Below are positions 1 to 64,000 of a DNA stretch of 64,000 nucleotides, in pieces. The DNA lies in contig CALKGK010000043.1 in NCBI GenBank assembly GCA_938085105.1, positions 1-64,000 of the forward strand, given 5' to 3'. Source of the DNA: an uncultured Flavobacteriales bacterium. Its GTDB lineage: Bacteria > Bacteroidota > Bacteroidia > Flavobacteriales_D > Sanyastnellaceae. Position 1 is the first letter of the stretch. Each line of letters starts with the position of its first letter. The position numbers and the translations under genes were made by a program. Under the pieces are notes generated by a model. It was not told where the DNA came from. It searched no databases and worked only from the letters and a program-made list of their open reading frames with translations.

Positions 1-2
1 TG

Positions 3-1391
3 AGCGTTAAGAATCGCGGAGAAGTTCCTGCCCCTTTTCAAGTGGTGGCTTACCGAGATAGCTCAGTGGTTTTCGATCAGTGGTTTGAGCCTTTGGAGCC
101 CGGAAATCGAACAAAACTAGAGCTTGGTGTGTCTAGCGACCGGGTTGAAATTGACCCCAACTGGGAATCCTTGGATGTGCGCAGACAAAACAACGTTTAT
201 CGCACAGATGACATCGTGGGCGGCATTGAGCCCTTGAAGGTTAAATTTCTTACCGACATCGAAGACCCTTCTCGAACGCAATTGTTTTGGACTCCCGTCC
301 TGGCATTCAACGATCAAGATAAATTCATGTTTGGTTTGAACTTGCACAATGCCACCATTCCCTTGAAGAAGTTCGAATTCTCCCTTACACCGCTGTACAG
401 TGCCGAAACCAACCGAGTATTGGGCTTTGGAAGGCTTTCTTATTTTGAAGGGAAGAGTGCCGTTCATCTTCAAACGCGCAGGTTTACTCAATACGATAAT
501 AACAATACTTCATTCAGCCAAGAGCTGATATATACGCGAACCAGTCTCACCTTCGAACAGCAATTCAACCGCCGACCTAGCAGCAATCTATCGAGCCAAT
601 TGGAAGTCGAACTGGCTCACATTTACGTCGACGAAACGGAAACCCGCAACCAGAACCCAGAGTTGAACGGCCCGGTCAGTTTCAAATCATTTCAGCACAA
701 TGGACAAAGTATCATCAGGTATTCCGTGGAAAAAACGGGCTTGGTGCGGCACCGTGCTGTTATTGGACTTCGAAGCTATTTTGGAGACATGACCGATCCC
801 AACTTCAGCTTATTCGACAAGCAAACACGAAATTTGGCCGAGTTCACTTACCATGGAAAAACCGCCTACATGAAGGGGCACGACATCCACTGGAGAGCTT
901 ACGCTGGAATGACCTTTAACCAATATTCGCCTTATACTCTTTCTTCTTTTGGTTGGAGAGGAACAACTGATTTTACCTACGACTATCTCTTTTTGAGCCG
1001 AGGGTTTACAAATAGCGAGGTCCTTCCTAGAATGGTAAGAGGCGACCAAGGAGCTTTGTTCAATGGTCTTTTTTCTAATCACTTCATGACTACTTTTCGA
1101 GCCGATGTGGAACTGCCTAAAGTTAAGTTCATCTCCCTTTTTGCGGGCATTGGTTTGACCAAAAACTACAACTTCTTCTACCCTTCTTTGGATGATCGCG
1201 AATTCATTTTAAAGGGTGATTTTTCTGCCGGTTTCATTGTAAACATCGTTCGGGATGGAATTTCGGTGAATATTCCATTGCTGAACAATGAGATTTTGTC
1301 GGGAAGACAAAACATTGGGAACATGGTTTCTTTTGTTTTTAACATCGACAAATTCAATCCATTCTTCCTTGCAAGAAATAATGTGAAGTAA
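3..1391 (+). CDS. C-terminal part of an outer-membrane protein, possibly M1-peptidase-like (5' end outside window)
   Basis: The frame is open from the first bases of the window (S-V-K-N-R-G-E-V-P-A-P-F...), so this is the 3' part of a longer gene and not a 450-residue protein with its own start. The first ~60 residues look like the end of a soluble domain; the 'PAPFQVVAYRD' stretch followed by a short Ig-like segment resembles the end of M1-type aminopeptidase domains in Bacteroidota. The remaining ~390 residues are rich in alternating aromatic/polar strands and read as an outer-membrane beta-barrel. The combination (M1 domain plus C-terminal barrel) is known in Flavobacteriia, but the catalytic HExxH region would lie upstream of the window, so the enzymatic assignment is inference. 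It could equally be another surface protein with a C-terminal barrel. Confidence 0.55.
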   Translation, partial: SVKNRGEVPAPFQVVAYRDSSVVFDQWFEPLEPGNRTKLELGVSSDRVEIDPNWESLDVRRQNNVYRTDDIVGGIEPLKVKFLTDIEDPSRTQLFWTPVLAFNDQDKFMFGLNLHNATIPLKKFEFSLTPLYSAETNRVLGFGRLSYFEGKSAVHLQTRRFTQYDNNNTSFSQELIYTRTSLTFEQQFNRRPSSNLSSQLEVELAHIYVDETETRNQNPELNGPVSFKSFQHNGQSIIRYSVEKTGLVRHRAVIGLRSYFGDMTDPNFSLFDKQTRNLAEFTYHGKTAYMKGHDIHWRAYAGMTFNQYSPYTLSSFGWRGTTDFTYDYLFLSRGFTNSEVLPRMVRGDQGALFNGLFSNHFMTTFRADVELPKVKFISLFAGIGLTKNYNFFYPSLDDREFILKGDFSAGFIVNIVRDGISVNIPLLNNEILSGRQNIGNMVSFVFNIDKFNPFFLARNNVK

Positions 1392-1549
1392 GCACTTCAA
1401 TCGAAGCATTTGGAACAATTTCAGTATTGAAAATGCAGTTGAACTACTGCTCGCTTTGATTTGTTCTGGCATTTTTATTGGCTGAAAACAACGGAATGAA
1501 CCCATTTAGAAAAGGGAGAAATTCTGAATCGAGAAGCAAAGAAGTTTCT

Positions 1550-1557
1550 TATATTTG
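1550..1557 (+). promoter_or_regulatory. -7 promoter element of tRNA-Ala
   Basis: TATATTTG matches the Bacteroidota sigma-ABfr -7 consensus TAnnTTTG exactly and lies 19 bases before the first base of tRNA-Ala. A clear -33 TTG was not identified. Confidence 0.6.
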
Positions 1558-1576
1558 CCCCCGCTGAAAAGCATTT

Positions 1577-1650
1577 GGGGCTATAGCTCAGTTGGCTAGA
1601 GTGCTTGACTGGCAGTCAAGAGGTCGGGGGTTCGAATCCCCCTAGCTCCA
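1577..1650 (+). tRNA. tRNA-Ala (anticodon GGC)
   Basis: Complete cloverleaf of 74 bases. The acceptor stem GGGGCTA/TAGCTCC contains the G3:U70 pair that identifies alanine tRNAs. The anticodon stem is CTTGA/TCAAG with loop CTGGCAG, giving anticodon GGC. The T arm is CGGGG-GTTCGAATCCCC. The discriminator base is A and no CCA is encoded. Confidence 0.96.
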
Positions 1651-1663
1651 CAAAACAATATTG

Positions 1664-1720
1664 AGAGCGAGTAAGGAGCACGAGGAAAACTCACTTTTTT
1701 TACTCGCTTTCTTTTTTGTT
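1664..1720 (+). terminator. Hairpin terminator after tRNA-Ala
   Basis: AGAGCGAGTAA (1664-1674) pairs with TTACTCGCTTT (1700-1710), an 11-bp stem with one G-U, with a 25-base loop that can form a small inner GAG/CTC stem. It is followed by the T-rich CTTTCTTTTTTGTT. It sits between the two tRNAs, so tRNA-Arg either depends on read-through or has its own weak promoter. Confidence 0.6.
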
Positions 1721-1748
1721 CATCTCTCATCAAAGGCAAGCCAATTCT

Positions 1749-1820
1749 GGCTCCGTAGTATAATGGATATTATGTGGGTTTCCGGTACCCAAGATCCAGG
1801 TTCGATTCCTGGCGGGGCTA
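1749..1820 (+). tRNA. tRNA-Arg (anticodon CCG)
   Basis: 72-base cloverleaf. The anticodon stem TGGGT/ACCCA has loop TTCCGGT, giving anticodon CCG (decodes CGG). The T arm is CCAGG-TTCGATT-CCTGG. The acceptor is GGCTCCG/CGGGGCT with G-U pairs, including G1-U72. The D arm TAGTATAATGGATATTA is short, as is common for arginine tRNAs in Bacteroidota. Confidence 0.93.
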
Positions 1821-1822
1821 CT

Positions 1823-1873
1823 AAAATCAGAATGAAAAACAGAGCGAAAGCGAAGTATTTTCATTCTGATTTT
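1823..1873 (+). terminator. Long perfect hairpin after tRNA-Arg(CCG)
   Basis: AAAATCAGAATGAAAA (1823-1838) and TTTTCATTCTGATTTT (1858-1873) are perfect 16-base reverse complements. The 19-base loop ACAGAGCGAAAGCGAAGTA contains a GAGCGAAAGCGAAG motif. The position, three bases after the tRNA, fits a terminator or 3'-processing signal. The stem is AT-rich and much longer than a typical intrinsic terminator. The rest of 1874-2075 holds no gene that I can support. Confidence 0.55.
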
Positions 1874-2075
1874 AACTTCATTCTCTTTCTGTTTCTCACT
1901 CTTTACTATCACCCAAATTTTCAAACCGTACTTTCCACCTCACTCTAATAAAAGAAAGGATCGCTAAGGGGCTGAGCATCGTCTAGCAGGTGCTCAAAAT
2001 TTTTCAGCAACACACCTTCATCTATCCTCAATTAAAAAGGTAAGTTTTGGAAGATTTTATTTTTTCACTTCAAAC

Positions 2076-2600
2076 TCAAGGAGCATAGATCGACTCCAAT
2101 TGTTGAATTTTAGGCACCCTTACGAAAAAGGACTTTCCTTCGTGGATGAATTCCAACATGCCTTGAAATTTAGGCAAGAGGGTGTCGGTTTTCATATACT
2201 CCACTTGAACGAGATCCATTCCGGGAGCGGGTTGATAGTAATTTCTACTGGTGAAAAGATCGAGTTTACCTTGACCATTGAGCAGGTATTGAGAGCCTGT
2301 CATTCTTTCGTCGTTCCACATGGCGTGGGCCACGTTCAATTTTACCGAATCCACCCACAAATAGGCAGCCTGCGTGTTGGGTTCAAATTCCCCCAACATG
2401 GAGACGGCATACGATCGGGTCTTTTTCAGGTTTGAAAACACACCGGGATATGCATCTTGATAAGTGGCGAGTCGCACTTCAGCATTTTTCACGGGTATGA
2501 TGGTTTGATTTCCCCGCATCCCATTTCGTCCACAAGAGAGGAAAACAGCCAAAAAAGCAGCAAAAAACAAGAGAGATATTGGCGCTTTTGTACGTTTCAT
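2076..2600 (-). CDS. Hypothetical lipoprotein, 174 aa
   Basis: The N-terminus has a lysine/arginine start, a hydrophobic core and a lipobox ending FLSC-G, so the mature protein should begin at a lipidated cysteine near residue 23. The remaining ~150 residues are soluble with mixed beta character and no motif I recognise. It is transcribed away from the FkbM-type methyltransferase gene, with only 49 bases between the two starts; a TAACTTTA element (7 of 8 to TAnnTTTG) lies just before the ATG. Function unknown; inferred to be a periplasm-facing membrane lipoprotein. Confidence 0.8.
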   Translation of the reverse strand: MKRTKAPISLLFFAAFLAVFLSCGRNGMRGNQTIIPVKNAEVRLATYQDAYPGVFSNLKKTRSYAVSMLGEFEPNTQAAYLWVDSVKLNVAHAMWNDERMTGSQYLLNGQGKLDLFTSRNYYQPAPGMDLVQVEYMKTDTLLPKFQGMLEFIHEGKSFFVRVPKIQQLESIYAP

Positions 2601-2649
2601 GAGCTAAAGTTAGTTCGTTTTCTCGAATGTGCATATTTTTACCGCCCGC

Positions 2650-3372
2650 ATGAGTCCACTCTTAAAAAATAAAATCAAAAAAATCCTTTCTGCACTGGGT
2701 GTGAACCTCACCCAGAACCAGCGCTACGACGCCCAATCACTTCGGATCATGCGTAAAGTTTTGACGCCGGACGCTGTCTGTATCGACGTGGGGGCGCACA
2801 AAGGAGAGGTTTTGGACGATATGATCGCTCTTGCGCCCAATGCCGTGCACATGGCTTTTGAACCCATTCCTTCCTTCTACAACGATTTGATTCTTCGATA
2901 TGAAGGAAAAGCCAAGGTCTTTAATTTGGCGCTTTCCGACAAAGCTGGCAGCACCACTTTTCAGCATGTGGTGAGTAATCCCGCTTATTCCGGCATGAAG
3001 CAAAGAGCCTATCAGCAAGAAGAAACCATCGAAGAAATTAAGGTGGAAATGGCTCGCTTGGATGATTTGGTCAAGCTCGAACAAAAAATCAACTTGATTA
3101 AAATCGACGTTGAAGGGGCCGAGCTTCAGGTGCTCAAAGGAGCTGAACAATTGCTTAAAAAATGGAAACCAACCATTATCTTCGAACACGGTAAAGGAGC
3201 TTCTGAATTTTATGGAACGAGTCCACAACTCCTCTTCGAATTTCTGAGTAACTGCGGTATGAAGGTTTCTTTAATGAAATCTTACCTAGAGGGAAAAGCG
3301 CCTATGAATCTTGCTGATTTTATTGGTCAGTATGAGCGCGAGGAGAACTATTACTTTGTGGCGCACAAGTGA
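2650..3372 (+). CDS. FkbM-family methyltransferase
   Basis: SAM-dependent methyltransferase of the FkbM family, which typically O-methylates sugars or natural products. Visible family features are VCIDVGAHKGE (SAM-binding motif I, about residues 42-52), FEPIPSFY, the central VARLDDL-like segment and KIDVEGAELQVLKGA, the hallmark second motif. About 240 residues is usual for the family. I chose the ATG at 2650 (MSPLLKNKI) over the in-frame ATG at 2629 because the upstream one falls where the promoter-like TATTTTTA lies. No sugar-biosynthesis neighbours indicate the substrate. Confidence 0.86.
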   Translation: MSPLLKNKIKKILSALGVNLTQNQRYDAQSLRIMRKVLTPDAVCIDVGAHKGEVLDDMIALAPNAVHMAFEPIPSFYNDLILRYEGKAKVFNLALSDKAGSTTFQHVVSNPAYSGMKQRAYQQEETIEEIKVEMARLDDLVKLEQKINLIKIDVEGAELQVLKGAEQLLKKWKPTIIFEHGKGASEFYGTSPQLLFEFLSNCGMKVSLMKSYLEGKAPMNLADFIGQYEREENYYFVAHK

Positions 3373-3458
3373 TTCAGAGTGAGAATGAGCGCGAAAAGCA
3401 GAGGAGAAAGTAAGAGTTGGAGCAAGCGTAGTGAGCGTATTTTTCTGGCGATGAGGAT

Positions 3459-4460
3459 TTAGCTCAACAGAAAATAGAGCTCTACAAAAAAGAAAAGCCA
3501 AACAGTTCCCAGTATTCCTAACGTGAGCCAAGTGCGGTTCATCGACCAGAAAAGGGAAAAAAGCAATCCACCGAATACCATCACCAACAACGGATTCCAT
3601 TCCATCTGACGATAAAACAGTCCGACCACTACGAATAGATAAAGCGCCGAACTTATCATTCTGGAAAAACGACTCTCAGCATCGCAATACACCATCAAAA
3701 GAGGAAGTACGGATAAAAACAGCCAGTGTACATCTGAAAAATGGGAAAGGTTCCCCTCAAATAGCATCGATCCAAGCACGGTAAACAAAGGATACAACAA
3801 GAGCTTGCGGTCAAACCTGCTATCTTCCTTCAAAAGGAATGGTTTCCACTTTTTCAAATGAAGGCCAAGCAAAACGATGAAGATGCTCAGCGATAAGCCA
3901 AATACAAGACCAAAACTCCATGCCAATTCGCGAAGAACAACACCCGTGTTATTCATATCCTGAAACAAGAGAACAGGGAAAGCAATAGATATTGAAAAGC
4001 CCAGAATCAAGGACAAGGCCGATCCTGAAAGGAACCAGTTCTTGACCTTAGAAGAAGAAGCATTTAAAAGTACAAGAGGAAGCAAAGCTATGGTGAAAGG
4101 ATAAAGAAAGGCGGTGAGAAATAAAATCAGTCTTAGACCTATCCGATGTTGAAGGTGATCGAAAGTGAGGTAAATAAAAAACAACGCAGGTAAATAGGAG
4201 CCCGACTCTGGATAAAAATACCACTGAAAACTCGGAAGCAAGAGTCCCAAGACATAGTACTTCAGTGGCATACGAATGCTTCCAGACAAAATGGAGAAGG
4301 TCAACAGGTTTAAGACTCCTGGGAGCAGTACTTTCCACGCTTCACTTTGAAAAGAGAGGTTTTCTAAAGACCCAGAAAATTTGAGGACAAGCACGGGCAA
4401 CATCCATGCGATCAACGCAATCAAGGTGTACTTGTACCACGGACTCAATTCTTCATTCAT
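3459..4460 (-). CDS. Polytopic membrane protein, 333 aa
   Basis: About ten hydrophobic helices cover almost the whole length, from W-Y-K-Y-T-L-I-A-L-I-A-W at residue 8 to a final FFFVELYFLL. No catalytic motif is visible. The start codon overlaps the stop of the T9SS cargo gene upstream (ATGA), so it is the last gene of a tightly packed minus-strand operon with kdsA and DUF5723. It resembles uncharacterised Bacteroidota membrane proteins of the DUF6427 type in length and layout, but I cannot confirm that. Function unknown. Confidence 0.8.
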   Translation of the reverse strand: MNEELSPWYKYTLIALIAWMLPVLVLKFSGSLENLSFQSEAWKVLLPGVLNLLTFSILSGSIRMPLKYYVLGLLLPSFQWYFYPESGSYLPALFFIYLTFDHLQHRIGLRLILFLTAFLYPFTIALLPLVLLNASSSKVKNWFLSGSALSLILGFSISIAFPVLLFQDMNNTGVVLRELAWSFGLVFGLSLSIFIVLLGLHLKKWKPFLLKEDSRFDRKLLLYPLFTVLGSMLFEGNLSHFSDVHWLFLSVLPLLMVYCDAESRFSRMISSALYLFVVVGLFYRQMEWNPLLVMVFGGLLFSLFWSMNRTWLTLGILGTVWLFFFVELYFLLS

Positions 4461-5941
4461 CGGGCGATGAGCAATCTGGTGGTGAACATTTCAGCTCCAC
4501 GAAAGACCTGAATCAAATACATTCCATCTTCCAGTTGGCTCAAAGACAAGTTGGTTGAATCCAATCGACCTTCTTGAAAGCTTCTTCCACTCAAATCGGA
4601 AATGCGGTACGTCCCTCCCAAAAATGCAGGATTGAAATGCACTTGTTCTTTTGCAGGGTTGGGATACAGACCAAATTGTTCTTGAAAGGCTTCATCCAAA
4701 CTGGCCACAATGGTGTTGTCTGCAATAACTTCGTTCTCGAAAGTGTATTCACTTGCGATGAAAGTGTTCGGAAGCCGGAAAACGTAAGCATTTTTATCCA
4801 TGTCGCCATAACTCCTCGTCCACCCACAAACGATGAACCTTCCCATGGCGTCTTCAATGATATCGTAAGCCTCATCGTCTTCCACTCCACCAAAAACGTG
4901 GGCATTGTTCCACGATCCTTCATTGATTCGTCGCTCAATGTAAATGCCGTTCTCGCCTAGCCCAAAAGTAGCGTCGGTCTTGGCGCAGTTCACTCCAACA
5001 TCCAAAGCCCACTCAAAACAAGCTGCTTCCTGATCTCCGGCAAGCTCTACTTGAAAACGCCCCAACTCCACGCCATTTGCATCCAAGCGGAGCAACACAT
5101 TATCGTTGGAATAGTCCGGATCATTGAAACGAGTGTAGGCCAAGCCCAATTGATTGATCTCGTCGAAATCGAGGTTTTTGGCTTCATAATGGATGGGGTC
5201 TTCGGCTTCCTGCTCCCAATTCCAAAGTGGATCCCAATTGAGATCGAAGGCGCGGATACCGATACCGGCTCCCCCTAGCGGACCACGATCAAAGGACAAA
5301 TAAACTTGATTTTCGAATGCACAAGCATCACTGAGAACATTCCTTTCTTCACTTTCAAAGGTCCATTCTTCTGCCAGGCTTCCGTCATCATTCACCTTAC
5401 ACACCCAAAGATTACCGTTTTCGTGTCCTTCGCGATAGGTCGTTCCGGCAAAATAGAGTTCGTCTTGAAAAAGAAACAGCGACTTTGCGATGTCCCAAGC
5501 TTCACTCCCAATGTAATTCCTCCACTGCTGCTCAAGCACTCCATCCACGAGTTGGTATTTCGCCAAAAGTGCATCGTAGCCTCCAATTTCTCCGTTGCTG
5601 GCTTGTGTCAGCACAAGGATTTCGTCCAAATCGTTCACCAAAACATCCACTCCCCGCTCGCTTCCTGGGTTGAAATAATCAAGGGCAAAGGTGGATGCAC
5701 TGAAATCAAGGTTTTCGTCCAAATGAACAAGGTAGCTTTTGGCTGTATTGGTCAAAGGGGCTGATGATGATCCGACGAATACATAGCTGCCATCGCTCAG
5801 ATTGGCGGCGGCATGAAACGCTTCGTCTCCCCCACTATCAATCACACGTTCTTCAGCAATTTGTGCTTGGATTATATGACCCAAGAACACAAAAAGAATG
5901 AAGAGCAATCCTTTTATTTTACGGCATCCTGTATTCTGCAT
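4457..5941 (-). CDS. Secreted beta-rich protein with T9SS type A sorting domain
   Basis: The signal peptide spans residues 1-26 (hydrophobic core ILFVFLGHIIQA-Q). The body has repeated D-G-[SN]-hydrophobic segments such as 'GSYVFVGSS' and 'GRFIVCGWT', suggesting a beta-propeller-like fold. The last ~75 residues are a type IX secretion sorting domain: LYPNPAKEQ, then ISDLSGR, LEDGMYLIQV and a basic end RLLIAR. The protein should cross the outer membrane through T9SS and be surface-attached or released. The start overlaps the end of kdsA by 28 bases, and the stop overlaps the next gene by 4. Confidence 0.88.
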   Translation of the reverse strand: MQNTGCRKIKGLLFILFVFLGHIIQAQIAEERVIDSGGDEAFHAAANLSDGSYVFVGSSSAPLTNTAKSYLVHLDENLDFSASTFALDYFNPGSERGVDVLVNDLDEILVLTQASNGEIGGYDALLAKYQLVDGVLEQQWRNYIGSEAWDIAKSLFLFQDELYFAGTTYREGHENGNLWVCKVNDDGSLAEEWTFESEERNVLSDACAFENQVYLSFDRGPLGGAGIGIRAFDLNWDPLWNWEQEAEDPIHYEAKNLDFDEINQLGLAYTRFNDPDYSNDNVLLRLDANGVELGRFQVELAGDQEAACFEWALDVGVNCAKTDATFGLGENGIYIERRINEGSWNNAHVFGGVEDDEAYDIIEDAMGRFIVCGWTRSYGDMDKNAYVFRLPNTFIASEYTFENEVIADNTIVASLDEAFQEQFGLYPNPAKEQVHFNPAFLGGTYRISDLSGRSFQEGRLDSTNLSLSQLEDGMYLIQVFRGAEMFTTRLLIAR

Positions 5942-6723
5942 AATTTCTCTAAGAGGGCTTCCAACTGGTTCAAAGGAAGCATGTTCGCTCCGTCCGATTT
6001 GGCTTTGGACGGGTCGGGATGGGTTTCGATGAAGATTCCGTCGGCACCAACTGCAATTGCGGCTTTTCCAATGGTTTCGATAAGCTGAGGTTTACCCCCC
6101 GTAACTCCTGAACTTTGGTTGGGCTGCTGCAAGCTGTGGGTGAGATCAACCACGGTGGGTGCCATGGTTTTCATCACTGGAATTCCTCTAAAATCAACCA
6201 CCAAATCGGTATACCCAAAGGTGGTTCCTCGTTCACACAACCATACTTGATCGTTCCCGCTTTCTCTCACTTTGTCTACGGCAAATCGCATGGCATCGGC
6301 CGAAAGAAATTGTCCTTTCTTGATGTTCACCAATTTCCCCGTTTTCGCCGCAGCTACAAGCAAATCCGTTTGTCTGCACAAAAATGCAGGAATCTGGAGT
6401 GCGTCAACATACTCCGCTGCCATGGCTGCTTCTGCTGCGCTGTGAATGTCCGTAGTTACGGGCAAATCCAACTCTTGCCCCACCTTTTGAAGAATGCGCA
6501 AGGCTTTCTCGTCACCAATTCCTGTGAACGAATCGAGCCTGCTCCTATTGGCTTTGCGGTACGATCCTTTGAAGATGTAAGGAATGCCCAATCGGGTGGT
6601 CATTTCCTTAACGGCGTGAGCTATTTCAAATGCAAGTTCTTCACTTTCAATGGCGCAAGGGCCAGCAATTAGGAAGAAACGACCGTTTTCGGTGTTTTTT
6701 ATTTTAGGGAGATTTTCGATCAT
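5914..6723 (-). CDS. kdsA: 3-deoxy-8-phosphooctulonate synthase (KDO-8-P synthase)
   Basis: Condenses arabinose 5-phosphate with phosphoenolpyruvate to give KDO-8-phosphate for the LPS inner core. Family motifs are FFLIAGPCAIES (residues 16-27), KANRSR, IPAFLCRQTDLL, NIKKGQF, ERGTTFGY, DLTHS and THPDPSKAKSDG. Length 269 aa is normal. Cys23 in IAGPC, together with the His, Glu and Asp in later motifs, is the pattern of metal-dependent KdsA enzymes (the Aquifex type); E. coli has Asn at this place. The gene overlaps both neighbours (about 20 bases with DUF5723, 28 with the T9SS cargo), so it is probably cotranscribed and translationally coupled. Confidence 0.96.
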   Translation of the reverse strand: MIENLPKIKNTENGRFFLIAGPCAIESEELAFEIAHAVKEMTTRLGIPYIFKGSYRKANRSRLDSFTGIGDEKALRILQKVGQELDLPVTTDIHSAAEAAMAAEYVDALQIPAFLCRQTDLLVAAAKTGKLVNIKKGQFLSADAMRFAVDKVRESGNDQVWLCERGTTFGYTDLVVDFRGIPVMKTMAPTVVDLTHSLQQPNQSSGVTGGKPQLIETIGKAAIAVGADGIFIETHPDPSKAKSDGANMLPLNQLEALLEKLCRIQDAVK

Positions 6724-7969
6724 GGTTCTGTAAAAGTCGGGAGAAGCGAACGTAAAGTCCTCTTCCTTTCATGTTGTTCAATACGAATCCGGGGACGTCC
6801 TCGGTAATGAGTGCAAGGTACCAATTGTTCCCCATCCATTTTTCAATGCTGGCTCCAAAGCGCAAACCGCCGTAGCCGCCATATCGGAAGCGGGCAGAAA
6901 CCAAGGTTTTTGGGTTGGTAAAGTACGAGTAGGCTCCGAAAAGTTGCGGGATGTAACCGGTTTGTGGCCTTACATTCACACCCAATTCAAAGAAGTCATG
7001 GTCTGTATTTCGTCGGTGCAAAGAAACATCCACCGATGCGGGTAACCATTGAAAATGCGTTTTCTGTTCTTGATTGTATCCAAGGGTGTCTTCCAAAGCA
7101 GGAAACTGCCACCCTGCGGTTTGCCCGAGTTCATCATCGAACAGATCCTCTAGCTGAAAACCGGTGTAATTGAATACGGTATCGGCAGAATAATGATGAG
7201 TGTTCTTGTTCCAAACCACAAAACCGAGATCGCGGAAAGAGATGCTCAAAAAGCCCTTCCCATCTTCCAAGGGCAAATTCCAATCGGCATCAATGGCAGC
7301 TCCAATTCCATTGCCGTTTCCAAAGCTGTTGAAGGTGGTGTCTGACTGATAAAAATCTCCGTCATAACGCAAACTCAAACTGTCTCCCGAAAAACTGGTG
7401 TAAAGATCAGCCTCATTCACATCAACCCGAGAAAAACGTTGCCCATTCACCAAACTCAATCGTATGCCAGAAAGGGTTTCTTTTTTGAACAGACCAACAC
7501 CGAATTTTTGGTAGGTGATGCTATTGAAATTGCTCGAAGAGAGATCGGCGTGTGCTCCACGAAATTGTTTGTTTCCCTGAAAGCCCAAGCGAAAAGCGTC
7601 TGCGGTAAAACTAGAATAAATGCTGCTTCGATGAGCAATTTGAAAACTCCATCCCCAATGCGGATTATTGAATAGGGAGTCTTGTAAATCAAGGACTTCA
7701 ACAGACAAATTCAAATCAGCCCCAAAACGATTTATATCCCGCAGGTTCTCCTCCATATCTTGAAGGTTCCTCGGGTCGAGCGTTCCACCGAAGGCGAGTT
7801 TGTCGGTCATTTGATTGTCAAAAACATTGGATCGATACACTCCTAAACCCTCCACGAGCAGCGCACCTTTTGCGTTTTGCCAGCTTTGATCTTTCCCCAT
7901 CAGCCAGAGGTCTTGCGCTTGAGCTCCAACTGCCGCCAAGCAAAAACAGATGTAAAGGAGGTACTTCAT
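6704..7969 (-). CDS. DUF5723-like outer-membrane protein
   Basis: The signal peptide ends AQA-QD (residues 1-18). The mature part is a string of amphipathic strands with many G/S/F/W turns, and a late segment (SARFRYGGYGGLRFGASIE) typical of the Bacteroidota DUF5723/PorP-like barrel proteins. 421 residues suits that family. The start overlaps the stop of the lipoprotein gene upstream by 4 bases. The role is unknown; location in the outer membrane is inferred from signal peptide and strand pattern. Confidence 0.72.
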   Translation of the reverse strand: MKYLLYICFCLAAVGAQAQDLWLMGKDQSWQNAKGALLVEGLGVYRSNVFDNQMTDKLAFGGTLDPRNLQDMEENLRDINRFGADLNLSVEVLDLQDSLFNNPHWGWSFQIAHRSSIYSSFTADAFRLGFQGNKQFRGAHADLSSSNFNSITYQKFGVGLFKKETLSGIRLSLVNGQRFSRVDVNEADLYTSFSGDSLSLRYDGDFYQSDTTFNSFGNGNGIGAAIDADWNLPLEDGKGFLSISFRDLGFVVWNKNTHHYSADTVFNYTGFQLEDLFDDELGQTAGWQFPALEDTLGYNQEQKTHFQWLPASVDVSLHRRNTDHDFFELGVNVRPQTGYIPQLFGAYSYFTNPKTLVSARFRYGGYGGLRFGASIEKWMGNNWYLALITEDVPGFVLNNMKGRGLYVRFSRLLQNHDRKSP

Positions 7970-9576
7970 TCGACGCTGATGCTTGTGTTGATGTCTGCGA
8001 CGATTTTCGCCTTGAGTTCTTCTTCACCACTGATCTTCATCTGTTGGTTCCCGCCCAAAAGCGTTACACTCATGATGAATTGAGCTCCGTTGCGAAGGAG
8101 TTCAAATTCTTCTCTCTCGAGGTGAATGCTTACTTGACTGCTTACCGGAGAAACAAGGCTTGATAATGGATCTTGTATGCCGGGTTCAAAGATGCCTTCA
8201 GATACAAAGAGGTCACCTTCTGGGTGGGTGATGTAAAGCTGAATCTCCCCACCCAAAGGAAAACGGTTTTCCAAGTACAAATGGATATCACCACTAGATT
8301 CCGGTAGGTCTTCTAGATTGTCTTCAATGAAGAGGGTGTCGCTCAAGGTGAGTCCGTCCACACCAACGCACAAGGGTAGATCGAGGCCTAAAATAAGGTC
8401 GATGGTGTTGTCAGTATAGATAAAATCATTCCCTCCACTAATATCGCCCAAAGGATTCATGTTCAATGCGGCATCTACTTGGATGTTGTGAGGAACCATC
8501 CCAATAAAATCAAGCACATTGGAGTTGTCTTGATCAAATACAAAGGTGTTGGTGGTGGACAAAACATTGGGCGCAGGGTTGAGCATGGAGGCCCGCGTAA
8601 TGTTGATGGGACTACCAATGATGTTGTGGTCCAATGCGGTGCTGATTTGTCCTTCTCGTTGCGCTTCGAGACCGTTGATAAGCACTTGGGCATCAACACC
8701 AACGTGGTTGTTCAATTCAAGTTGAAGTTCAATTTGTTCGAGCTGAATGGCCGATCCGCTCAAGATTTCAGACAGGTTCTCCAACTCCACATTTTCAGAA
8801 AGATCATAAACGTCGTTCCCAAAAAAGCCTCGAGCAAAAGACACGTTGGCATCTATAAAACTCAATTTCACACTCACAAGGTCATCGCCATAAACCTCGG
8901 CGTTTTGACTGGCCAATTCGTAAACACTCACCGCATAAATGCTGTTGATCTTATTAAACTCATTGCCCTGATCTCCCCGCAAATCAATTTCAAATCCGCT
9001 GAGATCGATGAATCCGGTTTCCACAAAAGGGTTCAAGCTAGAGCCTGGAGTACTGATCACTTCCAAAGACAACGACTCCCCATTTTTAACGGCTCCAGGA
9101 AGGTCCAGTTGGATGGACAATTCTCCGTCAATTTCAGAAATCAACTCGTAGTAAAGAAATCCCGAACTCAAATGGGCTTCTCTTAATTCCACATTGTTGA
9201 TGTTGAACTGAATGTTGGTATTGTCGGTATACAACTCGTTCCCCGCAGGAACGGAGAAGGGTCCGCCAGCAAAAGGCAAGGAAAAAGAGTTGGTAATGTT
9301 GGTGTCAGGAAGCTGAACAAGGGTATCGAGGTCGAGCGCCTGAATGGTATCCTTGTAAATGAGGTGCATGAGTCCTTCATCATCCAGCTCAAAATAGTCT
9401 TCTTGATCTTGGATAAGATTAGCAAACGAAACCTTCCCTTGAGCTATGGGAAACAATGCATCAACCCTCCAAACCGTTGGCTCTTCTCGCTTGCAGGCGG
9501 TCATGATCACCATCGACAAGAGCAGCGTTACGATCAGACTCCCTTTTAAAAATTTCTTTTTTTCTGCTTGATGCAT
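7966..9576 (-). CDS. Large hypothetical lipoprotein, 536 aa
   Basis: The N-terminus MHQAEKKKFLK is followed by a hydrophobic stretch and a lipobox ending MTAC-K at about residue 28, indicating lipidation. The rest is acidic, beta-rich and without catalytic motifs; several repeated D-L-x-x-L-V-Q segments suggest tandem beta-sandwich domains. It directly precedes the DUF5723 barrel gene (ATGA overlap), a pairing suggesting that the two proteins act together in the outer membrane (inference). It starts 35 bases after the DUF4105 gene ends. Confidence 0.8.
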   Translation of the reverse strand: MHQAEKKKFLKGSLIVTLLLSMVIMTACKREEPTVWRVDALFPIAQGKVSFANLIQDQEDYFELDDEGLMHLIYKDTIQALDLDTLVQLPDTNITNSFSLPFAGGPFSVPAGNELYTDNTNIQFNINNVELREAHLSSGFLYYELISEIDGELSIQLDLPGAVKNGESLSLEVISTPGSSLNPFVETGFIDLSGFEIDLRGDQGNEFNKINSIYAVSVYELASQNAEVYGDDLVSVKLSFIDANVSFARGFFGNDVYDLSENVELENLSEILSGSAIQLEQIELQLELNNHVGVDAQVLINGLEAQREGQISTALDHNIIGSPINITRASMLNPAPNVLSTTNTFVFDQDNSNVLDFIGMVPHNIQVDAALNMNPLGDISGGNDFIYTDNTIDLILGLDLPLCVGVDGLTLSDTLFIEDNLEDLPESSGDIHLYLENRFPLGGEIQLYITHPEGDLFVSEGIFEPGIQDPLSSLVSPVSSQVSIHLEREEFELLRNGAQFIMSVTLLGGNQQMKISGEEELKAKIVADINTSISVE

Positions 9577-9611
9577 TGATTAAGATTTGGCTCAGCACTT
9601 ATGATACAGTT

Positions 9612-10784
9612 TCAAACTTGCTTACCCCACAAACTTGGCAAGGTGGCGAGGCGGATACAAAGCACAAAATTGGCAGCACCCAATGCCCAAAAACTGTGAT
9701 GAAAATCCATCGGCCACCACCATTCTGAACAAAGAAAAACAAATAAAACGATGCTGCAAAAAGCGAAATAATGCTTGATCCAAGAGCGTCGGAGCAAAAA
9801 CAATGCAATCAAATGCAGGGGTGTTGCCCACACCAAGTTCAGGTTAATCTTGGTAATGGTGTGATCTGTAGCGAACCAAAGTAGAAAAACTGCCAGACCT
9901 AAGAATCCAAACAAAAACAAGAGCAATCGATCAAACCACAATTTCTCCTTTTCACGGCGCACCGCTTTGAAGCTCCAAACAATGGTGAGCAAACAAAGAA
10001 CAACGGCGATAAGATAAGGCCAATCGAAGGCTTTTGTGCCCAAATGTTCGACCATCAAAGGCACGATTTCAATGGGCGGTGAACAGAGGGTTGCTCCTCG
10101 GTATTGAGCATCTCCAAGGTGTTTCATCAAATAATCAGGGATGAACATGTCTTCTTCCGCTTCGATGTAGCGATCACAAGGAACTCCCAAAGCGAGGTCA
10201 ATTCCAAAATCTCCCCAAGGCATGTGTCCTTGGTAGCTTTCAATCATTTCCCGAAAGGTCATGCTCTCTGGAGCAATGGGATGTGGAAAGATGAGCTCTT
10301 CTCCTAACACCGTTTTCAACAAATCGCGAATTCGGGTAGAGCAATTGTCAAAGAAGAAGTCGTAACGGTAGTATCGATTTTCTGGTTGGTAGTTTTCTTC
10401 CAAAGCATCCAGCAGACGCTGGCGATCAACCAGCGGTATCTCGAGTCGCTGCTCAAGAACTTGTCGGCCAAAATAAATGTACTCGTTGGTAAATTGTGTG
10501 AGGTCGGTTTTACTCAAAGCGTAGTCCAACTTTCCTTGAGCAAAACGCAAATAGAACCCTTCGCTAAACTCAAAGGTGCCGTAATTATAGACCCAATCGA
10601 TGTTTCTTTCGGGGTCATAAACGCGCACGGCACTGTGTCCGAAAGTGCTGTACAACTCCTCCCCCGGCGAACAGGTAAGGATGCTCACATGACTCTTTTC
10701 ACTGAGTTCGAGGGCAGATAACTTTCCCAAACCCAGCAAAACAGTTCCAAAAACAAGTAGGTATGTTCGTAATTGTGTTCCCAT
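9612..10784 (-). CDS. DUF4105 (Lnb-like N-terminal) membrane protein
   Basis: The signal peptide (residues 1-25) is followed by a DUF4105 domain: SILTCSPGEELYSTFGHSAVRV, YNYGTFEF and YRYDFFFDNCSTRIRDLL. The His in FGHSAVR and the Cys in DNCSTR match the NlpC/P60-like catalytic pair of this fold. The C-terminal ~130 residues contain four to five membrane helices. The active site should face the periplasm, with a presumed role as amidase, acyltransferase or peptidase on cell-wall or lipid substrates. The stop is 35 bases before the lipoprotein gene; the start is 17 bases after the kinase gene ends. Confidence 0.85.
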   Translation of the reverse strand: MGTQLRTYLLVFGTVLLGLGKLSALELSEKSHVSILTCSPGEELYSTFGHSAVRVYDPERNIDWVYNYGTFEFSEGFYLRFAQGKLDYALSKTDLTQFTNEYIYFGRQVLEQRLEIPLVDRQRLLDALEENYQPENRYYRYDFFFDNCSTRIRDLLKTVLGEELIFPHPIAPESMTFREMIESYQGHMPWGDFGIDLALGVPCDRYIEAEEDMFIPDYLMKHLGDAQYRGATLCSPPIEIVPLMVEHLGTKAFDWPYLIAVVLCLLTIVWSFKAVRREKEKLWFDRLLLFLFGFLGLAVFLLWFATDHTITKINLNLVWATPLHLIALFLLRRSWIKHYFAFCSIVLFVFLCSEWWWPMDFHHSFWALGAANFVLCIRLATLPSLWGKQV

Positions 10785-10801
10785 TTTCAGCTAGAATGTG
10801 C

Positions 10802-11638
10802 TTAAAGGTGATGTTCAAATAAAGGTTCGATAGGACGCTTTACCATACGACCGAGATTTACTCCGCGCGATTCACAGGCCTGACGCAATTCGTCTTCAAA
10901 AACGATGGCTATCGAGCCCACCATGTGCAATGGCCAAGTCTTAAATTGGGGATAACGACAGATGTAATGATCGAGAAAATCTGAAAATGCAGCATTCAAA
11001 ATTTCTTGAACAGCGGGATCATTTCGGTGCTTGACGGCAAAGGTGGTGAGTTTCGCCATCCAACGATTGGCCAGTCCTCCTTGATACACTCTGGCAATGA
11101 TTTCGTCGTGAGTCATCCCCAGGTCCTCCAATAGCCCAGCGCTCAATTCACTCTTTCCTTCATCCAAAAGGCAATGGTGCAGCAAACGTTTACCGATGTC
11201 GGCACCACTTCCTTCATCCCCCAAAACGTAGCCCAAAGAAGGGACATTATGCGTGATTTCACCTTCACTAAAGACACAGGAATTGGCCCCAGTTCCCAAG
11301 ATGCCTACCATTCCGTTTTCACCAGAACATGCGGCAAAACATGCACCAAGGAGGTCATGTTCTACTCGAATTTGCGCATTTGGAAAACACTGCTGAAAGG
11401 CTTGTTCAAATCGTAGGGTTTCAATCTTGTTGGACAATCCCGCTCCGTAGAAGTAGATTCCTGTGATGGACATGGGATCGTCCAGCTCAAACATCAACTC
11501 TTGGAGCACTTTCAGCAATTGATCATTGTTCACGAAATAAGGATTGAGTCCTTCCGTTCGAATTTTCTTGGCTGATTTTAATTCGGTTCCCACCAGCCAA
11601 TCGGTTTTGGTTGAACCACTATCTGCAACAATGATCAT
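10802..11638 (-). CDS. BadF/BadG-type ATPase, N-acetylglucosamine kinase-like
   Basis: ASKHA-fold kinase. The N-terminal phosphate loop is ADSGSTKTDW (residues 5-14), the second is GILGTGANS, and the adenosine region includes LGDEGSGADIGKRLL. Length (278 aa) and motifs fit the Bacteroidota N-acetylglucosamine kinase/BadF group. It probably phosphorylates an amino sugar recovered from peptidoglycan or the medium; the substrate is inferred from family only. The start codon overlaps the dapF stop, so it shares the dapF transcript. Confidence 0.83.
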   Translation of the reverse strand: MIIVADSGSTKTDWLVGTELKSAKKIRTEGLNPYFVNNDQLLKVLQELMFELDDPMSITGIYFYGAGLSNKIETLRFEQAFQQCFPNAQIRVEHDLLGACFAACSGENGMVGILGTGANSCVFSEGEITHNVPSLGYVLGDEGSGADIGKRLLHHCLLDEGKSELSAGLLEDLGMTHDEIIARVYQGGLANRWMAKLTTFAVKHRNDPAVQEILNAAFSDFLDHYICRYPQFKTWPLHMVGSIAIVFEDELRQACESRGVNLGRMVKRPIEPLFEHHL

Positions 11639-12441
11639 AAGCTCCAGCTTCCTTTAAAGACGAATTCTGCCGGACCCTCCAAATAGATGTTTTCGTAGCC
11701 TCCGCCACCTTGTTGAAAGCGGATTCGCAGTCTTCCTCCCTTGGTAAAAACCAATCGTTCTTTTTCTCCCCCGTGTTCGTTGTAATCATTGATGGCAACC
11801 GCCGTTACTCCTGTTCCACAACTGAGGGTTTCTTCTTCCACACCGCGCTCATAGGTTCGAACAAACAAGCCTTCGCTTCCCCTTTGCACAAAATTGACAT
11901 TGACACCCGATTCTCGGTATTGTTTGCTATACCTCACTTCGTGGGCTGCCGAATAAAGGTCCACCATGTTGACATCATCACAATAAATGATGTAGTGCGG
12001 AGAGCCTGTATCCAAAAAAAAGTGCTTCGCTTCTTTCTTCAAACTCACGGGGTTGTCCAAGGCCCGCTCGATGCGTTCAGGAACTCCTGTTGGACGCATG
12101 CCCATGGAATAAATATCGTCGAGAACGGCATAAGTATGCTCTCCGTCAATGGCTTCGAAGGTCCCCGATGCTTTAGCAACACCGAGGGTTTGCGCAAAGG
12201 CCAGTGCACAACGACTCCCGTTACCGCAAAAAGATTGACTGGCATCGGGGTTGTAAAACACCATTTTGTAATCGGCGTCAGCACTGGGCTCGATGAGAAT
12301 GAGTCCGTCAGACCCAATCCCAAACCGGCGATCGCAAATGAGTTCGATGTCCTCCTCCGAAAGCACAATGCTACCATCAAGATTATTGAACAATACAAAG
12401 TCATTTCCAGTACCGTGGTACTTTGAAAAAGGGAGGGTCAT
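11635..12441 (-). CDS. dapF: Diaminopimelate epimerase
   Basis: Interconverts LL- and meso-diaminopimelate for lysine and peptidoglycan synthesis. Both catalytic cysteines are present: Cys72 in SFCGNGSRC and Cys208 in ETLSCGTG. KYHGTGNDFV opens the protein as is usual. I start it at 12441 (MTLPFSKYHG), giving 268 aa; an upstream in-frame ATG at 12498 would add 19 atypical residues and sits upstream of the TACTTTTG promoter element at 12457-12464. It heads the long minus-strand gene run down to 3459. Confidence 0.95.
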   Translation of the reverse strand: MTLPFSKYHGTGNDFVLFNNLDGSIVLSEEDIELICDRRFGIGSDGLILIEPSADADYKMVFYNPDASQSFCGNGSRCALAFAQTLGVAKASGTFEAIDGEHTYAVLDDIYSMGMRPTGVPERIERALDNPVSLKKEAKHFFLDTGSPHYIIYCDDVNMVDLYSAAHEVRYSKQYRESGVNVNFVQRGSEGLFVRTYERGVEEETLSCGTGVTAVAINDYNEHGGEKERLVFTKGGRLRIRFQQGGGGYENIYLEGPAEFVFKGSWSL

Positions 12442-12456
12442 CGTGTGCGTTTTGCA

Positions 12457-12464
12457 CAAAAGTA
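12457..12464 (-). promoter_or_regulatory. -7 promoter element of dapF
   Basis: On the minus strand this reads TACTTTTG, an exact match to TAnnTTTG, 15 bases before the dapF ATG. It supports the shorter dapF start. Confidence 0.6.
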
Positions 12465-12519
12465 CGTTTTTGAAACGAGCCAGAGAATCCGACTTCAATT
12501 TGAAAAAAGGGAGAAAACA

Positions 12520-12547
12520 AAACAGTCTCGAACCACCGAGACTGTTT
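12520..12547 (-). terminator. Orphan intrinsic terminator between divergent genes
   Basis: An 11-bp perfect stem AAACAGTCTCG / CGAGACTGTTT with a 6-base loop. Read on the minus strand it is followed by TTGTTTTCTCCCTTTTTTC. It lies upstream of dapF and upstream of the divergent dehydrogenase gene, so it ends neither annotated gene. It may close a small RNA transcribed leftward from 12548-12750, a stretch with another small dyad (TTTGTG...CACAAA, 12609-12626). No ORF is seen in 12442-12751. Confidence 0.6.
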
Positions 12548-12751
12548 CTAACTTAACCAAAATGCTACGTATACTTTTTACTACTATATTCAAACACGCA
12601 GGTGACCTTTTGTGCCCAGTCACAAAGCAAACTTAGAGCACTTTATTCGTCTTGCTGTGAGAATTAAGGCTTCCTTTGGTGTAGGAATGCTCTGACCCCG
12701 CACAAAATCGAGCTCTTTTGATTAACTTGCACGCCCTAAAAGAAGAGTGAA

Positions 12752-14824
12752 ATGGCGAGTAAAGCAGCGACAAATAAAACAGCAAGTACATCCGAGGAAC
12801 AATTGCTGAAAGCGTATGAATTGATGACCACCGCTAGGGCCATGTCAGACATCTACGAAGCAAATGCGAAACTCACTTCCAAATACGTTCACGCCACTTC
12901 TCGCGGACACGAAGCCATTCAGATCGCTGCTGGATTGCAACTTCGTCCGACCGATTACTTGAGTGCATACTACCGCGATGACAGCATCTTGCTCTCGATG
13001 GGAATGACACCCTACGAACTCATGCTCCAACTCTTCGCCAAAAAAGACGATCCCTTTTCCGGCGGAAGAACTTACTATTCTCACCCCTCATTGAACCAAG
13101 AAGGGAGAACAAAAATCCCTCATCAGAGCTCTGCCACGGGCATGCAAGCCATTCCCGCCACAGGAGTAGCTATGGGAATTCAGTACATGGAGTCAAAAGG
13201 ACTGCTCGAAAAAGAAAAGGAAAGCATCATGCTTTGTTCGATTGGGGATGCTGCCATGACTGAAGGAGAAGTAGCCGAAGCCTTCCACATGGCCGCCTTG
13301 AAGCAATTCCCCATTGTTTATTTGGTTCAAGACAACGAATGGGACATTTCAGCAAACGCAGAAGAAATTCACTTTGCAGACGCTCAAACCTTTGCCAAAG
13401 CATTTCCGGGCATCAAAGTGTTTTCAAGTACGGGTCACGACATCATTGACAGCATCAAAACCATGGAAGCAGCCGTGGAATATACTCGGAAAGAACGCAA
13501 ACCCGCCATGGTTCACGCCAAAGTACCACTCCTTGGTCATCACACCAGCGGAGTTCGAAGAGAATGGTACCGAGACGACCTGGAAGAAGCCGCTCTTCGC
13601 GACCCCCTTCCCCACTTCGAAAAGCAATTGATCGAATTGGGCATCGCAGAAACACAATTAAAAGACATTTTTACGGCAAGCGTTAAATCGGTGGAAGAAG
13701 CCTATGAAAAAGCCAAAAATGCTGAGGAGCCGGATCCAAAATCCATTTTCGACCACGCCTACGCTCCTACTCCAATTCACCAAGAAGCGGGAACACGATC
13801 TCCCCAAAACGGAGAAATGACCCTCATGGTGGATTGCGCCCTCTTTGCCGTTCAAGAAATATTGGAAAAACACCCCGAAGCCCTGCTCTATGGTCAAGAC
13901 GTAGGAGGAAGACTCGGAGGTGTATTTCGTGAAGCAGCCACCTTGGCGAAGAAATTTGGCGACGATCGGGTTTTCAATACGCCCATTCAGGAAGCTTTTA
14001 TCATTGGTTCTACTGCCGGAATGAGCGCCGTTGGTGCGAAACCCATCGTCGAAGTACAATTTGCCGATTACATTTGGCCCGGACTCAATCAGCTCTTCAC
14101 CGAGTTGAGCAGAAGTTGTTATTTGTCGAACGGACAATGGCCCGTGAGCTCACTCATTCGTGTTCCCATTGGAGCTTATGGAAGTGGCGGACCTTATCAC
14201 TCTTCTAGCGTTGAATCAGTGCTCAGCAACATTCGTGGAGTAAAAGTGTGTTATCCAAGCACGGGAGCCGACATGAAAGGATTGATGAAAGCCGCCTTTT
14301 ATGACCCAAATCCTGTAGTGATGTTGGAACACAAAGGACTCTACTGGTCGAAAATCCCAGGAACCGAGGGAGCGAAAAGTGTGCTTCCTGACGAAGACTA
14401 CGTTCTACCATTGGGCAAGGCCAGTACCCGACTCAGTGCAGAAGAAGCGCAAGACACAAAAGTTGCCGTCATCACCTACGGAATGGGCGTTTATTGGGCA
14501 TTGAGTGCTGCCAAAAAATTCCCCGGACAAATTGAGGTAGTGGATCTCAGAACCATCGTTCCTTTGGATGAAGAGCATGTTTTTGCCGCAGTAGAAAAAT
14601 GCAGTAGAGCACTCGTGCTCACGGAAGAACCAGCAAGTGGAACCTTTGCTCGCGCTTTGTCTGGACGAATTTCAGAAGCCTGCTTCAAACATCTCGACGC
14701 TCCCGTGCGAACATTAGGAGCAGCAGAAACTCCAGCCATTCCGCTGAACGAAGTATTGGAAGCCGAAGCACTCCCCAATGCGCACAAAGTAGAACTCGCA
14801 CTGCAAGACTTGCTCGATTATTAG
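12752..14824 (+). CDS. 2-oxoacid dehydrogenase E1, fused alpha and beta subunits
   Basis: Thiamine-diphosphate-dependent E1 of a branched-chain 2-oxoacid (2-oxoisovalerate type) dehydrogenase complex. Residues 15-330 are the alpha part: AYYRDDS, HQSSATGMQAIPATGVAMG, and the ThDP motif GDAAMTEGEVAEAF to VQDN (165-195). Residues 350-690 are the beta part: LLYGQDVGGRLGGVFREA, NTPIQEAFI, FADYIWPGLNQ and RVPIGAYGSGGPYHSSS. Alpha and beta are separate proteins in most bacteria; the fusion of about 690 aa is common in Bacteroidota. E2 and E3 are not in the window. TAACTTGC just upstream weakly resembles a -7 element. Confidence 0.92.
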   Translation: MASKAATNKTASTSEEQLLKAYELMTTARAMSDIYEANAKLTSKYVHATSRGHEAIQIAAGLQLRPTDYLSAYYRDDSILLSMGMTPYELMLQLFAKKDDPFSGGRTYYSHPSLNQEGRTKIPHQSSATGMQAIPATGVAMGIQYMESKGLLEKEKESIMLCSIGDAAMTEGEVAEAFHMAALKQFPIVYLVQDNEWDISANAEEIHFADAQTFAKAFPGIKVFSSTGHDIIDSIKTMEAAVEYTRKERKPAMVHAKVPLLGHHTSGVRREWYRDDLEEAALRDPLPHFEKQLIELGIAETQLKDIFTASVKSVEEAYEKAKNAEEPDPKSIFDHAYAPTPIHQEAGTRSPQNGEMTLMVDCALFAVQEILEKHPEALLYGQDVGGRLGGVFREAATLAKKFGDDRVFNTPIQEAFIIGSTAGMSAVGAKPIVEVQFADYIWPGLNQLFTELSRSCYLSNGQWPVSSLIRVPIGAYGSGGPYHSSSVESVLSNIRGVKVCYPSTGADMKGLMKAAFYDPNPVVMLEHKGLYWSKIPGTEGAKSVLPDEDYVLPLGKASTRLSAEEAQDTKVAVITYGMGVYWALSAAKKFPGQIEVVDLRTIVPLDEEHVFAAVEKCSRALVLTEEPASGTFARALSGRISEACFKHLDAPVRTLGAAETPAIPLNEVLEAEALPNAHKVELALQDLLDY

Positions 14825-14852
14825 TAATTTCACCGAAAGAAAAAAATCGGAC

Positions 14853-15476
14853 ATGCCACCTCTGCTCAGAAATTTAATCGCAATTGCTTTCCTCTTATCA
14901 AGCACTGCTCTGTTTGCGCAGAATTTTCAAGGTTTGGTCATTTATAAAGTGGAATACAAGCAAATTCCAGAAGGAGTTTCGAGCGATCGTCTCTGTGACC
15001 AACTCTACTTCTATACCAACGGAGAACAGCACCGCATCGAAGAAAAAGGTTTGCCCAACGGCAATGTTTTTCTTTACAGTGAAGGCTACCCCTTCGAAAC
15101 CGTATTGCTCAATTGGCTTGGTCATCCAGTAGCCATTTCCGATCCCATCGAATACCCGGCTTCTCCCCTTAAAATGGAGGTGGAAAAAGCCGAAGTGGCC
15201 GGACAAAAATGCTCTTCCTTCAGGATTGATGATCACATTGTATTTTGTGCAGATCAACGCATGGGCCACTTTCCTTGGTTGCCCATGTTGGAATACCTCC
15301 CATTGTCTTTCACCCTAGAAAGAGAAGGTTTTGAAATGGAACTGACCGCCATTCAAATAGAAGACATGCCCATTGCGGCAAGCTATTTCACCGTTCCCAA
15401 AGAGTACCACATGATGAGCAAAGGGGAACTGCAAGAATTGTTTGGAGAATTTGATACGCAATACAGCAAGGAATGA
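14853..15476 (+). CDS. Secreted hypothetical protein, GLPGLI/DUF4412-like
   Basis: The signal peptide ends LFA-QN (residues 1-23). The mature domain starts QGLVIYKVEYKQIP and continues with beta strands (DQLYFYTNGEQHRI), a layout resembling the GLPGLI and DUF4412 groups of Bacteroidota secreted proteins, although the GLPGLI motif is not obvious. Its stop overlaps the start of the redoxin gene (ATGA), so the two are probably coexpressed. Function unknown. Confidence 0.72.
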   Translation: MPPLLRNLIAIAFLLSSTALFAQNFQGLVIYKVEYKQIPEGVSSDRLCDQLYFYTNGEQHRIEEKGLPNGNVFLYSEGYPFETVLLNWLGHPVAISDPIEYPASPLKMEVEKAEVAGQKCSSFRIDDHIVFCADQRMGHFPWLPMLEYLPLSFTLEREGFEMELTAIQIEDMPIAASYFTVPKEYHMMSKGELQELFGEFDTQYSKE

Positions 15477-15964
15477 AAAAATTCAAGAACATCGCCTTCG
15501 TTCTCCTAGCGGCGGGAATTGGCGTTTTTTTATACCAACGCTACCGAGTTGCCCCCGACGTTGATCCACTCAAGATTGAAGTCTTGGATGAAAACGGACA
15601 AGTAAAAACCCTCGGAGAGCTTCACCAAGGAACCCTTTTGATCAATTTCTACGCTGCGTGGTGTGGACCTTGCATGGGAGAAATGGAATCGCTTCAGGCA
15701 GGCTCAGAAAATACATTGGACATTCAATTTATTGGTTTAACCGACGATACTCCAGAGCGCATTCAGCAAGTGAAAGACCACTTTGGAATTACTTACCCCA
15801 TTTATAAATTAGCCACAACTTTAAAGGAGAACGACGTGTACTCCATCCCAACCACTTACGTTTTTGAAGACGGAGTGGAAATCATAAATTATTTAGGACC
15901 CCGTGATTGGAGCGATGAGGAACTACTTCAAAGTTTTTCAAAGCAAGCCATCAACAACCCATAG
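15473..15964 (+). CDS. TlpA/thioredoxin-fold membrane-anchored redoxin
   Basis: One N-terminal membrane anchor (IAFVLLAAGIGVFLY, residues 7-21) is followed by a thioredoxin-like domain facing the periplasm. The active site is WCGPC within NFYAAWCGPCMGEM (about residues 58-71), and a cis-proline context appears in YSIPTTYVF. 163 aa fits single-domain TlpA-type thiol reductases. The overlap with the secreted protein upstream and the 2Fe-2S ferredoxin gene 6 bases downstream suggest one operon with redox functions; the substrate is unknown. Confidence 0.88.
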   Translation: MKKFKNIAFVLLAAGIGVFLYQRYRVAPDVDPLKIEVLDENGQVKTLGELHQGTLLINFYAAWCGPCMGEMESLQAGSENTLDIQFIGLTDDTPERIQQVKDHFGITYPIYKLATTLKENDVYSIPTTYVFEDGVEIINYLGPRDWSDEELLQSFSKQAINNP

Positions 15965-15970
15965 AATCCC

Positions 15971-16264
15971 ATGTCAGAAATTAAAAATGCACAAATAGAA
16001 GTAAGGCTTGACGACGAGCAGTTTGAATTTCAATTGAACCAAAAAGGAGATGTTATTCTTGACGCGGCCATTGACGCCGGTGCGGATGCTCCTTTTAGCT
16101 GCAAAGGTGGAATTTGTACTACGTGCAAGGCAAAACTCATCGAGGGAACAGTGAGCATGGATGCAAATTTTGCACTCACTGATGGCGAAATCGCAGAGGG
16201 ATACATCCTCACCTGTCAATCTCACCCAACTTCCGAAAAGGTGGTTTTGAGCTACGACGAGTAA
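15971..16264 (+). CDS. 2Fe-2S ferredoxin
   Basis: Plant-type [2Fe-2S] ferredoxin of 97 aa. The ligands are the cysteines of SCKGGICTTCKAKL and the distant Cys in ILTCQSHP, the C-x4-C-x2-C...C pattern with the KGGIC loop also found in the reductase domain of phenylacetyl-CoA epoxidase (PaaE). Here it is a stand-alone protein with no reductase domain next to it. It probably donates electrons to a cytosolic oxygenase or reductase; the partner is not identifiable. Confidence 0.9.
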   Translation: MSEIKNAQIEVRLDDEQFEFQLNQKGDVILDAAIDAGADAPFSCKGGICTTCKAKLIEGTVSMDANFALTDGEIAEGYILTCQSHPTSEKVVLSYDE

Positions 16265-16290
16265 GCTTCTAAAAATCCTGCCCGTACTTT

Positions 16291-16902
16291 TTAAGGAATC
16301 CCAATGAATTTGTGGGTCTGCAATGAAAGTCGCCATTCTGGGTGATTGCGGACATAATTGAGGATCAAGGGTAAATTCTGCTCCTGCTTGTCCCACTCTG
16401 GCTGAAGGAAAGTTTGTGCCTCTTTGTTGAGTAAATCTGCGTGTCCCTGCGCCCATTCGATGTCAGAAGGATGGAAGATCACCACCTTCAACTCATGCGC
16501 TTTTTCGTAGGCCTGGGCCATCGGTTTCTTGAATTTTTTCGGGCTGAAGCAAATCCAATCCCAAGTCCCGGTGATGGGGTAAACTCCACTGGTTTCCAAG
16601 TGCGTTCGAATACCAGCAGTTTGCAAGGCCAAGGTGAGTTCGCTCAAATCATACATGCAGGGCTCTCCTCCCGTGATGACCGCGATTTTCGCTCCCGACT
16701 CCAACACTTCATCAACGATGCTTTCAACACTTTTTGGAGGGTGAGCATCGGCGTCCCAACTCTCCTTCACATCGCACCAAACACAACCGACATCGCACCC
16801 GCCTGTTCGGATAAAGTACGCTGGTGAGCCGGTAAATGCTCCTTCGCCTTGAACAGTATAGAACTGCTCCATGATGGGAATGTGTGTTGATGCCTGTTTC
16901 AT
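16291..16902 (-). CDS. queE: 7-carboxy-7-deazaguanine synthase
   Basis: Radical SAM enzyme converting 6-carboxy-tetrahydropterin to 7-carboxy-7-deazaguanine on the queuosine pathway. The iron-sulfur ligands are Cys36, Cys40 and Cys43 in GGCDVGCVWCDVKESWD; TVQGEGAFTG and ITGGEPCMY are family motifs. I use the ATG at 16902; the frame extends to a TTG at 16911, but that TTG lies inside the TACTTTTG promoter element. The only queuosine gene in the window. It converges with the ferredoxin gene. Confidence 0.93.
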   Translation of the reverse strand: MKQASTHIPIMEQFYTVQGEGAFTGSPAYFIRTGGCDVGCVWCDVKESWDADAHPPKSVESIVDEVLESGAKIAVITGGEPCMYDLSELTLALQTAGIRTHLETSGVYPITGTWDWICFSPKKFKKPMAQAYEKAHELKVVIFHPSDIEWAQGHADLLNKEAQTFLQPEWDKQEQNLPLILNYVRNHPEWRLSLQTHKFIGIP

Positions 16903-16908
16903 GCGCTG

Positions 16909-16916
16909 CAAAAGTA
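16909..16916 (-). promoter_or_regulatory. -7 promoter element of queE
   Basis: Minus strand TACTTTTG, exact TAnnTTTG, ending 6 bases before the queE ATG. The transcript would begin at or within a base or two of the start codon. Confidence 0.6.
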
Positions 16917-16954
16917 CTATTCAGTTTGCACTGAAGCGCCATGAAATGAAAAAA

Positions 16955-17053
16955 ACCGCAGTATTTCATCGGTCAGACGCGGACAAATGAAGGTCAAAGC
17001 AAGAAAATCACATCTTCTTACCTGCTCTTCAAAACCGATGAAACGCTTGCGGT
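16955..17053 (-). terminator. 99-base hairpin ending the Kir operon
   Basis: On the minus strand ACCGCAAGCGTTTCATCGGT (17053-17034) pairs with ACCGATGAAATACTGCGGT (16973-16955), leaving a loop of about 60 bases, and is followed by TTTTTTTCAT. The closing stem plus U run makes it an intrinsic terminator for the genes to its right. The unusually long loop is open to other roles, for example a small RNA or a control element ahead of queE. Confidence 0.5.
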
Positions 17054-17081
17054 CCATTCAATCAGAACAGCTATAATGTAC

Positions 17082-17165
17082 TCATTTCCATTTAAATAAG
17101 CCAATATACCAGATCGCGCTTATCAACAATGCACTCAAAGCAATGATCAACAATGGTGGGCAAGC
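17082..17165 (-). other. In-frame hydrophobic extension behind the stop codon of the 173-aa gene
   Basis: Directly after the TAG stop (17168-17166) the same frame stays open for 27 codons to a TGA: A-C-P-P, then the hydrophobic LLIIALSALLISAIWYIGLF, then K-W-K. This is the shape of a single C-terminal membrane anchor. There is no ATG; TTG codons at 17153 and 17150 could start a separate peptide of 22-23 residues. Either a stop read-through, a nonsense mutation in a formerly tail-anchored protein, or an independent small membrane protein. Not a proven gene. Confidence 0.4.
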
Positions 17166-17687
17166 CTACTTTAACTGGCTGCTAAAATGATCTTCCTTCC
17201 GCTTAAAGAGCACGTTGAAGGTCGTTAAACTTCCATAGCATCGAGTGATGTATTGTTGAAGGTTCACTTTTTCCTCATCACTCAAACTTTTGTGCGAGTT
17301 GACGTTCTGTTCCAGCACACGAAGGCGGTCTCGAAGCATAACGATTTTGTGGAAGAAGGTTTCAATGGGCAAGTCTTTTCCTTGTAAGTCTTTATCAGCC
17401 GGCAAGAGCTGCATTGTTCCGCCTTCCCACTTGTTGCCAAGCTCCACGAGTTCCATGCTTTCTTCACGTCGATCAAAAACCGCTTCTACTGCATTGATCA
17501 AGTCTTCTTGAGTAAAGCCTGCCGATTCCAAGCCCGCTTCCATCAATTCCAAGCCCTCGTAGCTTTTTCCGATGTGTTCTTCTCCATGCTCTTGGAAAAA
17601 GATTTTCCAAGCATTGTCCGTTTCTCCAAAAATGGCACCTTCTCCTTTGATGGGATGTTTTACAAGTGCTCCAAGTGATCGTTTCAT
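17166..17687 (-). CDS. Conserved-type hypothetical protein, 173 aa, downstream of Kir channel
   Basis: No domain I recognise. The sequence begins MKRSLGALVKHPIKGEGAIFGE, is soluble and mostly helical, with a heptad-like stretch IVMLRDRLRVLEQNVNSHK in the second half and no signal peptide. It starts only 5 bases after the potassium-channel gene, so the two are cotranscribed and the protein may serve the channel (inference). The frame continues past the TAG stop into a membrane-helix-like tail (see 17082-17165). Function unknown. Confidence 0.8.
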   Translation of the reverse strand: MKRSLGALVKHPIKGEGAIFGETDNAWKIFFQEHGEEHIGKSYEGLELMEAGLESAGFTQEDLINAVEAVFDRREESMELVELGNKWEGGTMQLLPADKDLQGKDLPIETFFHKIVMLRDRLRVLEQNVNSHKSLSDEEKVNLQQYITRCYGSLTTFNVLFKRKEDHFSSQLK

Positions 17688-17692
17688 TTCTT

Positions 17693-18613
17693 TCAGTTGA
17701 TTTTATCGTATTGATGAATGTTTTCGATGTTCATTCTCGCCTCTCCGTTATCCAAAACCTCGAAGGACGGTTTAAATTTAGCATCAAATTCGAACTCTTC
17801 CGCAGTGTATGAAAAACGAGCATGAACATCCTGATTGAAAGTGTCATCAAAACCCGATATCAGAATCAAAACCTCGGCTTGCTGCTGAATGAGCTGGTTT
17901 TTACTTAATCCAAAAAGCGGACTCTCTTCGTCCAAAGGATGAACAACGGTCCAAGACAAAGCCAAAAACTGAACTTCATTTCGTTCCAAAGGCAAGGTAT
18001 AATAGCTCCTTTGGTTGGGGTCTGCCTTGTTCTCTTTGATCATAAAAATTACTTCGGCTTTCATTTTCATGAGTACGTTCGAACGACGGTTGGCCAAGCG
18101 GAACATCAAGGCTTCTTTGCCACGGTAGGGAGCGATAATGGCTTTTTCTGAGAAGATCAGTTTCGATTTTGGTCGCGAAAACCGTCCGTAAAGCACACCG
18201 GTGACCAAGGCAAAATACATGCTTCCCGCCAGGGCCTCAATGCTCGCAACGGCATTCGCTCCAAAGCCAAGCGGAGCTACTGCACCGTAGCCCACAGTGG
18301 TGAAGGTTTGGATGGAAAAGTAGAAGCACTTGAAAAAAGCATCCAAATGGGTCGCTTGCTCTCCTCCACTCAAGTTTTCGGCTCCATTGAAGTAATAAAT
18401 CGCAGCAAACACGGCATTGGTAGCGAAGTAAAGAAGCGTCACATACCCCACAAACCACCAATTGTTGATGCTAATCAGCTTCTGATAAATGTCTTTGAGC
18501 CCGCCATCAATTCCCTCGCGTTTCACATTGAACGACCCGTCTTTATTGATGATTCGCTTTGCTCCACGTCCCGATTTTGACCCAAAGCCAGGATCTTGCG
18601 CTTGATTTTTCAT
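17693..18613 (-). CDS. Inward-rectifier potassium channel (KirBac type)
   Basis: Two membrane helices frame a pore helix and the selectivity filter TVGYG (residues 106-110, in FSIQTFTTVGYGAVAP). Before it lies the slide helix region (LKDIYQKLISINNWWF); after TM2 comes the cytoplasmic immunoglobulin-like Kir domain (residues ~150-300) with LMFRLANRRSNVL and a WTVVHPLDEESPL segment typical of Kir proteins. 306 aa matches bacterial Kir channels. It forms an operon with the 173-aa gene and is divergent from the T9SS cargo gene, with 61 bases between starts. Confidence 0.94.
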   Translation of the reverse strand: MKNQAQDPGFGSKSGRGAKRIINKDGSFNVKREGIDGGLKDIYQKLISINNWWFVGYVTLLYFATNAVFAAIYYFNGAENLSGGEQATHLDAFFKCFYFSIQTFTTVGYGAVAPLGFGANAVASIEALAGSMYFALVTGVLYGRFSRPKSKLIFSEKAIIAPYRGKEALMFRLANRRSNVLMKMKAEVIFMIKENKADPNQRSYYTLPLERNEVQFLALSWTVVHPLDEESPLFGLSKNQLIQQQAEVLILISGFDDTFNQDVHARFSYTAEEFEFDAKFKPSFEVLDNGEARMNIENIHQYDKIN

Positions 18614-18674
18614 ATTAATCCATTGAAATTACGTACCTTAGATATCCCTGAATGATCTAACCAAGGCACACACC

Positions 18675-19994
18675 ATGTCTCTTCGAAGATATATTTTCTT
18701 TATCGTCTTAACAATCTGCAGTTTTGCCACTTCCGCGCAAGCTCCTTTTAATGGCTTGGTGGTTGAACAGATTCCTATACCTCCTGCAATTGCTGCTGAC
18801 ATTCAAGCAGACCATAATGATCATCCCGCCGTGATTGCAGATCCTACAAAAGCTTTTAGTTCTCTTCCAAGGTGCTGGAGAGTCTATGCTTGTCAAAGCG
18901 ACCAAGATTGGGAACTTCAAGCGATTTTCGGTTTGGATTACCTCGCCGATAACTTCCCCCTTTCCTTGAATACATCTACTGGTTTCTATCAGCATGACTT
19001 TGCACTAAACAGTGGATTACGTGATGAAAACCCGGCCATTCTTCCGTTTGCACCTTTACTAAGCTATGATTCTTGGATTACGATTGGTTCAGATCCAAGA
19101 GTAGGTTCAAATGGTGACATCGCAACAACCAGTAGTTTGAATCAATTATCCAACATTTTTGAAGTCCAGTGCTCCAGCTTTACTATTGATGACAACGTTG
19201 GAACTGTACTTTATTCTCTTGTGATTCCTGCTCCCGGCGTTCCATCACCGGGTATTCCCAATGCAGATGCAAGAGTGCTTTTTGCACAGTTAACAACAGA
19301 CGAAGTAGTTACGGGAAACATTAACTTACAATACCGTTTTTTGAATCCTGATGGTTCTTTATATGATCCTCCAGGACTTGATCCTATTATCGTGCAAGTG
19401 ACAAACATTCCTTTGGACCTTACCCCTGGAGTTCTCCCAATTGAGTGTTCGATTCAATTTCTTCCTGTAGAGCTGACCAGTTTCGATGCCTATCCGCAAG
19501 AAACAGACGTTGTGATTCGTTGGGAAACCGCTTCTGAAAAAGACAATGATTATTTTATCGTGCAGAGGAGTACAGACCTGCAGAACTGGGAAGACATCGG
19601 CCAAATTGATGGTGCAGGGAATTCAGACCTTCACCGCTACTATGTAACCAAAGACGAGAAACCCATTTGGGGAGAAAGCTACTACCGACTAAAGCAAGTC
19701 GATTTTAACGGACAGAGCGAAACTCATGCGCCCAAGACCATCTTGTTTCAGCCAGAAAACGGCATTGAAGTCTATCCCAACCCGGCGAAAGACCGCATTT
19801 CCATTGATGGATTGAACGATCAAGTACTGCAAGTAGAGCTGATCAATGCTCACGGACAAATCGTCAAGACTTGGGCCTCCACAAAGGAGATTCGCAGAGA
19901 ATTGGATTTGCAACAACTCACACCGGGCATGTACATCGTTCAAATCGTTTTCGAACGAGGTGAAGCAGTACGAAAGCGCCTCGTCATTCAATAA
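18675..19994 (+). CDS. Secreted protein with T9SS type A sorting domain
   Basis: The signal peptide ends TSA-QA (residues 1-22). The central ~270 residues have no recognised domain. Then comes the common Bacteroidota module LPVELTSFDAYPQ...WETASEKDNDYF...RSTDLQNWEDIG...YYRLKQVDFNG (fibronectin III-like, about residues 265-355), followed by a type A sorting domain VYPNPAKDRI, INAHGQIV, LTPGMYIVQI and a basic end. Exported by T9SS to the surface. TACCTTAG (7 of 8 to TAnnTTTG) in the 61-base divergent region may be its promoter. Confidence 0.88.
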   Translation: MSLRRYIFFIVLTICSFATSAQAPFNGLVVEQIPIPPAIAADIQADHNDHPAVIADPTKAFSSLPRCWRVYACQSDQDWELQAIFGLDYLADNFPLSLNTSTGFYQHDFALNSGLRDENPAILPFAPLLSYDSWITIGSDPRVGSNGDIATTSSLNQLSNIFEVQCSSFTIDDNVGTVLYSLVIPAPGVPSPGIPNADARVLFAQLTTDEVVTGNINLQYRFLNPDGSLYDPPGLDPIIVQVTNIPLDLTPGVLPIECSIQFLPVELTSFDAYPQETDVVIRWETASEKDNDYFIVQRSTDLQNWEDIGQIDGAGNSDLHRYYVTKDEKPIWGESYYRLKQVDFNGQSETHAPKTILFQPENGIEVYPNPAKDRISIDGLNDQVLQVELINAHGQIVKTWASTKEIRRELDLQQLTPGMYIVQIVFERGEAVRKRLVIQ

Positions 19995-19995
19995 A

Positions 19996-20034
19996 AAAAG
20001 CCCTTCATCGTTTTTCAACAGAAGAAAGGCTTTG
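19996..20034 (-). terminator. Terminator of rimO, possibly bidirectional
   Basis: AAAGCCCTTC pairs with GAAAGGCTTT across a ~19-base loop. On the minus strand the hairpin is followed by GGGCTTTTTTTATTG, a good U run for rimO; on the plus strand only TTT follows, so it would be weaker for the T9SS cargo gene. Confidence 0.6.
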
Positions 20035-20062
20035 AGCTAATCCAATATGTTTTAAGCAAGTT

Positions 20063-21379
20063 CTAACCTGCTACGGAACCATATAAATCATAGTGATCTG
20101 CATCGTGAATTTCGATGTTCGCGAAGTCCCCAATGCGCAGGTAAGTATCGTTTTCCGCCTTGATCAATACTTCATTGTCTACCTCCGGCGAATCAAATTC
20201 TGTTCTCCCAATAAAGAAGTCACCTTCCTTGCGATCGATCAGTACTTTGAACGTTTGACCAATTTTGGCTTGGTTGAGTTCGTATGAAATCTGGGATTGA
20301 ATCTCCATGATCTCTTCAGCACGGGCTTTCTTCACTGCAGGAGGCACATCGTCTTCGAAATTGTGTGCATGGGTATTCTCCTCATGAGAATACTCGAATA
20401 TCCCAAGGCGGTCAAAACGCATCTCCTTCACCCAAGCCTTCATCTCTTCAAAATCCGCTTCGGTTTCTCCTGGGTATCCACTGATGAGTGTGGTACGCAT
20501 CGCAATTCCAGGAACGGTTTCGCGAATTTTCGCCATTAGTTCCGTTGTTTTCTCGCGTGTAATTCCTCTCCTCATGGCCTTCAACATGTTTGTACTTCCA
20601 TGCTGAAGCGGCATATCGAGGTAGTTGCAAATGTTCTCGCGCTCGGCCATCACCTCCAAAGCATCCATCGGGAATCCACTTGGGAAGGCGTAATGCACAC
20701 GAATCCAATCAATTCCTTCTACATCTGAAAGCTGTCTGAGCAATTCCGCCAACTTGCGTTCCTTGTATAAATCGAGTCCGTAATACGTACTGTCTTGTGC
20801 AATGAGCATCAACTCCTTCACTCCCTTAGCCGCCAAACTCTTCGCCTGCACAACAAGGTCTTCAATGGGAGTTGAACGGTGCTTTCCACGCATGAGGGGA
20901 ATGGCGCAAAAAGAGCAAGGACGATCACACCCTTCTGAAATTTTAAAGTAAGCAAAGTGGTTTGGTGTGGTCAACAAACGTTCCCCCACCAACTCGTGCT
21001 TGTAATCTGCTTTTAAAGTCTTGAGTAATCGGGGGAGCTCACGCGTGCCGAAGTAGGCATCCACATTCGAAATTTCTTCGGTGAGTTCATCCTTGTAGCG
21101 TTCAGAAAGACAACCGGTCACATAAACCTTGTCTACCAAACCCTTCTCTTTTGCATCCGAAAATTGCAAAATTGTGTTGATGGATTCTTCCTTGGCATTG
21201 TCGATAAACCCGCAAGTATTGATGATCACAATCGCAGCATCGTCACTGTCTGATTCGTGCTCGACGTCGAAAGAATTCGCTTTGAGTTGAGCCATCATCA
21301 CTTCAGAATCAAAAATATTCTTTGCACATCCAAGGGTCACCACGTTCACCTTGTTCTTTTTGAGTGTTTTCGTTTTCAC
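20063..21379 (-). CDS. rimO: Ribosomal protein S12 methylthiotransferase
   Basis: Radical SAM enzyme adding a methylthio group to an aspartate of S12. The N-terminal UPF0004 domain carries three cysteines (TLGCAKN, INTCGF, VTGCLSE) for the auxiliary cluster; the radical SAM motif is SEGCDRPCSFCAIP; a C-terminal TRAM-like region follows. 438 aa is usual. The initiator is GTG, overlapping the ftsY stop (GTGA), so rimO is coupled to ftsY. Confidence 0.95.
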   Translation of the reverse strand: MKTKTLKKNKVNVVTLGCAKNIFDSEVMMAQLKANSFDVEHESDSDDAAIVIINTCGFIDNAKEESINTILQFSDAKEKGLVDKVYVTGCLSERYKDELTEEISNVDAYFGTRELPRLLKTLKADYKHELVGERLLTTPNHFAYFKISEGCDRPCSFCAIPLMRGKHRSTPIEDLVVQAKSLAAKGVKELMLIAQDSTYYGLDLYKERKLAELLRQLSDVEGIDWIRVHYAFPSGFPMDALEVMAERENICNYLDMPLQHGSTNMLKAMRRGITREKTTELMAKIRETVPGIAMRTTLISGYPGETEADFEEMKAWVKEMRFDRLGIFEYSHEENTHAHNFEDDVPPAVKKARAEEIMEIQSQISYELNQAKIGQTFKVLIDRKEGDFFIGRTEFDSPEVDNEVLIKAENDTYLRIGDFANIEIHDADHYDLYGSVAG

Positions 21380-22341
21380 GCTTTGTCGCTGCTAAATAAT
21401 GAATCTACAAATTCTGTTCGGTTGAAGACCTGGAGGTCGTTCATCCCTTCACCAACTCCAATGTACTTCACTGGAATCTTAAATTGATCGGAAATTCCAA
21501 TCACCACCCCTCCTTTTGCAGTCCCATCAATTTTGGTTAGCGCCAAGGCAGTTACCTCCGTTGCTTTGGTGAACTGTTTTGCCTGTTCGATGGCATTTTG
21601 TCCGGTTGATCCGTCCAACACCAAAAGCACTTCGTGGGGCGCATCTGGAATGACCTTCTGCATTACACGCTTAATTTTGGATAGCTCGTTCATGAGGTTC
21701 ACCTTATTATGGAGTCTTCCCGCAGTGTCAATCAGCACCACGTCGGCATTTTGACCGACAGCAGATTGCAGCGTATCGAAGGCAACTGAAGCGGGGTCGG
21801 CGTTCATTCCTTGGGAAACGATGGGAACCCCTGCTCGTTCACTCCAAATGATGAGCTGATCAACGGCTGCCGCACGAAAAGTATCTGCCGCACCCAAAAC
21901 CACTTTATTTCCAGCTGTTTTGAATTGATGAGCGAGCTTACCAATGGTTGTGGTCTTCCCCACACCGTTCACACCAACCACCATGATCACGTGAGGAACT
22001 GATTTCTCTGGAACCTTAAATTCTTCTCCATCTTCAGAGTTGTTCTCACTCAAAAGAGCAGCAATCTCCTCCTTCAAGAGTTCGTGCAGTTCCGAAGTAC
22101 CGAGGTACTTGTCTTTTGCCACACGTGCCTCGATGCGTTCAATAATTTTCAAGGTGGTTTCTACACCAACATCGGAAGAAACCAATACTTCTTCCAAGTT
22201 GTCGAGCACCTCATCGTCCACCTTGCTTTTACCGGCAATGGCTTTAGACAATTTTGAGAAAACGCTTGTTTTGGTCTTTTCTAGACCTTTATCAAGGGTT
22301 TCTTTTTTCTCACGCGAGAATATTTTTTTGAAAAAACTCAT
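21376..22341 (-). CDS. ftsY: Signal recognition particle receptor FtsY
   Basis: SRP GTPase docking ribosome-SRP complexes at the inner membrane. N-terminal helical N domain (residues ~1-100), then the G domain: GVNGVGKTTTIGKLA, DTFRAAA, DTAGRLHN, TKIDGTAKGG and a final GVGEGMNDLQVF. 321 aa, with no long acidic A domain, as in many Bacteroidota. It lies downstream of DUF4295 and rpmG but beyond a terminator (22372-22400), so it may use a separate start of transcription. Confidence 0.96.
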   Translation of the reverse strand: MSFFKKIFSREKKETLDKGLEKTKTSVFSKLSKAIAGKSKVDDEVLDNLEEVLVSSDVGVETTLKIIERIEARVAKDKYLGTSELHELLKEEIAALLSENNSEDGEEFKVPEKSVPHVIMVVGVNGVGKTTTIGKLAHQFKTAGNKVVLGAADTFRAAAVDQLIIWSERAGVPIVSQGMNADPASVAFDTLQSAVGQNADVVLIDTAGRLHNKVNLMNELSKIKRVMQKVIPDAPHEVLLVLDGSTGQNAIEQAKQFTKATEVTALALTKIDGTAKGGVVIGISDQFKIPVKYIGVGEGMNDLQVFNRTEFVDSLFSSDKA

Positions 22342-22371
22342 GGGTGTATGTTGGGGAGAGTAAAATACAAA

Positions 22372-22400
22372 AAAGGCCTTTTCACATGGAAAAAGCCTTT
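22372..22400 (-). terminator. Terminator after rpmG-DUF4295
   Basis: On the minus strand AAAGGCTTTTTCC pairs with GAAAAGGCCTTT and is followed by TTTGTATTTT. It sits 24 bases after the DUF4295 stop and 30 bases before the ftsY start, separating the ribosomal gene pair from ftsY-rimO. Confidence 0.6.
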
Positions 22401-22424
22401 AAATATCGTGCGTATTCAGCGATC

Positions 22425-22577
22425 TTAACCTTTGAAAAAGGCTTCGATGTTATCGTTGTGTACAATTTCTTCAGTGAAGACGTAAGCTCCTGATTTCTCA
22501 GAACGAACCATCTTAATCACTTTTGAGTGTTGTTTACCTCCACCTTTCTGGAGCGATGCTACCGTTTTCTTTGCCAT
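22425..22577 (-). CDS. DUF4295 family small protein (50 aa)
   Basis: A 50-residue basic protein starting MAKKTVASLQKGGGK and ending NIEAFFKG, matching the DUF4295 family found next to ribosomal protein L33 in Bacteroidota. The gene begins 8 bases after rpmG ends. Its size, charge and location suggest a ribosome-associated protein (inference). Confidence 0.92.
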   Translation of the reverse strand: MAKKTVASLQKGGGKQHSKVIKMVRSEKSGAYVFTEEIVHNDNIEAFFKG

Positions 22578-22585
22578 GGTTCAGC

Positions 22586-22774
22586 TTATTTAATTTCTTT
22601 ATGAACAGTCATTTTACGCAAGATCGGATTGAATTTCTTGATCTCCATACGATCTGGTGTATTCTTGCGGTTCTTTGTTGTCACGTATCGTGAAGTTCCA
22701 GGCATCCCGGAATCTTTGTGCTCGGTGCACTCAAGAATAACCTGTACTCTATTTCCTTTTCCTTTCTTGGCCAT
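22586..22774 (-). CDS. rpmG: 50S ribosomal protein L33
   Basis: 62 residues: [37 protein letters not shown] and [17 protein letters not shown] are the standard L33 blocks. The start at 22774 is the family start; the open frame extends farther upstream but that extension is not L33. Cysteine ligands of the zinc-type L33 are absent apart from one Cys. rpmB (L28), often immediately upstream in this phylum, is not here. Confidence 0.96.
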
Positions 22775-22801
22775 TTCTGTTACTTTAACTTTTAAGGAGT
22801 G

Positions 22802-22809
22802 CAAAGATA
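22802..22809 (-). promoter_or_regulatory. -7 promoter element of rpmG
   Basis: Minus strand TATCTTTG, an exact TAnnTTTG match, 27 bases before the rpmG ATG. It shows that transcription starts directly before rpmG rather than at an rpmB gene. Confidence 0.6.
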
Positions 22810-22912
22810 CGAAGTTCCATTGAATTAAAAAACATTCCAGTGCATTTCGCGTTTTCACCTTTGTATGTTGATACTTACTTGCAATGCTCCCCGCAGCCGT
22901 GGCGACTTCTGC

Positions 22913-22920
22913 TACCTTTG
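22913..22920 (+). promoter_or_regulatory. -7 promoter element of ftsK
   Basis: TACCTTTG, an exact TAnnTTTG match, 18 bases before the ATG at 22939. It lies inside the longer open frame that begins at 22840 and so argues for the downstream start. Confidence 0.55.
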
Positions 22921-22938
22921 AACATTGGTAAATTTTAT

Positions 22939-25548
22939 ATGGCGAAGAAACGAAATAAGGCGCAAAGCTCGACCGAGCCCAAGAAAAACAGGGTGAAAGG
23001 CAGCGAACCTGCTCCGTCGAAGAAAAAGGCAAAAGCAAAAATGTCCGAAAAGCTGAAGTTTATTCGAGACGAACGTTTTCGAAAAATTCTTGGTATCGTC
23101 CTCCTAATTATAGCGGTATTCCTTTCCATCTCCGGCATCAGCTTCCTGTTTACCGGTGCGCACGACCTGCATATTCTTGCTGGTGAGGTGTTGGACTTGG
23201 AAGAAACGCCTCGGTTTAAAAATGTTGCTGGTCGACTGGGTGCCAGTTCCGCCAAGGCTTTGATGCATGATGGATTTGGTTTGGCCGGACTCATTATTCC
23301 TTTTTTGATTTTTCTCATAGGTGTTCGCATCGCCTTCAAAAAGACCTTACTTCCTTTTGCGAAGACCTTTAGAATTAGTCTTTTCTCCTTGCTCTTTGTT
23401 CCATTGTTGATCGCTTTCTTCTTTCATCATTCACATGCTGAAAATGGACAAATCATCCTTTCCTGCAATGACAATCTTGTGGGTGCTTTCGGGGTATCGA
23501 TAACACGTTGGTTCGTTTTTACCATTGGTTGGTTTGGAACCTTGTTGTTCATCCTCGTCATTTTAGCCGGGTTTGTCATCATCAACTTCAACCCAAGTAT
23601 TCCTTCTCTCGCTTTTTTGAATGGAATTTTCCCTTCAAAGAAACAAGCGGCTGAGAACGATGAAACGGAGGAAGAACAAGAAGAAACTGCTCCTGCTCCG
23701 GTTCAGAACCGAAGAAACGTTGCCCACACTGATGAAGCTTTAAACAGCAACAACATGGACGATCTTCTGGATGAAATGATTGGCAGTACCGAAAAGGAGG
23801 TCCCTTCTCCCCCACCGAACGAGATCACACTTGAAGAGCAGGAAGAAACCACTGAAGCCGAAGAGACTCCTCCCTTCAGCCTCGATACCACCACTGAAAT
23901 TGAAGCGCAGGATCTTGAATTGGATGCCAGTGTTCCTGAACCTCAGGAAAAGAAATTCGAAGCCGACGATGAACTCGAAATTGAGAGTATCAAAGAGGAA
24001 GTTGAGCTGAGCGAGGATCAAATCGACCAAAAAGTTCAAGAATTTGGAGAGTACGACCCAACGCTGGACCTCTCTCGTTACGAACTCCCCAACATCGACC
24101 TTCTTGAAGCACACGGCACAGGGACGCTCGCTGTGGACAAGGATGAATTGGAGAACAACAAAAACCGAATTGTTGAAACGCTCAACCATTACAAAATTGA
24201 GATCAGCAAGATCAAGGCAACCATTGGTCCTACAGTGACCCTCTATGAAATTGTTCCCGCTCCAGGTGTTCGAATTTCGAAGATCAAGAACTTGGAAGAT
24301 GACATTGCATTGAGTTTGGCCGCGCTTGGAATTCGAATCATTGCCCCAATTCCTGGAAAAGGAACCATTGGTATTGAAGTACCGAACTCCAATGCAGATG
24401 TGGTCTCCATGCGTTCGCTTATTGCTTCAGACAAGTTTCAGAATGCGAAAATGGAATTGCCCATTGCCATCGGTAAAAGCATCTCCAACGAAACGCACGT
24501 CTTTGACCTCGCCAAAATGCCTCACCTTTTGATGGCCGGTGCTACCGGACAAGGTAAATCGGTTGGATTGAACGCCATGTTGGTTTCACTCCTATATAAA
24601 AAGCATCCGGCGCAACTCAAATTCGTGTTGGTCGATCCCAAAAAAGTAGAGCTTACCCTTTACAACAGGATCGAACGTCACTTCCTCGCGAAGCTTCCCG
24701 ACGAAGAAGAAGCCATCATTACCGACACCAGTAAAGTGGTGAAAACCCTCAATTCCCTGTGCATTGAGATGGATGACCGATATGAATTGCTGAAAGAAGC
24801 ACAATGCCGAAACATCAAAGAATACAACGTCAAATTCATTAAACGAAAATTGAATCCGGAGAATGGACACCGTTACTTACCTTACATTGTTTTGGTGGTG
24901 GATGAGTTTGCCGATTTGATCATGACTGCGGGAAAAGAAGTGGAAACACCCATTGCCCGATTGGCGCAGTTGGCCCGAGCCATTGGAATTCACCTGATCA
25001 TCGCAACACAGCGTCCGTCAGTGAACATCATTACCGGAACCATCAAAGCCAACTTCCCCGCCAGAATTGCCTTCCGTGTGACCAGTAAGATTGACAGTAG
25101 AACCATTCTCGATGCGGGAGGTGCGGATCAATTGATTGGTAGGGGGGATATGTTGATGTCCACAGGGAACGATTTGATCCGACTCCAATGTGGTTTTGTG
25201 GACACTCCCGAAGTGGAAGAGATCACCGACTTTATCGGAACACAGCAAGGATATCCGGACGCTTTTCATCTTCCTGAGGTGGCTGACGAAGGTGGCTCGG
25301 AAATTGGTAATATTGCAGACGAAGATCGCGACGTTTTATTTGAAGAAGCAGCACGTATGATTGTGATGCATCAACAAGGATCGGCCTCGCTGCTTCAACG
25401 AAAATTAAAGCTAGGGTACAATCGTGCCGGACGAATCATCGATCAACTCGAAGCGGCGGGAGTTATTGGTCCGTTCGAAGGAAGCAAGGCAAGAAAGGTT
25501 TTGGTTCCCGATGAAATGAGTTTGGAACAGTTATTGAAACAACCCTAA
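22939..25548 (+). CDS. ftsK: DNA translocase FtsK/SpoIIIE
   Basis: 869 aa with the start at 22939 (MAKKRNKAQ). A basic N-terminus is followed by four membrane helices (about residues 45-215), an acidic low-complexity linker (about 230-370), then the motor: DVSMRSL-type alpha domain, Walker A GATGQGKS (residues 534-541), [10 protein letters not shown], Walker [24 protein letters not shown] and a winged-helix gamma domain at the C-terminus ([18 protein letters not shown]). It moves chromosome termini through the closing septum. Single gene with its own promoter, followed by lolA. Confidence 0.96.
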
Positions 25549-25593
25549 TAAATTTAGAACACACCACTGTAAAGTTCTGTAAAGTAAAGAACC

Positions 25594-26235
25594 ATGAAAA
25601 AAATAAGTTTCCTTTTGTTGCTCATGATTGCAGCCCTTGGCACCCAAGCTCAAGATGCTGACAAAATCCTCAATGAGCTCAGCGCCAAAGCGAAAAAATA
25701 CCAGTCCATTGAAGCAGAATACACTTCAAGAATGGTTGATCAAATGAACGGGATTGACCTCTCTACCAAGGGAAGCATCAAAATCAAAGGGGAAAAGTAC
25801 CATCTAAACCTCGGAGATTACACCCTCATTTCAGACGGATCTACGCTCTGGACCATTCAGAAAGAAAGCAACGAATGCATGATTGACGATTTGGCCGACA
25901 TGGAAGACGAAGCGTTCAAACCTTCGGACATGTTCACGCTTTGGGAACAAGGCTTTAAGAATGAATACAAAGGCGAAATCAACGTTGACGGTGTTGACTG
26001 TTACCTCATCCACCTTTACCCTACAGACACAGAGGAACGCGATTTTCACACCATCAAAATGTACATCGATAAGAACAGAATGGAATTGTTCAAAATGGAA
26101 GTGAAAGGAAGAGAAGGCAGCGACATGATTTACAAAGTGAAGAGCTTTAAAACCAACAGCGCTTTGAGCGACGGGGTGTTCCAATTTAAGGAAAGTGACT
26201 ATCCCGGAATTGAGATTATTGATAATCGTTTCTAG
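25594..26235 (+). CDS. lolA: Outer-membrane lipoprotein carrier-like protein
   Basis: The signal peptide ends TQA-QD (residues 1-19). The mature part begins with KILNELSAKAKKYQSIEAEY, the usual LolA opening helix, followed by an 11-strand half-barrel pattern (GSIKIKGEKYHLNLGDYTLISDG). 213 aa is standard. It ferries lipoproteins across the periplasm. It follows ftsK by 45 bases, a neighbourhood conserved in many bacteria, and is closed by a strong terminator at 26261. Confidence 0.88.
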   Translation: MKKISFLLLLMIAALGTQAQDADKILNELSAKAKKYQSIEAEYTSRMVDQMNGIDLSTKGSIKIKGEKYHLNLGDYTLISDGSTLWTIQKESNECMIDDLADMEDEAFKPSDMFTLWEQGFKNEYKGEINVDGVDCYLIHLYPTDTEERDFHTIKMYIDKNRMELFKMEVKGREGSDMIYKVKSFKTNSALSDGVFQFKESDYPGIEIIDNRF

Positions 26236-26260
26236 AGAAGCACAAGATTTAAGGAATTCA

Positions 26261-26288
26261 AAAGCCTCCCAATTGGGGGGCTTTTTTT
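26261..26288 (+). terminator. Intrinsic terminator after lolA
   Basis: AAAGCCTCCC-AATT-GGGGGGCTTT, a 10-bp stem with one G-U pair and a 4-base loop, followed by TTTT. The rest of the gap up to 26592 contains an AT-rich leader of the giant surface-protein gene and no other gene that I can support. Confidence 0.85.
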
Positions 26289-26592
26289 GTGCATCGCCTT
26301 TTTTCGAGAGCAGCGCAGAGCTCTTCAACCATTCTGTTGAGGTGAACTTCTCTCAAATCATCAAAAGCCCTAAATCGAGCATCAGCGATTAAAATTTCGG
26401 TACAGAAAAATTCCCTGCCCCCACTGAATAGCGGGCAAACACCTTCATTTTAAAGGAATTAAAGCCAAAATTGAAGACAAGTATTCTAAAAATTTTGTTA
26501 GCTTGTAAGAACCTTAGTACTTAAAAACCAACTAAACCATTTAATCAACCTTGGGCCGACTACTCTCCAAAGGCTCAGCAACACACTCTACA

Positions 26593-29500
26593 ATGAACAC
26601 TTTCCCGCGCTATCTCGTAGCATTCGTTTGCTGCTTAGGCTTTGTATTTCTCAATATTGGAGAACTGAAGGCTCAAGTCAATTGCGGTGGTTGTACCGAC
26701 CCCACTGCCTGTAACTACAACCCCTCTGCTACTGAAGATGATGGGTCTTGTATATCCACTCCCGATTGTGGGCTATGGGCGGCAGATGACATTTTGTGCA
26801 TCAATGAAGGAGAAAACTTGTCTTACAACGTACTTTGCAACGACAATGTTTCCGACTTTCCATTCGTTATTGAAGCCCAAGGAAACGATTGTTTTTCCAT
26901 CAGCGAAAACGGTGATGTGATTCAAAACAATCTCCAAGACATCGACTGCTGTGGAGAGCATTTCATTCCTTACACCATCTTTTTTCAAGACGGCACCCAA
27001 CAAGTGCTCCAGGCCAATTTGCGCATTACTGTCAAATGTGGAAAGCCGGACTGTTCCATCATCGATTTAGAAACCGTGATTGGCAGTCCAGTAGGTGATG
27101 GAGGCTTAAGTGTGGTGGATTGTTTTGACGTTTGTGAAAATTCGGTAAGTACACTTCAATACCCTTTCAACCCTTCTTTTTCCTACGATTGGACGGGCGT
27201 CATCGGTGGAGTTGGGAGTCTGGGAGCGAATCCTGCAGAACTTATTGTCTCTTGGAATAATTTCGGCAGTGGTTTCGTGAGTTTGGATGTGTATGACGGA
27301 AACGGAAACGTCACAAGCTTCAACTTTTGTGTGAACATCTTAGAAGGTCCTGTTGCTGATTTTAGCTCCACGGGATACGTTTGTTTGGATTCACCCATCT
27401 GCTTCACCAATTTGAGCAGCAATGCAGATGGTTATCAGTGGGACTTTGGAGACGGTGTTGTTTCGAACATGTCTGATCCATGCCACACGTACTCTTCACC
27501 CGGAACCTACACAGTAACCCTCACTGCCACCAAAGCCAATTTTGATGCAGAAGGAAACCCGCTATGCTGTTGCACCGATGTGTCAACAGCCACTGTCGTT
27601 GTAGACGATCTTCCAGGACCAAACATCTATTGGATTTCTACTTTATGCGAAGGAGACAACTCCAACTATTGGACCGATGCGGCCAACTGTGGAAGTTACT
27701 TTTGGACGGTTGAAGATGCCGATGGAAACCCTGTACTTTTCACTGGGCAAGGAACTCCAGACATCAATGTAACGTGGGGAGCGGGTCCGGTGGGTACCGT
27801 TACTCTCGCCGTTACTGATTGCGATGATGATTACTGCTCCAACCCAACAAGCGTCACTGTTCCTATTATTTCAGCCAACGGCACCATTGATGGCTCCGAT
27901 GCTGTATGTGAATTTAGTACTCAGACTTACTGCGTTCCGAAATGGCAAAGCACCGTTTACAATTGGACCATCACGGGAGGAAGCATTGTTTCTTCACCCG
28001 ATGGCAACTGCATTACCGTAGTTTGGGGTCCTGCTGGCGTGGGAACACTTCATGTTGACTACTCAAGTGCTTTTCTAGCTGGATTGCCGAATCACAGTGC
28101 TGGAGATTGTGAAGGCTCTGCCGACCTTACGGTTAACATCATTCCTTCATACGATGTGATTAACACAGGTCCATCCGTGGTTTGTGTTGGAGATGTATCC
28201 AACATCATCACCAGTTCTAGCCCGAACCCCAATTGCACGTGGAACATCAGTCCTGCTCATCCCTTCACTGGAGATGGAACAGATCAGATCAGCATCAACT
28301 GGACCACACCTGGAACTTACATCATTGAAGCAGTACCAGTGAACCCAATGGATTATTGCAACGGTCCGGAGTCCATCATCATTCAAGTTCAAGACATCCC
28401 GGCACCAACGGCCATTGATGGAAACCTCTCCGTTTGTCCGAACTCCACCCACTACTACAGCATTCCTAGTCCAAATCCGAGTTACAGCTACTTTTGGTCG
28501 ACAACCAACGGCACACCTGTATCGGGCACAGGGACCAGTATCGGAGTAACTTGGGACAATATCCCTGGTCCGTTCAGCTTGACCGTTTATGCTCAGTCGA
28601 ATGGGACTTCAGGCTGTCAATCGGAAGATTTCACCATCACCATCGAACCAAAAACCATTGATGGTCCGCTAGCCATCTCACCTGATGTTGCTTGTTCCAA
28701 CACCATCAGCTCACACAGTTTAACGCCAATGCAGGATGATGATGCCACCATCACTTGGTCTGTTGTTCCTGCCGTTGCCGGGAGCGTATTGGTTCAGAAC
28801 GATGAGAACACTCAAATTCAATGGAACGATTGGTCGGGAAGTGCACAGATTATCGTGGAAGTTGAACTTTGCGGAATCACGGACAGTGAAAGCATCACCG
28901 TGCCTGTCAATCAGCCGATCGTCCCTGTGATCACACAAACAGGAGTACTTTGCACGGGCTCCAATGCGACCCTTTCGACCACGGTTCCGTTCAGTTCATA
29001 CGATTGGTCAACGTTCGACACGAGCCCAACAACGGTCATTTCGAGCCAAGGAAATTACGCTGTGACGACCGTAGATGGGAACGGATGTGTTGCCACGTCC
29101 AGCTTTGATGCCAACGAAATACCCGGACCAAGCGCATCGATCTCCACAGGAAACAATACCACCATCTGCCTATCGAACCCACACACGGTTACCCTCATTG
29201 CTCAGTTCAATGCCAACTTCAGTTATCAGTGGTATTGCGGCGGAGTCCTTGTGCCGGGTGCAACTGGAGACACTTATGATCACCCTTTCCAAGGAGTAGC
29301 AGGCTCCTATCCTTATTGGGTTGTGGTGACCGACAATACTTCTGGTTGCATGAACACCTCCGACACGATTGTGGTGAACGAATCCACCTGCCCACCCAAC
29401 CCATGCACACCTGAACCGCATTCGTTCAACATCACGACCGCTCAAAATCAAGCTACAAACTGCAACGTTATTGATTTTGAAACCACCATGAGCAATGCCA

Positions 29501-32500
29501 CCTTCAGCACATGGAGCTTTGGGGATGGTGCCTTATCGGGCTTAAACCCAACTTCTCACACCTACACCACAGCTGGGTGTTACAACGTGATTGCTACGGG
29601 TTCAGCTCCTGACGTGAACGGAAATGGAAATTGTTCCGTGAATGATCAAGTCACCGTATGCGTTCCTGTAGCTGCTGAATTTGACTTCGCTTTCTTGAGC
29701 TGTACCAATGTTCAATTCAACGAATTCGCAACCTTCATCAATACAGACCCCGCCAATACGATTGTGTCTTACCTTTGGGACTTCGATGGTTTTGGTACTT
29801 CAACTGCCATGAACCCCAGCTTTGATTTTGCGCTGCCCATTCCTCCAGGAAATCACCCCGTAACACTTACGGTCACTACCGATGGTGGTTGTCAAGCAAG
29901 CATTACTCACGACGTCTTCATTGATTCTGTCGGAGCCACAGCAATTAACGTTGTTCCCGGACCAACATGCGTTGGTGACCCCATTGCCATGAGCGCTTCT
30001 GCCAGTGGTGCAACTACTTATGATTGGGACTTTGGAGATCTTTCCTACTTCCTTGGAGCATCTACAACGCATACCTATACTGCACCTGGGAACTACACAA
30101 TCACAGTGGTTTCAACGAACGCCGCTGGATGCAGTTCAAGCACGAGCATCCCCATCACCATTTTCCCAGCCATTCCCGACCTCAGCATCACTGCGAGTCC
30201 CGATTTGGCTATTTGTGAAGGCCAAACCACCACGCTTTCTGCTCCTCCAGGATATGCTTATCAATGGTCCAATGGAATGACCACACAGAGCATTACTGTT
30301 GGTGCAGGTTTGTATTCGGTATTGATTACCGATGGCAATGGATGTGAATCAGAGTTGGAAGAAGTTGAAGTTACAGAACTTCCTCTTCCAGATGCTAGCA
30401 TTAGTGGAAATACCTTCATTTGTGATGCCGGATGCTCCTTGTTGAGCGCCCCTTCCGGTGTTGGGCTCTCTTATGAGTGGTACGATGCCCTTTCGAACTC
30501 TTTGGGTACAGGAAGTCAGATCAACGTTTGCACGCCCTTGCTTTCGAATCAGTTCTTTGTGGAAATTACTGATCAAAATGGATGCAAAAATGTTTCGGCA
30601 CCGTTTGATGTTTTCCAAGCGACATCGCCCTCTTTCAGTGTAACTGTTGCCCCTAATGGATGTGCAGGAGAGTTGAATACCTTGAGTGTTGTTCCTGTTC
30701 AGCCGGGTGTATCCTACGTTTGGAGCGATGGTACCACAGGTCCTAGCATGACAACAACCCAAGCAGGCACGTATTACGTTACTGGAACCGACGACGCCAC
30801 TGGGTGTAGCTTCAGTTCTCAAGGAACGGTAAACCCGCAGCCAGATCTTTGTTTGGTTCCTGTAGGATGTTATACCGCTTGCGAGCCCTATGAATTGTGT
30901 GCTCCGATTGGTTTTGTGAGCTACCAATGGAATCTTGATGGCAATCCTATTCCTGGTGCTACAATGCCATGCTATACCGCTACCATGAGTGGAACTTATA
31001 CGGTGACGGCGATGAACAACTTTAATTGTTCGGACACTTCGGGCGACCTCGTCTTGGAAATCATTCCTTGCAATGGCTGTGAAGATGTGAGCGTGAGCTC
31101 AACGCCAGCGGTGAACAATAACGAGCCCGACCCTTGCTGTTTTGACCTCCACTACAGCAATGGATATAGTGGTCCGCTCCAAGGCTTGTCGGTTTACACT
31201 TCAGACAGCGACTTTGCCTTTGACGTGGCCTCCATCAATCCTCTTCTTGGTTTGACAGGCAGCACCTCCAATTCGGTGGATCTTATCTCCATCACCCCCG
31301 GTTCACCTATTCCAACAGGCACCTTAAGCAATGTGATCTCCTTGTGTTTGGAAAATGTGGTGAACAGTCCGCAAACAGTGTACATTGACTGGTATGATTT
31401 CGATAATGAAGTGGTTTGTCAAGATTCCTTGATTTTCGATTGTCCTGTTGAGCCGGACTGCCTCTATCTAAGCGATCAAGATATCTATTGTGAGAACGGT
31501 CAAACCGTTTACGAGTTTACTGTTTGCAACCCGAACGACGCGGATTGGCCTGTTGCATATTTCAGTATGGATGCCATTACCCCAGGATTCTTGGTTTCCA
31601 GTCCATCTGACTTCACCCCTTCTCCTGCAATCGCTCCTGGATCTTGTCAAAGCTTCACGGCTATATTAAGCGGACCTGGTATTGGTGGGGAAGTGTTCTG
31701 CTTCAACCTCATCGCTCATGAATTTGATCCTTTGGAAGTACCCAACACAGAATGTTGCAGTTTGGACACACTGTATTGCATTGATATTCCACCGTGCGAT
31801 CCTTGTGAAGACGTGGGCGTATTTGATGTAACGAGTACCGATCCTGATGACTGCTGTTTGAGCGTGGACCTCTTTAACAACTACTCTTCTTCCTTCTTTG
31901 ATGAGATTGCTGTTTGTGCCATCACGCCTTCCACTACACTTACTGTAGGTAACTACATTGGTTCTGGATGGACCACCAGCAATTACACGGGAACTTCATT
32001 CAGTTTGATTCCAGATGCCACTTTTGGGAATTTTGTTCCAGGTGGGAATTTCACCTTGCCTGAAATATGTGCTCAAACCAGCGTTGCTCCGCCCCAATTG
32101 ATGGAAATCAAGTGGATGGTGGAAGGAGAAATTGTTTGTAGGGACACCATTGCGAATTTCTGCGAACCGGATTGTGCCTATTTCCAAGACGAGATCATAG
32201 AATGCAATCAAAACACTTGGAACTGGTCAGCAAACATTAAGAACACCTCCGACTTCGTTGTTTCAGAAGCCGTAATCAACTTCAATGACCCCGCCCTTGC
32301 CGCCTATAACCAAGTGGTGAGCACAGGCTCTCTGGCACCGGGGGCTACATTCGGACCTATCAATCTGTCCATTGGTTCACCAGCATTGGCAGGACAAACC
32401 ATCTGCTTTACGGTAACCATTCATGAGATTGGTTCGAACGGACAATACCTGAGCTGTTGTAATTTTGAACATTGCATCACGCTTCCCGACTGTGGATTTG

Positions 32501-33066
32501 CCAGTGAGTGTTCCTGTGATGAGAGTTTCTTCGATGCGGTTAATCTTGGATTCACTACCGCGTCGATTGGTCCCAATACCCTCGGCTTCACCATGACCGA
32601 CTACCTCTACTTTGGTGAGTGTGATATCATGTATTGGAAGTTTGGTGATGGAACGCCAATTGAAACTTCTCTCGGAAACCAATCCATCATTCACACCTAT
32701 CCTGGTCCTGGTATTTACACCGTTTGTGTTCGCGTGTACCGAACGGCAGCAGACGGCAGTACTTGTGTTCGAAAAGTATGCACTGAGATCTTTGTTCCAA
32801 GTGCCTTCGGATTGGAGGACCTCATCACGGTGTTCCCCAACCCGAACAATGGTGACTTTAAAATCGCCATTAACCAAGCCTTGGATGAAGGAATGGACAT
32901 CAATATCTATGATGGAACGCAGCGATTGATTCACTCCAGATCATTGTCAAGCATCAAGGAGGCTCAAGTTCAGCGATTCGACTTGAAAGAATATGGTAAA
33001 GGGCTCTACTTTATTCATTTCAGACGAGGGAATGAGCTGCACATTGAGAAGATTATTGTGTTCTAG
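26593..33066 (+). CDS. Giant PKD-rich surface protein with T9SS type A sorting domain
   Basis: 2157 residues from the ATG at 26593; the signal peptide ends LKA-Q (residue ~28). The frame reaches back to a TTG at 26551, which I reject. Close to the N-terminus is the CTDPTACNYNP...DDGSC motif common in flavobacterial surface proteins. At least five PKD-like domains are marked by W-[DKS]-F-G-D or close variants followed by HTY...G-x-Y-x-V (for example 27440, 29517, 30024 and 32637). Residues 1496-1737 and 1738-1975 are two copies of one cysteine-rich module. The C-terminus is a sorting domain: VFPNPNNGDF, INIYDG, YGKGLYFIHF. Probably an adhesin or matrix protein; it lies alone between terminators. 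Confidence 0.9.
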   Translation: MNTFPRYLVAFVCCLGFVFLNIGELKAQVNCGGCTDPTACNYNPSATEDDGSCISTPDCGLWAADDILCINEGENLSYNVLCNDNVSDFPFVIEAQGNDCFSISENGDVIQNNLQDIDCCGEHFIPYTIFFQDGTQQVLQANLRITVKCGKPDCSIIDLETVIGSPVGDGGLSVVDCFDVCENSVSTLQYPFNPSFSYDWTGVIGGVGSLGANPAELIVSWNNFGSGFVSLDVYDGNGNVTSFNFCVNILEGPVADFSSTGYVCLDSPICFTNLSSNADGYQWDFGDGVVSNMSDPCHTYSSPGTYTVTLTATKANFDAEGNPLCCCTDVSTATVVVDDLPGPNIYWISTLCEGDNSNYWTDAANCGSYFWTVEDADGNPVLFTGQGTPDINVTWGAGPVGTVTLAVTDCDDDYCSNPTSVTVPIISANGTIDGSDAVCEFSTQTYCVPKWQSTVYNWTITGGSIVSSPDGNCITVVWGPAGVGTLHVDYSSAFLAGLPNHSAGDCEGSADLTVNIIPSYDVINTGPSVVCVGDVSNIITSSSPNPNCTWNISPAHPFTGDGTDQISINWTTPGTYIIEAVPVNPMDYCNGPESIIIQVQDIPAPTAIDGNLSVCPNSTHYYSIPSPNPSYSYFWSTTNGTPVSGTGTSIGVTWDNIPGPFSLTVYAQSNGTSGCQSEDFTITIEPKTIDGPLAISPDVACSNTISSHSLTPMQDDDATITWSVVPAVAGSVLVQNDENTQIQWNDWSGSAQIIVEVELCGITDSESITVPVNQPIVPVITQTGVLCTGSNATLSTTVPFSSYDWSTFDTSPTTVISSQGNYAVTTVDGNGCVATSSFDANEIPGPSASISTGNNTTICLSNPHTVTLIAQFNANFSYQWYCGGVLVPGATGDTYDHPFQGVAGSYPYWVVVTDNTSGCMNTSDTIVVNESTCPPNPCTPEPHSFNITTAQNQATNCNVIDFETTMSNATFSTWSFGDGALSGLNPTSHTYTTAGCYNVIATGSAPDVNGNGNCSVNDQVTVCVPVAAEFDFAFLSCTNVQFNEFATFINTDPANTIVSYLWDFDGFGTSTAMNPSFDFALPIPPGNHPVTLTVTTDGGCQASITHDVFIDSVGATAINVVPGPTCVGDPIAMSASASGATTYDWDFGDLSYFLGASTTHTYTAPGNYTITVVSTNAAGCSSSTSIPITIFPAIPDLSITASPDLAICEGQTTTLSAPPGYAYQWSNGMTTQSITVGAGLYSVLITDGNGCESELEEVEVTELPLPDASISGNTFICDAGCSLLSAPSGVGLSYEWYDALSNSLGTGSQINVCTPLLSNQFFVEITDQNGCKNVSAPFDVFQATSPSFSVTVAPNGCAGELNTLSVVPVQPGVSYVWSDGTTGPSMTTTQAGTYYVTGTDDATGCSFSSQGTVNPQPDLCLVPVGCYTACEPYELCAPIGFVSYQWNLDGNPIPGATMPCYTATMSGTYTVTAMNNFNCSDTSGDLVLEIIPCNGCEDVSVSSTPAVNNNEPDPCCFDLHYSNGYSGPLQGLSVYTSDSDFAFDVASINPLLGLTGSTSNSVDLISITPGSPIPTGTLSNVISLCLENVVNSPQTVYIDWYDFDNEVVCQDSLIFDCPVEPDCLYLSDQDIYCENGQTVYEFTVCNPNDADWPVAYFSMDAITPGFLVSSPSDFTPSPAIAPGSCQSFTAILSGPGIGGEVFCFNLIAHEFDPLEVPNTECCSLDTLYCIDIPPCDPCEDVGVFDVTSTDPDDCCLSVDLFNNYSSSFFDEIAVCAITPSTTLTVGNYIGSGWTTSNYTGTSFSLIPDATFGNFVPGGNFTLPEICAQTSVAPPQLMEIKWMVEGEIVCRDTIANFCEPDCAYFQDEIIECNQNTWNWSANIKNTSDFVVSEAVINFNDPALAAYNQVVSTGSLAPGATFGPINLSIGSPALAGQTICFTVTIHEIGSNGQYLSCCNFEHCITLPDCGFASECSCDESFFDAVNLGFTTASIGPNTLGFTMTDYLYFGECDIMYWKFGDGTPIETSLGNQSIIHTYPGPGIYTVCVRVYRTAADGSTCVRKVCTEIFVPSAFGLEDLITVFPNPNNGDFKIAINQALDEGMDINIYDGTQRLIHSRSLSSIKEAQVQRFDLKEYGKGLYFIHFRRGNELHIEKIIVF

Positions 33067-33100
33067 GTTTCTAGGCACCACTTCTAAAAGTGAAAATAAA

Positions 33101-33134
33101 ACAAGAGCGTCGGCAAGTGAGCCGACGCTTTTGT
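33101..33134. terminator. Bidirectional terminator between giant gene and response regulator
   Basis: ACAAGAGCGTCGGC-AAGTGA-GCCGACGCTTTTGT, a 14-bp stem with one G-U. Plus-strand stops follow for the giant gene; on the minus strand AAAATAAAA before the stem gives TTTTATTTT for the response-regulator operon. Confidence 0.85.
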
Positions 33135-33209
33135 TATGCAATGCTTTTTATCGTTCGGGAAAAGAGAAAAACAAGTGGTACTGGGTGAAGGTTAATGGCT
33201 TTCGAGTGG

Positions 33210-33851
33210 CTACTCCACCAAGTTGTTTCTCATTGCAAAAAGCACGATTCCTACCCTTGTTTTCACGTTGAGTTTATCGCAGATGGCTTTTCTCCAACCC
33301 TCTGAAGTTCTGGGCGAAACGTGCATTTCTCCCGCAATTTCTTTGTTAGACAATTCAGTGCAGAGGTATTGAATGAATTTGATCTCTTGCTCTGAGAAGG
33401 AAATGCCTGCTTGAGCTTCAGGGCTGAGCTGATTGGTGTGCACTGTTTTGATCAATTTTCCTGAGACGAGATCTGAAAAATGATAGCCTGTGTTGTGTAC
33501 ATCTCGAATAGCCCTTTGCATTTGTTCTCTTCTTGAGCTTTTGAGCAGGTAAGCTCTTGCTCCGGCCTTGAGCATGCGAATCACATTGATGTCGTCTTCG
33601 AGGGCGCTGAGAGCGATTACTTTGAGTTCTGGACGATGTTCCTGAAGCCAGAGTGTGGTTTCTATGCCATCCATCTCTGGCATGTTGATATCCATCAGCA
33701 CCAAATCCAAAGAAACGCCTTCCATCTTTTTGATCAAATCTGCACCGTTATTGGCGTGGATCAATACTTCGGCATCTTCCTCCTCCACGAGTCGGGCAAT
33801 TCCCTCCCGAATTAAATCGTGGTCGTCAACAATGGCAATTTTTAATTTCAT
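33210..33851 (-). CDS. NarL/LuxR-type response regulator
   Basis: Receiver domain (residues 1-120) with the acidic pair in IAIVDDHDLIREG, phosphoacceptor Asp54 in LVLMDINMPEMDG, Ser/Thr switch in IALSAL and Lys in YLLKSS. The C-terminal HTH (about 145-213) has ELSNKEIAGEMHVSPRTSEGWRKAI, the LuxR-type DNA-binding pattern. Its start overlaps the kinase stop by 4 bases, so it is the partner of that kinase. Confidence 0.94.
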   Translation of the reverse strand: MKLKIAIVDDHDLIREGIARLVEEEDAEVLIHANNGADLIKKMEGVSLDLVLMDINMPEMDGIETTLWLQEHRPELKVIALSALEDDINVIRMLKAGARAYLLKSSRREQMQRAIRDVHNTGYHFSDLVSGKLIKTVHTNQLSPEAQAGISFSEQEIKFIQYLCTELSNKEIAGEMHVSPRTSEGWRKAICDKLNVKTRVGIVLFAMRNNLVE

Positions 33852-34600
33852 GGATGATTTTCTTGTGGCAAGACGATTTCAACTCGTGTTCCTTTGCCTA
33901 AGGTACTTTGAATATTCAGCTCTCCCCCCATCATGTCCACCCGATTTTTCAAACTTTTCATTCCTAGTCCGGAAAATTCCAAGCTTGGATCAAAGCCCAC
34001 ACCAAAGTCCTCTATGGTAAGTGTGAGTGATTGATTTTGGAGACTCAAGCTGACTAAGATTTTGTCAGTTTGAGCGTGCTTCATCACATTGGAAAGCATT
34101 TCTTGTGCGCAGCGGTAGAGAATGATCTCTTCTTGCTCGCTCAAGGCGAAGTGTTCTGTGGGGGGCGAATAGATGCAGCTTTTCCCGGTAGCCTTTTCGA
34201 TGAGTTGACATTCTTTCTCCAAAGCCAAATCGAGCCCCATGTCCTTAACTCGGGGAGAATGAAGGCTTCGTGATAGGTCTCTCAAATCGCTCAACATTTC
34301 TTGAAGAAGCAGTTTCATCTCCTCCCCTCCAAGTCCTTGTTGATTCATTTGAATGGCGAGGGTCATTCGTTGACCAATGTTGTCATGAATTTCTTGAGCA
34401 ATTTGATTCATGGTGATTTGCGCCGTTTCCAACTGAGAACTCAGCAATTCTGATTGAAACTCTTTTTGAAGAAGTACCCGGTCTTTTAGATATGACTTTT
34501 GAGTTTTCCTGTATAGCAGGACAAACATCACTAGGGCAACAGCTAGCATCAGAAATAAGAGAGCACCTCCATATATCACTATTCGAGCCTCTGGGGTCAT
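33848..34600 (-). CDS. Sensor histidine kinase, HisKA_3 type
   Basis: 250 aa. One N-terminal membrane helix (residues ~6-30) with almost no extracellular part, then a short coiled-coil linker, the dimerisation domain with phosphoacceptor His72 in QEIHDNIGQRMTLAI, and an HATPase domain with DFGVGFD and GLGMKSLKNRVDMMGG. It lacks an input domain of its own and overlaps by 4 bases both the 7-TM gene upstream and the regulator gene downstream, so sensing is likely delegated to the neighbouring membrane protein (inference). Confidence 0.93.
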   Translation of the reverse strand: MTPEARIVIYGGALLFLMLAVALVMFVLLYRKTQKSYLKDRVLLQKEFQSELLSSQLETAQITMNQIAQEIHDNIGQRMTLAIQMNQQGLGGEEMKLLLQEMLSDLRDLSRSLHSPRVKDMGLDLALEKECQLIEKATGKSCIYSPPTEHFALSEQEEIILYRCAQEMLSNVMKHAQTDKILVSLSLQNQSLTLTIEDFGVGFDPSLEFSGLGMKSLKNRVDMMGGELNIQSTLGKGTRVEIVLPQENHP

Positions 34601-35238
34601 AGATGAAATGCATTAACTGATGGCGTAGGACTTTTTTGTGGAAGAAGAAAAGCGATGCCAAAACACAGGTAATATAAAATCGAAAACGAAATGTGTAAAT
34701 CAACAATGAGGGGGCCATTTCCCAAGGAGGACATAACGGTGTTGAAATACCCCAAATAGGTGAAGAAGGTGCATTGATAGACAATAATATTGGAGGCCAT
34801 CAAAAAGTGCACGTTTTGATACAAAGGCCTATCGTCTGATTTCTCAAGAAGCGCGAATAAACCAAGGAGGGCCGAAAAAACAATCAGCAAGATGCTTGAA
34901 AGAATAAAGGCAGACGGAAACCGTGTTGAAATTGAAAAGAATTTGACAACACCAATTGCGGCTATGGCAATCGCGAAGACCAGAAGTAGTGTTTTTTGCT
35001 TCTCACGTACCAATATATTTCGGAAAGCAAGAACATAAAATGCTGCACTGATTCCGCCATAAAGCCAATACAGCCTGAAATCACTGAAAAGTGGATCGAC
35101 TTGCCCAACCCACTCATGAATTGCAGTATAGACCAATAAAGCACTGATGATCTTCATGGAAGTATCCAGTTGCCGAAATCGATAGACCCCCACGAAAGCG
35201 ACGAATATTAGAACAAAAAGATAGGCCTGTATGAGCAT
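34597..35238 (-). CDS. Seven-helix membrane protein of a kinase cassette
   Basis: 213 aa with seven hydrophobic segments: YLFVLIFVAFVGVY, IISALLVYTAI, FRLYWLYGGISAAFYVLAF, LLLVFAIAIAAIGVV, AFILSSILLIVFSALLGLF, MASNIIVYQCTFFTYL and ISFSILYYLCFGIAFLL. No transporter or enzyme motif. This resembles the membrane input modules that precede many kinases, but as a separate protein. Overlaps the kinase gene by 4 bases. Role as sensor is inference. Confidence 0.8.
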   Translation of the reverse strand: MLIQAYLFVLIFVAFVGVYRFRQLDTSMKIISALLVYTAIHEWVGQVDPLFSDFRLYWLYGGISAAFYVLAFRNILVREKQKTLLLVFAIAIAAIGVVKFFSISTRFPSAFILSSILLIVFSALLGLFALLEKSDDRPLYQNVHFLMASNIIVYQCTFFTYLGYFNTVMSSLGNGPLIVDLHISFSILYYLCFGIAFLLPQKSPTPSVNAFHL

Positions 35239-35253
35239 GAAAATGATTATCGT

Positions 35254-35913
35254 TTACTGACAGGGTTCTGCACAATTGGTTTGAGGGTAGTTTTCCCGAG
35301 CCAAATCAAGTTTCCCCAAGTATTCAGAGGGACATATCTCAGGACACGTAGGCAAGAATTCAAAAGCAACAATGTTGGTATCACCCGCAGTGATGCTGTA
35401 TTGATTTTCATACGTTCCACCCTTTTCGAAGGTAGGGCAAATTACCAAAGTCATTGCATTTTCCAAAAGGCCTTGTGTTTGACCTAATTTGTAAGGTTGC
35501 TGACGAAGTGCAGGATAGATGCGTATGCCTGAGAATGAATCGGGTGCTCCACTTTGACGTTTTTTCAGCAAGGCTTTTAAGTCATCTTCAGAAATGAACC
35601 AGGAGTGCACGAATGCATCAGGCACCGAATCTACCGTGGAACAGACATTGGGTTCTGAGGCAATGGGCGCCATTAAAGGAGCATTGATGGATTTATTAAA
35701 ATCTCGAAAGCCGTTCACCCAACACAGCGCTTTTTTGGTGGCAATGGGATGCATGGTTGGAGCTGGAGACAGTGGCACTTGGAGAATGGCCAACTCAGGT
35801 ACCCCTGAAGTAGATTCTTTTGCAGTGGCTTCCTTCATGTTCATGATCATGACAGCCATTAAGGAGCCGAGGACACCTCCTAGAAGCAGATAATATAAGC
35901 CGCTGATTTTCAT
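35254..35913 (-). CDS. Hypothetical membrane-anchored protein, 219 aa
   Basis: An N-terminal hydrophobic helix (YYLLLGGVLGSLMAVMIM, residues ~7-24) without a lipobox or clear cleavage site, so probably an anchor with the rest in the periplasm. The soluble part carries about nine cysteines, several in pairs near the end (TCPEIC, NCAEPC), suggesting disulfides. No recognised domain. First gene of the four-gene cassette ending in the response regulator, 15 bases before the 7-TM gene. Function unknown; an accessory of the sensor is possible. Confidence 0.75.
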   Translation of the reverse strand: MKISGLYYLLLGGVLGSLMAVMIMNMKEATAKESTSGVPELAILQVPLSPAPTMHPIATKKALCWVNGFRDFNKSINAPLMAPIASEPNVCSTVDSVPDAFVHSWFISEDDLKALLKKRQSGAPDSFSGIRIYPALRQQPYKLGQTQGLLENAMTLVICPTFEKGGTYENQYSITAGDTNIVAFEFLPTCPEICPSEYLGKLDLARENYPQTNCAEPCQ

Positions 35914-36278
35914 AATACTTGTCTTTAGTAGTTCATATTAGAGTGGGAATCAAAAGTGCAGACTTTTCATACTGAATACAAGCTAACTGAAAAAGATGAG
36001 TAAATACACTTGATGCGTGCGTAAATCTACGGTGCGACATTCCGTAATGCCGCTCTTGAATTTAAGGCAAGGGATTATGAATATTTGAATAACTGAAAAA
36101 CAATCTTCCTCGTTTGGTGGATACTAGCGGAATCGGAACTAATGCACACGGCTTGTTCGGAGTAAATTGTTTTAAGTTTTACAAAGGATTGTTTTGAAGG
36201 TTCTGAGCTCAAGACAAGTAAGACTCTCGAAACTAACATCTTTGAACCAACGACCCATTCACTCATCGCACCAAACTC
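35914..36278. other. Intergenic region upstream of the kinase cassette
   Basis: 365 bases with no supportable gene; short open frames here have no family resemblance. It must hold the promoter of the leftward four-gene cassette. It is AT-rich, with no long repeat or palindrome I could read. Confidence 0.5.
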
Positions 36279-36305
36279 AAAAAAGCTCCAACGGGAGCTT
36301 TTTTT
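36279..36305 (-). terminator. Terminator of the guaA-hemF operon
   Basis: AAAAAAGCTCC-AACG-GGAGCTTTTTTT. Symmetric, 36 bases after the hemF stop, with U runs on both strands. Confidence 0.85.
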
Positions 36306-36340
36306 GATGATTAATCTTTTCTAGGTGCCTTCAATGATGA

Positions 36341-37237
36341 TTACACCCAATCAATTCCCTTCTTCAACAATGACAAAGTTCGTGCTTCTTCACTTCCTTC
36401 TTCTGTTTCATGCTGATAGGCCCAATTGGCGGTGTTTGGAAGACTCATCAAGATGCTTTCTGTTCTTCCATTCGATACCAAACCAAAACGAGTTCCGCGA
36501 TCGTGCACGAGGTTGAACTCGACATAGCGCCCTCTACGAAGCAACTGCCACTCGCGGTCTGCGTCTGTTCGTTCAAGGTTCCTGTTTTTGTTAACGAGCG
36601 CAGTGTACACTGGTGCAAATTGTTGAGCCAGATCAATGGTAAACGCTTTGATTTCATCCATGGCACTCTGGTCGTTCTTGCCCAAATGGTCATAAAAAAC
36701 GCCACCTATTCCGCGGGTTTCTTCTCTGTGCGGCAAATAGAAGTAATCGTCTGCCCAAGCTTTGAACTTGCTGTAATTGGCCACTTCACTGTGCTGATCG
36801 CATACCTTTTTTAAAGCTTGATGGAAAAAGTGGGCGTCTTCGTCGTTAATGAAATGTGGGGTGAGATCAATTCCACCGCCAAACCAAGCCACTCCGTCTG
36901 ACAACTCGAAATAACGAACGTTCATGTGGATGATGGGCACTCTGGGGTGGTTGGGATGAATAACAATGGATACCCCTGTGGCATAAAATCGCTCGGCTTT
37001 GGTGTCCAGTTGTTTCTGGAGTCCGACGGTCACTTCACCGTGAACCTCACTAAAGTTCACTCCACCTTTTTCGAAAATGTCACCTTCAGCGATCACACGC
37101 GATCTTCCCCCGCCGCCGCCTTCTCTTTCCCAAGAATCTTCTTGAAAACCCGCTTTCCCATCGCATTCGGCCAAAGCCATACAGATGTCGTCTTGAATTT
37201 GCTGAAAGGAGGCTTTCAACTGCTCTTTATCCACCAT
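36341..37237 (-). CDS. hemF: Oxygen-dependent coproporphyrinogen III oxidase
   Basis: Oxidative decarboxylation of coproporphyrinogen III to protoporphyrinogen IX in heme synthesis. Family blocks: WEREGGGGGRSRVI, FEKGGVNFSEVHG, HPNHPRVPIIHMNVRYFE, WFGGGIDLTPHF, KAWADDYFYLPHREETRGIGGVFYD, RRGRYVEFNLVHDRGTRFGL. 298 aa is standard. Its start overlaps the stop of the LysM gene by 11 bases. Its need for oxygen indicates an aerobic lifestyle. Confidence 0.96.
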   Translation of the reverse strand: MVDKEQLKASFQQIQDDICMALAECDGKAGFQEDSWEREGGGGGRSRVIAEGDIFEKGGVNFSEVHGEVTVGLQKQLDTKAERFYATGVSIVIHPNHPRVPIIHMNVRYFELSDGVAWFGGGIDLTPHFINDEDAHFFHQALKKVCDQHSEVANYSKFKAWADDYFYLPHREETRGIGGVFYDHLGKNDQSAMDEIKAFTIDLAQQFAPVYTALVNKNRNLERTDADREWQLLRRGRYVEFNLVHDRGTRFGLVSNGRTESILMSLPNTANWAYQHETEEGSEEARTLSLLKKGIDWV

Positions 37238-39059
37238 GTACTATTTCGAGTTGATAGTTATCGTAGCGCAGGAGAACGGTACTCTCGTTTTCGTAGCCCG
37301 ACTCCATTCCGGTTTTGTAATAATCCATTCCCAGGTGCAGTAAGCCTTTTTGCTTCACCGCATCAAATTCATTGGGGAAATTCAATCCAAATTGCAGCAG
37401 TGCTTGTCCGTAAAAAAGCATCACATCATACCCCAAGAATCCATAATCTCCAGGTTCTGTCGCGTAATTTCTCTTGAAGTTCTTCACGAGCGTTTGTACT
37501 TCTGCGTTATCGTAATCAATGTGCATGGAGGTAGGAACGCACAAATGGATCTTGTTTTTAAAAGCAGCATCAAGAAAGTCGAAGCTCATCCAGTCTTCCG
37601 TTCCGAAAACAACCACATCGTAAACCTCATCATCCAAAAGTTGAAGAATGGTTTGAAGGTTCGCAATCATGGATCGACTTTCTTTTCCGGCCGGAACCAC
37701 CAATACGTTTCTTCTGAACTTGCTCAACTTACCTTGCAGTTCACCAACAAACTTTGAAGAAGCTGTGAATTCCACAAATCCCCGCTGCGCTGAGTCGGCA
37801 AGATTCACGGTGTATTCTCCGTAATATTTTTTGAACAACTGCACTTTTCGAGCATCAGAAACGTCCATACTGTTAATCAAAATCACTTGATCTTGGCTGT
37901 GATTTTTCGCAATGAACTTGGCCATCGTTTTGATGTGTGAACTTTCTGAACTTTTCACTTTAGAAAGGTTAGAGCTCGCCAAAAGGATGCTGTTTTTACT
38001 GATGGTAGGGCACACCACATGGATGCCTCGTGGATTGGCAAATTTCGAGATGCTGATCAAGGTGCTTTTCTGAAGCGGACCAATGATCAAATCGCAGTTG
38101 TCTAGTTTTTTCGAAGTGATGAGCGCATTCACATCATCATCACTACTGACATCCAATACTTGAACTTTCAGGTTGGCACCACGAGCTTTCAAACTGTCAA
38201 GGGCCATGCTCGCTCCTCGGTAAAAACTCATCCCAATTTCTTGGAGTCTGCGACTTTTCGAATCCAGCTCCATGTCTGGGTCCTTGAGGCTTTCCAAATA
38301 AAACGGAAGCATGATGGCCACATTGTATTCCTCTTTCAGCAATAGGGAATCTGGCAAATCAAGCTTGAAGTCCATTTTTCCGCCCCCCATAAAATCTTCT
38401 TTCACTTCAGGTAAACGAAGCACTTGACCGATATCCAAACCTAGCTCTGCTCCGGGGTTAAGGGCAACAATGTCATCCACACGGTGTCCGTATAATTTTG
38501 AAATGCTGTACAAGGTTTCACCAGCAAGGACAATGTGGGTTTCGAGGGAATCTTCAGGTATTTCTGGAAGATCGATGGCCACGCTCTCAATCTCGATTTG
38601 CTTGGGGATGCGCAATTCCACACCTTCCTTCAAACCCAATTCAATTCCTGGATTCAAAGCGAGCATGTCGTTCATGTCCACCTTATATTGCTTGCTGATG
38701 CTATAGAGCGTCTCTTTTCGTTGAACTCGGTGAATCATGAACCCGTTCTCAATACGAATGGGGTTTTCCCAACGATCATCACGATAAGAATTGGGAACGG
38801 GGATGTACAAGGTTTGTCCAATGCTTAGGCCCTGATCTGCCCCTTTGTTGTGCTTCACGATGTCTTCTACTTCCACTCCATACAATTTCGAAAGGGAATA
38901 GAGGGTGTGTCCGCTTGCTACCTGATGTACGAAGAAGGATTCTCCATTTCGCTCTTCAATTACTCGATCTTGACCAAACGAGGTGGCCGCGATGAGGAAG
39001 AAGATGAGCAGGAGTACTCCCGTTTTTAGTTTTTCGTTCAATCCTTTTATTTTATCCAT
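37227..39059 (-). CDS. LysM repeat protein with periplasmic-binding (type I) domain
   Basis: The signal peptide ends SFG-Q (near residue 30). Three LysM repeats follow, each with HxVxxGxTLYSISKxY and NPGxxLGLxxGxxLxIP, at about residues 45-90, 105-150 and 175-220. Residues ~240-610 are a type I periplasmic-binding fold (YNVAIMLPFYLES, LDNCDLIIGPLQKS, VHVVCPTISKNS, VVVFGTEDW, FLGYDVMLFYGQALL), as in amino-acid ABC receptors and LpoA. LysM binding to peptidoglycan is family knowledge; a role in cell-wall sensing or synthesis is inference. The start forms TAATG with the guaA stop; an in-frame ATG three codons earlier also exists. Confidence 0.88.
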   Translation of the reverse strand: MDKIKGLNEKLKTGVLLLIFFLIAATSFGQDRVIEERNGESFFVHQVASGHTLYSLSKLYGVEVEDIVKHNKGADQGLSIGQTLYIPVPNSYRDDRWENPIRIENGFMIHRVQRKETLYSISKQYKVDMNDMLALNPGIELGLKEGVELRIPKQIEIESVAIDLPEIPEDSLETHIVLAGETLYSISKLYGHRVDDIVALNPGAELGLDIGQVLRLPEVKEDFMGGGKMDFKLDLPDSLLLKEEYNVAIMLPFYLESLKDPDMELDSKSRRLQEIGMSFYRGASMALDSLKARGANLKVQVLDVSSDDDVNALITSKKLDNCDLIIGPLQKSTLISISKFANPRGIHVVCPTISKNSILLASSNLSKVKSSESSHIKTMAKFIAKNHSQDQVILINSMDVSDARKVQLFKKYYGEYTVNLADSAQRGFVEFTASSKFVGELQGKLSKFRRNVLVVPAGKESRSMIANLQTILQLLDDEVYDVVVFGTEDWMSFDFLDAAFKNKIHLCVPTSMHIDYDNAEVQTLVKNFKRNYATEPGDYGFLGYDVMLFYGQALLQFGLNFPNEFDAVKQKGLLHLGMDYYKTGMESGYENESTVLLRYDNYQLEIVHGG

Positions 39060-40591
39060 TATTCCCATTCAATGGTTGCTGGTGGTTTACTGCTGATGTC
39101 GTACACCACGCGGTTCACTCCTTTCACCCGATTGATGATTTCATTCGAAACTCGTGCCAAAAATTCATAGGGGAGGTGACACCAGTCTGCCGTCATTCCA
39201 TCGGTGGAGCTCACGGCTCTCAAAGCAACGGCTTGTTCGTAGGTTCTTTCGTCTCCCATTACACCAACGCTCTGCACGGGCAACAATATTGCACCTGCTT
39301 GCCAAACATCATCGTAGAGATTGGCTTTTTTCAATCCTTGAATCCAGATGTGGTCTACTTCCTGAAGGATACGCACTTTTTCTGGAGTGATGTCTCCCAA
39401 GATACGAATTCCCAATCCAGGCCCTGGGAAAGGGTGTCGGCCCAAAATACTTTGCTTAATTCCAAGTGCTTTCCCCACGCGTCTCACCTCATCTTTGAAA
39501 AGCAAACGCAACGGTTCAACCACTTGTAATTTCATATAATCGGGCAATCCTCCTACGTTGTGGTGTGATTTGATGGTGGCTGATGGTCCGCCACTGGCAG
39601 AAACCGACTCAATCACATCCGGGTAAATGGTTCCTTGTCCGAGCCACTTTGCATCGCTCACCAAGTGAGATTCTTCATCAAAAACATCGATGAATACTTT
39701 CCCAATTGCCTTTCTTTTCTTTTCTGGATCAGTGTGTCCTTCAAGTTCAGCATAAAAACGATCTGCGGCGCGCACCCCTTTCACGTTCAAGCCCATATCT
39801 TTATAACTCTCCAAGACCTCTTCAAATTCATTCTTACGAAGGAGTCCATTATCTACAAAAATGCAATGCAAGTTTTTTCCAATTGCCTTGTGCAGGAGCA
39901 TTGCAGCTACAGAGCTATCTACTCCGCCTGAAAGACCCAGAATCACCTTATCGGAACCCAATTTAGTCTTCAGAGCATCCACCGTTTCTTCAACAAAAGA
40001 CATCGGTGTCCAATCCTGCTTGCATCCTGCAATGTTCACTACAAAATTCTTCAACAAAACTGCCCCATCTGTGCTGTGGTACACCTCCGGGTGGAATTGA
40101 ATTCCGAAAGTTTCTTCTCCTTCAATGGCGTAACCGGCAAATTCCACATCGGAAGTACTGCAAATGGTTTTGAAATTGGCAGGAGCGCTTTTGATGGTAT
40201 CTCCGTGGGACATCCACACCTGAGAACCGCTATTCACGCCACTCACCAATGGGTGTTGATCATCCACAAAGGAAAGGTTGGCTCTTCCATACTCACGAAT
40301 CTCTGAGGGGAGCACCTCACCTCCATTGGATTGGGCCAAGTATTGAGCACCAAAGCAAACACCGAGCAAAGGCAATTTCCCTCGGTAGGCAGACAAATCG
40401 GGCTTGGGCGCCTTCTCATCGCGCACTGAGTGTGGGCTTCCAGAAAGGATAATGGCTTTCACTGAATCGTCCAACTCTGGAGCTTTGTTCCAGGGGTGGA
40501 TCTCTGAATAAATGTTCAGTTCACGGATTCTTCGGGCAATCAACTGTGTGTATTGCGAACCGAAATCGAGGATAATGACCTTCTCTTGCAT
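39059..40591 (-). CDS. guaA: GMP synthase (glutamine-hydrolysing)
   Basis: Amination of XMP to GMP. The N-terminal class I amidotransferase has Cys79 in [10 protein letters not shown] and [11 protein letters not shown]; the ATP pyrophosphatase P-loop is GLSGGVDSS; the C-terminal dimerisation domain ends [17 protein letters not shown]. 510 aa is usual. First gene of an operon with the LysM protein and hemF. The -7 element ends 4 bases before the ATG. Confidence 0.97.
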
Positions 40592-40595
40592 GTTG

Positions 40596-40603
40596 CAAAA
40601 TTA
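40596..40603 (-). promoter_or_regulatory. -7 promoter element of guaA
   Basis: Minus strand TAATTTTG, an exact TAnnTTTG match, with only CAAC between it and the ATG. The predicted transcript is leaderless or nearly so. Confidence 0.65.
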
Positions 40604-40690
40604 GTCTTATTGAGGCTTGTGCAAAAGCGACTTATTAACCTTTTATCCCAAAGCCACTATTTTTCCATTCTTCGCTACCTTGCGGGCACT

Positions 40691-41293
40691 ATGCGCAGCC
40701 TACTAAAAAAGACCCTCGACGGTCGGAAAATCATTCTTGCTAGCAAATCTCCACGCCGACAAGAACTCTTGAAAATGTTGGAATTGGACTTTGAAATTCG
40801 GACCAAAGAAACCGACGAATCGTACTCCGAAAACCTCAAAGGCGCTGAAGTTGCAAGGTATTTGGCTGAAAAAAAAGCCCTGGCCTTTCAAGGTGAATTA
40901 AATGCGGACGACCTCCTCATCACCTCCGATACTACCGTTTGCGTTGACGATCAAATATTGAATAAACCCGAGAATAAAGAGGAGGCCATGAAGATGCTGA
41001 AGCAATTGAGTGGAAGGAAACATGAGGTGATCACGGCCTGCGCGCTATTCAGTAAAGAAGGTTTGAAGGTGTTTCACGACAGCACTGAAGTCCATTTTCG
41101 CGAACTCAGTTTGGAGGAAATCGAACATTATGTAGATGGTTATGCACCTTTTGACAAAGCTGGAGCATATGGAATTCAGGATTTTATTGGAGCCATCGGA
41201 GTAGATCGCATTCACGGTTCCTATTATACCGTTATGGGCTTACCTTTGCACCTGCTTTACAAGGAGCTCAAAAATCTCCTGGAGAAAAAGTAG
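40691..41293 (+). CDS. maf: Maf-like nucleotide pyrophosphatase
   Basis: 200 aa from the ATG at 40691; the frame is open farther upstream but that part overlaps guaA and its promoter. Maf family motifs: ILASKSPRRQELL, DETDESY-like segment, ITSDTTVCVDDQIL, LSGRKHEVITACAL and DKAGAYGIQDF. It hydrolyses non-canonical or pyrimidine nucleoside triphosphates. TACCTTGC, close to a -7 element, ends 7 bases before the start. Confidence 0.93.
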   Translation: MRSLLKKTLDGRKIILASKSPRRQELLKMLELDFEIRTKETDESYSENLKGAEVARYLAEKKALAFQGELNADDLLITSDTTVCVDDQILNKPENKEEAMKMLKQLSGRKHEVITACALFSKEGLKVFHDSTEVHFRELSLEEIEHYVDGYAPFDKAGAYGIQDFIGAIGVDRIHGSYYTVMGLPLHLLYKELKNLLEKK

Positions 41294-41296
41294 ATA

Positions 41297-41316
41297 AATA
41301 CCGCTTAATAGGTATT
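41297..41316. promoter_or_regulatory. Dyad AATACC-N8-GGTATT ahead of feoB
   Basis: A perfect 6-base inverted repeat spaced by 8 bases, 3 bases after the maf stop and 52 before feoB, followed by GGTTTTTG. It may be a weak terminator for maf or an operator for an iron regulator; the sequence does not decide. Confidence 0.35.
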
Positions 41317-41367
41317 GGTTTTTGATGAATTAGGAACGAATTTCGCAGTCCAATCTGCCACAGAAGC

Positions 41368-43464
41368 ATGCTAAAAATTGCCCTCGTAGGAAACCCCAAT
41401 TGTGGAAAGACATCTTTGTTCAATGTGCTCACTGGGCTCAAGCAAAAGGTGGGCAACTTTGCCGGCGTAACGGTGGACAAAAAGTTGGGGCACTTTTCAC
41501 TTCCTTCGGGAAATAAAGTGCAAGTGACCGATCTTCCTGGAGCTTATAGTTTGTATCCCAAAAGTTTGGATGAACAAGTGGTGCACGATGCCCTTTTGAA
41601 TCATGACTCTCCAGAATACCCCCAACTACTTGTCCTTGTGCTCGATGCATCTAACCTCAAAAGAAACCTCTTCCTTGCCTCCCAAGTTTTGGACCTCGGC
41701 ATCCCCGCCATTTGTGTTTTGAACATGACCGATTTGGCTGAGGAAAAAGGATTTCAGATCGATTTAGAAGGATTGGAAAGCACCATCGGTATTCCTGTTC
41801 TTAGTTTGAACGCATCCACAGGCCTTGGGATTGAAAAGCTCAAATCTGCTTTGGACCAAGCCAACTTTCGCACGGGAACTACAGGTCTTCAATATGGAGA
41901 CTGGTTGCGAGAGGAAGAGGGGCATCAACCTGATTTGACGGGCTATCGAAGATTTCACACCTTGGCCTCACTTCCTTTGAAAACTTGGATTTCCGAAGAG
42001 GATAAAGCTGTTTTTCAAGACGAGTTCGCAGCACTGGGCAAATCAGAAAGCGAGTGGCAACTTTGGGAAATCAGTGAGCGCTATCATTGGATCAATCAAG
42101 TGCATAAAGATTTTGTGCACCGACCAAGAGCCAGTGAAAAGAGTGCTTTGATGAGCAAGCGCTTGGACAGAGTTCTGACCCATAAAGTGTGGGGTACTTT
42201 GATCTTTTTGGGGGTGTTCTTCCTTTTGTTTCAAGCCGTATTCACGCTCGCGGCCTACCCTATGGAGTGGATCGATTCTGGAATGGCTTGGTTGATTGAA
42301 GCTGTGGGAACAGCCATGCCTGAGGGTTTACTGAATAGCTTTGTTACCGACGGCATTCTCGCTGGGCTGGCTGGAGTGGTGATCTTTATTCCACAGATCA
42401 TGATCCTCTTTGGACTCATTACAGCTTTGGAAGACAGCGGTTACATGTCGCGCGTGAGCTTCATTAACGACCGACTGCTCAGCAAAGTAGGTTTGAACGG
42501 CAAGAGCATTGTTCCCTTGGTTGGAGGGTTCGCTTGTGCTGTTCCTGCGGTGATGGCAGCAAGAAGCATTGAGAATGTGAAAGAGCGTTTGCTCACCATC
42601 TTCATTACTCCGCTCATGAGTTGCTCTGCTCGATTACCGGTTTACGTCTTCTTAGTGGCCTTTATCGTTCCTGATAAAAACCTGTTTGGATTGATCAACC
42701 TACAAGGTTTATTCATGCTGGGACTTTACCTGTTGGGCATTTTCATGTCAGCAGCCGTGGCTTGGGTAATGAACCGATTCATTCAACAAAATCAGCGCTC
42801 TACCTTTGTCATGGAGCTCCCATTGTTCAAAAAACCGACCTATAAAAATGTTTTGAGTAGCATGTGGGCGAAGGGAAGAACATTTGTGACGGAAGCCGGT
42901 AAAGTCATCATGGTGGTTTCCATGATTCTTTGGGTACTGAGTAGCTTTGGTCCTGGAGACACCTTCGAGAAAATCGAAGAAAAATATGCCATCGAAAGCA
43001 ACAAACTCTCGCTTTCGGAAGAAGAAATTCAAGTTCAGATCAACAGTGAAAAACTGCGAGAAAGTTACGCCGGACAAATGGGACGCTTAATTGAACCGGC
43101 CATTCGTCCTTTGGGCTTCGATTGGAAAATTGGAATTGCTTTGATTACCTCTTTTGCTGCAAGAGAAGTGTTTGTGGGAACAATGAGTACCATTTACAGT
43201 GTTGAAGGAGATGAAGCTCACAGCATTCAAGGCCTGCAAGATAAACTGATGAACCAAGTTGATCCAGACACGGGAAAAGCCGTCTTTTCTCGAGCTACCG
43301 CACTTAGTTTGGTCATCTTTTACGTTTTTGCAATGCAATGCATGAGTACAGTTGCCATCGTGAAGAAAGAGACCGGCGGTTGGAAATGGGCGCTTGCTCA
43401 ATTAATTTTCCTCACAGCTTTGGCCTATGTAGCTAGCTTGATTACATATCAACTTTTCGCTTAA
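41368..43464 (+). CDS. feoB: Ferrous iron transporter FeoB
   Basis: 698 aa. N-terminal G domain: G1 GNPNCGKTSLF (residues 8-18), G3 DLPGAYSLYP, G4 NMTDLAEEK; then a helical spacer and the membrane permease with two Gate motifs (GKSIVPLVGGFACAVPAVMAARSI, TPLMSCSARLPVY). Imports Fe(II) across the inner membrane. The gene faces feoA tail to tail instead of following it. Confidence 0.96.
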   Translation: MLKIALVGNPNCGKTSLFNVLTGLKQKVGNFAGVTVDKKLGHFSLPSGNKVQVTDLPGAYSLYPKSLDEQVVHDALLNHDSPEYPQLLVLVLDASNLKRNLFLASQVLDLGIPAICVLNMTDLAEEKGFQIDLEGLESTIGIPVLSLNASTGLGIEKLKSALDQANFRTGTTGLQYGDWLREEEGHQPDLTGYRRFHTLASLPLKTWISEEDKAVFQDEFAALGKSESEWQLWEISERYHWINQVHKDFVHRPRASEKSALMSKRLDRVLTHKVWGTLIFLGVFFLLFQAVFTLAAYPMEWIDSGMAWLIEAVGTAMPEGLLNSFVTDGILAGLAGVVIFIPQIMILFGLITALEDSGYMSRVSFINDRLLSKVGLNGKSIVPLVGGFACAVPAVMAARSIENVKERLLTIFITPLMSCSARLPVYVFLVAFIVPDKNLFGLINLQGLFMLGLYLLGIFMSAAVAWVMNRFIQQNQRSTFVMELPLFKKPTYKNVLSSMWAKGRTFVTEAGKVIMVVSMILWVLSSFGPGDTFEKIEEKYAIESNKLSLSEEEIQVQINSEKLRESYAGQMGRLIEPAIRPLGFDWKIGIALITSFAAREVFVGTMSTIYSVEGDEAHSIQGLQDKLMNQVDPDTGKAVFSRATALSLVIFYVFAMQCMSTVAIVKKETGGWKWALAQLIFLTALAYVASLITYQLFA

Positions 43465-43499
43465 AAGAGGATCTTAGATTTTAGAAATGGTGACGAAAC

Positions 43500-43742
43500 T
43501 TACAAAGGGCTCACCTGAACCATGATGTATTTGGCATCGCGTTTTCTCAGAGAGAGTTTATAGCCTGAAAGCGTCACGGCAATGGGGTCGCCAAATGGAG
43601 CGATGTGATCCAAACGGAGGGTCTCACCAGGTAAACAGCCCATCTCCATGAGCTTGGTTACCTTCTCCGGGCTTCTCACTTCAGTAATGATTCCGCTCTC
43701 TCCAAGCAGGAGTTCTGATAAAGCTTTGATGCTTCTTTCCAT
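43500..43742 (-). CDS. feoA: FeoA-domain protein
   Basis: 80 aa SH3-like FeoA protein: GESGIITEV, KLMEMGCLPGETLRL, DPIAVTLSGYKLSLRKRDAKYI. Small cytosolic partner thought to modulate FeoB. It is on the strand opposite feoB, converging with it (35 bases between stops), and has its own promoter. Confidence 0.92.
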   Translation of the reverse strand: MERSIKALSELLLGESGIITEVRSPEKVTKLMEMGCLPGETLRLDHIAPFGDPIAVTLSGYKLSLRKRDAKYIMVQVSPL

Positions 43743-43746
43743 GGCT

Positions 43747-43754
43747 CAAAAGTA
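43747..43754 (-). promoter_or_regulatory. -7 promoter element of feoA
   Basis: Minus strand TACTTTTG, an exact TAnnTTTG match; four bases (AGCC) separate it from the ATG. A TTG lies 16-17 bases upstream as a possible -33 element. Confidence 0.6.
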
Positions 43755-43795
43755 AAGCAGAAAATTGGAGCAACTCATCCCCTTTTCGTGGTATT

Positions 43796-45349
43796 TTACA
43801 ATTGGGACTTGAGTGATTTCTCAATGCTGAAATGAAAAGTACTCCCCTCTCCATACACTGAGCTCACACTGATCTCTCCCCCGTGCAGTTCAACCACTTT
43901 TTTGCAATGGGCTAGGCCAATTCCCGTTCCCTCAAAAGTTTCGCGAGTATGCAAGCGTTGGAAGATGAGGAAGATGCGTTCTAAATATTCTGCTTCAATT
44001 CCGATACCGTTGTCTGACAGGGCAAATTCCCAATGAGTAGGTCCTTCGGTACACGACAAGTGAATTTTTGGCGTCTCCCCCTCTTTTTGAAACTTTACTG
44101 CATTACTCAAAAGGTTGATTAGCAGCAATCTTAGTTCTGTATTGAGCGCATTTAAAGTGGGTAAAGGGTCTGAAGTAAAAACAACCTTTTTCTCTTGGCA
44201 CGTCGCATTGAGGTCGGCAAGCACATCTGCCACCAGATGCTCCATGTTGCACGGCGTGAAGTTCAAATTGTTCCCAATTTTTGAATATTCTAGGATGTCT
44301 TGAATTTGCCTACTCATTCTTCTCGAAGCCCCATCAACAAAACCCAAATGCCTTTTGATCTCGCCAACTCCCTCTGGAGTTAAAGGTTCAGAAAGAGCAT
44401 CTCCGATGATTTCACTAAAAGCAATTACGGTTCTTAAGGGTTCTTGTAAATCGTGTGAAGTGAGGTAAGCAAACTGCTCCAATTCTTTGTTTGATCGCTC
44501 CAATGATTCCAAGGCCTCGTGTTTATCACTGGTATCCCTGAGAATAACAATCACCTGCACTACCTCTGAAGAAGTGGGATCTTTTACTGTAGAGAGCGTA
44601 ACGTTCGCCCAAAACACCTCGCCATTGCTTCTTTGAAGCTGGCGTTCATCTTGAACAACCTTGATGACTCCTGAGATTAAATTGTCGAAACTTACCTTTA
44701 ATGAAGTTTTGTCTGTAGGAATATCAAATTGGTTGATATTCTTTCCCTTCAATTTTTCGGAGTCATCCACAGCAAAAAGCGCAGACATCTTTCCGTTTGA
44801 AGAAGTGATCTCTCCATTTACATTCACCAATGCCATCCCAACGCCTGCATTCTCAAAGGCACTTCTAAATCGCTCCTCACTGGATTTGAGGGCGATTTCA
44901 AAATTCTTCCGTTCGGTGATGTCTACATGACTCCCAACTGCACGCAAAGGAGCTCCATTAGCATCCCACTCAATCACTTTCCCTTTGCACCAAACCCAAA
45001 CGATGGATCCGTTTTTATGAAAATACCTCACTTCACAGGTAAAAGGAATCTCTCCCCTACTAGCAACATGCGCTTCGAAGGCCGCGAAAGTAATGGCCAA
45101 GTCGTCTGGATGCATGATGCGTTGCCAAGAGTCTGGAGCGTTTTCCATTTCATGGTCTTGATATCCAAACATTTCTTTGAAAGTAGGGCTTAAGAACTCT
45201 TTATTGCTGGGAATATCCCAATCCCAATATCCTGCAAGTGTGCCTTCGATAACGGACTGAAGCACCTGATTTTTATCGTGAAGTTCTTGCTTTAAGCTTT
45301 GAATTTCCTCGTGAACCGTTGAGGAGACTGAATTTGGAGAGCTGCCCAT
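43796..45349 (-). CDS. PAS-domain sensor histidine kinase
   Basis: 517 aa, no membrane segment, so cytosolic. A short coiled coil at the N-terminus, a PAS/PAC pair (residues ~30-155, with GYWDWDI and AVGSHVDITERK), a second PAS (~160-285, ending VILRDTSDKHEAL), HisKA with phosphoacceptor His299 in YLTSHDLQEPLRT, and HATPase with NLLSNAVKF, DNGIGIE and GTGIGLAHCKKVVELHGG. DLQEPLR is the phytochrome-like subgroup. No regulator gene is adjacent; an orphan kinase. Confidence 0.93.
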   Translation of the reverse strand: MGSSPNSVSSTVHEEIQSLKQELHDKNQVLQSVIEGTLAGYWDWDIPSNKEFLSPTFKEMFGYQDHEMENAPDSWQRIMHPDDLAITFAAFEAHVASRGEIPFTCEVRYFHKNGSIVWVWCKGKVIEWDANGAPLRAVGSHVDITERKNFEIALKSSEERFRSAFENAGVGMALVNVNGEITSSNGKMSALFAVDDSEKLKGKNINQFDIPTDKTSLKVSFDNLISGVIKVVQDERQLQRSNGEVFWANVTLSTVKDPTSSEVVQVIVILRDTSDKHEALESLERSNKELEQFAYLTSHDLQEPLRTVIAFSEIIGDALSEPLTPEGVGEIKRHLGFVDGASRRMSRQIQDILEYSKIGNNLNFTPCNMEHLVADVLADLNATCQEKKVVFTSDPLPTLNALNTELRLLLINLLSNAVKFQKEGETPKIHLSCTEGPTHWEFALSDNGIGIEAEYLERIFLIFQRLHTRETFEGTGIGLAHCKKVVELHGGEISVSSVYGEGSTFHFSIEKSLKSQL

Positions 45350-45438
45350 AGTGAAGTACTTCTGCGTTTGGTTAAAGTAGGTCCTTTAAAATAATGAAAA
45401 ATATTGAATAATAAAAACGAACAAATGAAGCTTTGATT

Positions 45439-46941
45439 TTAAGGTGCTTTGTAAACCCGGAGATGTTCATCTTTGAAAACCAGCGGGAAGAATGGCGGTA
45501 AATCACATGCTGTTCCTTCGAAAATGACAATAAAATTGAGACTTTGTTCTAAATATGGGCGAAGAAAAGATTCATTTACATCCTGTTGCGAACTCGTCCA
45601 CCCTTTTCTCCCGAGGGCTAATAAAGAACCATTTCTGCTTCGGTCTCCAAGAGCGAGGATGCGCTTATTTTCATCAATCCCCAAACTTTTAAGATGCGGT
45701 TTTAGGGATTGAGCCTGACGATAGGCAATTGCATAAACGGGATCTTGATGTACTACTCTTTGATTAAACTTCTTGTGAGCATAATTCCCGCTGAGCACTG
45801 TGATGATGATCAAAAGTGATGGAAGAAGAAAGCGAAACCTCCCGTTTTTTAATGTTTCACGAAGAATATAGACCCCTACCGTCACCCACAAAAAAAGAAC
45901 AGGGAGAAGATTGAGGATGTAATAATCGTGGTCTTTGAACTGAGCATAGAAGAGGAGAAAGTAACTCAAGCTACCCAAGGTGAGCAGGATGAATAAAGGT
46001 GCCAGTTGTTTGCATTTCTTCCAGCTAAACAAAACTCCAAGGACCATGAGCCCATAAAATGCGTGCCAAGTGCTCATGTAGTAGTATTCCACCCGCCAAA
46101 AACTGCTCATATAATTCCAAACTTCCTTTACTTCTGTCCCGTTCAAGTTCCAAATCGGACGAGGATGAGTGAGGAAATAATCATCGTGATGCAACTCATT
46201 GAAGTACAGGACATACATGTTCCACAGCACCACAAACAGGAATCCACTTCCAAAAAACAACAAAACTGAACGGTAAGCCTGAATAAAATCTTTTACGCTG
46301 CCTTTTTTGAGGAAATGGTTCAAGAATAAAAACCCAAAAGCCGCCAATGGATGGATGAGAAAGCTCACTTTTAGTAGTCCGGCTGCAGCAAATAGAACGA
46401 AGGCGCGCATCCCGACCTTTTTTTGATCAGAAAGCCAAAAACGTGCAAAGGCATGCCATCCCATCAAACATAAACCCAAGGCCGAAGCGTCTGGGAGGAA
46501 GCTCGCCGAATAATAGAGCAAAACGGTTGATGTTAGGAACCAGACACCAAGTATTGTAGGGATCAGTTGATTTCGGAAAACAAGCTCCAGTGTTTTAAAC
46601 AGGGCAAGAAAACCGAGAGTACTAATGAGCAGTGTCAGGCCTCGCAATACCCAAGGTTGTTCGCCAACCAAGAAATACATCAGTGCACTAATGTAATAGA
46701 GCATGGGGAATTCGCACGCCGCTTTGGCCTCTTCGCTTTGAAGGTTGAAAAGTCCTGGACTGAAGAAATCCATTCCAAAATGGTAATAATGACTTGCGAA
46801 GGAAAGACTATCGCTTTGGCGCACGAAATGGATACCTGAAGGGTCCATGTTGAGCATGGAAAACAAGCCCATCATCAGGTAAAATACAAGAATCACCGAA
46901 AGGTAAAACCAGGAAGAGTTTCCATTGAGCAGGCGCTTCAT
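45439..46941 (-). CDS. GT39-like membrane glycosyltransferase
   Basis: 500 aa with about eleven membrane helices. The first periplasmic loop has HFVRQSDSLSFASHYYHFG, matching the RQ-x-D segment near the catalytic acid of flavobacterial GT39/ArnT-like enzymes, which move sugars from polyprenyl phosphate carriers. The C-terminal ~80 residues are soluble. Substrate unknown. No LPS or protein-glycosylation genes surround it. Confidence 0.75.
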   Translation of the reverse strand: MKRLLNGNSSWFYLSVILVFYLMMGLFSMLNMDPSGIHFVRQSDSLSFASHYYHFGMDFFSPGLFNLQSEEAKAACEFPMLYYISALMYFLVGEQPWVLRGLTLLISTLGFLALFKTLELVFRNQLIPTILGVWFLTSTVLLYYSASFLPDASALGLCLMGWHAFARFWLSDQKKVGMRAFVLFAAAGLLKVSFLIHPLAAFGFLFLNHFLKKGSVKDFIQAYRSVLLFFGSGFLFVVLWNMYVLYFNELHHDDYFLTHPRPIWNLNGTEVKEVWNYMSSFWRVEYYYMSTWHAFYGLMVLGVLFSWKKCKQLAPLFILLTLGSLSYFLLFYAQFKDHDYYILNLLPVLFLWVTVGVYILRETLKNGRFRFLLPSLLIIITVLSGNYAHKKFNQRVVHQDPVYAIAYRQAQSLKPHLKSLGIDENKRILALGDRSRNGSLLALGRKGWTSSQQDVNESFLRPYLEQSLNFIVIFEGTACDLPPFFPLVFKDEHLRVYKAP

Positions 46942-46978
46942 TTTCCAAATTTAGGCTTTTGCGCGATAGCTCCTAAGA

Positions 46979-47893
46979 CTAATGAATGATACTTGTACCA
47001 CGTTGTTGAAACTCCAAAGGAGAATGCTTGTGCATGCGCTTGAAAAGTCGGTTAAAATAAGAACGGTTTTCGAAGCCGCACTCGATAAACACTTCTTTGA
47101 TGGAGTAGTTCGGGTTTCTCAGCATTTTCGCCGCTTTTTGCAGTCGTTCAGTATTGATAAAGTCTACTGGCGACATGCCCATTTCATGGCGAAAAACCTT
47201 TCTGAAATTGGACTCGCTCATGCACGCCATGTTGCTCAGTTGCTTCAAAGAAATGCTTTGGTGCAGATTACTTTTGATGAATTCAATCACATGGGCCAAG
47301 CGGCTTTGAGTGGCGTTTTTACTCGAATTGTCCAAGTGCATTTGACGGGAGTTCGTCTGCATCACACGCACAATTAGTTCCTCCAGCATATTGTTGACAA
47401 ACAATTCTTTTGAGGGGTGATTTTCTGCAAAGAGATAAATCAAACGTTGCAAGATTTGATAAATCCCTTGATCGTTCGTGAAGTGAAAATTGTAATCCAA
47501 AATACCCCATGTTTTTGAATCGCACTTGCTCATGTCTTCGTTCATAAAATCGATAACTTTATGAATCTTCTCTTCGTCTATTGCCATCGCCAAACAACGT
47601 GTGGGAGTGTCTACCGTAGCCTCGGGAAAATCGATGCACATGAGCTCTTTGGAAGGGAGAATTAAGGATTCCCCTGGGAGGAAGGTAAAGGACTCGTCTT
47701 CTCTCAGGTGCATCACTTTTTTACCCGTAATCATGCTTGCCAAAACCGGCTGATCAAATTGGAGCAACACTTTATCTGCATTTTGATGGGTTTCAAAAAC
47801 ATGCAAAGCAGCTTGATCCAAAGTGTAGGACGTTTGGTTCTCAACGAGGGTCTCTAATTTTCGTTGTGCTAGAAACTGATTGGGTAAATTCAT
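46979..47893 (-). CDS. AraC-family transcriptional regulator
   Basis: 304 aa. The N-terminal ~190 residues form a cupin-like ligand domain (FTFLPGESLILPSKEL); the C-terminal ~100 are two HTH motifs: ISLKQLSNMACMSESNFRKVFRHEMGMSPVDFIN and YSIKEVFIECGFENRSYFNRLFKRMHKHSPLEF, the AraC signature. It is divergent from the aldehyde dehydrogenase gene, with a direct-repeat operator between them, so it most likely controls that gene. Confidence 0.94.
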   Translation of the reverse strand: MNLPNQFLAQRKLETLVENQTSYTLDQAALHVFETHQNADKVLLQFDQPVLASMITGKKVMHLREDESFTFLPGESLILPSKELMCIDFPEATVDTPTRCLAMAIDEEKIHKVIDFMNEDMSKCDSKTWGILDYNFHFTNDQGIYQILQRLIYLFAENHPSKELFVNNMLEELIVRVMQTNSRQMHLDNSSKNATQSRLAHVIEFIKSNLHQSISLKQLSNMACMSESNFRKVFRHEMGMSPVDFINTERLQKAAKMLRNPNYSIKEVFIECGFENRSYFNRLFKRMHKHSPLEFQQRGTSIIH

Positions 47894-48002
47894 CTTTCTT
47901 CGATAAGGTGGTCTTTAATACTACCATTTGGGGGGAATGGCCCTCCTTTGAGGACTTATAAGTTACAAAAATCGACGGGGTCCGCAATGCTTTTTACGAT
48001 TC

Positions 48003-48038
48003 GATCGAATTGTTCACTTCCTTGATCGAATTGTTCAC
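48003..48038. promoter_or_regulatory. Direct-repeat operator, probable AraC binding sites
   Basis: Two identical 15-base copies of GATCGAATTGTTCAC (48003-48017 and 48024-48038), 21 bases apart start to start, i.e. two DNA turns on the same face. This is the usual arrangement for an AraC-family dimer. It lies 113 bases before the dehydrogenase start and 109 bases beyond the AraC start. Confidence 0.65.
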
Positions 48039-48151
48039 GAATCGAAGCTCTTCCTTGATGTAGTTTTGAGAACCGCCTAAGAATCAAGCCATTGAAATAG
48101 AGGGAGAAAACGGCGGAGCTTCTCTCTTTCGAACTTTATAAATACAAGATC

Positions 48152-49675
48152 ATGAGTACAACAGAAACCATGAATAAAGCTCAAATCGAGCGACCAAAAT
48201 TCAAAGATCAGTACGAAAACTATATCGGTGGAAAGTGGACAGCTCCTTTGAGCGGACAATATTTCGACAACGTGTCTCCGGTTGACGGGAACAGCTTTAC
48301 AAAAATTGCACGTTCGAACGAGGACGACATCAACCTTGCCGTTGACGCTGCGTGGCGTGCCGCTCCATCTTGGAACAGCTCATCAGCGACCAGCAGAAGC
48401 AACATGCTTTTGAAAATTGCGGACGTTATGGAAGCCAACATGGAAGTATTGGCCCGTGCGGAAACCTGGGACAATGGAAAGGCTGTAAGAGAAACCATGG
48501 CTGCCGATATGCCATTGGCCATTGATCACTTTCGCTACTTCGCGGGTGTTATTCGCGCAGAAGAAGGATCAGTAAGTGAATTGGATTCGAGCACTGTTTC
48601 GATGAATGTTTTAGAGCCCCTCGGTGTTGTAGGACAAATTATTCCTTGGAACTTCCCTATCCTAATGGCTGCTTGGAAAATTGCTCCAGCACTTGCTGCA
48701 GGAAACTGTATAATTCTCAAGCCAGCAGAGCAAACGCCCGTTGGTATTCTCATCCTGGCAGAGTTGATTGAAGGAATTCTACCTGACGGTGTATTGAACA
48801 TCGTGAACGGATTTGGAATCGAAGCCGGTAAGCCACTCGCATCGCACCCAAAAATCAACAAAATTGCCTTTACTGGAGAAACCACTACTGGACAATTGAT
48901 CATGCAATACGCATCGAAAAACATCATTCCGGTGACTTTGGAATTGGGAGGTAAATCACCCAACATTTTCTTCGAAAGTATCATGGAAGCGGACGATGAG
49001 TACTTCGATAAGTGCATTGAAGGAGCGGTGATGTTTGCCTTGAATCAAGGGGAAGTATGCACTTGTCCGTCAAGACTTCTCGTTCAAGAAAGCATTTATG
49101 ATGCCTTCATCGAGCGTGTCATTGAGCGCACAAAAGCCATCAAAATTGGTCACCCACTCGATCCTTCAACCATGATGGGAGCTCAAGCATCGAACGATCA
49201 GTATGAGAAGATTTTGAACTACATCAAAATTGGAAAAGAAGAAGGTTGTGAAGTATTGACTGGAGGTGAAGCTGCTTTCAATGAAGGGCTTACTGGAGGA
49301 TACTACATCCAACCAACCATCTTGAAAGGGAACAACAAAATGCGTGTATTCCAAGAAGAAATCTTTGGTCCTGTACTTTGTGTTACCACTTTTAAGGATG
49401 AAGCGGAAGCCATTGAAATTGCCAACGACACCCCTTATGGATTGGGTGCTGGAGTTTGGACAAGAGACACGCATCAAGCTTACCAAATTTCGAGAGCTGT
49501 TCAAGCAGGTAGAGTTTGGGTGAATTGCTACCACGCTTATCCAGCACATGCTCCATTTGGAGGATACAAGAAATCTGGAATCGGTCGTGAAACGCACAAA
49601 ATGATGCTCAACCACTATCGTCAAACGAAGAACATGTTGATTTCTTACGACAAGAAAGCGCTTGGATTCTTCTAA
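48152..49675 (+). CDS. NAD(P)-dependent aldehyde dehydrogenase
   Basis: 507 aa of the ExaC/AldB group. The nucleotide-binding and catalytic motifs are [31 protein letters not shown], Glu264 in LELGGKSPN and Cys303 in [11 protein letters not shown]. The order AraC regulator - dehydrogenase - DUF779 is a known association for alcohol or acetaldehyde oxidation genes. It is followed by a terminator-like hairpin, so DUF779 is expressed at a lower level or by read-through. Confidence 0.94.
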
Positions 49676-49697
49676 AGATTAAATCACATTTCATGCT

Positions 49698-49727
49698 GCG
49701 GGAGGTCATTGATCTCCCGCATTTTTT
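49698..49727 (+). terminator. Hairpin terminator between aldehyde dehydrogenase and DUF779
   Basis: GCGGGAG-GTCATTGAT-CTCCCGC followed by ATTTTTT, a 7-bp GC-rich stem with a 9-base loop. 22 bases after the dehydrogenase stop. Confidence 0.75.
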
Positions 49728-49747
49728 CATCCAAAAATCGAAGAACC

Positions 49748-50143
49748 ATGAATGTTCAACGCATCAGTATCAGTGAAGCCGCTTTGGAACTGCTGGAAAA
49801 ACTCAAAGGACAACACGGCGAACTCATTTTTCATCAAAGTGGCGGGTGTTGCGATGGGTCTGCCCCCATGTGTTTGCCCAAAAGTGACTTTTACATTGAC
49901 GATAACGATTACCACCTTGGAGCCATTGGAAATTGCGACTTTTTCATCAGTGCAGAGCAATATGAATACTGGCAATACAGTCACCTTCACGTCGATGTTT
50001 GTGAAGGAAGAGGCTCAAGTTTTTCTTTAGAAATCCCTCACGGTTTGCGGTTCATTACCAAGTCCCGACTCTTCACCCCAACAGAACAATTGCATTTAAA
50101 AGCTGCAAAAAAAGGACTCCCAGCCGAGTTTCCATCGGCCTAA
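49748..50143 (+). CDS. DUF779 domain protein
   Basis: 131 aa starting MNVQRISISEAAL. DUF779 features: GELIFHQSGGCCDGSAPMCLPKSDF, a cysteine-rich centre, and HVDVCEGRGSSFSLEIPHGLRFITKSRLF. The family is nearly always beside an aldehyde dehydrogenase, as here; function not established. Starts upstream of 49748 would fall in the terminator hairpin and are rejected. Confidence 0.92.
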   Translation: MNVQRISISEAALELLEKLKGQHGELIFHQSGGCCDGSAPMCLPKSDFYIDDNDYHLGAIGNCDFFISAEQYEYWQYSHLHVDVCEGRGSSFSLEIPHGLRFITKSRLFTPTEQLHLKAAKKGLPAEFPSA

Positions 50144-50178
50144 AAAAAACCTCCAAATCAACGTTTTGACTTGGAGGT
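50142..50178 (-). terminator. Terminator of sbtA
   Basis: On the minus strand ACCTCCAA...TTGGAGGT (with inner GTCAAAAC/GTTGAT pairing) is followed by TTTTTTTT. 48 bases after the transporter stop. No U run on the plus strand, so it serves the minus strand. Confidence 0.8.
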
Positions 50179-50226
50179 ATGGCTAACAGTTCTCGGCAAA
50201 AGGATCATACTGCCCGAGAAAAGATC

Positions 50227-51189
50227 TTAAGTACTTTGTACGATGAGGAAATACAATGGCATTCCAATCGTAATGTTTACTGGAAACGTAATGGCCAGTG
50301 CCATGGGGATATATAAACTTGGGTTGGCCTTCGGAACCACCAAACGCATGGCAGCTGGAACCGCAATGTAAGACGCTCCCGCCGCCAAAATAGAGAGGAG
50401 GAACCGGTTACCAATTTCATCACTCAAGCCCGAACTCACAAAAGCAACGATGCTTCCATTGATGAGCGGAACGATAACCGCAAATGCAAAAGGAAACCAT
50501 CCCTTTTTGAAAAAGGACCGCAATTTTTGTCCGCTAGATATCCCCATATCCAGCAAGAAAATTGCCAAGAATCCTTTAAAAATATCAGTAGTGAACGGCT
50601 TAATTCCCGCTGCTTGTGCGTCGCTAGCAATAAACCCAATCAACAAACTTCCCATAATCAACAAGACGCTTCCGTTGGTCAGGGAATGTTTGAGCAAACT
50701 CAAAAAAGGCACCCCTTCTTTTTTATCCTTTGAGAACCACGAAATCAGCAATACACCGATGATAATACTCGGGGCTTCCATCAATGCCATGGTAGCCACC
50801 ATGTGTCCGCCAAAAGCAATGTCGTGCAAATCCAAATAAGACACCGCTGTAATAAAAGTAACGGCCGAAACCGAACCATAAGCGGCAGCCACTGCCCCAG
50901 AGTTTTCCACGCTAAACTTTCTTCGCAAGACAAAAAAAGCAAGTACAGGAACCGCCAAGGCTAAAAAAACACCGAAAAAGAGGGTTTGAAAAACTTCGGC
51001 ATCGAGCGGACTGTGGGCCAATTCTTGTCCACCTTTGAAACCAATACTGAAGAGCAGATAAATGGAAATGAACTTCGACGAATTCGGCGGAATTTGAAGG
51101 TCGCTCTTGAGTTGCACAGCAATGATCCCCAAGAAAAAGAAGAGCAAAGCTGGATTGGTTAGGTTATCAATAAGTAAATGTAAATCCAT
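50227..51189 (-). CDS. SbtA-type sodium-dependent bicarbonate transporter
   Basis: 320 aa, ten membrane helices. Family segments: LFSIGFKGGQEL near the start, YGSVSAVTFITAVSYL in the first half, MEAPSIIIGVLLISWF, and AGASYIAVPAAMRLVVPKANPSLYIPMALAITFPVNI in the second half, the SbtA/DUF897 pattern. Known members import bicarbonate with sodium. A PII-like SbtB gene is not adjacent; instead a 92-aa gene lies 33 bases upstream. A LysR regulator is divergent. Confidence 0.9.
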   Translation of the reverse strand: MDLHLLIDNLTNPALLFFFLGIIAVQLKSDLQIPPNSSKFISIYLLFSIGFKGGQELAHSPLDAEVFQTLFFGVFLALAVPVLAFFVLRRKFSVENSGAVAAAYGSVSAVTFITAVSYLDLHDIAFGGHMVATMALMEAPSIIIGVLLISWFSKDKKEGVPFLSLLKHSLTNGSVLLIMGSLLIGFIASDAQAAGIKPFTTDIFKGFLAIFLLDMGISSGQKLRSFFKKGWFPFAFAVIVPLINGSIVAFVSSGLSDEIGNRFLLSILAAGASYIAVPAAMRLVVPKANPSLYIPMALAITFPVNITIGMPLYFLIVQST

Positions 51190-51222
51190 TACAGAGAGAG
51201 AAATGCGCTAGAACTTCAGGTT

Positions 51223-51501
51223 TTACGACTGAGGAACTTTGAGTTTGATGTCAATGGATGAGTGGATTTCTAAAGTTGCACCTGCATCTTGAGCCATTTT
51301 GAGAATCTCTGCAATTTGCGTTTTGGCGGCATTTAATTCTTCCAAGCGCTCCTCCGAGTGCGAAGTATCGCCATTAAAGCGCTCACGAATACTGAGCATT
51401 TGAATGTTGTGAAAACGGATTTTATCACTAATTACTGAAAACAATACATCGGCTGCTTCCGATACATTGTAGGTTCCGTCGATGAGTTTGATTTGATCCA
51501 T
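51223..51501 (-). CDS. Small hypothetical protein next to SbtA, 92 aa
   Basis: Start at the ATG at 51501 (MDQIKLIDGTYNVSEAADVL); the frame continues to a TTG at 51519 that I reject. A central helix KIRFHNIQMLSIRERFNGD and a second E/A-rich helix (SEERLEELNAAKTQIAEILKMAQ, given here by its ends) suggest an antiparallel coiled coil, ending with a beta segment IEIKLKV-like. No PII fold motif. It is cotranscribed with sbtA and could be its partner (inference). Confidence 0.78.
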   Translation of the reverse strand: MDQIKLIDGTYNVSEAADVLFSVISDKIRFHNIQMLSIRERFNGDTSHSEERLEELNAAKTQIAEILKMAQDAGATLEIHSSIDIKLKVPQS

Positions 51502-51568
51502 GCCATTAATTTTGGGCAAAGTTGAAGAGGATTATCCATATATTTTTATTTAACTTTCGAATACAAAT

Positions 51569-51585
51569 CATAAGCTCTACTTATG
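51569..51585. promoter_or_regulatory. LysR-type T-N11-A palindrome over the lysR start codon
   Basis: CATAAG-CTCTA-CTTATG, a perfect 6-base dyad with the T-N11-A form of LysR-regulator boxes. Its right arm ends in the ATG of the regulator gene itself, fitting autoregulation and control of the divergent sbtA operon. Confidence 0.55.
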
Positions 51586-52494
51586 CACTATACCTTGAAT
51601 CAGTTGCGGATTTTTCGAATGATCGTGGAAAAAAAGAGCATAACCAAGGCAGCTGAGGCGCTTCATTTAACCCAGCCTGCGGTGTCCATTCAACTTCGAA
51701 AACTTCAAGATCAATTTGATATTCCATTGACGGAGGTGATTGGCAGGAAAATTTACATTACTGACTTTGGCTACGAAATTGCCGATGCTGCGGACCGAAT
51801 TATGGATGAAGTGAGCGCCATCAAACACCGAGCAGCTTCCCATCAAGGCAAAATCAGCGGCCGACTCAAACTCGCTATTGTTTCTACAGCAAAATATGTA
51901 ATGCCATTCTTTTTGAGTGATTTCCTCTCCAACAATGAGGATGTGGAGCTTGAAATGGACGTGACGAACAAAGCCAAGGTAGTTGAAAGTCTTGGGGCGA
52001 ATGAAGTCGACTTCGCTTTGGTTTCGGTACTTCCCGAACAGCTCCAATGTGAAACAGAAACCCTCATGGAAAATCGTCTTTACTTGGTGGGGCCTGCGGG
52101 CATTGACATCGAAGAGCATCAAGATATTCACCTTCTCGAATCCTTGCCACTCATCTTTCGAGAGTCGGGATCTGCCACGAGAAGAACCATGGAAGAATTC
52201 ACCAATCAACAATCCCTTCAGGTGAACATCAAAATGGAACTCACCAGCAACGAAGCAGTAAAACAAGCGGTGATAGCTGGTTTGGGATTTAGCATCATGC
52301 CGCTGATTGGTATTCGAAATGAACTCAATTCAGGTCGATTAAAAATCATCGAAATTCCCGGACTCCCCCTCGTCACTTCTTGGAACTTGGTTTGGCTCAA
52401 AGGAAAGCAGCCCGCTCCAGTCGCCTCGGCTTTTTTGGAAGACCTTCGCAAAAACAAAAGCAAGATCATCACCAAAGCCTTTCCAGGATTTTAA
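51583..52494 (+). CDS. LysR-family transcriptional regulator
   Basis: 303 aa. N-terminal winged HTH: LNQLRIFRMIVEKKSITKAAEALHLTQPAVSIQLRKLQ (residues ~5-42). The effector domain follows from ~90. This layout is close to CbbR/RbcR-type regulators of carbon fixation genes. Divergent from the bicarbonate transporter pair, with a T-N11-A dyad at its start, so it probably governs them. Confidence 0.94.
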   Translation: MHYTLNQLRIFRMIVEKKSITKAAEALHLTQPAVSIQLRKLQDQFDIPLTEVIGRKIYITDFGYEIADAADRIMDEVSAIKHRAASHQGKISGRLKLAIVSTAKYVMPFFLSDFLSNNEDVELEMDVTNKAKVVESLGANEVDFALVSVLPEQLQCETETLMENRLYLVGPAGIDIEEHQDIHLLESLPLIFRESGSATRRTMEEFTNQQSLQVNIKMELTSNEAVKQAVIAGLGFSIMPLIGIRNELNSGRLKIIEIPGLPLVTSWNLVWLKGKQPAPVASAFLEDLRKNKSKIITKAFPGF

Positions 52495-52531
52495 ATTGCA
52501 TCTCTTCCCGCACTCAAAACGCTTGAAAATC

Positions 52532-53128
52532 ATGAAAACACCCCTCCTCTCTACCCCTTTTCTCACCCTCTGTTTTTTCTGTCTAATTAGCGCCTGTTCC
52601 CTCTTTGAATCCAAACCAAAAGTGGAAGAACGTTTTGCAGACATCATTGGTATTTCTGAAGTCACCACCCATCCTGAAGATCAAGTCAAACTGCATCAAT
52701 ACTTGGAAGATACCTTGAACAAATACCCTCGTTTGAGTCAAGACTCCCTATTTTACAGCCAGGAGTTTGACGATTTCCTTTACAAGAATCAAATCGAATT
52801 GGCCGAGTACATCGATTGGAAAAGCATCACCACACCACGGATTGAGTCCTTCGCTGAAGATCGCTTGGAGGAGTTTTATTCCGCTGAACTACCTTACGAA
52901 CGTCAGCTGAAATTCGAAGGCTCGATACCGGACAGCCTCTATGAACTGACCGAAGAATGGGTCGTTCGCGTTGGTGATTATCTGATGGAGCGAGATTTCG
53001 CCTTATGCAATTTGGACTGCAATTGTGACTGTGTTCGGATGATGCTCATTCCTGATGAATCCTATGAAAAAACCCGAATGCACGCCTTCAACCTGGGCTG
53101 CAATTTGGAGCATTGGGGAAAGGATTAG
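52532..53128 (+). CDS. Hypothetical lipoprotein, 198 aa
   Basis: Start at 52532 (MKTPLLSTPF); the open frame goes back to a TTG at 52496. Signal sequence with lipobox LISAC-S near residue 22. The mature part is acidic and helical; near the C-terminus are clustered cysteines CNLDCNCDCVRM. No family I recognise. It follows the LysR gene by 37 bases on the same strand. Confidence 0.77.
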   Translation: MKTPLLSTPFLTLCFFCLISACSLFESKPKVEERFADIIGISEVTTHPEDQVKLHQYLEDTLNKYPRLSQDSLFYSQEFDDFLYKNQIELAEYIDWKSITTPRIESFAEDRLEEFYSAELPYERQLKFEGSIPDSLYELTEEWVVRVGDYLMERDFALCNLDCNCDCVRMMLIPDESYEKTRMHAFNLGCNLEHWGKD

Positions 53129-53219
53129 TGGGAGCCGTTTGAAGTTCGGATAATCAGAATTTCTGAGCGAATTTTGGAACCGCAATAAAACCAATGGTTT
53201 TTGAACGATTTTCGACCTC

Positions 53220-53756
53220 ATGAAGAAACACAGAAAAAAAACAATTAACCGACGAGTCCTCTGGGTTTTGGTACTTTTCTTCTTGTTGGGGTTCATCCTT
53301 CCTGAAAACTTCAAAATGCCCGTAGAAGGAGCCACCAAGGGCGATTATAATCAAAAGAGTTTTTGGTTTTACCCCTGGGGGAAATCGGTAACCCATAAGG
53401 GAGTTGATGTATTTGCTCCTACGGGAACGCGCTTGAATTCTGCTACCAATGGAGTTGTGCTTTACGCAGGAGAAATTAGTTTCGGAGGAAAAGTCGTTGT
53501 GGTGCTCGGACCAAAATGGCGCTTGCATTACTATGCCCATTTAGATCAAATTGAAACTCAGCCCTTAAACTTTGTAGGCTCTTCCACAAAAATTGGAAGT
53601 GTTGGCAGTTCGGGGAATGCCGCGGGAAAAGCGCCCCACCTGCATTATTCTATCATGACTCCACTCCCTCATTTTTGGAAAATGGATGACGACCATCAGG
53701 CTTGGAAAAAAATGTTTTACATCGACCCTACCCCTTTGCTTAATGCTGGATATTGA
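53220..53756 (+). CDS. M23-family metallopeptidase (peptidoglycan endopeptidase)
   Basis: 178 aa. One N-terminal membrane helix (WVLVLFFLLGFIL) then a LytM/M23 domain with zinc ligands THKGVDVFAP, HYYAHLD and the HLHYS motif near the end. All ligand positions are present, so it should be active. Probably an anchored periplasmic enzyme cutting peptide cross-links. Confidence 0.92.
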   Translation: MKKHRKKTINRRVLWVLVLFFLLGFILPENFKMPVEGATKGDYNQKSFWFYPWGKSVTHKGVDVFAPTGTRLNSATNGVVLYAGEISFGGKVVVVLGPKWRLHYYAHLDQIETQPLNFVGSSTKIGSVGSSGNAAGKAPHLHYSIMTPLPHFWKMDDDHQAWKKMFYIDPTPLLNAGY

Positions 53757-53781
53757 TAAATCGAAGAGTCAGGACGGGATA

Positions 53782-54540
53782 TTAGTCCATTTCTGAATTT
53801 CCAGCATTTGGATCTTCTTCCACATGTATTTTGCTTGAACCCTCGCTCAAACGATTGATTTCGTCCAATTCATCTTGGGTGAGGAAGCGCCATTTTCCTA
53901 CTGGAAGGTCTAGGCGAACGTTCATAATTCGGATACGCTTGAGCTTGGTTACCTCATAACCGAGATACTCGCACATTCGACGAATTTGTCGGTTCAATCC
54001 TTGGGTAAGGATAATTCTGAATTTGAAACGCCCCAGCTGCTCCACTTCGCAATCCCTTGTCACTTGATCGAGGATGGGAATTCCATTGCTCATTTTGTGT
54101 ACGAAGTCTTTATTGATGGGCTTGTCCACGGTAACGATGTATTCCTTCTCGTGGTTGTTTCGTGCACGTAAGATTTTGTTGACGATATCCCCATCATTGG
54201 TCAAGAAAATCAAACCTTCGCTCGGCTTATCGAGTCGGCCAATAGGGAAGATTCGCTTTTTGAAGCCAATGTAATCGATGATGTTGTCTCGTTCAACCCT
54301 TCGATCCGTGGTACACACAATGCCGATGGGCTTATTGAAAGCGATGTACACCGGTTGTTCGTTACTGTGCTTCACCAGCTCGCCATTCACACGAACCTCA
54401 TCCCCTTCTTTGACCTTGGTTCCCATTTCTGGCACCTTTCCATTGATGGTTACCTTTCCTTGGTCGATCAATTTATCTGCTGCTCTTCTTGAACAGTAGC
54501 CAACTTCACTGAGGTATTTGTTGATTCGGGTTTCTGACAT
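53782..54540 (-). CDS. rluF: 23S rRNA pseudouridine synthase, RluF type
   Basis: 252 aa. S4 domain (residues 1-60: [20 protein letters not shown]) and the RsuA/RluB/RluF catalytic domain with the Asp in [21 protein letters not shown] and the later [17 protein letters not shown]. The motif set is closer to RluF than RluB, but the target base cannot be proven here. A C-terminal acidic tail follows. Confidence 0.88.
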
Positions 54541-54583
54541 GCTTTATTCTTCTGGTGGCGAAAATACAACATTTCGTTGCAGC

Positions 54584-55492
54584 CTAAATGTCTTCCGGCG
54601 CTTGATCATCTGGATAAATCTCAAACTGAAGGGTGATGTGATCGAGCTTGAACTCTTCTTTTAGGCTTCGTTCCAATTGAGATCGAATTCGCCCGATTTC
54701 TTCCAATCGAATTTCAGGATCGGCCTGAATGTGCGCTGAAAGCAATGAATACTCTCCGTCCAAAGTCCATACATGAATGTCATGCGCCTCCTTCACTTCA
54801 GGAATTTTTTCCATGGCTAATTTCAACTTCTTCACCTCCAAATGCTCCGGTACCCTTTCCAGCATGATTTTAAAACCGCGGAGTAAATTCTTCAGCACGT
54901 TAAACAAAATGTAAAGGGTGATCAAGATCGAAAGAGCGGCATCCATCCAGGGAATGTGGAAGAAATACATCAATACTGATCCCAAAAGCACCACCACCCA
55001 GCCCAAGACATCTTCAATGAGGTGCCAAGTGATCATCGTTTCATTCAAGGAGGTTCCCGCCTTTTTCATTCTCCAAACAGCAAGACTGTTCACCAACAAA
55101 CCCAGCACCGCAATGCCAATCATGCCTTCTACTTCCACTTCTTCTGGTGCGAAAAGACGAGGAATAGCTTCGCTAAGAATAACGACTGAACCCGTAGCAA
55201 GGATGGTCCCGGTAATCAGAGCTCCAAGAATGTTGAACCGTTTGTAACCAAAGGTGTAGGTAGTGCTCCTACCCTTTCTCGACAATCCTTGTAAATACCA
55301 AGCTAGTCCCAGTGCCAGAGTGTCTCCAGCATCGTGAAGGGCATCGGATTGTATGGCAATGGAATTGGTCCAAAAAGCACCCACAAATTCCACCAAAGTG
55401 AAGCCCAAGTTGAGGAAAAAAGCAATTGCTATGTTCCGGTTAAGCACTTCAGGGACCTCGTTTCCTCCCTCTTTGTTTGAATTCTGACTCAT
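54584..55492 (-). CDS. Cation diffusion facilitator (zinc/cadmium type) transporter
   Basis: 302 aa, six membrane helices. Metal-site residues are in SDALHDAGDTLALG (TM2) and HLIEDVLGWVVVLLG (TM5), then a cytoplasmic domain with HDIHVWTLDGEYSLLSAHI. Proton-coupled export of Zn(II) or related ions. CzcD-like. No metal regulator beside it. Confidence 0.93.
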   Translation of the reverse strand: MSQNSNKEGGNEVPEVLNRNIAIAFFLNLGFTLVEFVGAFWTNSIAIQSDALHDAGDTLALGLAWYLQGLSRKGRSTTYTFGYKRFNILGALITGTILATGSVVILSEAIPRLFAPEEVEVEGMIGIAVLGLLVNSLAVWRMKKAGTSLNETMITWHLIEDVLGWVVVLLGSVLMYFFHIPWMDAALSILITLYILFNVLKNLLRGFKIMLERVPEHLEVKKLKLAMEKIPEVKEAHDIHVWTLDGEYSLLSAHIQADPEIRLEEIGRIRSQLERSLKEEFKLDHITLQFEIYPDDQAPEDI

Positions 55493-55540
55493 TACCGAAA
55501 AGGTCGGTCAATTTGAATCAATAAAAAAGGGGGCTTCAAC

Positions 55541-57028
55541 TTATTTTCCGAGGTGTTTTTGAAAGAAGGCAAAAGATTTATGCGCTACATCTCTACCCAG
55601 TCGTAGTCCGGCAACATTGTCTGCCTGAATGTGATACCCTCCCAATACACGGGAGAATCCGGCCATTTCTGCAGTTTCAGTAAAGGTGGGAAAAACAATT
55701 TTCACCGTATCTCCTAAACTTTCGGGATGGGTCAATGCGCCTGCCACAAGTTCTACTTCAGCTCCAAATTCTTCACTTCCCGTAAAAAGTTTCAAGGCTT
55801 CAGCACAAGCCCCGCTCACACAACTGTGTCCGGAAACATAGCTCGGGAAAGGTGGACAAAGAAAAGCGGCCGGTGAATAAGGGCGCCATTCTTCCCCCAA
55901 AATGGTGGTCATGCCCGCTTCCGGACCCGCCCAAGCTTGAATGCTGTCACCCTCGAATTGAGCGTGAACCAAAGCGTAGGGTCGGGCAAAATCATAGTAC
56001 ATTTTTGAATCCCACGAAGCGATAAAAGCATCCATGGCCGTGACTTGATTGAGGAAATACATCTTCACATCCTCATCCAAACTGTTTTGATCTCTTCGGG
56101 AAACCTCTTGGGCAAACAAAAGCCAGTGACCGGCCTGTTGTACCGATTTCGGTCCGTCTCGCATGAACTCTACCAAAGCTTTCTGCATATCGGTGAGCCC
56201 TGCTTGCAGTTCAACCACTTCTTCAACCTCTCGGATCAACTGAGGAGAGTCCAAACTTGGTGGCGGACCCGGTCGAAACTCGCTTGCAGAATCCAAGCTG
56301 ATGGGCTTCACCTGCGGCCAAAATGGCGTGAGACATCCCGGAGCAAAACGCTCACCTTCAAGGGTTTCGAAGTACTTGGGTTGCCAACGTTCTAAATCGG
56401 TAAGTTGATCTGCGTCGTTCACGGGGAAATAGCCCGAATAATCAAAATAGGGCATCCCATTGCTTCCGGGAGCCTCTGCGTATTGATTTGCACCGTCATT
56501 CTTTCGAGCTTCGATGACCGCCCGTGCTGCCAAATACCCAATACCTTCAGGAGTGTTGGGATCTAAACTGATCAGAGAAGGATCCAAACCAAATTGATTC
56601 ATCTGTTCTTTGAAGTACGTAGAGTCGGCGTAATAGTATTCTTTCAATGTGTGAAAGGCCGCATAAGAGATGGCGATGGCCTTGTTTTCTTCTGTGCGTT
56701 GTAATGCTTCTTGACGCTCGATTTCAGTGAGGTAAACCGGGATTGCGCTTTCGTCGTATCGGCTCCAAGCATCAAAAACTGCCGTAAAAATCAAACCCAA
56801 GTAGCGCGAGGTAATCGTTGGTCGGGGAGAGTTCCTCTCCGTATCTCTCGCGGTCGCCTCCAAGGCAATTTCGCCAATAGCATAAGCCCTGTTGCCTTCC
56901 CAAGTGTTCGCCTCAACACTCTTCTGAACAGGTTCTTCTTTATTTTGTGACTTCTCTCCACAAGCGATGAAAGAGAATGCCAATAGTAGAAGCACGAAAG
57001 TGCTCCACCGACTTGAATTGATATTCAT
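55541..57028 (-). CDS. Vanadium-dependent haloperoxidase-like lipoprotein
   Basis: 495 aa. Signal sequence with lipobox FIAC-G at about residue 23. The C-terminal third has PAP2/haloperoxidase motifs: PPFPSYVSGHSCVSGACAEAL (P-S-x-x-S-G-H) and FSRVLGGYHIQADN (the R...GxH pair). Several K/R-rich positions for vanadate binding are plausible but were not all placed. The family oxidises halides or acts as phosphatase; the activity here is not proven. It precedes no other enzyme, but the Kelch-like gene is upstream on the same strand. Confidence 0.87.
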   Translation of the reverse strand: MNINSSRWSTFVLLLLAFSFIACGEKSQNKEEPVQKSVEANTWEGNRAYAIGEIALEATARDTERNSPRPTITSRYLGLIFTAVFDAWSRYDESAIPVYLTEIERQEALQRTEENKAIAISYAAFHTLKEYYYADSTYFKEQMNQFGLDPSLISLDPNTPEGIGYLAARAVIEARKNDGANQYAEAPGSNGMPYFDYSGYFPVNDADQLTDLERWQPKYFETLEGERFAPGCLTPFWPQVKPISLDSASEFRPGPPPSLDSPQLIREVEEVVELQAGLTDMQKALVEFMRDGPKSVQQAGHWLLFAQEVSRRDQNSLDEDVKMYFLNQVTAMDAFIASWDSKMYYDFARPYALVHAQFEGDSIQAWAGPEAGMTTILGEEWRPYSPAAFLCPPFPSYVSGHSCVSGACAEALKLFTGSEEFGAEVELVAGALTHPESLGDTVKIVFPTFTETAEMAGFSRVLGGYHIQADNVAGLRLGRDVAHKSFAFFQKHLGK

Positions 57029-57088
57029 AGAACAAATTTGTGCACGAGTTTATGAAATACTACTAGGATAATCATCTAAATCATGAAC

Positions 57089-58678
57089 TCAAGGCGCAAT
57101 AAAGATTTGTTCTGTATTAAAGAATACGTGATCGAGTGATAGTGTGAGGAAGTAAGTTCCCTGCGCTGGCACATTGGAAAAGCGAAGGTATTCTTGGTTT
57201 TCTCCAGCCACTCCACCCAGTTTTCCTTCTTGGATGAGCTCGCCGCGAACGTTGGTGAGAAAGTACCTCACATCTCTTTCCAGTTCCAATTGATAATCGA
57301 GGGCGATCCGCTGTGAATCCGGCTCGTAGCGGGCCTTAAAAGTGAAGTCGTTTTGACCCGGAACTGCAACCACTCCAACACTACCGCTTCGCACCAAACG
57401 CACCTCGTAAACACTGTTGTCTGCGCTTGTAACCCCAGTATTATTGAACGAGAAAGCATGGGCTTCTTCACTTTGGATTCCACCAACAATGTGACCAATG
57501 AAAAGCGTATCGGCTGAATTTTCATCAAACACAAGCACATCATTTTCCAAAAGTGATGCTTGTTCTAAAGGGATGAACTCCGCACTGGACCCTTTCAGGT
57601 TGGGCATGGATGTGGACATCACGAATTCTTCCAAGATGCCGTCTTCGCGTCGTTCCAAACGAGAGATGGTGTTAACGAAAGGCACCAAATCGTCTTGCAT
57701 GAGCACTCCGTTTTGATAAAAATACTGACTCATTCCGCCAAAAAACAAATGGTGCATGCTGTTGTCGTCTTCATTCAAGAAAGATGCATGAGCACTGTGG
57801 TAATTGCTGAGGTATTGATTGAAGCCGGTTTCAGGTGTTACCCCTTCATCATCAATAAAAACAGGATATAAATAAGGAAGGTCTGCGTTGGTTTGGAATA
57901 CTCCAGAAGAAATCATCAGACCAAAATCACCGTTGGCTTTCACTTCAGGCATCAGGTTGTAATCTCTTCGGTGCAAGTGCACGGCATCACTAATGCTCGA
58001 TTCAAAAGTCACTTCCAAAGGGTCAAAACTGATTTGAAAGCGTCTAATTTCATTGCTGTAAGTTTGGGTGTAGGTGGGCATTCCCATGGGGTTGTAACGA
58101 CCATCGAAACGGTGTCCGCCAACCAAATAAAACATCCCATTAAGAACATTCAATTGAGCGCCAGTAATCGCAAATTCGTCGTTTTCTTCTTGTTGAAAAG
58201 GAGCCTCAGTTAAAGCATTTTGCATCACTTCATCAATCAAACTGGGAACGTGCACCGCCGTGAGGTAGGGAAAAGTGATGTGATCCTGCACCGTTTCTGA
58301 ATAGGCATAACCACCAATTAAAACAAGGTGGTCGCCTTCTTGATGAAAATTCATGTTGCTGCTTCTCAACTGTTCTTTGAGAACATCTGGAAGTTGATCG
58401 ATGCTGGCAGACCAAACATTTTCGCCCTCGAAATCGACCACAAAAATAGCGTCATTGTTATCGGAAGAAGGAAAAGCATTGAAGGGTTGTCGAGCATGCA
58501 GTCCGTCCGTCCGTCCTCCCAAAATTACCCAATACCCTTCATGTTGGGCATAAGCATAGGAGTGAATTCCTGGAAGGCCAGGGAGTTCTTTGGGGGTGAG
58601 TTGAACTTCGTAGGGGAAGGAAATTTGTGCAGTGGTAGACAATGACCACAGCATCATCAAAAAAAGCAATCGTTTCAT
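57089..58678 (-). CDS. Secreted Kelch-like beta-propeller protein, possible sorting domain
   Basis: The signal peptide ends STTA-Q (residue 18). Repeats with W/L-V-I-L-G-G (WVILGGRTDG, LVLIGGYAYSE, FYLVGGHRFDGRY, LFFGGMSQYF, GHIVGGIQS) are spaced as in Kelch propellers. The last ~75 residues (YFLTNVRGELIQEG, VPAQGTYFLTLS, ending IFIAP) look like a weak T9SS type A domain. A CRP/FNR-type palindrome lies 51 bases upstream of its start. Function unknown. Confidence 0.78.
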   Translation of the reverse strand: MKRLLFLMMLWSLSTTAQISFPYEVQLTPKELPGLPGIHSYAYAQHEGYWVILGGRTDGLHARQPFNAFPSSDNNDAIFVVDFEGENVWSASIDQLPDVLKEQLRSSNMNFHQEGDHLVLIGGYAYSETVQDHITFPYLTAVHVPSLIDEVMQNALTEAPFQQEENDEFAITGAQLNVLNGMFYLVGGHRFDGRYNPMGMPTYTQTYSNEIRRFQISFDPLEVTFESSISDAVHLHRRDYNLMPEVKANGDFGLMISSGVFQTNADLPYLYPVFIDDEGVTPETGFNQYLSNYHSAHASFLNEDDNSMHHLFFGGMSQYFYQNGVLMQDDLVPFVNTISRLERREDGILEEFVMSTSMPNLKGSSAEFIPLEQASLLENDVLVFDENSADTLFIGHIVGGIQSEEAHAFSFNNTGVTSADNSVYEVRLVRSGSVGVVAVPGQNDFTFKARYEPDSQRIALDYQLELERDVRYFLTNVRGELIQEGKLGGVAGENQEYLRFSNVPAQGTYFLTLSLDHVFFNTEQIFIAP

Positions 58679-58728
58679 AGCGTAGGTGTTATTCTAGCTG
58701 ACAATATTAAACACCTTTGTTGTCTTAG

Positions 58729-58748
58729 AATGTGACTTAAATCACATT
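58729..58748. promoter_or_regulatory. CRP/FNR-family palindrome
   Basis: AATGTGACTTAAATCACATT, containing TGTGA-N6-TCACA exactly, the consensus form of CRP-family sites. A TAATATTG (minus strand, 58702-58709) places the Kelch gene's start of transcription near 58696, putting the site centre about 42 bases upstream, the usual class II activating position. Confidence 0.6.
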
Positions 58749-58820
58749 TCCGGAAAAATTCCGATGAAAAACACAATTAACATGAATTTCACCCTGAATT
58801 TACCTCCCCCCGATTTTATT

Positions 58821-58836
58821 ATCGTAATATTGCAAT
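58821..58836. promoter_or_regulatory. ArsR operator overlapping the arsR -7 element
   Basis: ATCGTAATATTGCAAT is symmetric at 12 of 16 positions (ATyGyAATATTrCrAT) and contains TAATATTG, the likely -7 element, 10 bases before the arsR start. Binding here would block transcription, the usual mode of ArsR repressors. Confidence 0.6.
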
Positions 58837-58842
58837 GAAGCT

Positions 58843-59172
58843 ATGGGGACAACAAAAACAGATCTTTTTACGGCAGAGCAAAACGCCTTGGCCCGACTTG
58901 CGAAAGCACTCGGTCATCCAGCGCGCATCGCCATTTTGCAGCACCTTTTGAACGCGAAGGCCTGCATTAACTCTGATCTCGTGCAGGAAACCGGACTAGC
59001 GCAAGCCACCGTTTCTCAGCACTTGAGGGAGCTCAAAGACCTTGGCTTAATTCAAGGAAACATTGAAGGGAGCTCGATGAATTACTGCATCAATCCTGAA
59101 GCATGGAAAGCCAGTGCTGACCAGTTCAAAGATCTTTTTGTTCACCTCCCTTCGGATCAACCATGTTGTTAA
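58843..59172 (+). CDS. arsR: ArsR-family metalloregulator
   Basis: 109 aa winged-helix repressor: LAKALGHPARIAILQHLL, then the recognition helix LAQATVSQHLRELKDLGLI. It lacks the ELCVCDL arsenic site of E. coli ArsR; candidate ligands are Cys in KACINSD and NYCINPE and the C-terminal pair -PCC. First gene of the arsenic operon. As(III) sensing is inferred from the neighbours. Confidence 0.92.
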   Translation: MGTTKTDLFTAEQNALARLAKALGHPARIAILQHLLNAKACINSDLVQETGLAQATVSQHLRELKDLGLIQGNIEGSSMNYCINPEAWKASADQFKDLFVHLPSDQPCC

Positions 59173-59182
59173 AACGAATATT

Positions 59183-59665
59183 ATGAAACTGAGCACCCTC
59201 AAGAATTATCTGGTTCAAATGGAACAACTCCAGTTTGACCTCCCCAACAACACCAGCATTCCAGCACACTTCCACATCACCGAAGTGGGCAAGGTGGACA
59301 AAACCTTCATCGATTGTGGAGGAACGCTTCGCAGTGAGCTGAAAATTGGGTTGCAATTGTGGTACAGTGTTGACACCGATCACCGTTTGTCTGCTCAAAA
59401 ATTGCTTTCCATTTTGAATATGGCTGAAGATCAACTTGACCTTCCCAATGCAGAAATCGAGGTGGAATATCAAGCAGAAAGCATTGGGAAATACGGACTC
59501 GGTTTCGTTGAAGATGAAAACGGTGCACGATTCAAACTTCTGAACACCCAAACGACTTGTCTTGCAGAAGACCAATGCAGTATCACCGAAGCCAAAGAGC
59601 AGGTGACTTTCCAAACCATGGGCACCTCCAGCAACACTTGTGCTCCAGGCTCTGGATGCTGTTAA
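59183..59665 (+). CDS. DUF6428 family protein in the arsenic operon
   Basis: 160 aa starting at 59183 (MKLSTLKNYLVQM). Family-like features: IPAHFHITEVGKVDKTFIDCGG and LQLWYSVDTDHRL. It ends with a cysteine-rich tail (NTCAPGSGCC). DUF6428 genes recur between arsR and arsenate reductase in Bacteroidota; the function is not known. A role in As(III) binding is suggested by the tail (inference). 10 bases after arsR. Confidence 0.88.
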   Translation: MKLSTLKNYLVQMEQLQFDLPNNTSIPAHFHITEVGKVDKTFIDCGGTLRSELKIGLQLWYSVDTDHRLSAQKLLSILNMAEDQLDLPNAEIEVEYQAESIGKYGLGFVEDENGARFKLLNTQTTCLAEDQCSITEAKEQVTFQTMGTSSNTCAPGSGCC

Positions 59666-59677
59666 TGACTCCCTGAA

Positions 59678-60283
59678 ATGAATAACTTGATTCCTTTGAT
59701 ACAGGAAGAAGCATTGAGCGCAGAACGTCGTGAACGCCTTCTTCCTTTGGTGGACTATTTGCGCCAGAAAAGCAGCGAGAATGCTCCCATTCAATTGAAT
59801 TTCATCTGCACGCACAACTCGAGAAGGAGTCAGTTTGCGCAATTTTGGAGTGCGGTATGGGCCAATCATTTTGGCATTGCAGTGAACAGTTTTTCCGGCG
59901 GAACGGAAGCTACTGCGGTCTATTCTGACGTACTGAACAGCTTGGAGCGTTTTGGCTTTAAGGTGAACAGATCATCAGGCAGTAATCCAAAACACATGGT
60001 GCACCTTTCGAACTCAAATTCGATCGAGCTTTTTTCAAAGGTGTTTGACGATCCCAGCAATCCAACACAGGATTTTGCCGCGGTCATGACCTGTGCAGAT
60101 GCCGACGAAAACTGTCCGTTCATCCCCGGATGTGAGGCGCGGATCGCCCTCAACTATTCCGATCCAAAAGCATTTGATAACACCCCCATTCAATCCAGCA
60201 TGTATGATGCCCGATCTTGGCAAATCGCCACGGAATTGTACCATGTTTATCAAACCCTTCAAAACGAACACCATGTCGGATAA
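59678..60283 (+). CDS. arsC: Arsenate reductase-like low-molecular-weight phosphatase
   Basis: 201 aa. Phosphatase-fold loop C-x5-R in LNFICTHNSRRSQFAQFW (residues ~40-58). Further cysteines in MTCADADENCPFIPGCE and the late YSDPKAFD acid resemble thioredoxin-dependent arsenate reductases, extended by an N-terminal helical region of ~35 residues. Converts arsenate to arsenite. It overlaps the start of the transporter gene by 11 bases. Confidence 0.87.
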   Translation: MNNLIPLIQEEALSAERRERLLPLVDYLRQKSSENAPIQLNFICTHNSRRSQFAQFWSAVWANHFGIAVNSFSGGTEATAVYSDVLNSLERFGFKVNRSSGSNPKHMVHLSNSNSIELFSKVFDDPSNPTQDFAAVMTCADADENCPFIPGCEARIALNYSDPKAFDNTPIQSSMYDARSWQIATELYHVYQTLQNEHHVG

Positions 60284-61337
60284 AGACCAAACACAAAGCA
60301 TCGGATTTTTTGAAAAGTACCTCACACTTTGGGTACTCTTATGCATTGGCGTAGGCATTGCCTTGGGTTCTTCTTTGGGCGATGACATCAAAGTGCTCAG
60401 CGATTGGAACATTGGAACCGTGAACCTGCCCGTAGCCATCTTGGTGTGGTTGATGATTTATCCCATGATGGTACAAATCGACTTCTCCTCCCTCAAGTAC
60501 GTTTCTCGAAATTGGAAAGGCCTTGCCCTTACCGTAGCGGTGAATTGGTTGATCAAACCCTTCACCATGGCCCTGTTTGCTGCCCTGTTTTTTTACGGCA
60601 TTTACAAGTCCATAATCAGTCCTGAAGACGCCGAGCACTACCTTGCCGGAGCCATTCTCCTTGGAGCCGCGCCGTGCACCGCCATGGTTTTTGTGTGGTC
60701 TTACTTAACGAAGGGCGACGCCAATTATACCTTGGTTCAAGTATCGGTAAACGACCTCATTCTGCTCATCGCCTTTGTGCCCATCGTGGGCTTTCTCTTT
60801 TCCGTGTTTGGAATTGACTTTGTGAATGAAGCTGGCGAAAGCATCGGCATCCCCTATAAAACACTCCTTACCTCCGTGATTGTCTTTGTGGTGATTCCCT
60901 TGTTCACAGGCTACCTTTCGAACCGCTTCCTCATCCGCACGAAAGGACAAGCTTGGTTTGAGAACGTCTTTTTGAAGCGATTAAAGCCCATTTCCATATT
61001 CGCCCTGCTCTCTACCCTCGTGTTGATTTTTGCTTTTCAGGGTGAAACGATCTTGGCTAATCCACTTGCGATTGTGCTGATCTCCATCCCCTTGGCGCTT
61101 CAAACTTATTTTATCTTTTTCGTTTCGTGGTTTGCTGGAAGATGGATGAAACTCCCACATCAAATCTGCGCACCTGCCGCCATGATTGGAGCCAGCAATT
61201 TCTTTGAACTTGCGGTTGCCGTGGCTATTGCCCTTTTCGGACTCAATTCTGGAGCTTCTCTAGCCACCGTTGTTGGGGTGTTGATTGAAGTTCCCGTGAT
61301 GTTGTCTTTGGTGAGTTTGGCGAATCGTTGGCGCTGA
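60273..61337 (+). CDS. acr3: ACR3-family arsenite efflux permease
   Basis: 354 aa from the ATG at 60273; the frame runs further upstream inside arsC. Ten membrane helices. The conserved cysteine is in LLGAAPCTAMVFVWSYL (TM4), with NDLILLIAFVPIV and GASNFFELAVAVAIALFG near the end, all ACR3 features. Exports arsenite by proton exchange. Last gene of the arsenic operon. Confidence 0.94.
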   Translation: MSDKDQTQSIGFFEKYLTLWVLLCIGVGIALGSSLGDDIKVLSDWNIGTVNLPVAILVWLMIYPMMVQIDFSSLKYVSRNWKGLALTVAVNWLIKPFTMALFAALFFYGIYKSIISPEDAEHYLAGAILLGAAPCTAMVFVWSYLTKGDANYTLVQVSVNDLILLIAFVPIVGFLFSVFGIDFVNEAGESIGIPYKTLLTSVIVFVVIPLFTGYLSNRFLIRTKGQAWFENVFLKRLKPISIFALLSTLVLIFAFQGETILANPLAIVLISIPLALQTYFIFFVSWFAGRWMKLPHQICAPAAMIGASNFFELAVAVAIALFGLNSGASLATVVGVLIEVPVMLSLVSLANRWR

Positions 61338-61466
61338 GTTGGGATTATAGGGTGAAGTAGCTTCACCTCAAAAACTAATGATTTTTATTCACCCTCGACA
61401 AAACCTCCTGCGTTTTGTTTTTATTCAATAACTTAAGGGATTGATAATGGTCTCAATCTGAATCAC

Positions 61467-61736
61467 ATGAAAAAAATCATTTCCCTTAGCTCTTTCGTCT
61501 TTTTGTTATCACTCGGATTCATTTCTTGTTCGAAGAATGAGGACAAACCAAGCCAGGTTCAAAACACCATCCAAGAAGACTCGAACCCCTCCAGCTTTTC
61601 GTACAGCATTCCTAAAGACATGCTTGAACAAGAGTTACTGTCTTTGATGGAAGCCAAAGAAGAAGGCGAAAGTAAGTACCAAAAAGCCAGCATTCAGGCC
61701 TTGGGTGATCATTATGAGATTACGATTTCTGAATAA
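61467..61736 (+). CDS. Small lipoprotein, 89 aa
   Basis: Signal sequence MKKIISLSSFVFLLSL with lipobox GFISC-S at residue ~21. The mature part is short (~68 aa), acidic, with a helix rich in E/L/M (KDMLEQELLSLMEAKEEGE). No family recognised. Confidence 0.72.
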   Translation: MKKIISLSSFVFLLSLGFISCSKNEDKPSQVQNTIQEDSNPSSFSYSIPKDMLEQELLSLMEAKEEGESKYQKASIQALGDHYEITISE

Positions 61737-61788
61737 GCTGTGTTCCATTCATCTGAAGTCAGGATTTCCTATGGAGAAGTCTTACTGC

Positions 61789-61841
61789 TTCGAACCCGCG
61801 ATCCTCCTGATGAAAAATCGGGATGCACTATCCAGCTGAGC
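61789..61841 (-). pseudogene. Remnant of a tRNA gene
   Basis: On the minus strand a D-arm GCTCAGCTGGATAGTGCATC is followed by a hairpin CCCGATTTTTCATCAGG, then AGGATCGCGGGTTCGAA (variable region and T loop). The acceptor 5' side and the rest of the T arm and 3' acceptor are missing. The D-arm is nearly identical to that of the neighbouring tRNA-Arg. The anticodon is not reliable (TTT or TTC depending on pairing). Confidence 0.6.
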
Positions 61842-61853
61842 AAATTGTTGGAC

Positions 61854-61882
61854 AAAAAAAAGAGGCCTCGTATTGAGACCTC
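61854..61882 (-). terminator. Terminator of tRNA-Arg(TCT)
   Basis: Minus strand GAGGTCTC-AATAC-GAGGCCTC followed by TTTTTTTT. 8-bp stem with one G-U, 6 bases after the tRNA. Confidence 0.88.
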
Positions 61883-61888
61883 CTTGAG

Positions 61889-61962
61889 TGATCGCGCCAG
61901 GATTCGAACCTGGGACCGTCTGCTTAGAAGGCAGATGCTCTATCCAGCTGAGCTACGCGACC
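61889..61962 (-). tRNA. tRNA-Arg (anticodon TCT)
   Basis: 74 bases. The anticodon stem TCTGC/GCAGA with loop CTTCTAA gives TCT (decodes AGA). The acceptor is GGTCGCG/CGCGATC with one G-U; T arm CCAGG-TTCGAAT-CCTGG; discriminator A. Upstream on the minus strand TATTTTTG is an exact -7 match. Confidence 0.96.
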
Positions 61963-62143
61963 AAATTAAATTTGGAGTGCAAAAATACAAATTCGTGCTA
62001 ATTTGCCTAAGTAATTCTCACAAATCAATCGCTCAACTCGAAAAATCACCCTTTCCTCGAGGATAATCTATACTCTAAGCCTTTGGAAAAGAAAGTCTTT
62101 GCTCAAAGTGAAAAAAAGATTTCGTAGCTTAAATCTGATTAAC

Positions 62144-62151
62144 TACTTTTG
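62144..62151 (+). promoter_or_regulatory. -7 promoter element of tRNA-Ser
   Basis: TACTTTTG, exact TAnnTTTG match, 19 bases before the tRNA. Confidence 0.6.
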
Positions 62152-62170
62152 TCGTCCACAAAATCACAGA

Positions 62171-62253
62171 GGAGAGGTGGCAGAGTGGTAATGCAGCAGC
62201 CTGCTAAGCTGTGCACCGTTTAGGTGTCCTGGGTTCGAATCCCAGTCTCTCCG
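62171..62253 (+). tRNA. tRNA-Ser (anticodon GCT)
   Basis: 83 bases with the long variable arm of class II tRNAs. Anticodon loop CTGCTAA gives GCT (decodes AGC/AGU). Acceptor GGAGAGG/TCTCTCC, T arm CTGGG-TTCGAAT-CCCAG, discriminator G as expected for serine. No CCA encoded. Confidence 0.95.
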
Positions 62254-62260
62254 CTCCTTA

Positions 62261-62296
62261 AAAAGTCCTTTTGCATTTGCAGAAGGGCTTTTTGTT
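62261..62296 (+). terminator. Terminator of tRNA-Ser
   Basis: AAAAGTCCTTTTGCA-TT-TGCAGAAGGGCTTTT, a 15-bp stem with G-U pairs, then TTGTTT. Confidence 0.82.
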
Positions 62297-62381
62297 TGGT
62301 GGAAACACTTTAAAATCAGGACTTAAGAGAAAAAGGGTGAATTTTTCTTCTGAAACACGTTCAATTTAAATCAAAACCACT

Positions 62382-62389
62382 AAATTTGC
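62382..62389 (+). promoter_or_regulatory. -7 promoter element of tRNA-Pro
   Basis: TAAATTTG, exact TAnnTTTG match, 38 bases before the tRNA. Confidence 0.5.
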
Positions 62390-62427
62390 CGTCCAATTCA
62401 GAACAAGGAAACTTGTTTTGATAATGG

Positions 62428-62502
62428 CGGGGCGTAGCGCAGTCCGGTTAGCGCACCTGGTTTGGGACCAGGGGGTCGCAGGTTCGAATCCTGCCGCCCC
62501 GA
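62428..62502 (+). tRNA. tRNA-Pro (anticodon TGG)
   Basis: 75 bases. Acceptor CGGGGCG/CGCCCCG with the C1-G72 pair typical of bacterial proline tRNAs. Anticodon stem CCTGG/CCAGG with loop TTTGGGA gives TGG (decodes CCA and probably other CCN). Discriminator A. Confidence 0.96.
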
Positions 62503-62506
62503 CGAA

Positions 62507-62545
62507 ACAAAAAAAGCTGATTCATTGAGAGTCAGCTTTTTTTGT
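62507..62545 (+). terminator. Terminator of tRNA-Pro
   Basis: ACAAAAAAAGCTGA pairs with TCAGCTTTTTTTGT around an 11-base loop, then TTTT. Confidence 0.85.
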
Positions 62546-62659
62546 TTTTAAACCTTTTCATTATTCGCGGTGGGGTGCATTGCGCTGAGCCCATCCCTTC
62601 TTTGGAAAATGAAACCTAAGACTTGAACTTCAAAACGTTCTAAGCAGGATCTCTGCCAC

Positions 62660-62701
62660 AGCGGTCACTCCAAGAGACATCATACCGATGTAGTGACTGT
62701 T
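62660..62701. other. Two-level hairpin in an otherwise empty 300-base gap
   Basis: AGCGGTCACT pairs with AGTGACTGTT (10 bp with G-U), and inside it ACATC/GATGT forms a second stem. TTTCTGCTC follows. The region 62546-62821 has no gene that I can support. This could be a terminator or part of a small RNA. Confidence 0.35.
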
Positions 62702-62821
62702 TTCTGCTCATTATCATAGACTCATAACTAAAAAAAGCTCTTCAAAGCTTGAATACTCCCCACCACACCCTCTCTTTATTATTGTAGGATGGCGACTTAC
62801 ACATATGTATCCGAGAAAAAC

Positions 62822-62829
62822 TATCTTTG
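62822..62829 (+). promoter_or_regulatory. -7 promoter element of the receiver-protein operon
   Basis: TATCTTTG, exact TAnnTTTG match, 23 bases before the GTG start at 62853. Confidence 0.6.
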
Positions 62830-62852
62830 CTTTACCTAACTAATTTTATACT

Positions 62853-63272
62853 GTGCAAGTAGTCTATTGTATTGATGATAACGAGATGATCGTAAAGATG
62901 CTCTCTTATCAATTGGAGAAATTTTTCGACCCGACATGTTTTGTCGTAGAAGGGCATTCCTGTCCTTTGAAGGCCATTGAATCTATCAGAAAAAATTATT
63001 CAGACGGCTTCCCGCCCATTGTTTGCATCGTTGATTTTCAAATGCCAAACATGAATGGTGATGAATTCATCAAAGTCATTCGTTCCGAGTTCCCAATGAG
63101 TAAAGCATTGATGTTATCTGGTGAATCCAATGCCTTCGCTGTTTCTGATTTAGTAGAAGAAAATTTGCTTGATCACTACATGAGTAAGCCTTGGGATGAA
63201 AGAGACCTTTTTACAAAAGTCAAAAGTTGTTTACCTCTTAATTTACAAATGAAGACCAATGACCCTAGCTAG
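62853..63272 (+). CDS. Receiver-only response regulator
   Basis: 139 aa, GTG start. CheY-like domain: acidic pair in YCIDDNEM, phosphoacceptor Asp61 in CIVDFQMPNMNGDE, Ser in LSGES, Lys112 in MSKPWDE. No output domain. An unusual partner: its end overlaps the start of an outer-membrane porin-like gene by 14 bases, so both are made from one transcript. Confidence 0.9.
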   Translation: MQVVYCIDDNEMIVKMLSYQLEKFFDPTCFVVEGHSCPLKAIESIRKNYSDGFPPIVCIVDFQMPNMNGDEFIKVIRSEFPMSKALMLSGESNAFAVSDLVEENLLDHYMSKPWDERDLFTKVKSCLPLNLQMKTNDPS

Positions 63273-64000
63273 ACTACTCACTTTCCTGGCGCTGGTTTCT
63301 GTAAGTGTAATTGCTTCAGCTCAAAAAAAAGTTCAAATTAATGGTTTCGGACACATTGAAAGTCATTTAGAATACTTCAATGAAGAAGAAACGATTAACA
63401 GTTACTTTTCACTGGGTGAGCAAGACCTTTTTATTAACGCCATCATCAATAAGCGATTAAGTTTCTTGGGAGAAACTGTTGTGAAATTTGATTCTGAAAC
63501 AGCAGCTAATTTTGCCCCCAGTATTGAGCGAGCCCGTTTTAAGTACGAGTACCGCAATAATCATTCGATACTTCTAGGGAAAATGCACACCCCAGTTAAT
63601 TATTGGAACGATGTTTACCACCATGGAAGGTTGTTCTTTCCTACCATCGATCGTCCGCAGATGTTTTCCTACTTTTTACCCGTACACACATTAGGAATTC
63701 GAGCTCAAGGACAAAATTTGGGTAAATTGAATTTCGGCTACGATGTACAAGTTGGAAATGGAATCGAGTCAAGTGACGTGTTTGATGCTGGTGCGAATTA
63801 TTCCTTTCTCGCTGCCATGCACATCAAACCCCAGTATGGAACGCGCATTGGGGCCTCGTATTATTACGACCACCTGAGCACCAATTCTTACGGTGTTCAT
63901 GCTCACTCGCATGGTTCACACAACACTGAATACCGGGGTCCGGTTGACTTCCAAATGATTGCCGTAAGCATTGCAAGGTTTGAGAAAAAAATTGAGGTGT
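63259..64000 (+). CDS. Outer-membrane porin-like protein (3' end outside window)
   Basis: Starts at the ATG at 63259 and stays open to the end of the window (247 codons). Signal peptide MTLARLLTFLALVSVSVIASA-Q (21 residues, given by its ends: MTLARL to IASA). The mature part begins KKVQINGFGHIESHLEYF, followed by repeated beta strands (SFLGETVVKFD, ARFKYEYRNNHSILLGKM, VNYWNDVYHHGRLFFPTIDRPQ). This pattern fits phosphate-selective-porin-like channels. A histidine-rich loop HAHSHGSHN is near the edge. Substrate unknown. Confidence 0.78.
   Translation, partial: MTLARLLTFLALVSVSVIASAQKKVQINGFGHIESHLEYFNEEETINSYFSLGEQDLFINAIINKRLSFLGETVVKFDSETAANFAPSIERARFKYEYRNNHSILLGKMHTPVNYWNDVYHHGRLFFPTIDRPQMFSYFLPVHTLGIRAQGQNLGKLNFGYDVQVGNGIESSDVFDAGANYSFLAAMHIKPQYGTRIGASYYYDHLSTNSYGVHAHSHGSHNTEYRGPVDFQMIAVSIARFEKKIEV

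Follow-up and report, generated by a model that had tools for sequence, protein, structure and literature searches.

A four-gene cassette of Bacteroidota in which a separate seven-helix protein is the candidate receptor for a histidine kinase with no sensor domain

Four adjacent genes in a 64,000-nucleotide stretch of DNA (the window, meaning the whole stretch that was analysed) encode what is probably a split membrane receptor: a detached seven-helix protein, TM7, coupled to a two-component system made up of a histidine kinase, HK, and a response regulator, RR, with a further protein, U, as the partner of TM7. The cassette is most likely a split receptor-kinase, a variant form of accessory-sensor two-component system. 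A sequence-only reading of the window had described a four-gene cassette, and all four open reading frames are present on the minus strand where it placed them. U (35913-35254, 219 aa) is the first gene, followed by TM7 (35238-34597, 213 aa), HK (34600-33848, 250 aa) and RR (33851-33210, 213 aa); the cassette at this locus has no further gene. The 4-nt overlaps that had been claimed for the set are found in the ORF coordinates between TM7 and HK and between HK and RR only, whereas U and TM7 are separated by a gap of 15 nt (35239..35253). A terminator-like hairpin lies 3' of RR (33106..33129, minus strand; 9 pairs, 7 of them GC). On the other side, the upstream ORF ends at 36341, with 427 nt between it and the U-TM7-HK-RR unit. 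Beyond the end of that upstream gene lies an inverted repeat (36279..36304, also on the minus strand) that is perfect over 11 nt and ends in T; it looks like the gene's terminator and like the boundary of the unit on this side. The terminator scan of the region did not pick up this repeat, and counts of promoter and terminator sites across the region do not exceed those of shuffled sequence. A reading of the cassette as a defence system was dropped; a PADLOC search with the four proteins gave a single weak match (RR, E 0.0038).

HK has the catalytic core of a histidine kinase and no recognisable input. Pfam shows HATPase_c (E 3.7e-15) and a HisKA_3 match just under its cutoff (23.4 bits against 24). 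The H-box EIHDN (His72) and the ATP-binding boxes are present, with H72, D73, N74, N171, D198, G200 and G202 invariant in an alignment of the seven sequences of the close clade. The protein has a short N-terminus and one N-terminal transmembrane (TM) helix, and the Pfam and NCBIfam search finds no sensor domain, neither an extracytoplasmic nor a cytoplasmic one, much as the earlier description of a kinase with one membrane helix and no sensor domain would have it. RR combines a receiver with a LuxR-type DNA-binding domain (Response_reg and GerE in Pfam).

The U, TM7 and HK families are associated with one another across Bacteroidota. Among close relatives, a TM7 match is found in 7 of 80 genomes (the source genome is counted in both numbers), and all seven keep the order U-TM7-HK-RR, which is more than chance. 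In the other six genomes, identity to the proteins of the locus is 28-55% for HK and 38-72% for RR but only 21-34% for TM7 and 18-27% for U, so divergence is greater on the input side of the cassette. A wider sample was drawn with a 19-row kinase profile over GTDB genomes, from which the best 80 of at least 579 were taken, all from genomes whose titles name Bacteroidota, with Chitinophaga, Mucilaginibacter, Pedobacter and Sphingobacterium among the genera. TM7 lies directly upstream of the kinase in 79 of the 80 (profile E 1.3e-11 or better). In the one remaining locus, L066, TM7 is absent and TPR repeats are joined to the same kinase core (TPR_12, HisKA_3 and HATPase_c, all above cutoff). RR is found downstream by profile in 70 of the 80 loci, and contig ends and inserted genes probably explain some of the misses. 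The U profile identifies a U before TM7 in 53 of the 79 cassettes; the other 26 have an unrecognised ORF (22), another TM7 (2) or no ORF found (2) in that place. Several of the 22 unrecognised ORFs resemble U by eye and were left out of the counts.

The association holds when the search starts from TM7. A 7-row TM7 profile matches 28 of 395 Bacteroidota genomes, and a 77-row profile matches at least 88 of the 395, in at least 51 of 171 genera, with up to at least seven matches in a genome; 11 of the 88 genomes lie outside the class of the source organism. Best-scoring matches gave 49 distinct TM7 places for examination, the source genome included: 30 from the 7-row profile, 30 from the 77-row profile (16 shared, with overlap judged by coordinates) and 5 from close relatives. 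A histidine kinase is part of the cassette at all 49, and it directly follows TM7 in 27 of the 30 loci of the 7-row profile. (The kinase of L033 is divergent, at a profile E of 2e-06.) Two of the 49 places have a different type of kinase, a PAS-bearing HisKA protein that by eye also has one N-terminal TM helix: L023 encodes a 667-aa PAS/HATPase_c protein with HisKA below cutoff, and in L045 two further TM7 genes are followed by a 412-aa PAS/HisKA/HATPase_c kinase. Stacked layouts take the forms U-TM7-TM7-TM7-HK-RR and U-TM7-U-TM7-HK-RR; in L044, for example, a second U-TM7 pair precedes HK-RR. Both the TM7 stacks before a single kinase and the exchanged kinase type fit a plug-in receptor. None of the TM7 matches listed for the 77-row profile lies in an open frame longer than 290 aa, so no TM7-kinase fusion is seen among the matches listed.

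The same neighbours are recovered starting from U. A 49-row U profile matches 58 of 395 Bacteroidota genomes, and TM7 adjoins U in all 30 of the best-scoring loci examined. The kinase is also within the 1.5-kb flank in 28 of these; the two exceptions, L240 and L265, have a second U or TM7 in between. HisKA_3 kinases in general are without TM7. In a control of 61 genomes, most of the HisKA_3 places listed are in frames of several hundred to more than 1,000 residues, and just two of the longer frames coincide with TM7 places among the matches listed (by-eye comparison). Nine listed HisKA_3 kinases are in frames shorter than 300 aa, and eight of these have TM7 in the cassette (five by coordinates and three by inspection of the locus; in one of the three a second U separates TM7 from HK). 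The ninth, L231, is a short HisKA_3 kinase without TM7, an observation that speaks against the split-receptor reading. The sequence-only reading had taken the set for a split version of a 7-TM-plus-kinase receptor, to be checked by a search for co-occurrence of the families and open to doubt should the 7-TM or the anchored protein prove widespread without the kinase. Among the best-scoring matches of each search the families are found together, in 79 of 80 places from the kinase, 49 of 49 from TM7 and 30 of 30 from U, which supports the split reading; a wide spread of TM7 or U on their own is not seen, as TM7 comes with a kinase and U with TM7 at every place examined.

TM7 at this locus has no Pfam or NCBIfam match at E<=1. 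The family alignment consists of 76 of the 79 TM7 sequences of the kinase-based sample plus TM7 of the locus (L054, which is long, L067, which is short, and L091 were omitted). The AlphaFold2 model from these 77 sequences (pLDDT 92.7, pTM 0.88) has seven helices, at residues 2-19, 26-47, 55-73, 79-101, 109-132, 143-171 and 175-198, in agreement with the seven counted earlier from the sequence. Foldseek with this model finds nothing in the PDB at E<=0.001; its best match is 9r23 (TM-score 0.62 by query, E 0.075). By title, 46 of the 50 Foldseek rows are rhodopsins, GPCRs, LYCHOS or a designed GPCR-like fold, one more is "Structure of Receptor", and the remaining three are 4xly, AdipoR2 and Myomaker. 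VIA-align, which re-examined the Foldseek candidates, returned 50 of 50 rows with titles of the first kind, at Z 11.9-13.7 and rmsd 3.7-5.9 over 189-207 residues; they include mGlu receptors, LYCHOS, bacteriorhodopsin, sensory rhodopsin II and further GPCRs. The tool warns that for helical bundles a Z in this range may reflect a common arrangement. The fold scores are modest, with Z at most 13.7 and Foldseek E at least 0.075, and the predicted model supports, without proving, a rhodopsin/GPCR-like arrangement of the helices. A TM7 profile searched against PDB sequences at E<=1 gives two matches (E 0.18 and 0.21), neither of them a rhodopsin or GPCR. Positive-inside charge bias favours an N-out/C-in topology in 75 of the 77 TM7 sequences (the other two are ties), and this predicted topology, supported though not proven, is that of rhodopsins and GPCRs, which have the N-terminus outside and the C-terminus inside.

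Microbial rhodopsins have a retinal-binding lysine in helix 7. In TM7, no lysine column of helix 7 is conserved (the fullest has 18 of 77 and sits at the start of the helix), so that by this criterion TM7 binds no retinal, and a retinal protein was rejected as its identity. The family is very divergent, the start Met being the sole invariant residue across the 77 sequences. The best-conserved positions are F145 (90%), W146 (87%), Y190 (79%) and Y57 (77%), followed by N53 (76%), G150 (74%) and E42 (70%), and TM7 of the locus departs from its family with Leu at W146, Asp at N53 and Asn at G150. Given the topology, the outer face would be the side of E42, N53 and Y57 and the inner face that of F145/W146, a placement from which we infer a possible pocket on the outside and a coupling region on the inside. 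It is because of this divergence that a contig scan with the locus TM7 as a single sequence confirmed no relative; a plasmid search with one TM7 (from L024) gave no match. There is no conserved Cys/His/Asp catalytic set in the 77 sequences. An identity as a transporter or enzyme subunit, which the sequence-only reading had named as evidence that would count against it, was rejected for both TM7 and U. Neither is so recognised in Pfam or NCBIfam at the locus, and in the wider sets there are scattered weak matches of single members, to DUF2627 (3.6e-4), SDF (the sodium:dicarboxylate symporter family, 9.4e-4) and STM3941 (1.8e-4), one member each, among 32 TM7, and to DUF2714 (9.3e-4) among 49 U. 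These are taken as chance because no second member has them.

U is harder to place. The protein of the locus, without a Pfam or NCBIfam match at E<=1, has an N-terminal membrane helix and appears anchored in a low-confidence model (pLDDT 63.6), which is too weak to give a fold; Foldseek gave nothing usable with it, and the U profile gave nothing convincing against PDB sequences. The family, aligned from 48 of the 52 U with E<1e-4 plus U of the locus (L051, L057, L073 and L094 omitted), is divergent, with a "GxRIY" core and often CPxxC near the C-terminus. U had been called an anchored, cysteine-paired protein and a periplasmic accessory subunit. Its membrane helix bears out the anchoring at this locus, but the pairing is only partly right, since the number of cysteines is odd (seven) and C190 and C194, those of the CPxxC, are alone invariant in the close clade of seven. 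Nor does the periplasmic subunit stand as a general trait, because most homologues look soluble. The U profile matches 87 of 112 pooled upstream candidates (L017 and L018, repeats of loci already counted, are omitted), and a crude hydrophobicity rule finds no N-terminal hydrophobic segment in 65 of the 87, finds one in 14 and sorts 8 as lipoprotein-like; 51 of the 87 have a CPxxC-like motif. The membrane position of U may vary across cassettes. Most U look soluble, and U goes unrecognised in 26 of the 79 cassettes sampled by kinase, which makes it difficult to assign U one role.

Co-divergence of the parts was measured as the Spearman correlation of tree distances, taking the 75 residues before the H-box as the TM and linker part of the kinase. 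In 71 of the 79 TM7-HK cassettes (those with an RR ORF shorter than 260 aa), TM7 correlates with the TM and linker part at 0.517, with the catalytic part at 0.344 and with RR at 0.184, while the catalytic part correlates with RR at 0.588. The TM7-RR value is reached by 4 of 500 permutations, the TM7-linker and TM7-catalytic values by none of 500. In the 49 cassettes that additionally have a U profile match at E<1e-4, U correlates with TM7 at 0.553 and with the kinase TM part at 0.263, and TM7 correlates with the kinase TM part at 0.599 and the catalytic part at 0.537, two close values; the partial correlation of TM7 with the kinase TM part given the catalytic part is 0.37, and the reverse is 0.20. 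The correlations drop along the presumed relay and lend support, though not proof, to a contact between TM7 and the kinase. The gradient also runs parallel to the order of the genes, and linked inheritance could therefore explain part of it.

The evidence thus supports TM7, if it does not prove it, as the input module of HK. The heptahelical bundle of TM7, N-terminus out and C-terminus in, would take up a signal in or at the membrane and, having no effector domain, would relay its state to the separate kinase by docking on HK's single N-terminal TM helix and linker. HK would then autophosphorylate on His72 and phosphorylate the LuxR-type RR. U may act as the partner of TM7, presenting or modulating the signal.

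That a sensor-less kinase can be fed by a neighbouring membrane protein is a known principle according to passages of a review (PMC8534201), which cites Mascher 2014, and HK resembles such kinases in having no input domain and a membrane partner encoded alongside (in 79 of 80 loci). As described in parts of their sources, Bce-type systems (BceS-BceAB, PMC8534201) and LiaFSR (PMC3543457) likewise place a short kinase without an extracytoplasmic sensor domain beside a sensing membrane protein. The cassette differs from these systems in its partner, which has seven helices, belongs to no named family and is not an ABC transporter, in its third subunit U, and in that several sensors may share one kinase; BceS, in the same passages (PMC8534201), has two TM helices and HK has one. 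An ABC permease/ATPase partner of the Bce type is not found, TM7 and U being without family and the cassette without a further gene. Sensory rhodopsin II with HtrII, as excerpts describe it (PMC5292967), also keeps a seven-helix receptor and its membrane signalling partner on separate chains, and the receptor is among the nearest solved folds to TM7 (3qap, Z 12.0). The partner there, however, is a chemotaxis transducer where that of TM7 is a histidine kinase, and TM7 lacks the conserved helix-7 lysine. Fused 7-TM kinases are known, for example the LytS-type BtsS (passages of PMC10653868). The 7TMR-DISM, HisKA_7TM and LytS-type kinases also give a histidine kinase a seven-helix input, but within the kinase chain, whereas TM7 is separate among the matches listed. 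Neither 7TMR-DISM_7TM (PF07695) nor HisKA_7TM (PF16927) matches TM7 of the locus, and both are absent from the families matched by 32 TM7 members (25 listed of 28). Profile-profile comparison with TM7 is not significant (probability 3.7 for 7TMR-DISM and 0.6 for HisKA_7TM), in a test that is blunt, as these two families fail to match each other. Full-text searches of open-access literature, judged by the titles and abstract openings of the papers listed, show no description of a U-TM7-HK-RR cassette.

TM7 might instead be an accessory regulator in the manner of LiaF or WalH, setting the activity or stability of a kinase whose own TM helix senses the membrane. HK does have such a helix, and repression of kinases by accessory membrane proteins is frequent according to passages of the review (PMC8534201). 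The near-constant presence of TM7 beside the sampled kinases (79 of 80) argues the other way, as does its absence from L066, where the kinase has an input domain of its own, and several TM7 to one kinase suit separate inputs better than redundant regulators; we consider this explanation unlikely. The gene order, with a small variable protein, a membrane protein, a kinase and a LuxR regulator, also resembles a quorum-sensing set, with U as the secreted or processed signal, TM7 as the protein that would export or mature it, and HK-RR as the response. In AgrBDCA and ComQXPA, the models for such a set, the membrane maturation enzyme has catalytic residues. U is the most variable part of the cassette and is often small, with its CPxxC-like motif in 51 of 87, yet TM7 has no conserved Cys/His/Asp set that would make it a maturation enzyme, the single-TM kinase has no receptor part of its own for detecting a peptide, 65 of the 87 U lack an N-terminal hydrophobic segment, and a stack can have three TM7 to one U. 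A signal-and-exporter role for U and TM7 is quite improbable. That TM7 and U are functionally unrelated to the kinase and merely share its operon, as unrelated genes may, is hardly credible given an association found from kinase, TM7 and U alike and TM7 in at least 51 of 171 sampled genera.

The split receptor, with TM7 as the input of HK, may belong to something larger. Tentatively, since the wider claim could well prove wrong, Bacteroidota may hold a large unnamed class of split, GPCR-like, non-retinal heptahelical sensors with U, serving as exchangeable inputs to single-TM kinases, such that one kinase serves several receptors and one receptor family several kinase types. The 7-TM kinase receptors known from bacteria are fused proteins. 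If the wider claim is true, a receptor present across the phylum as a separate, stackable chain would make receptor-kinase coupling testable by mixing parts, would be a non-photosensory counterpart to the rhodopsin-transducer pair, and would account for the input of short Bacteroidota kinases that apparently have no sensor. Two unannotated protein families, TM7 and U, gain a likely role in signalling.

Judged from its sequence, the Bacteroidota locus L066 is a natural swap of the input module, with TPR repeats in place of TM7, the detached seven-helix protein proposed as the receptor: the core of the cassette's sensor-less histidine kinase, HK, is fused behind TPR repeats (3900-5795, + strand), and TM7 is absent from the locus. 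At five other loci (L127, L128, L130, L072 and L080), two or three tandem TM7 genes precede one kinase. Locus L234 carries, besides the usual upstream U (the small first-gene protein), a lipoprotein-like U homologue (2494-3243, - strand) that separates TM7 from HK.

A second kinase-like protein is encoded between HK and the response regulator, RR, in L110 (5883-6542, + strand) and L266 (1640-2299, - strand). Both proteins lack TM segments. Where the phospho-acceptor His would stand they carry Tyr (ELYDNVGQ), and their ATP boxes look degenerate by eye; they may represent a pseudokinase subunit of the cassette. The second kinase-like ORF of L267 is TM-less as well, but retains the His.

In the window, a 2171-aa ORF (26551-33066, + strand) is convergent to the cassette, with 143 nt between its stop and the stop of RR. 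By eye, it shows PKD-like repeats and a sorting-type C-terminus.

The genome containing the window has two 7TMR-DISM_7TM matches within long open frames, on contigs C44 (60793-61404; 737 aa) and C12 (27644-28246; 626 aa), and therefore seems to employ fused as well as detached seven-helix inputs.
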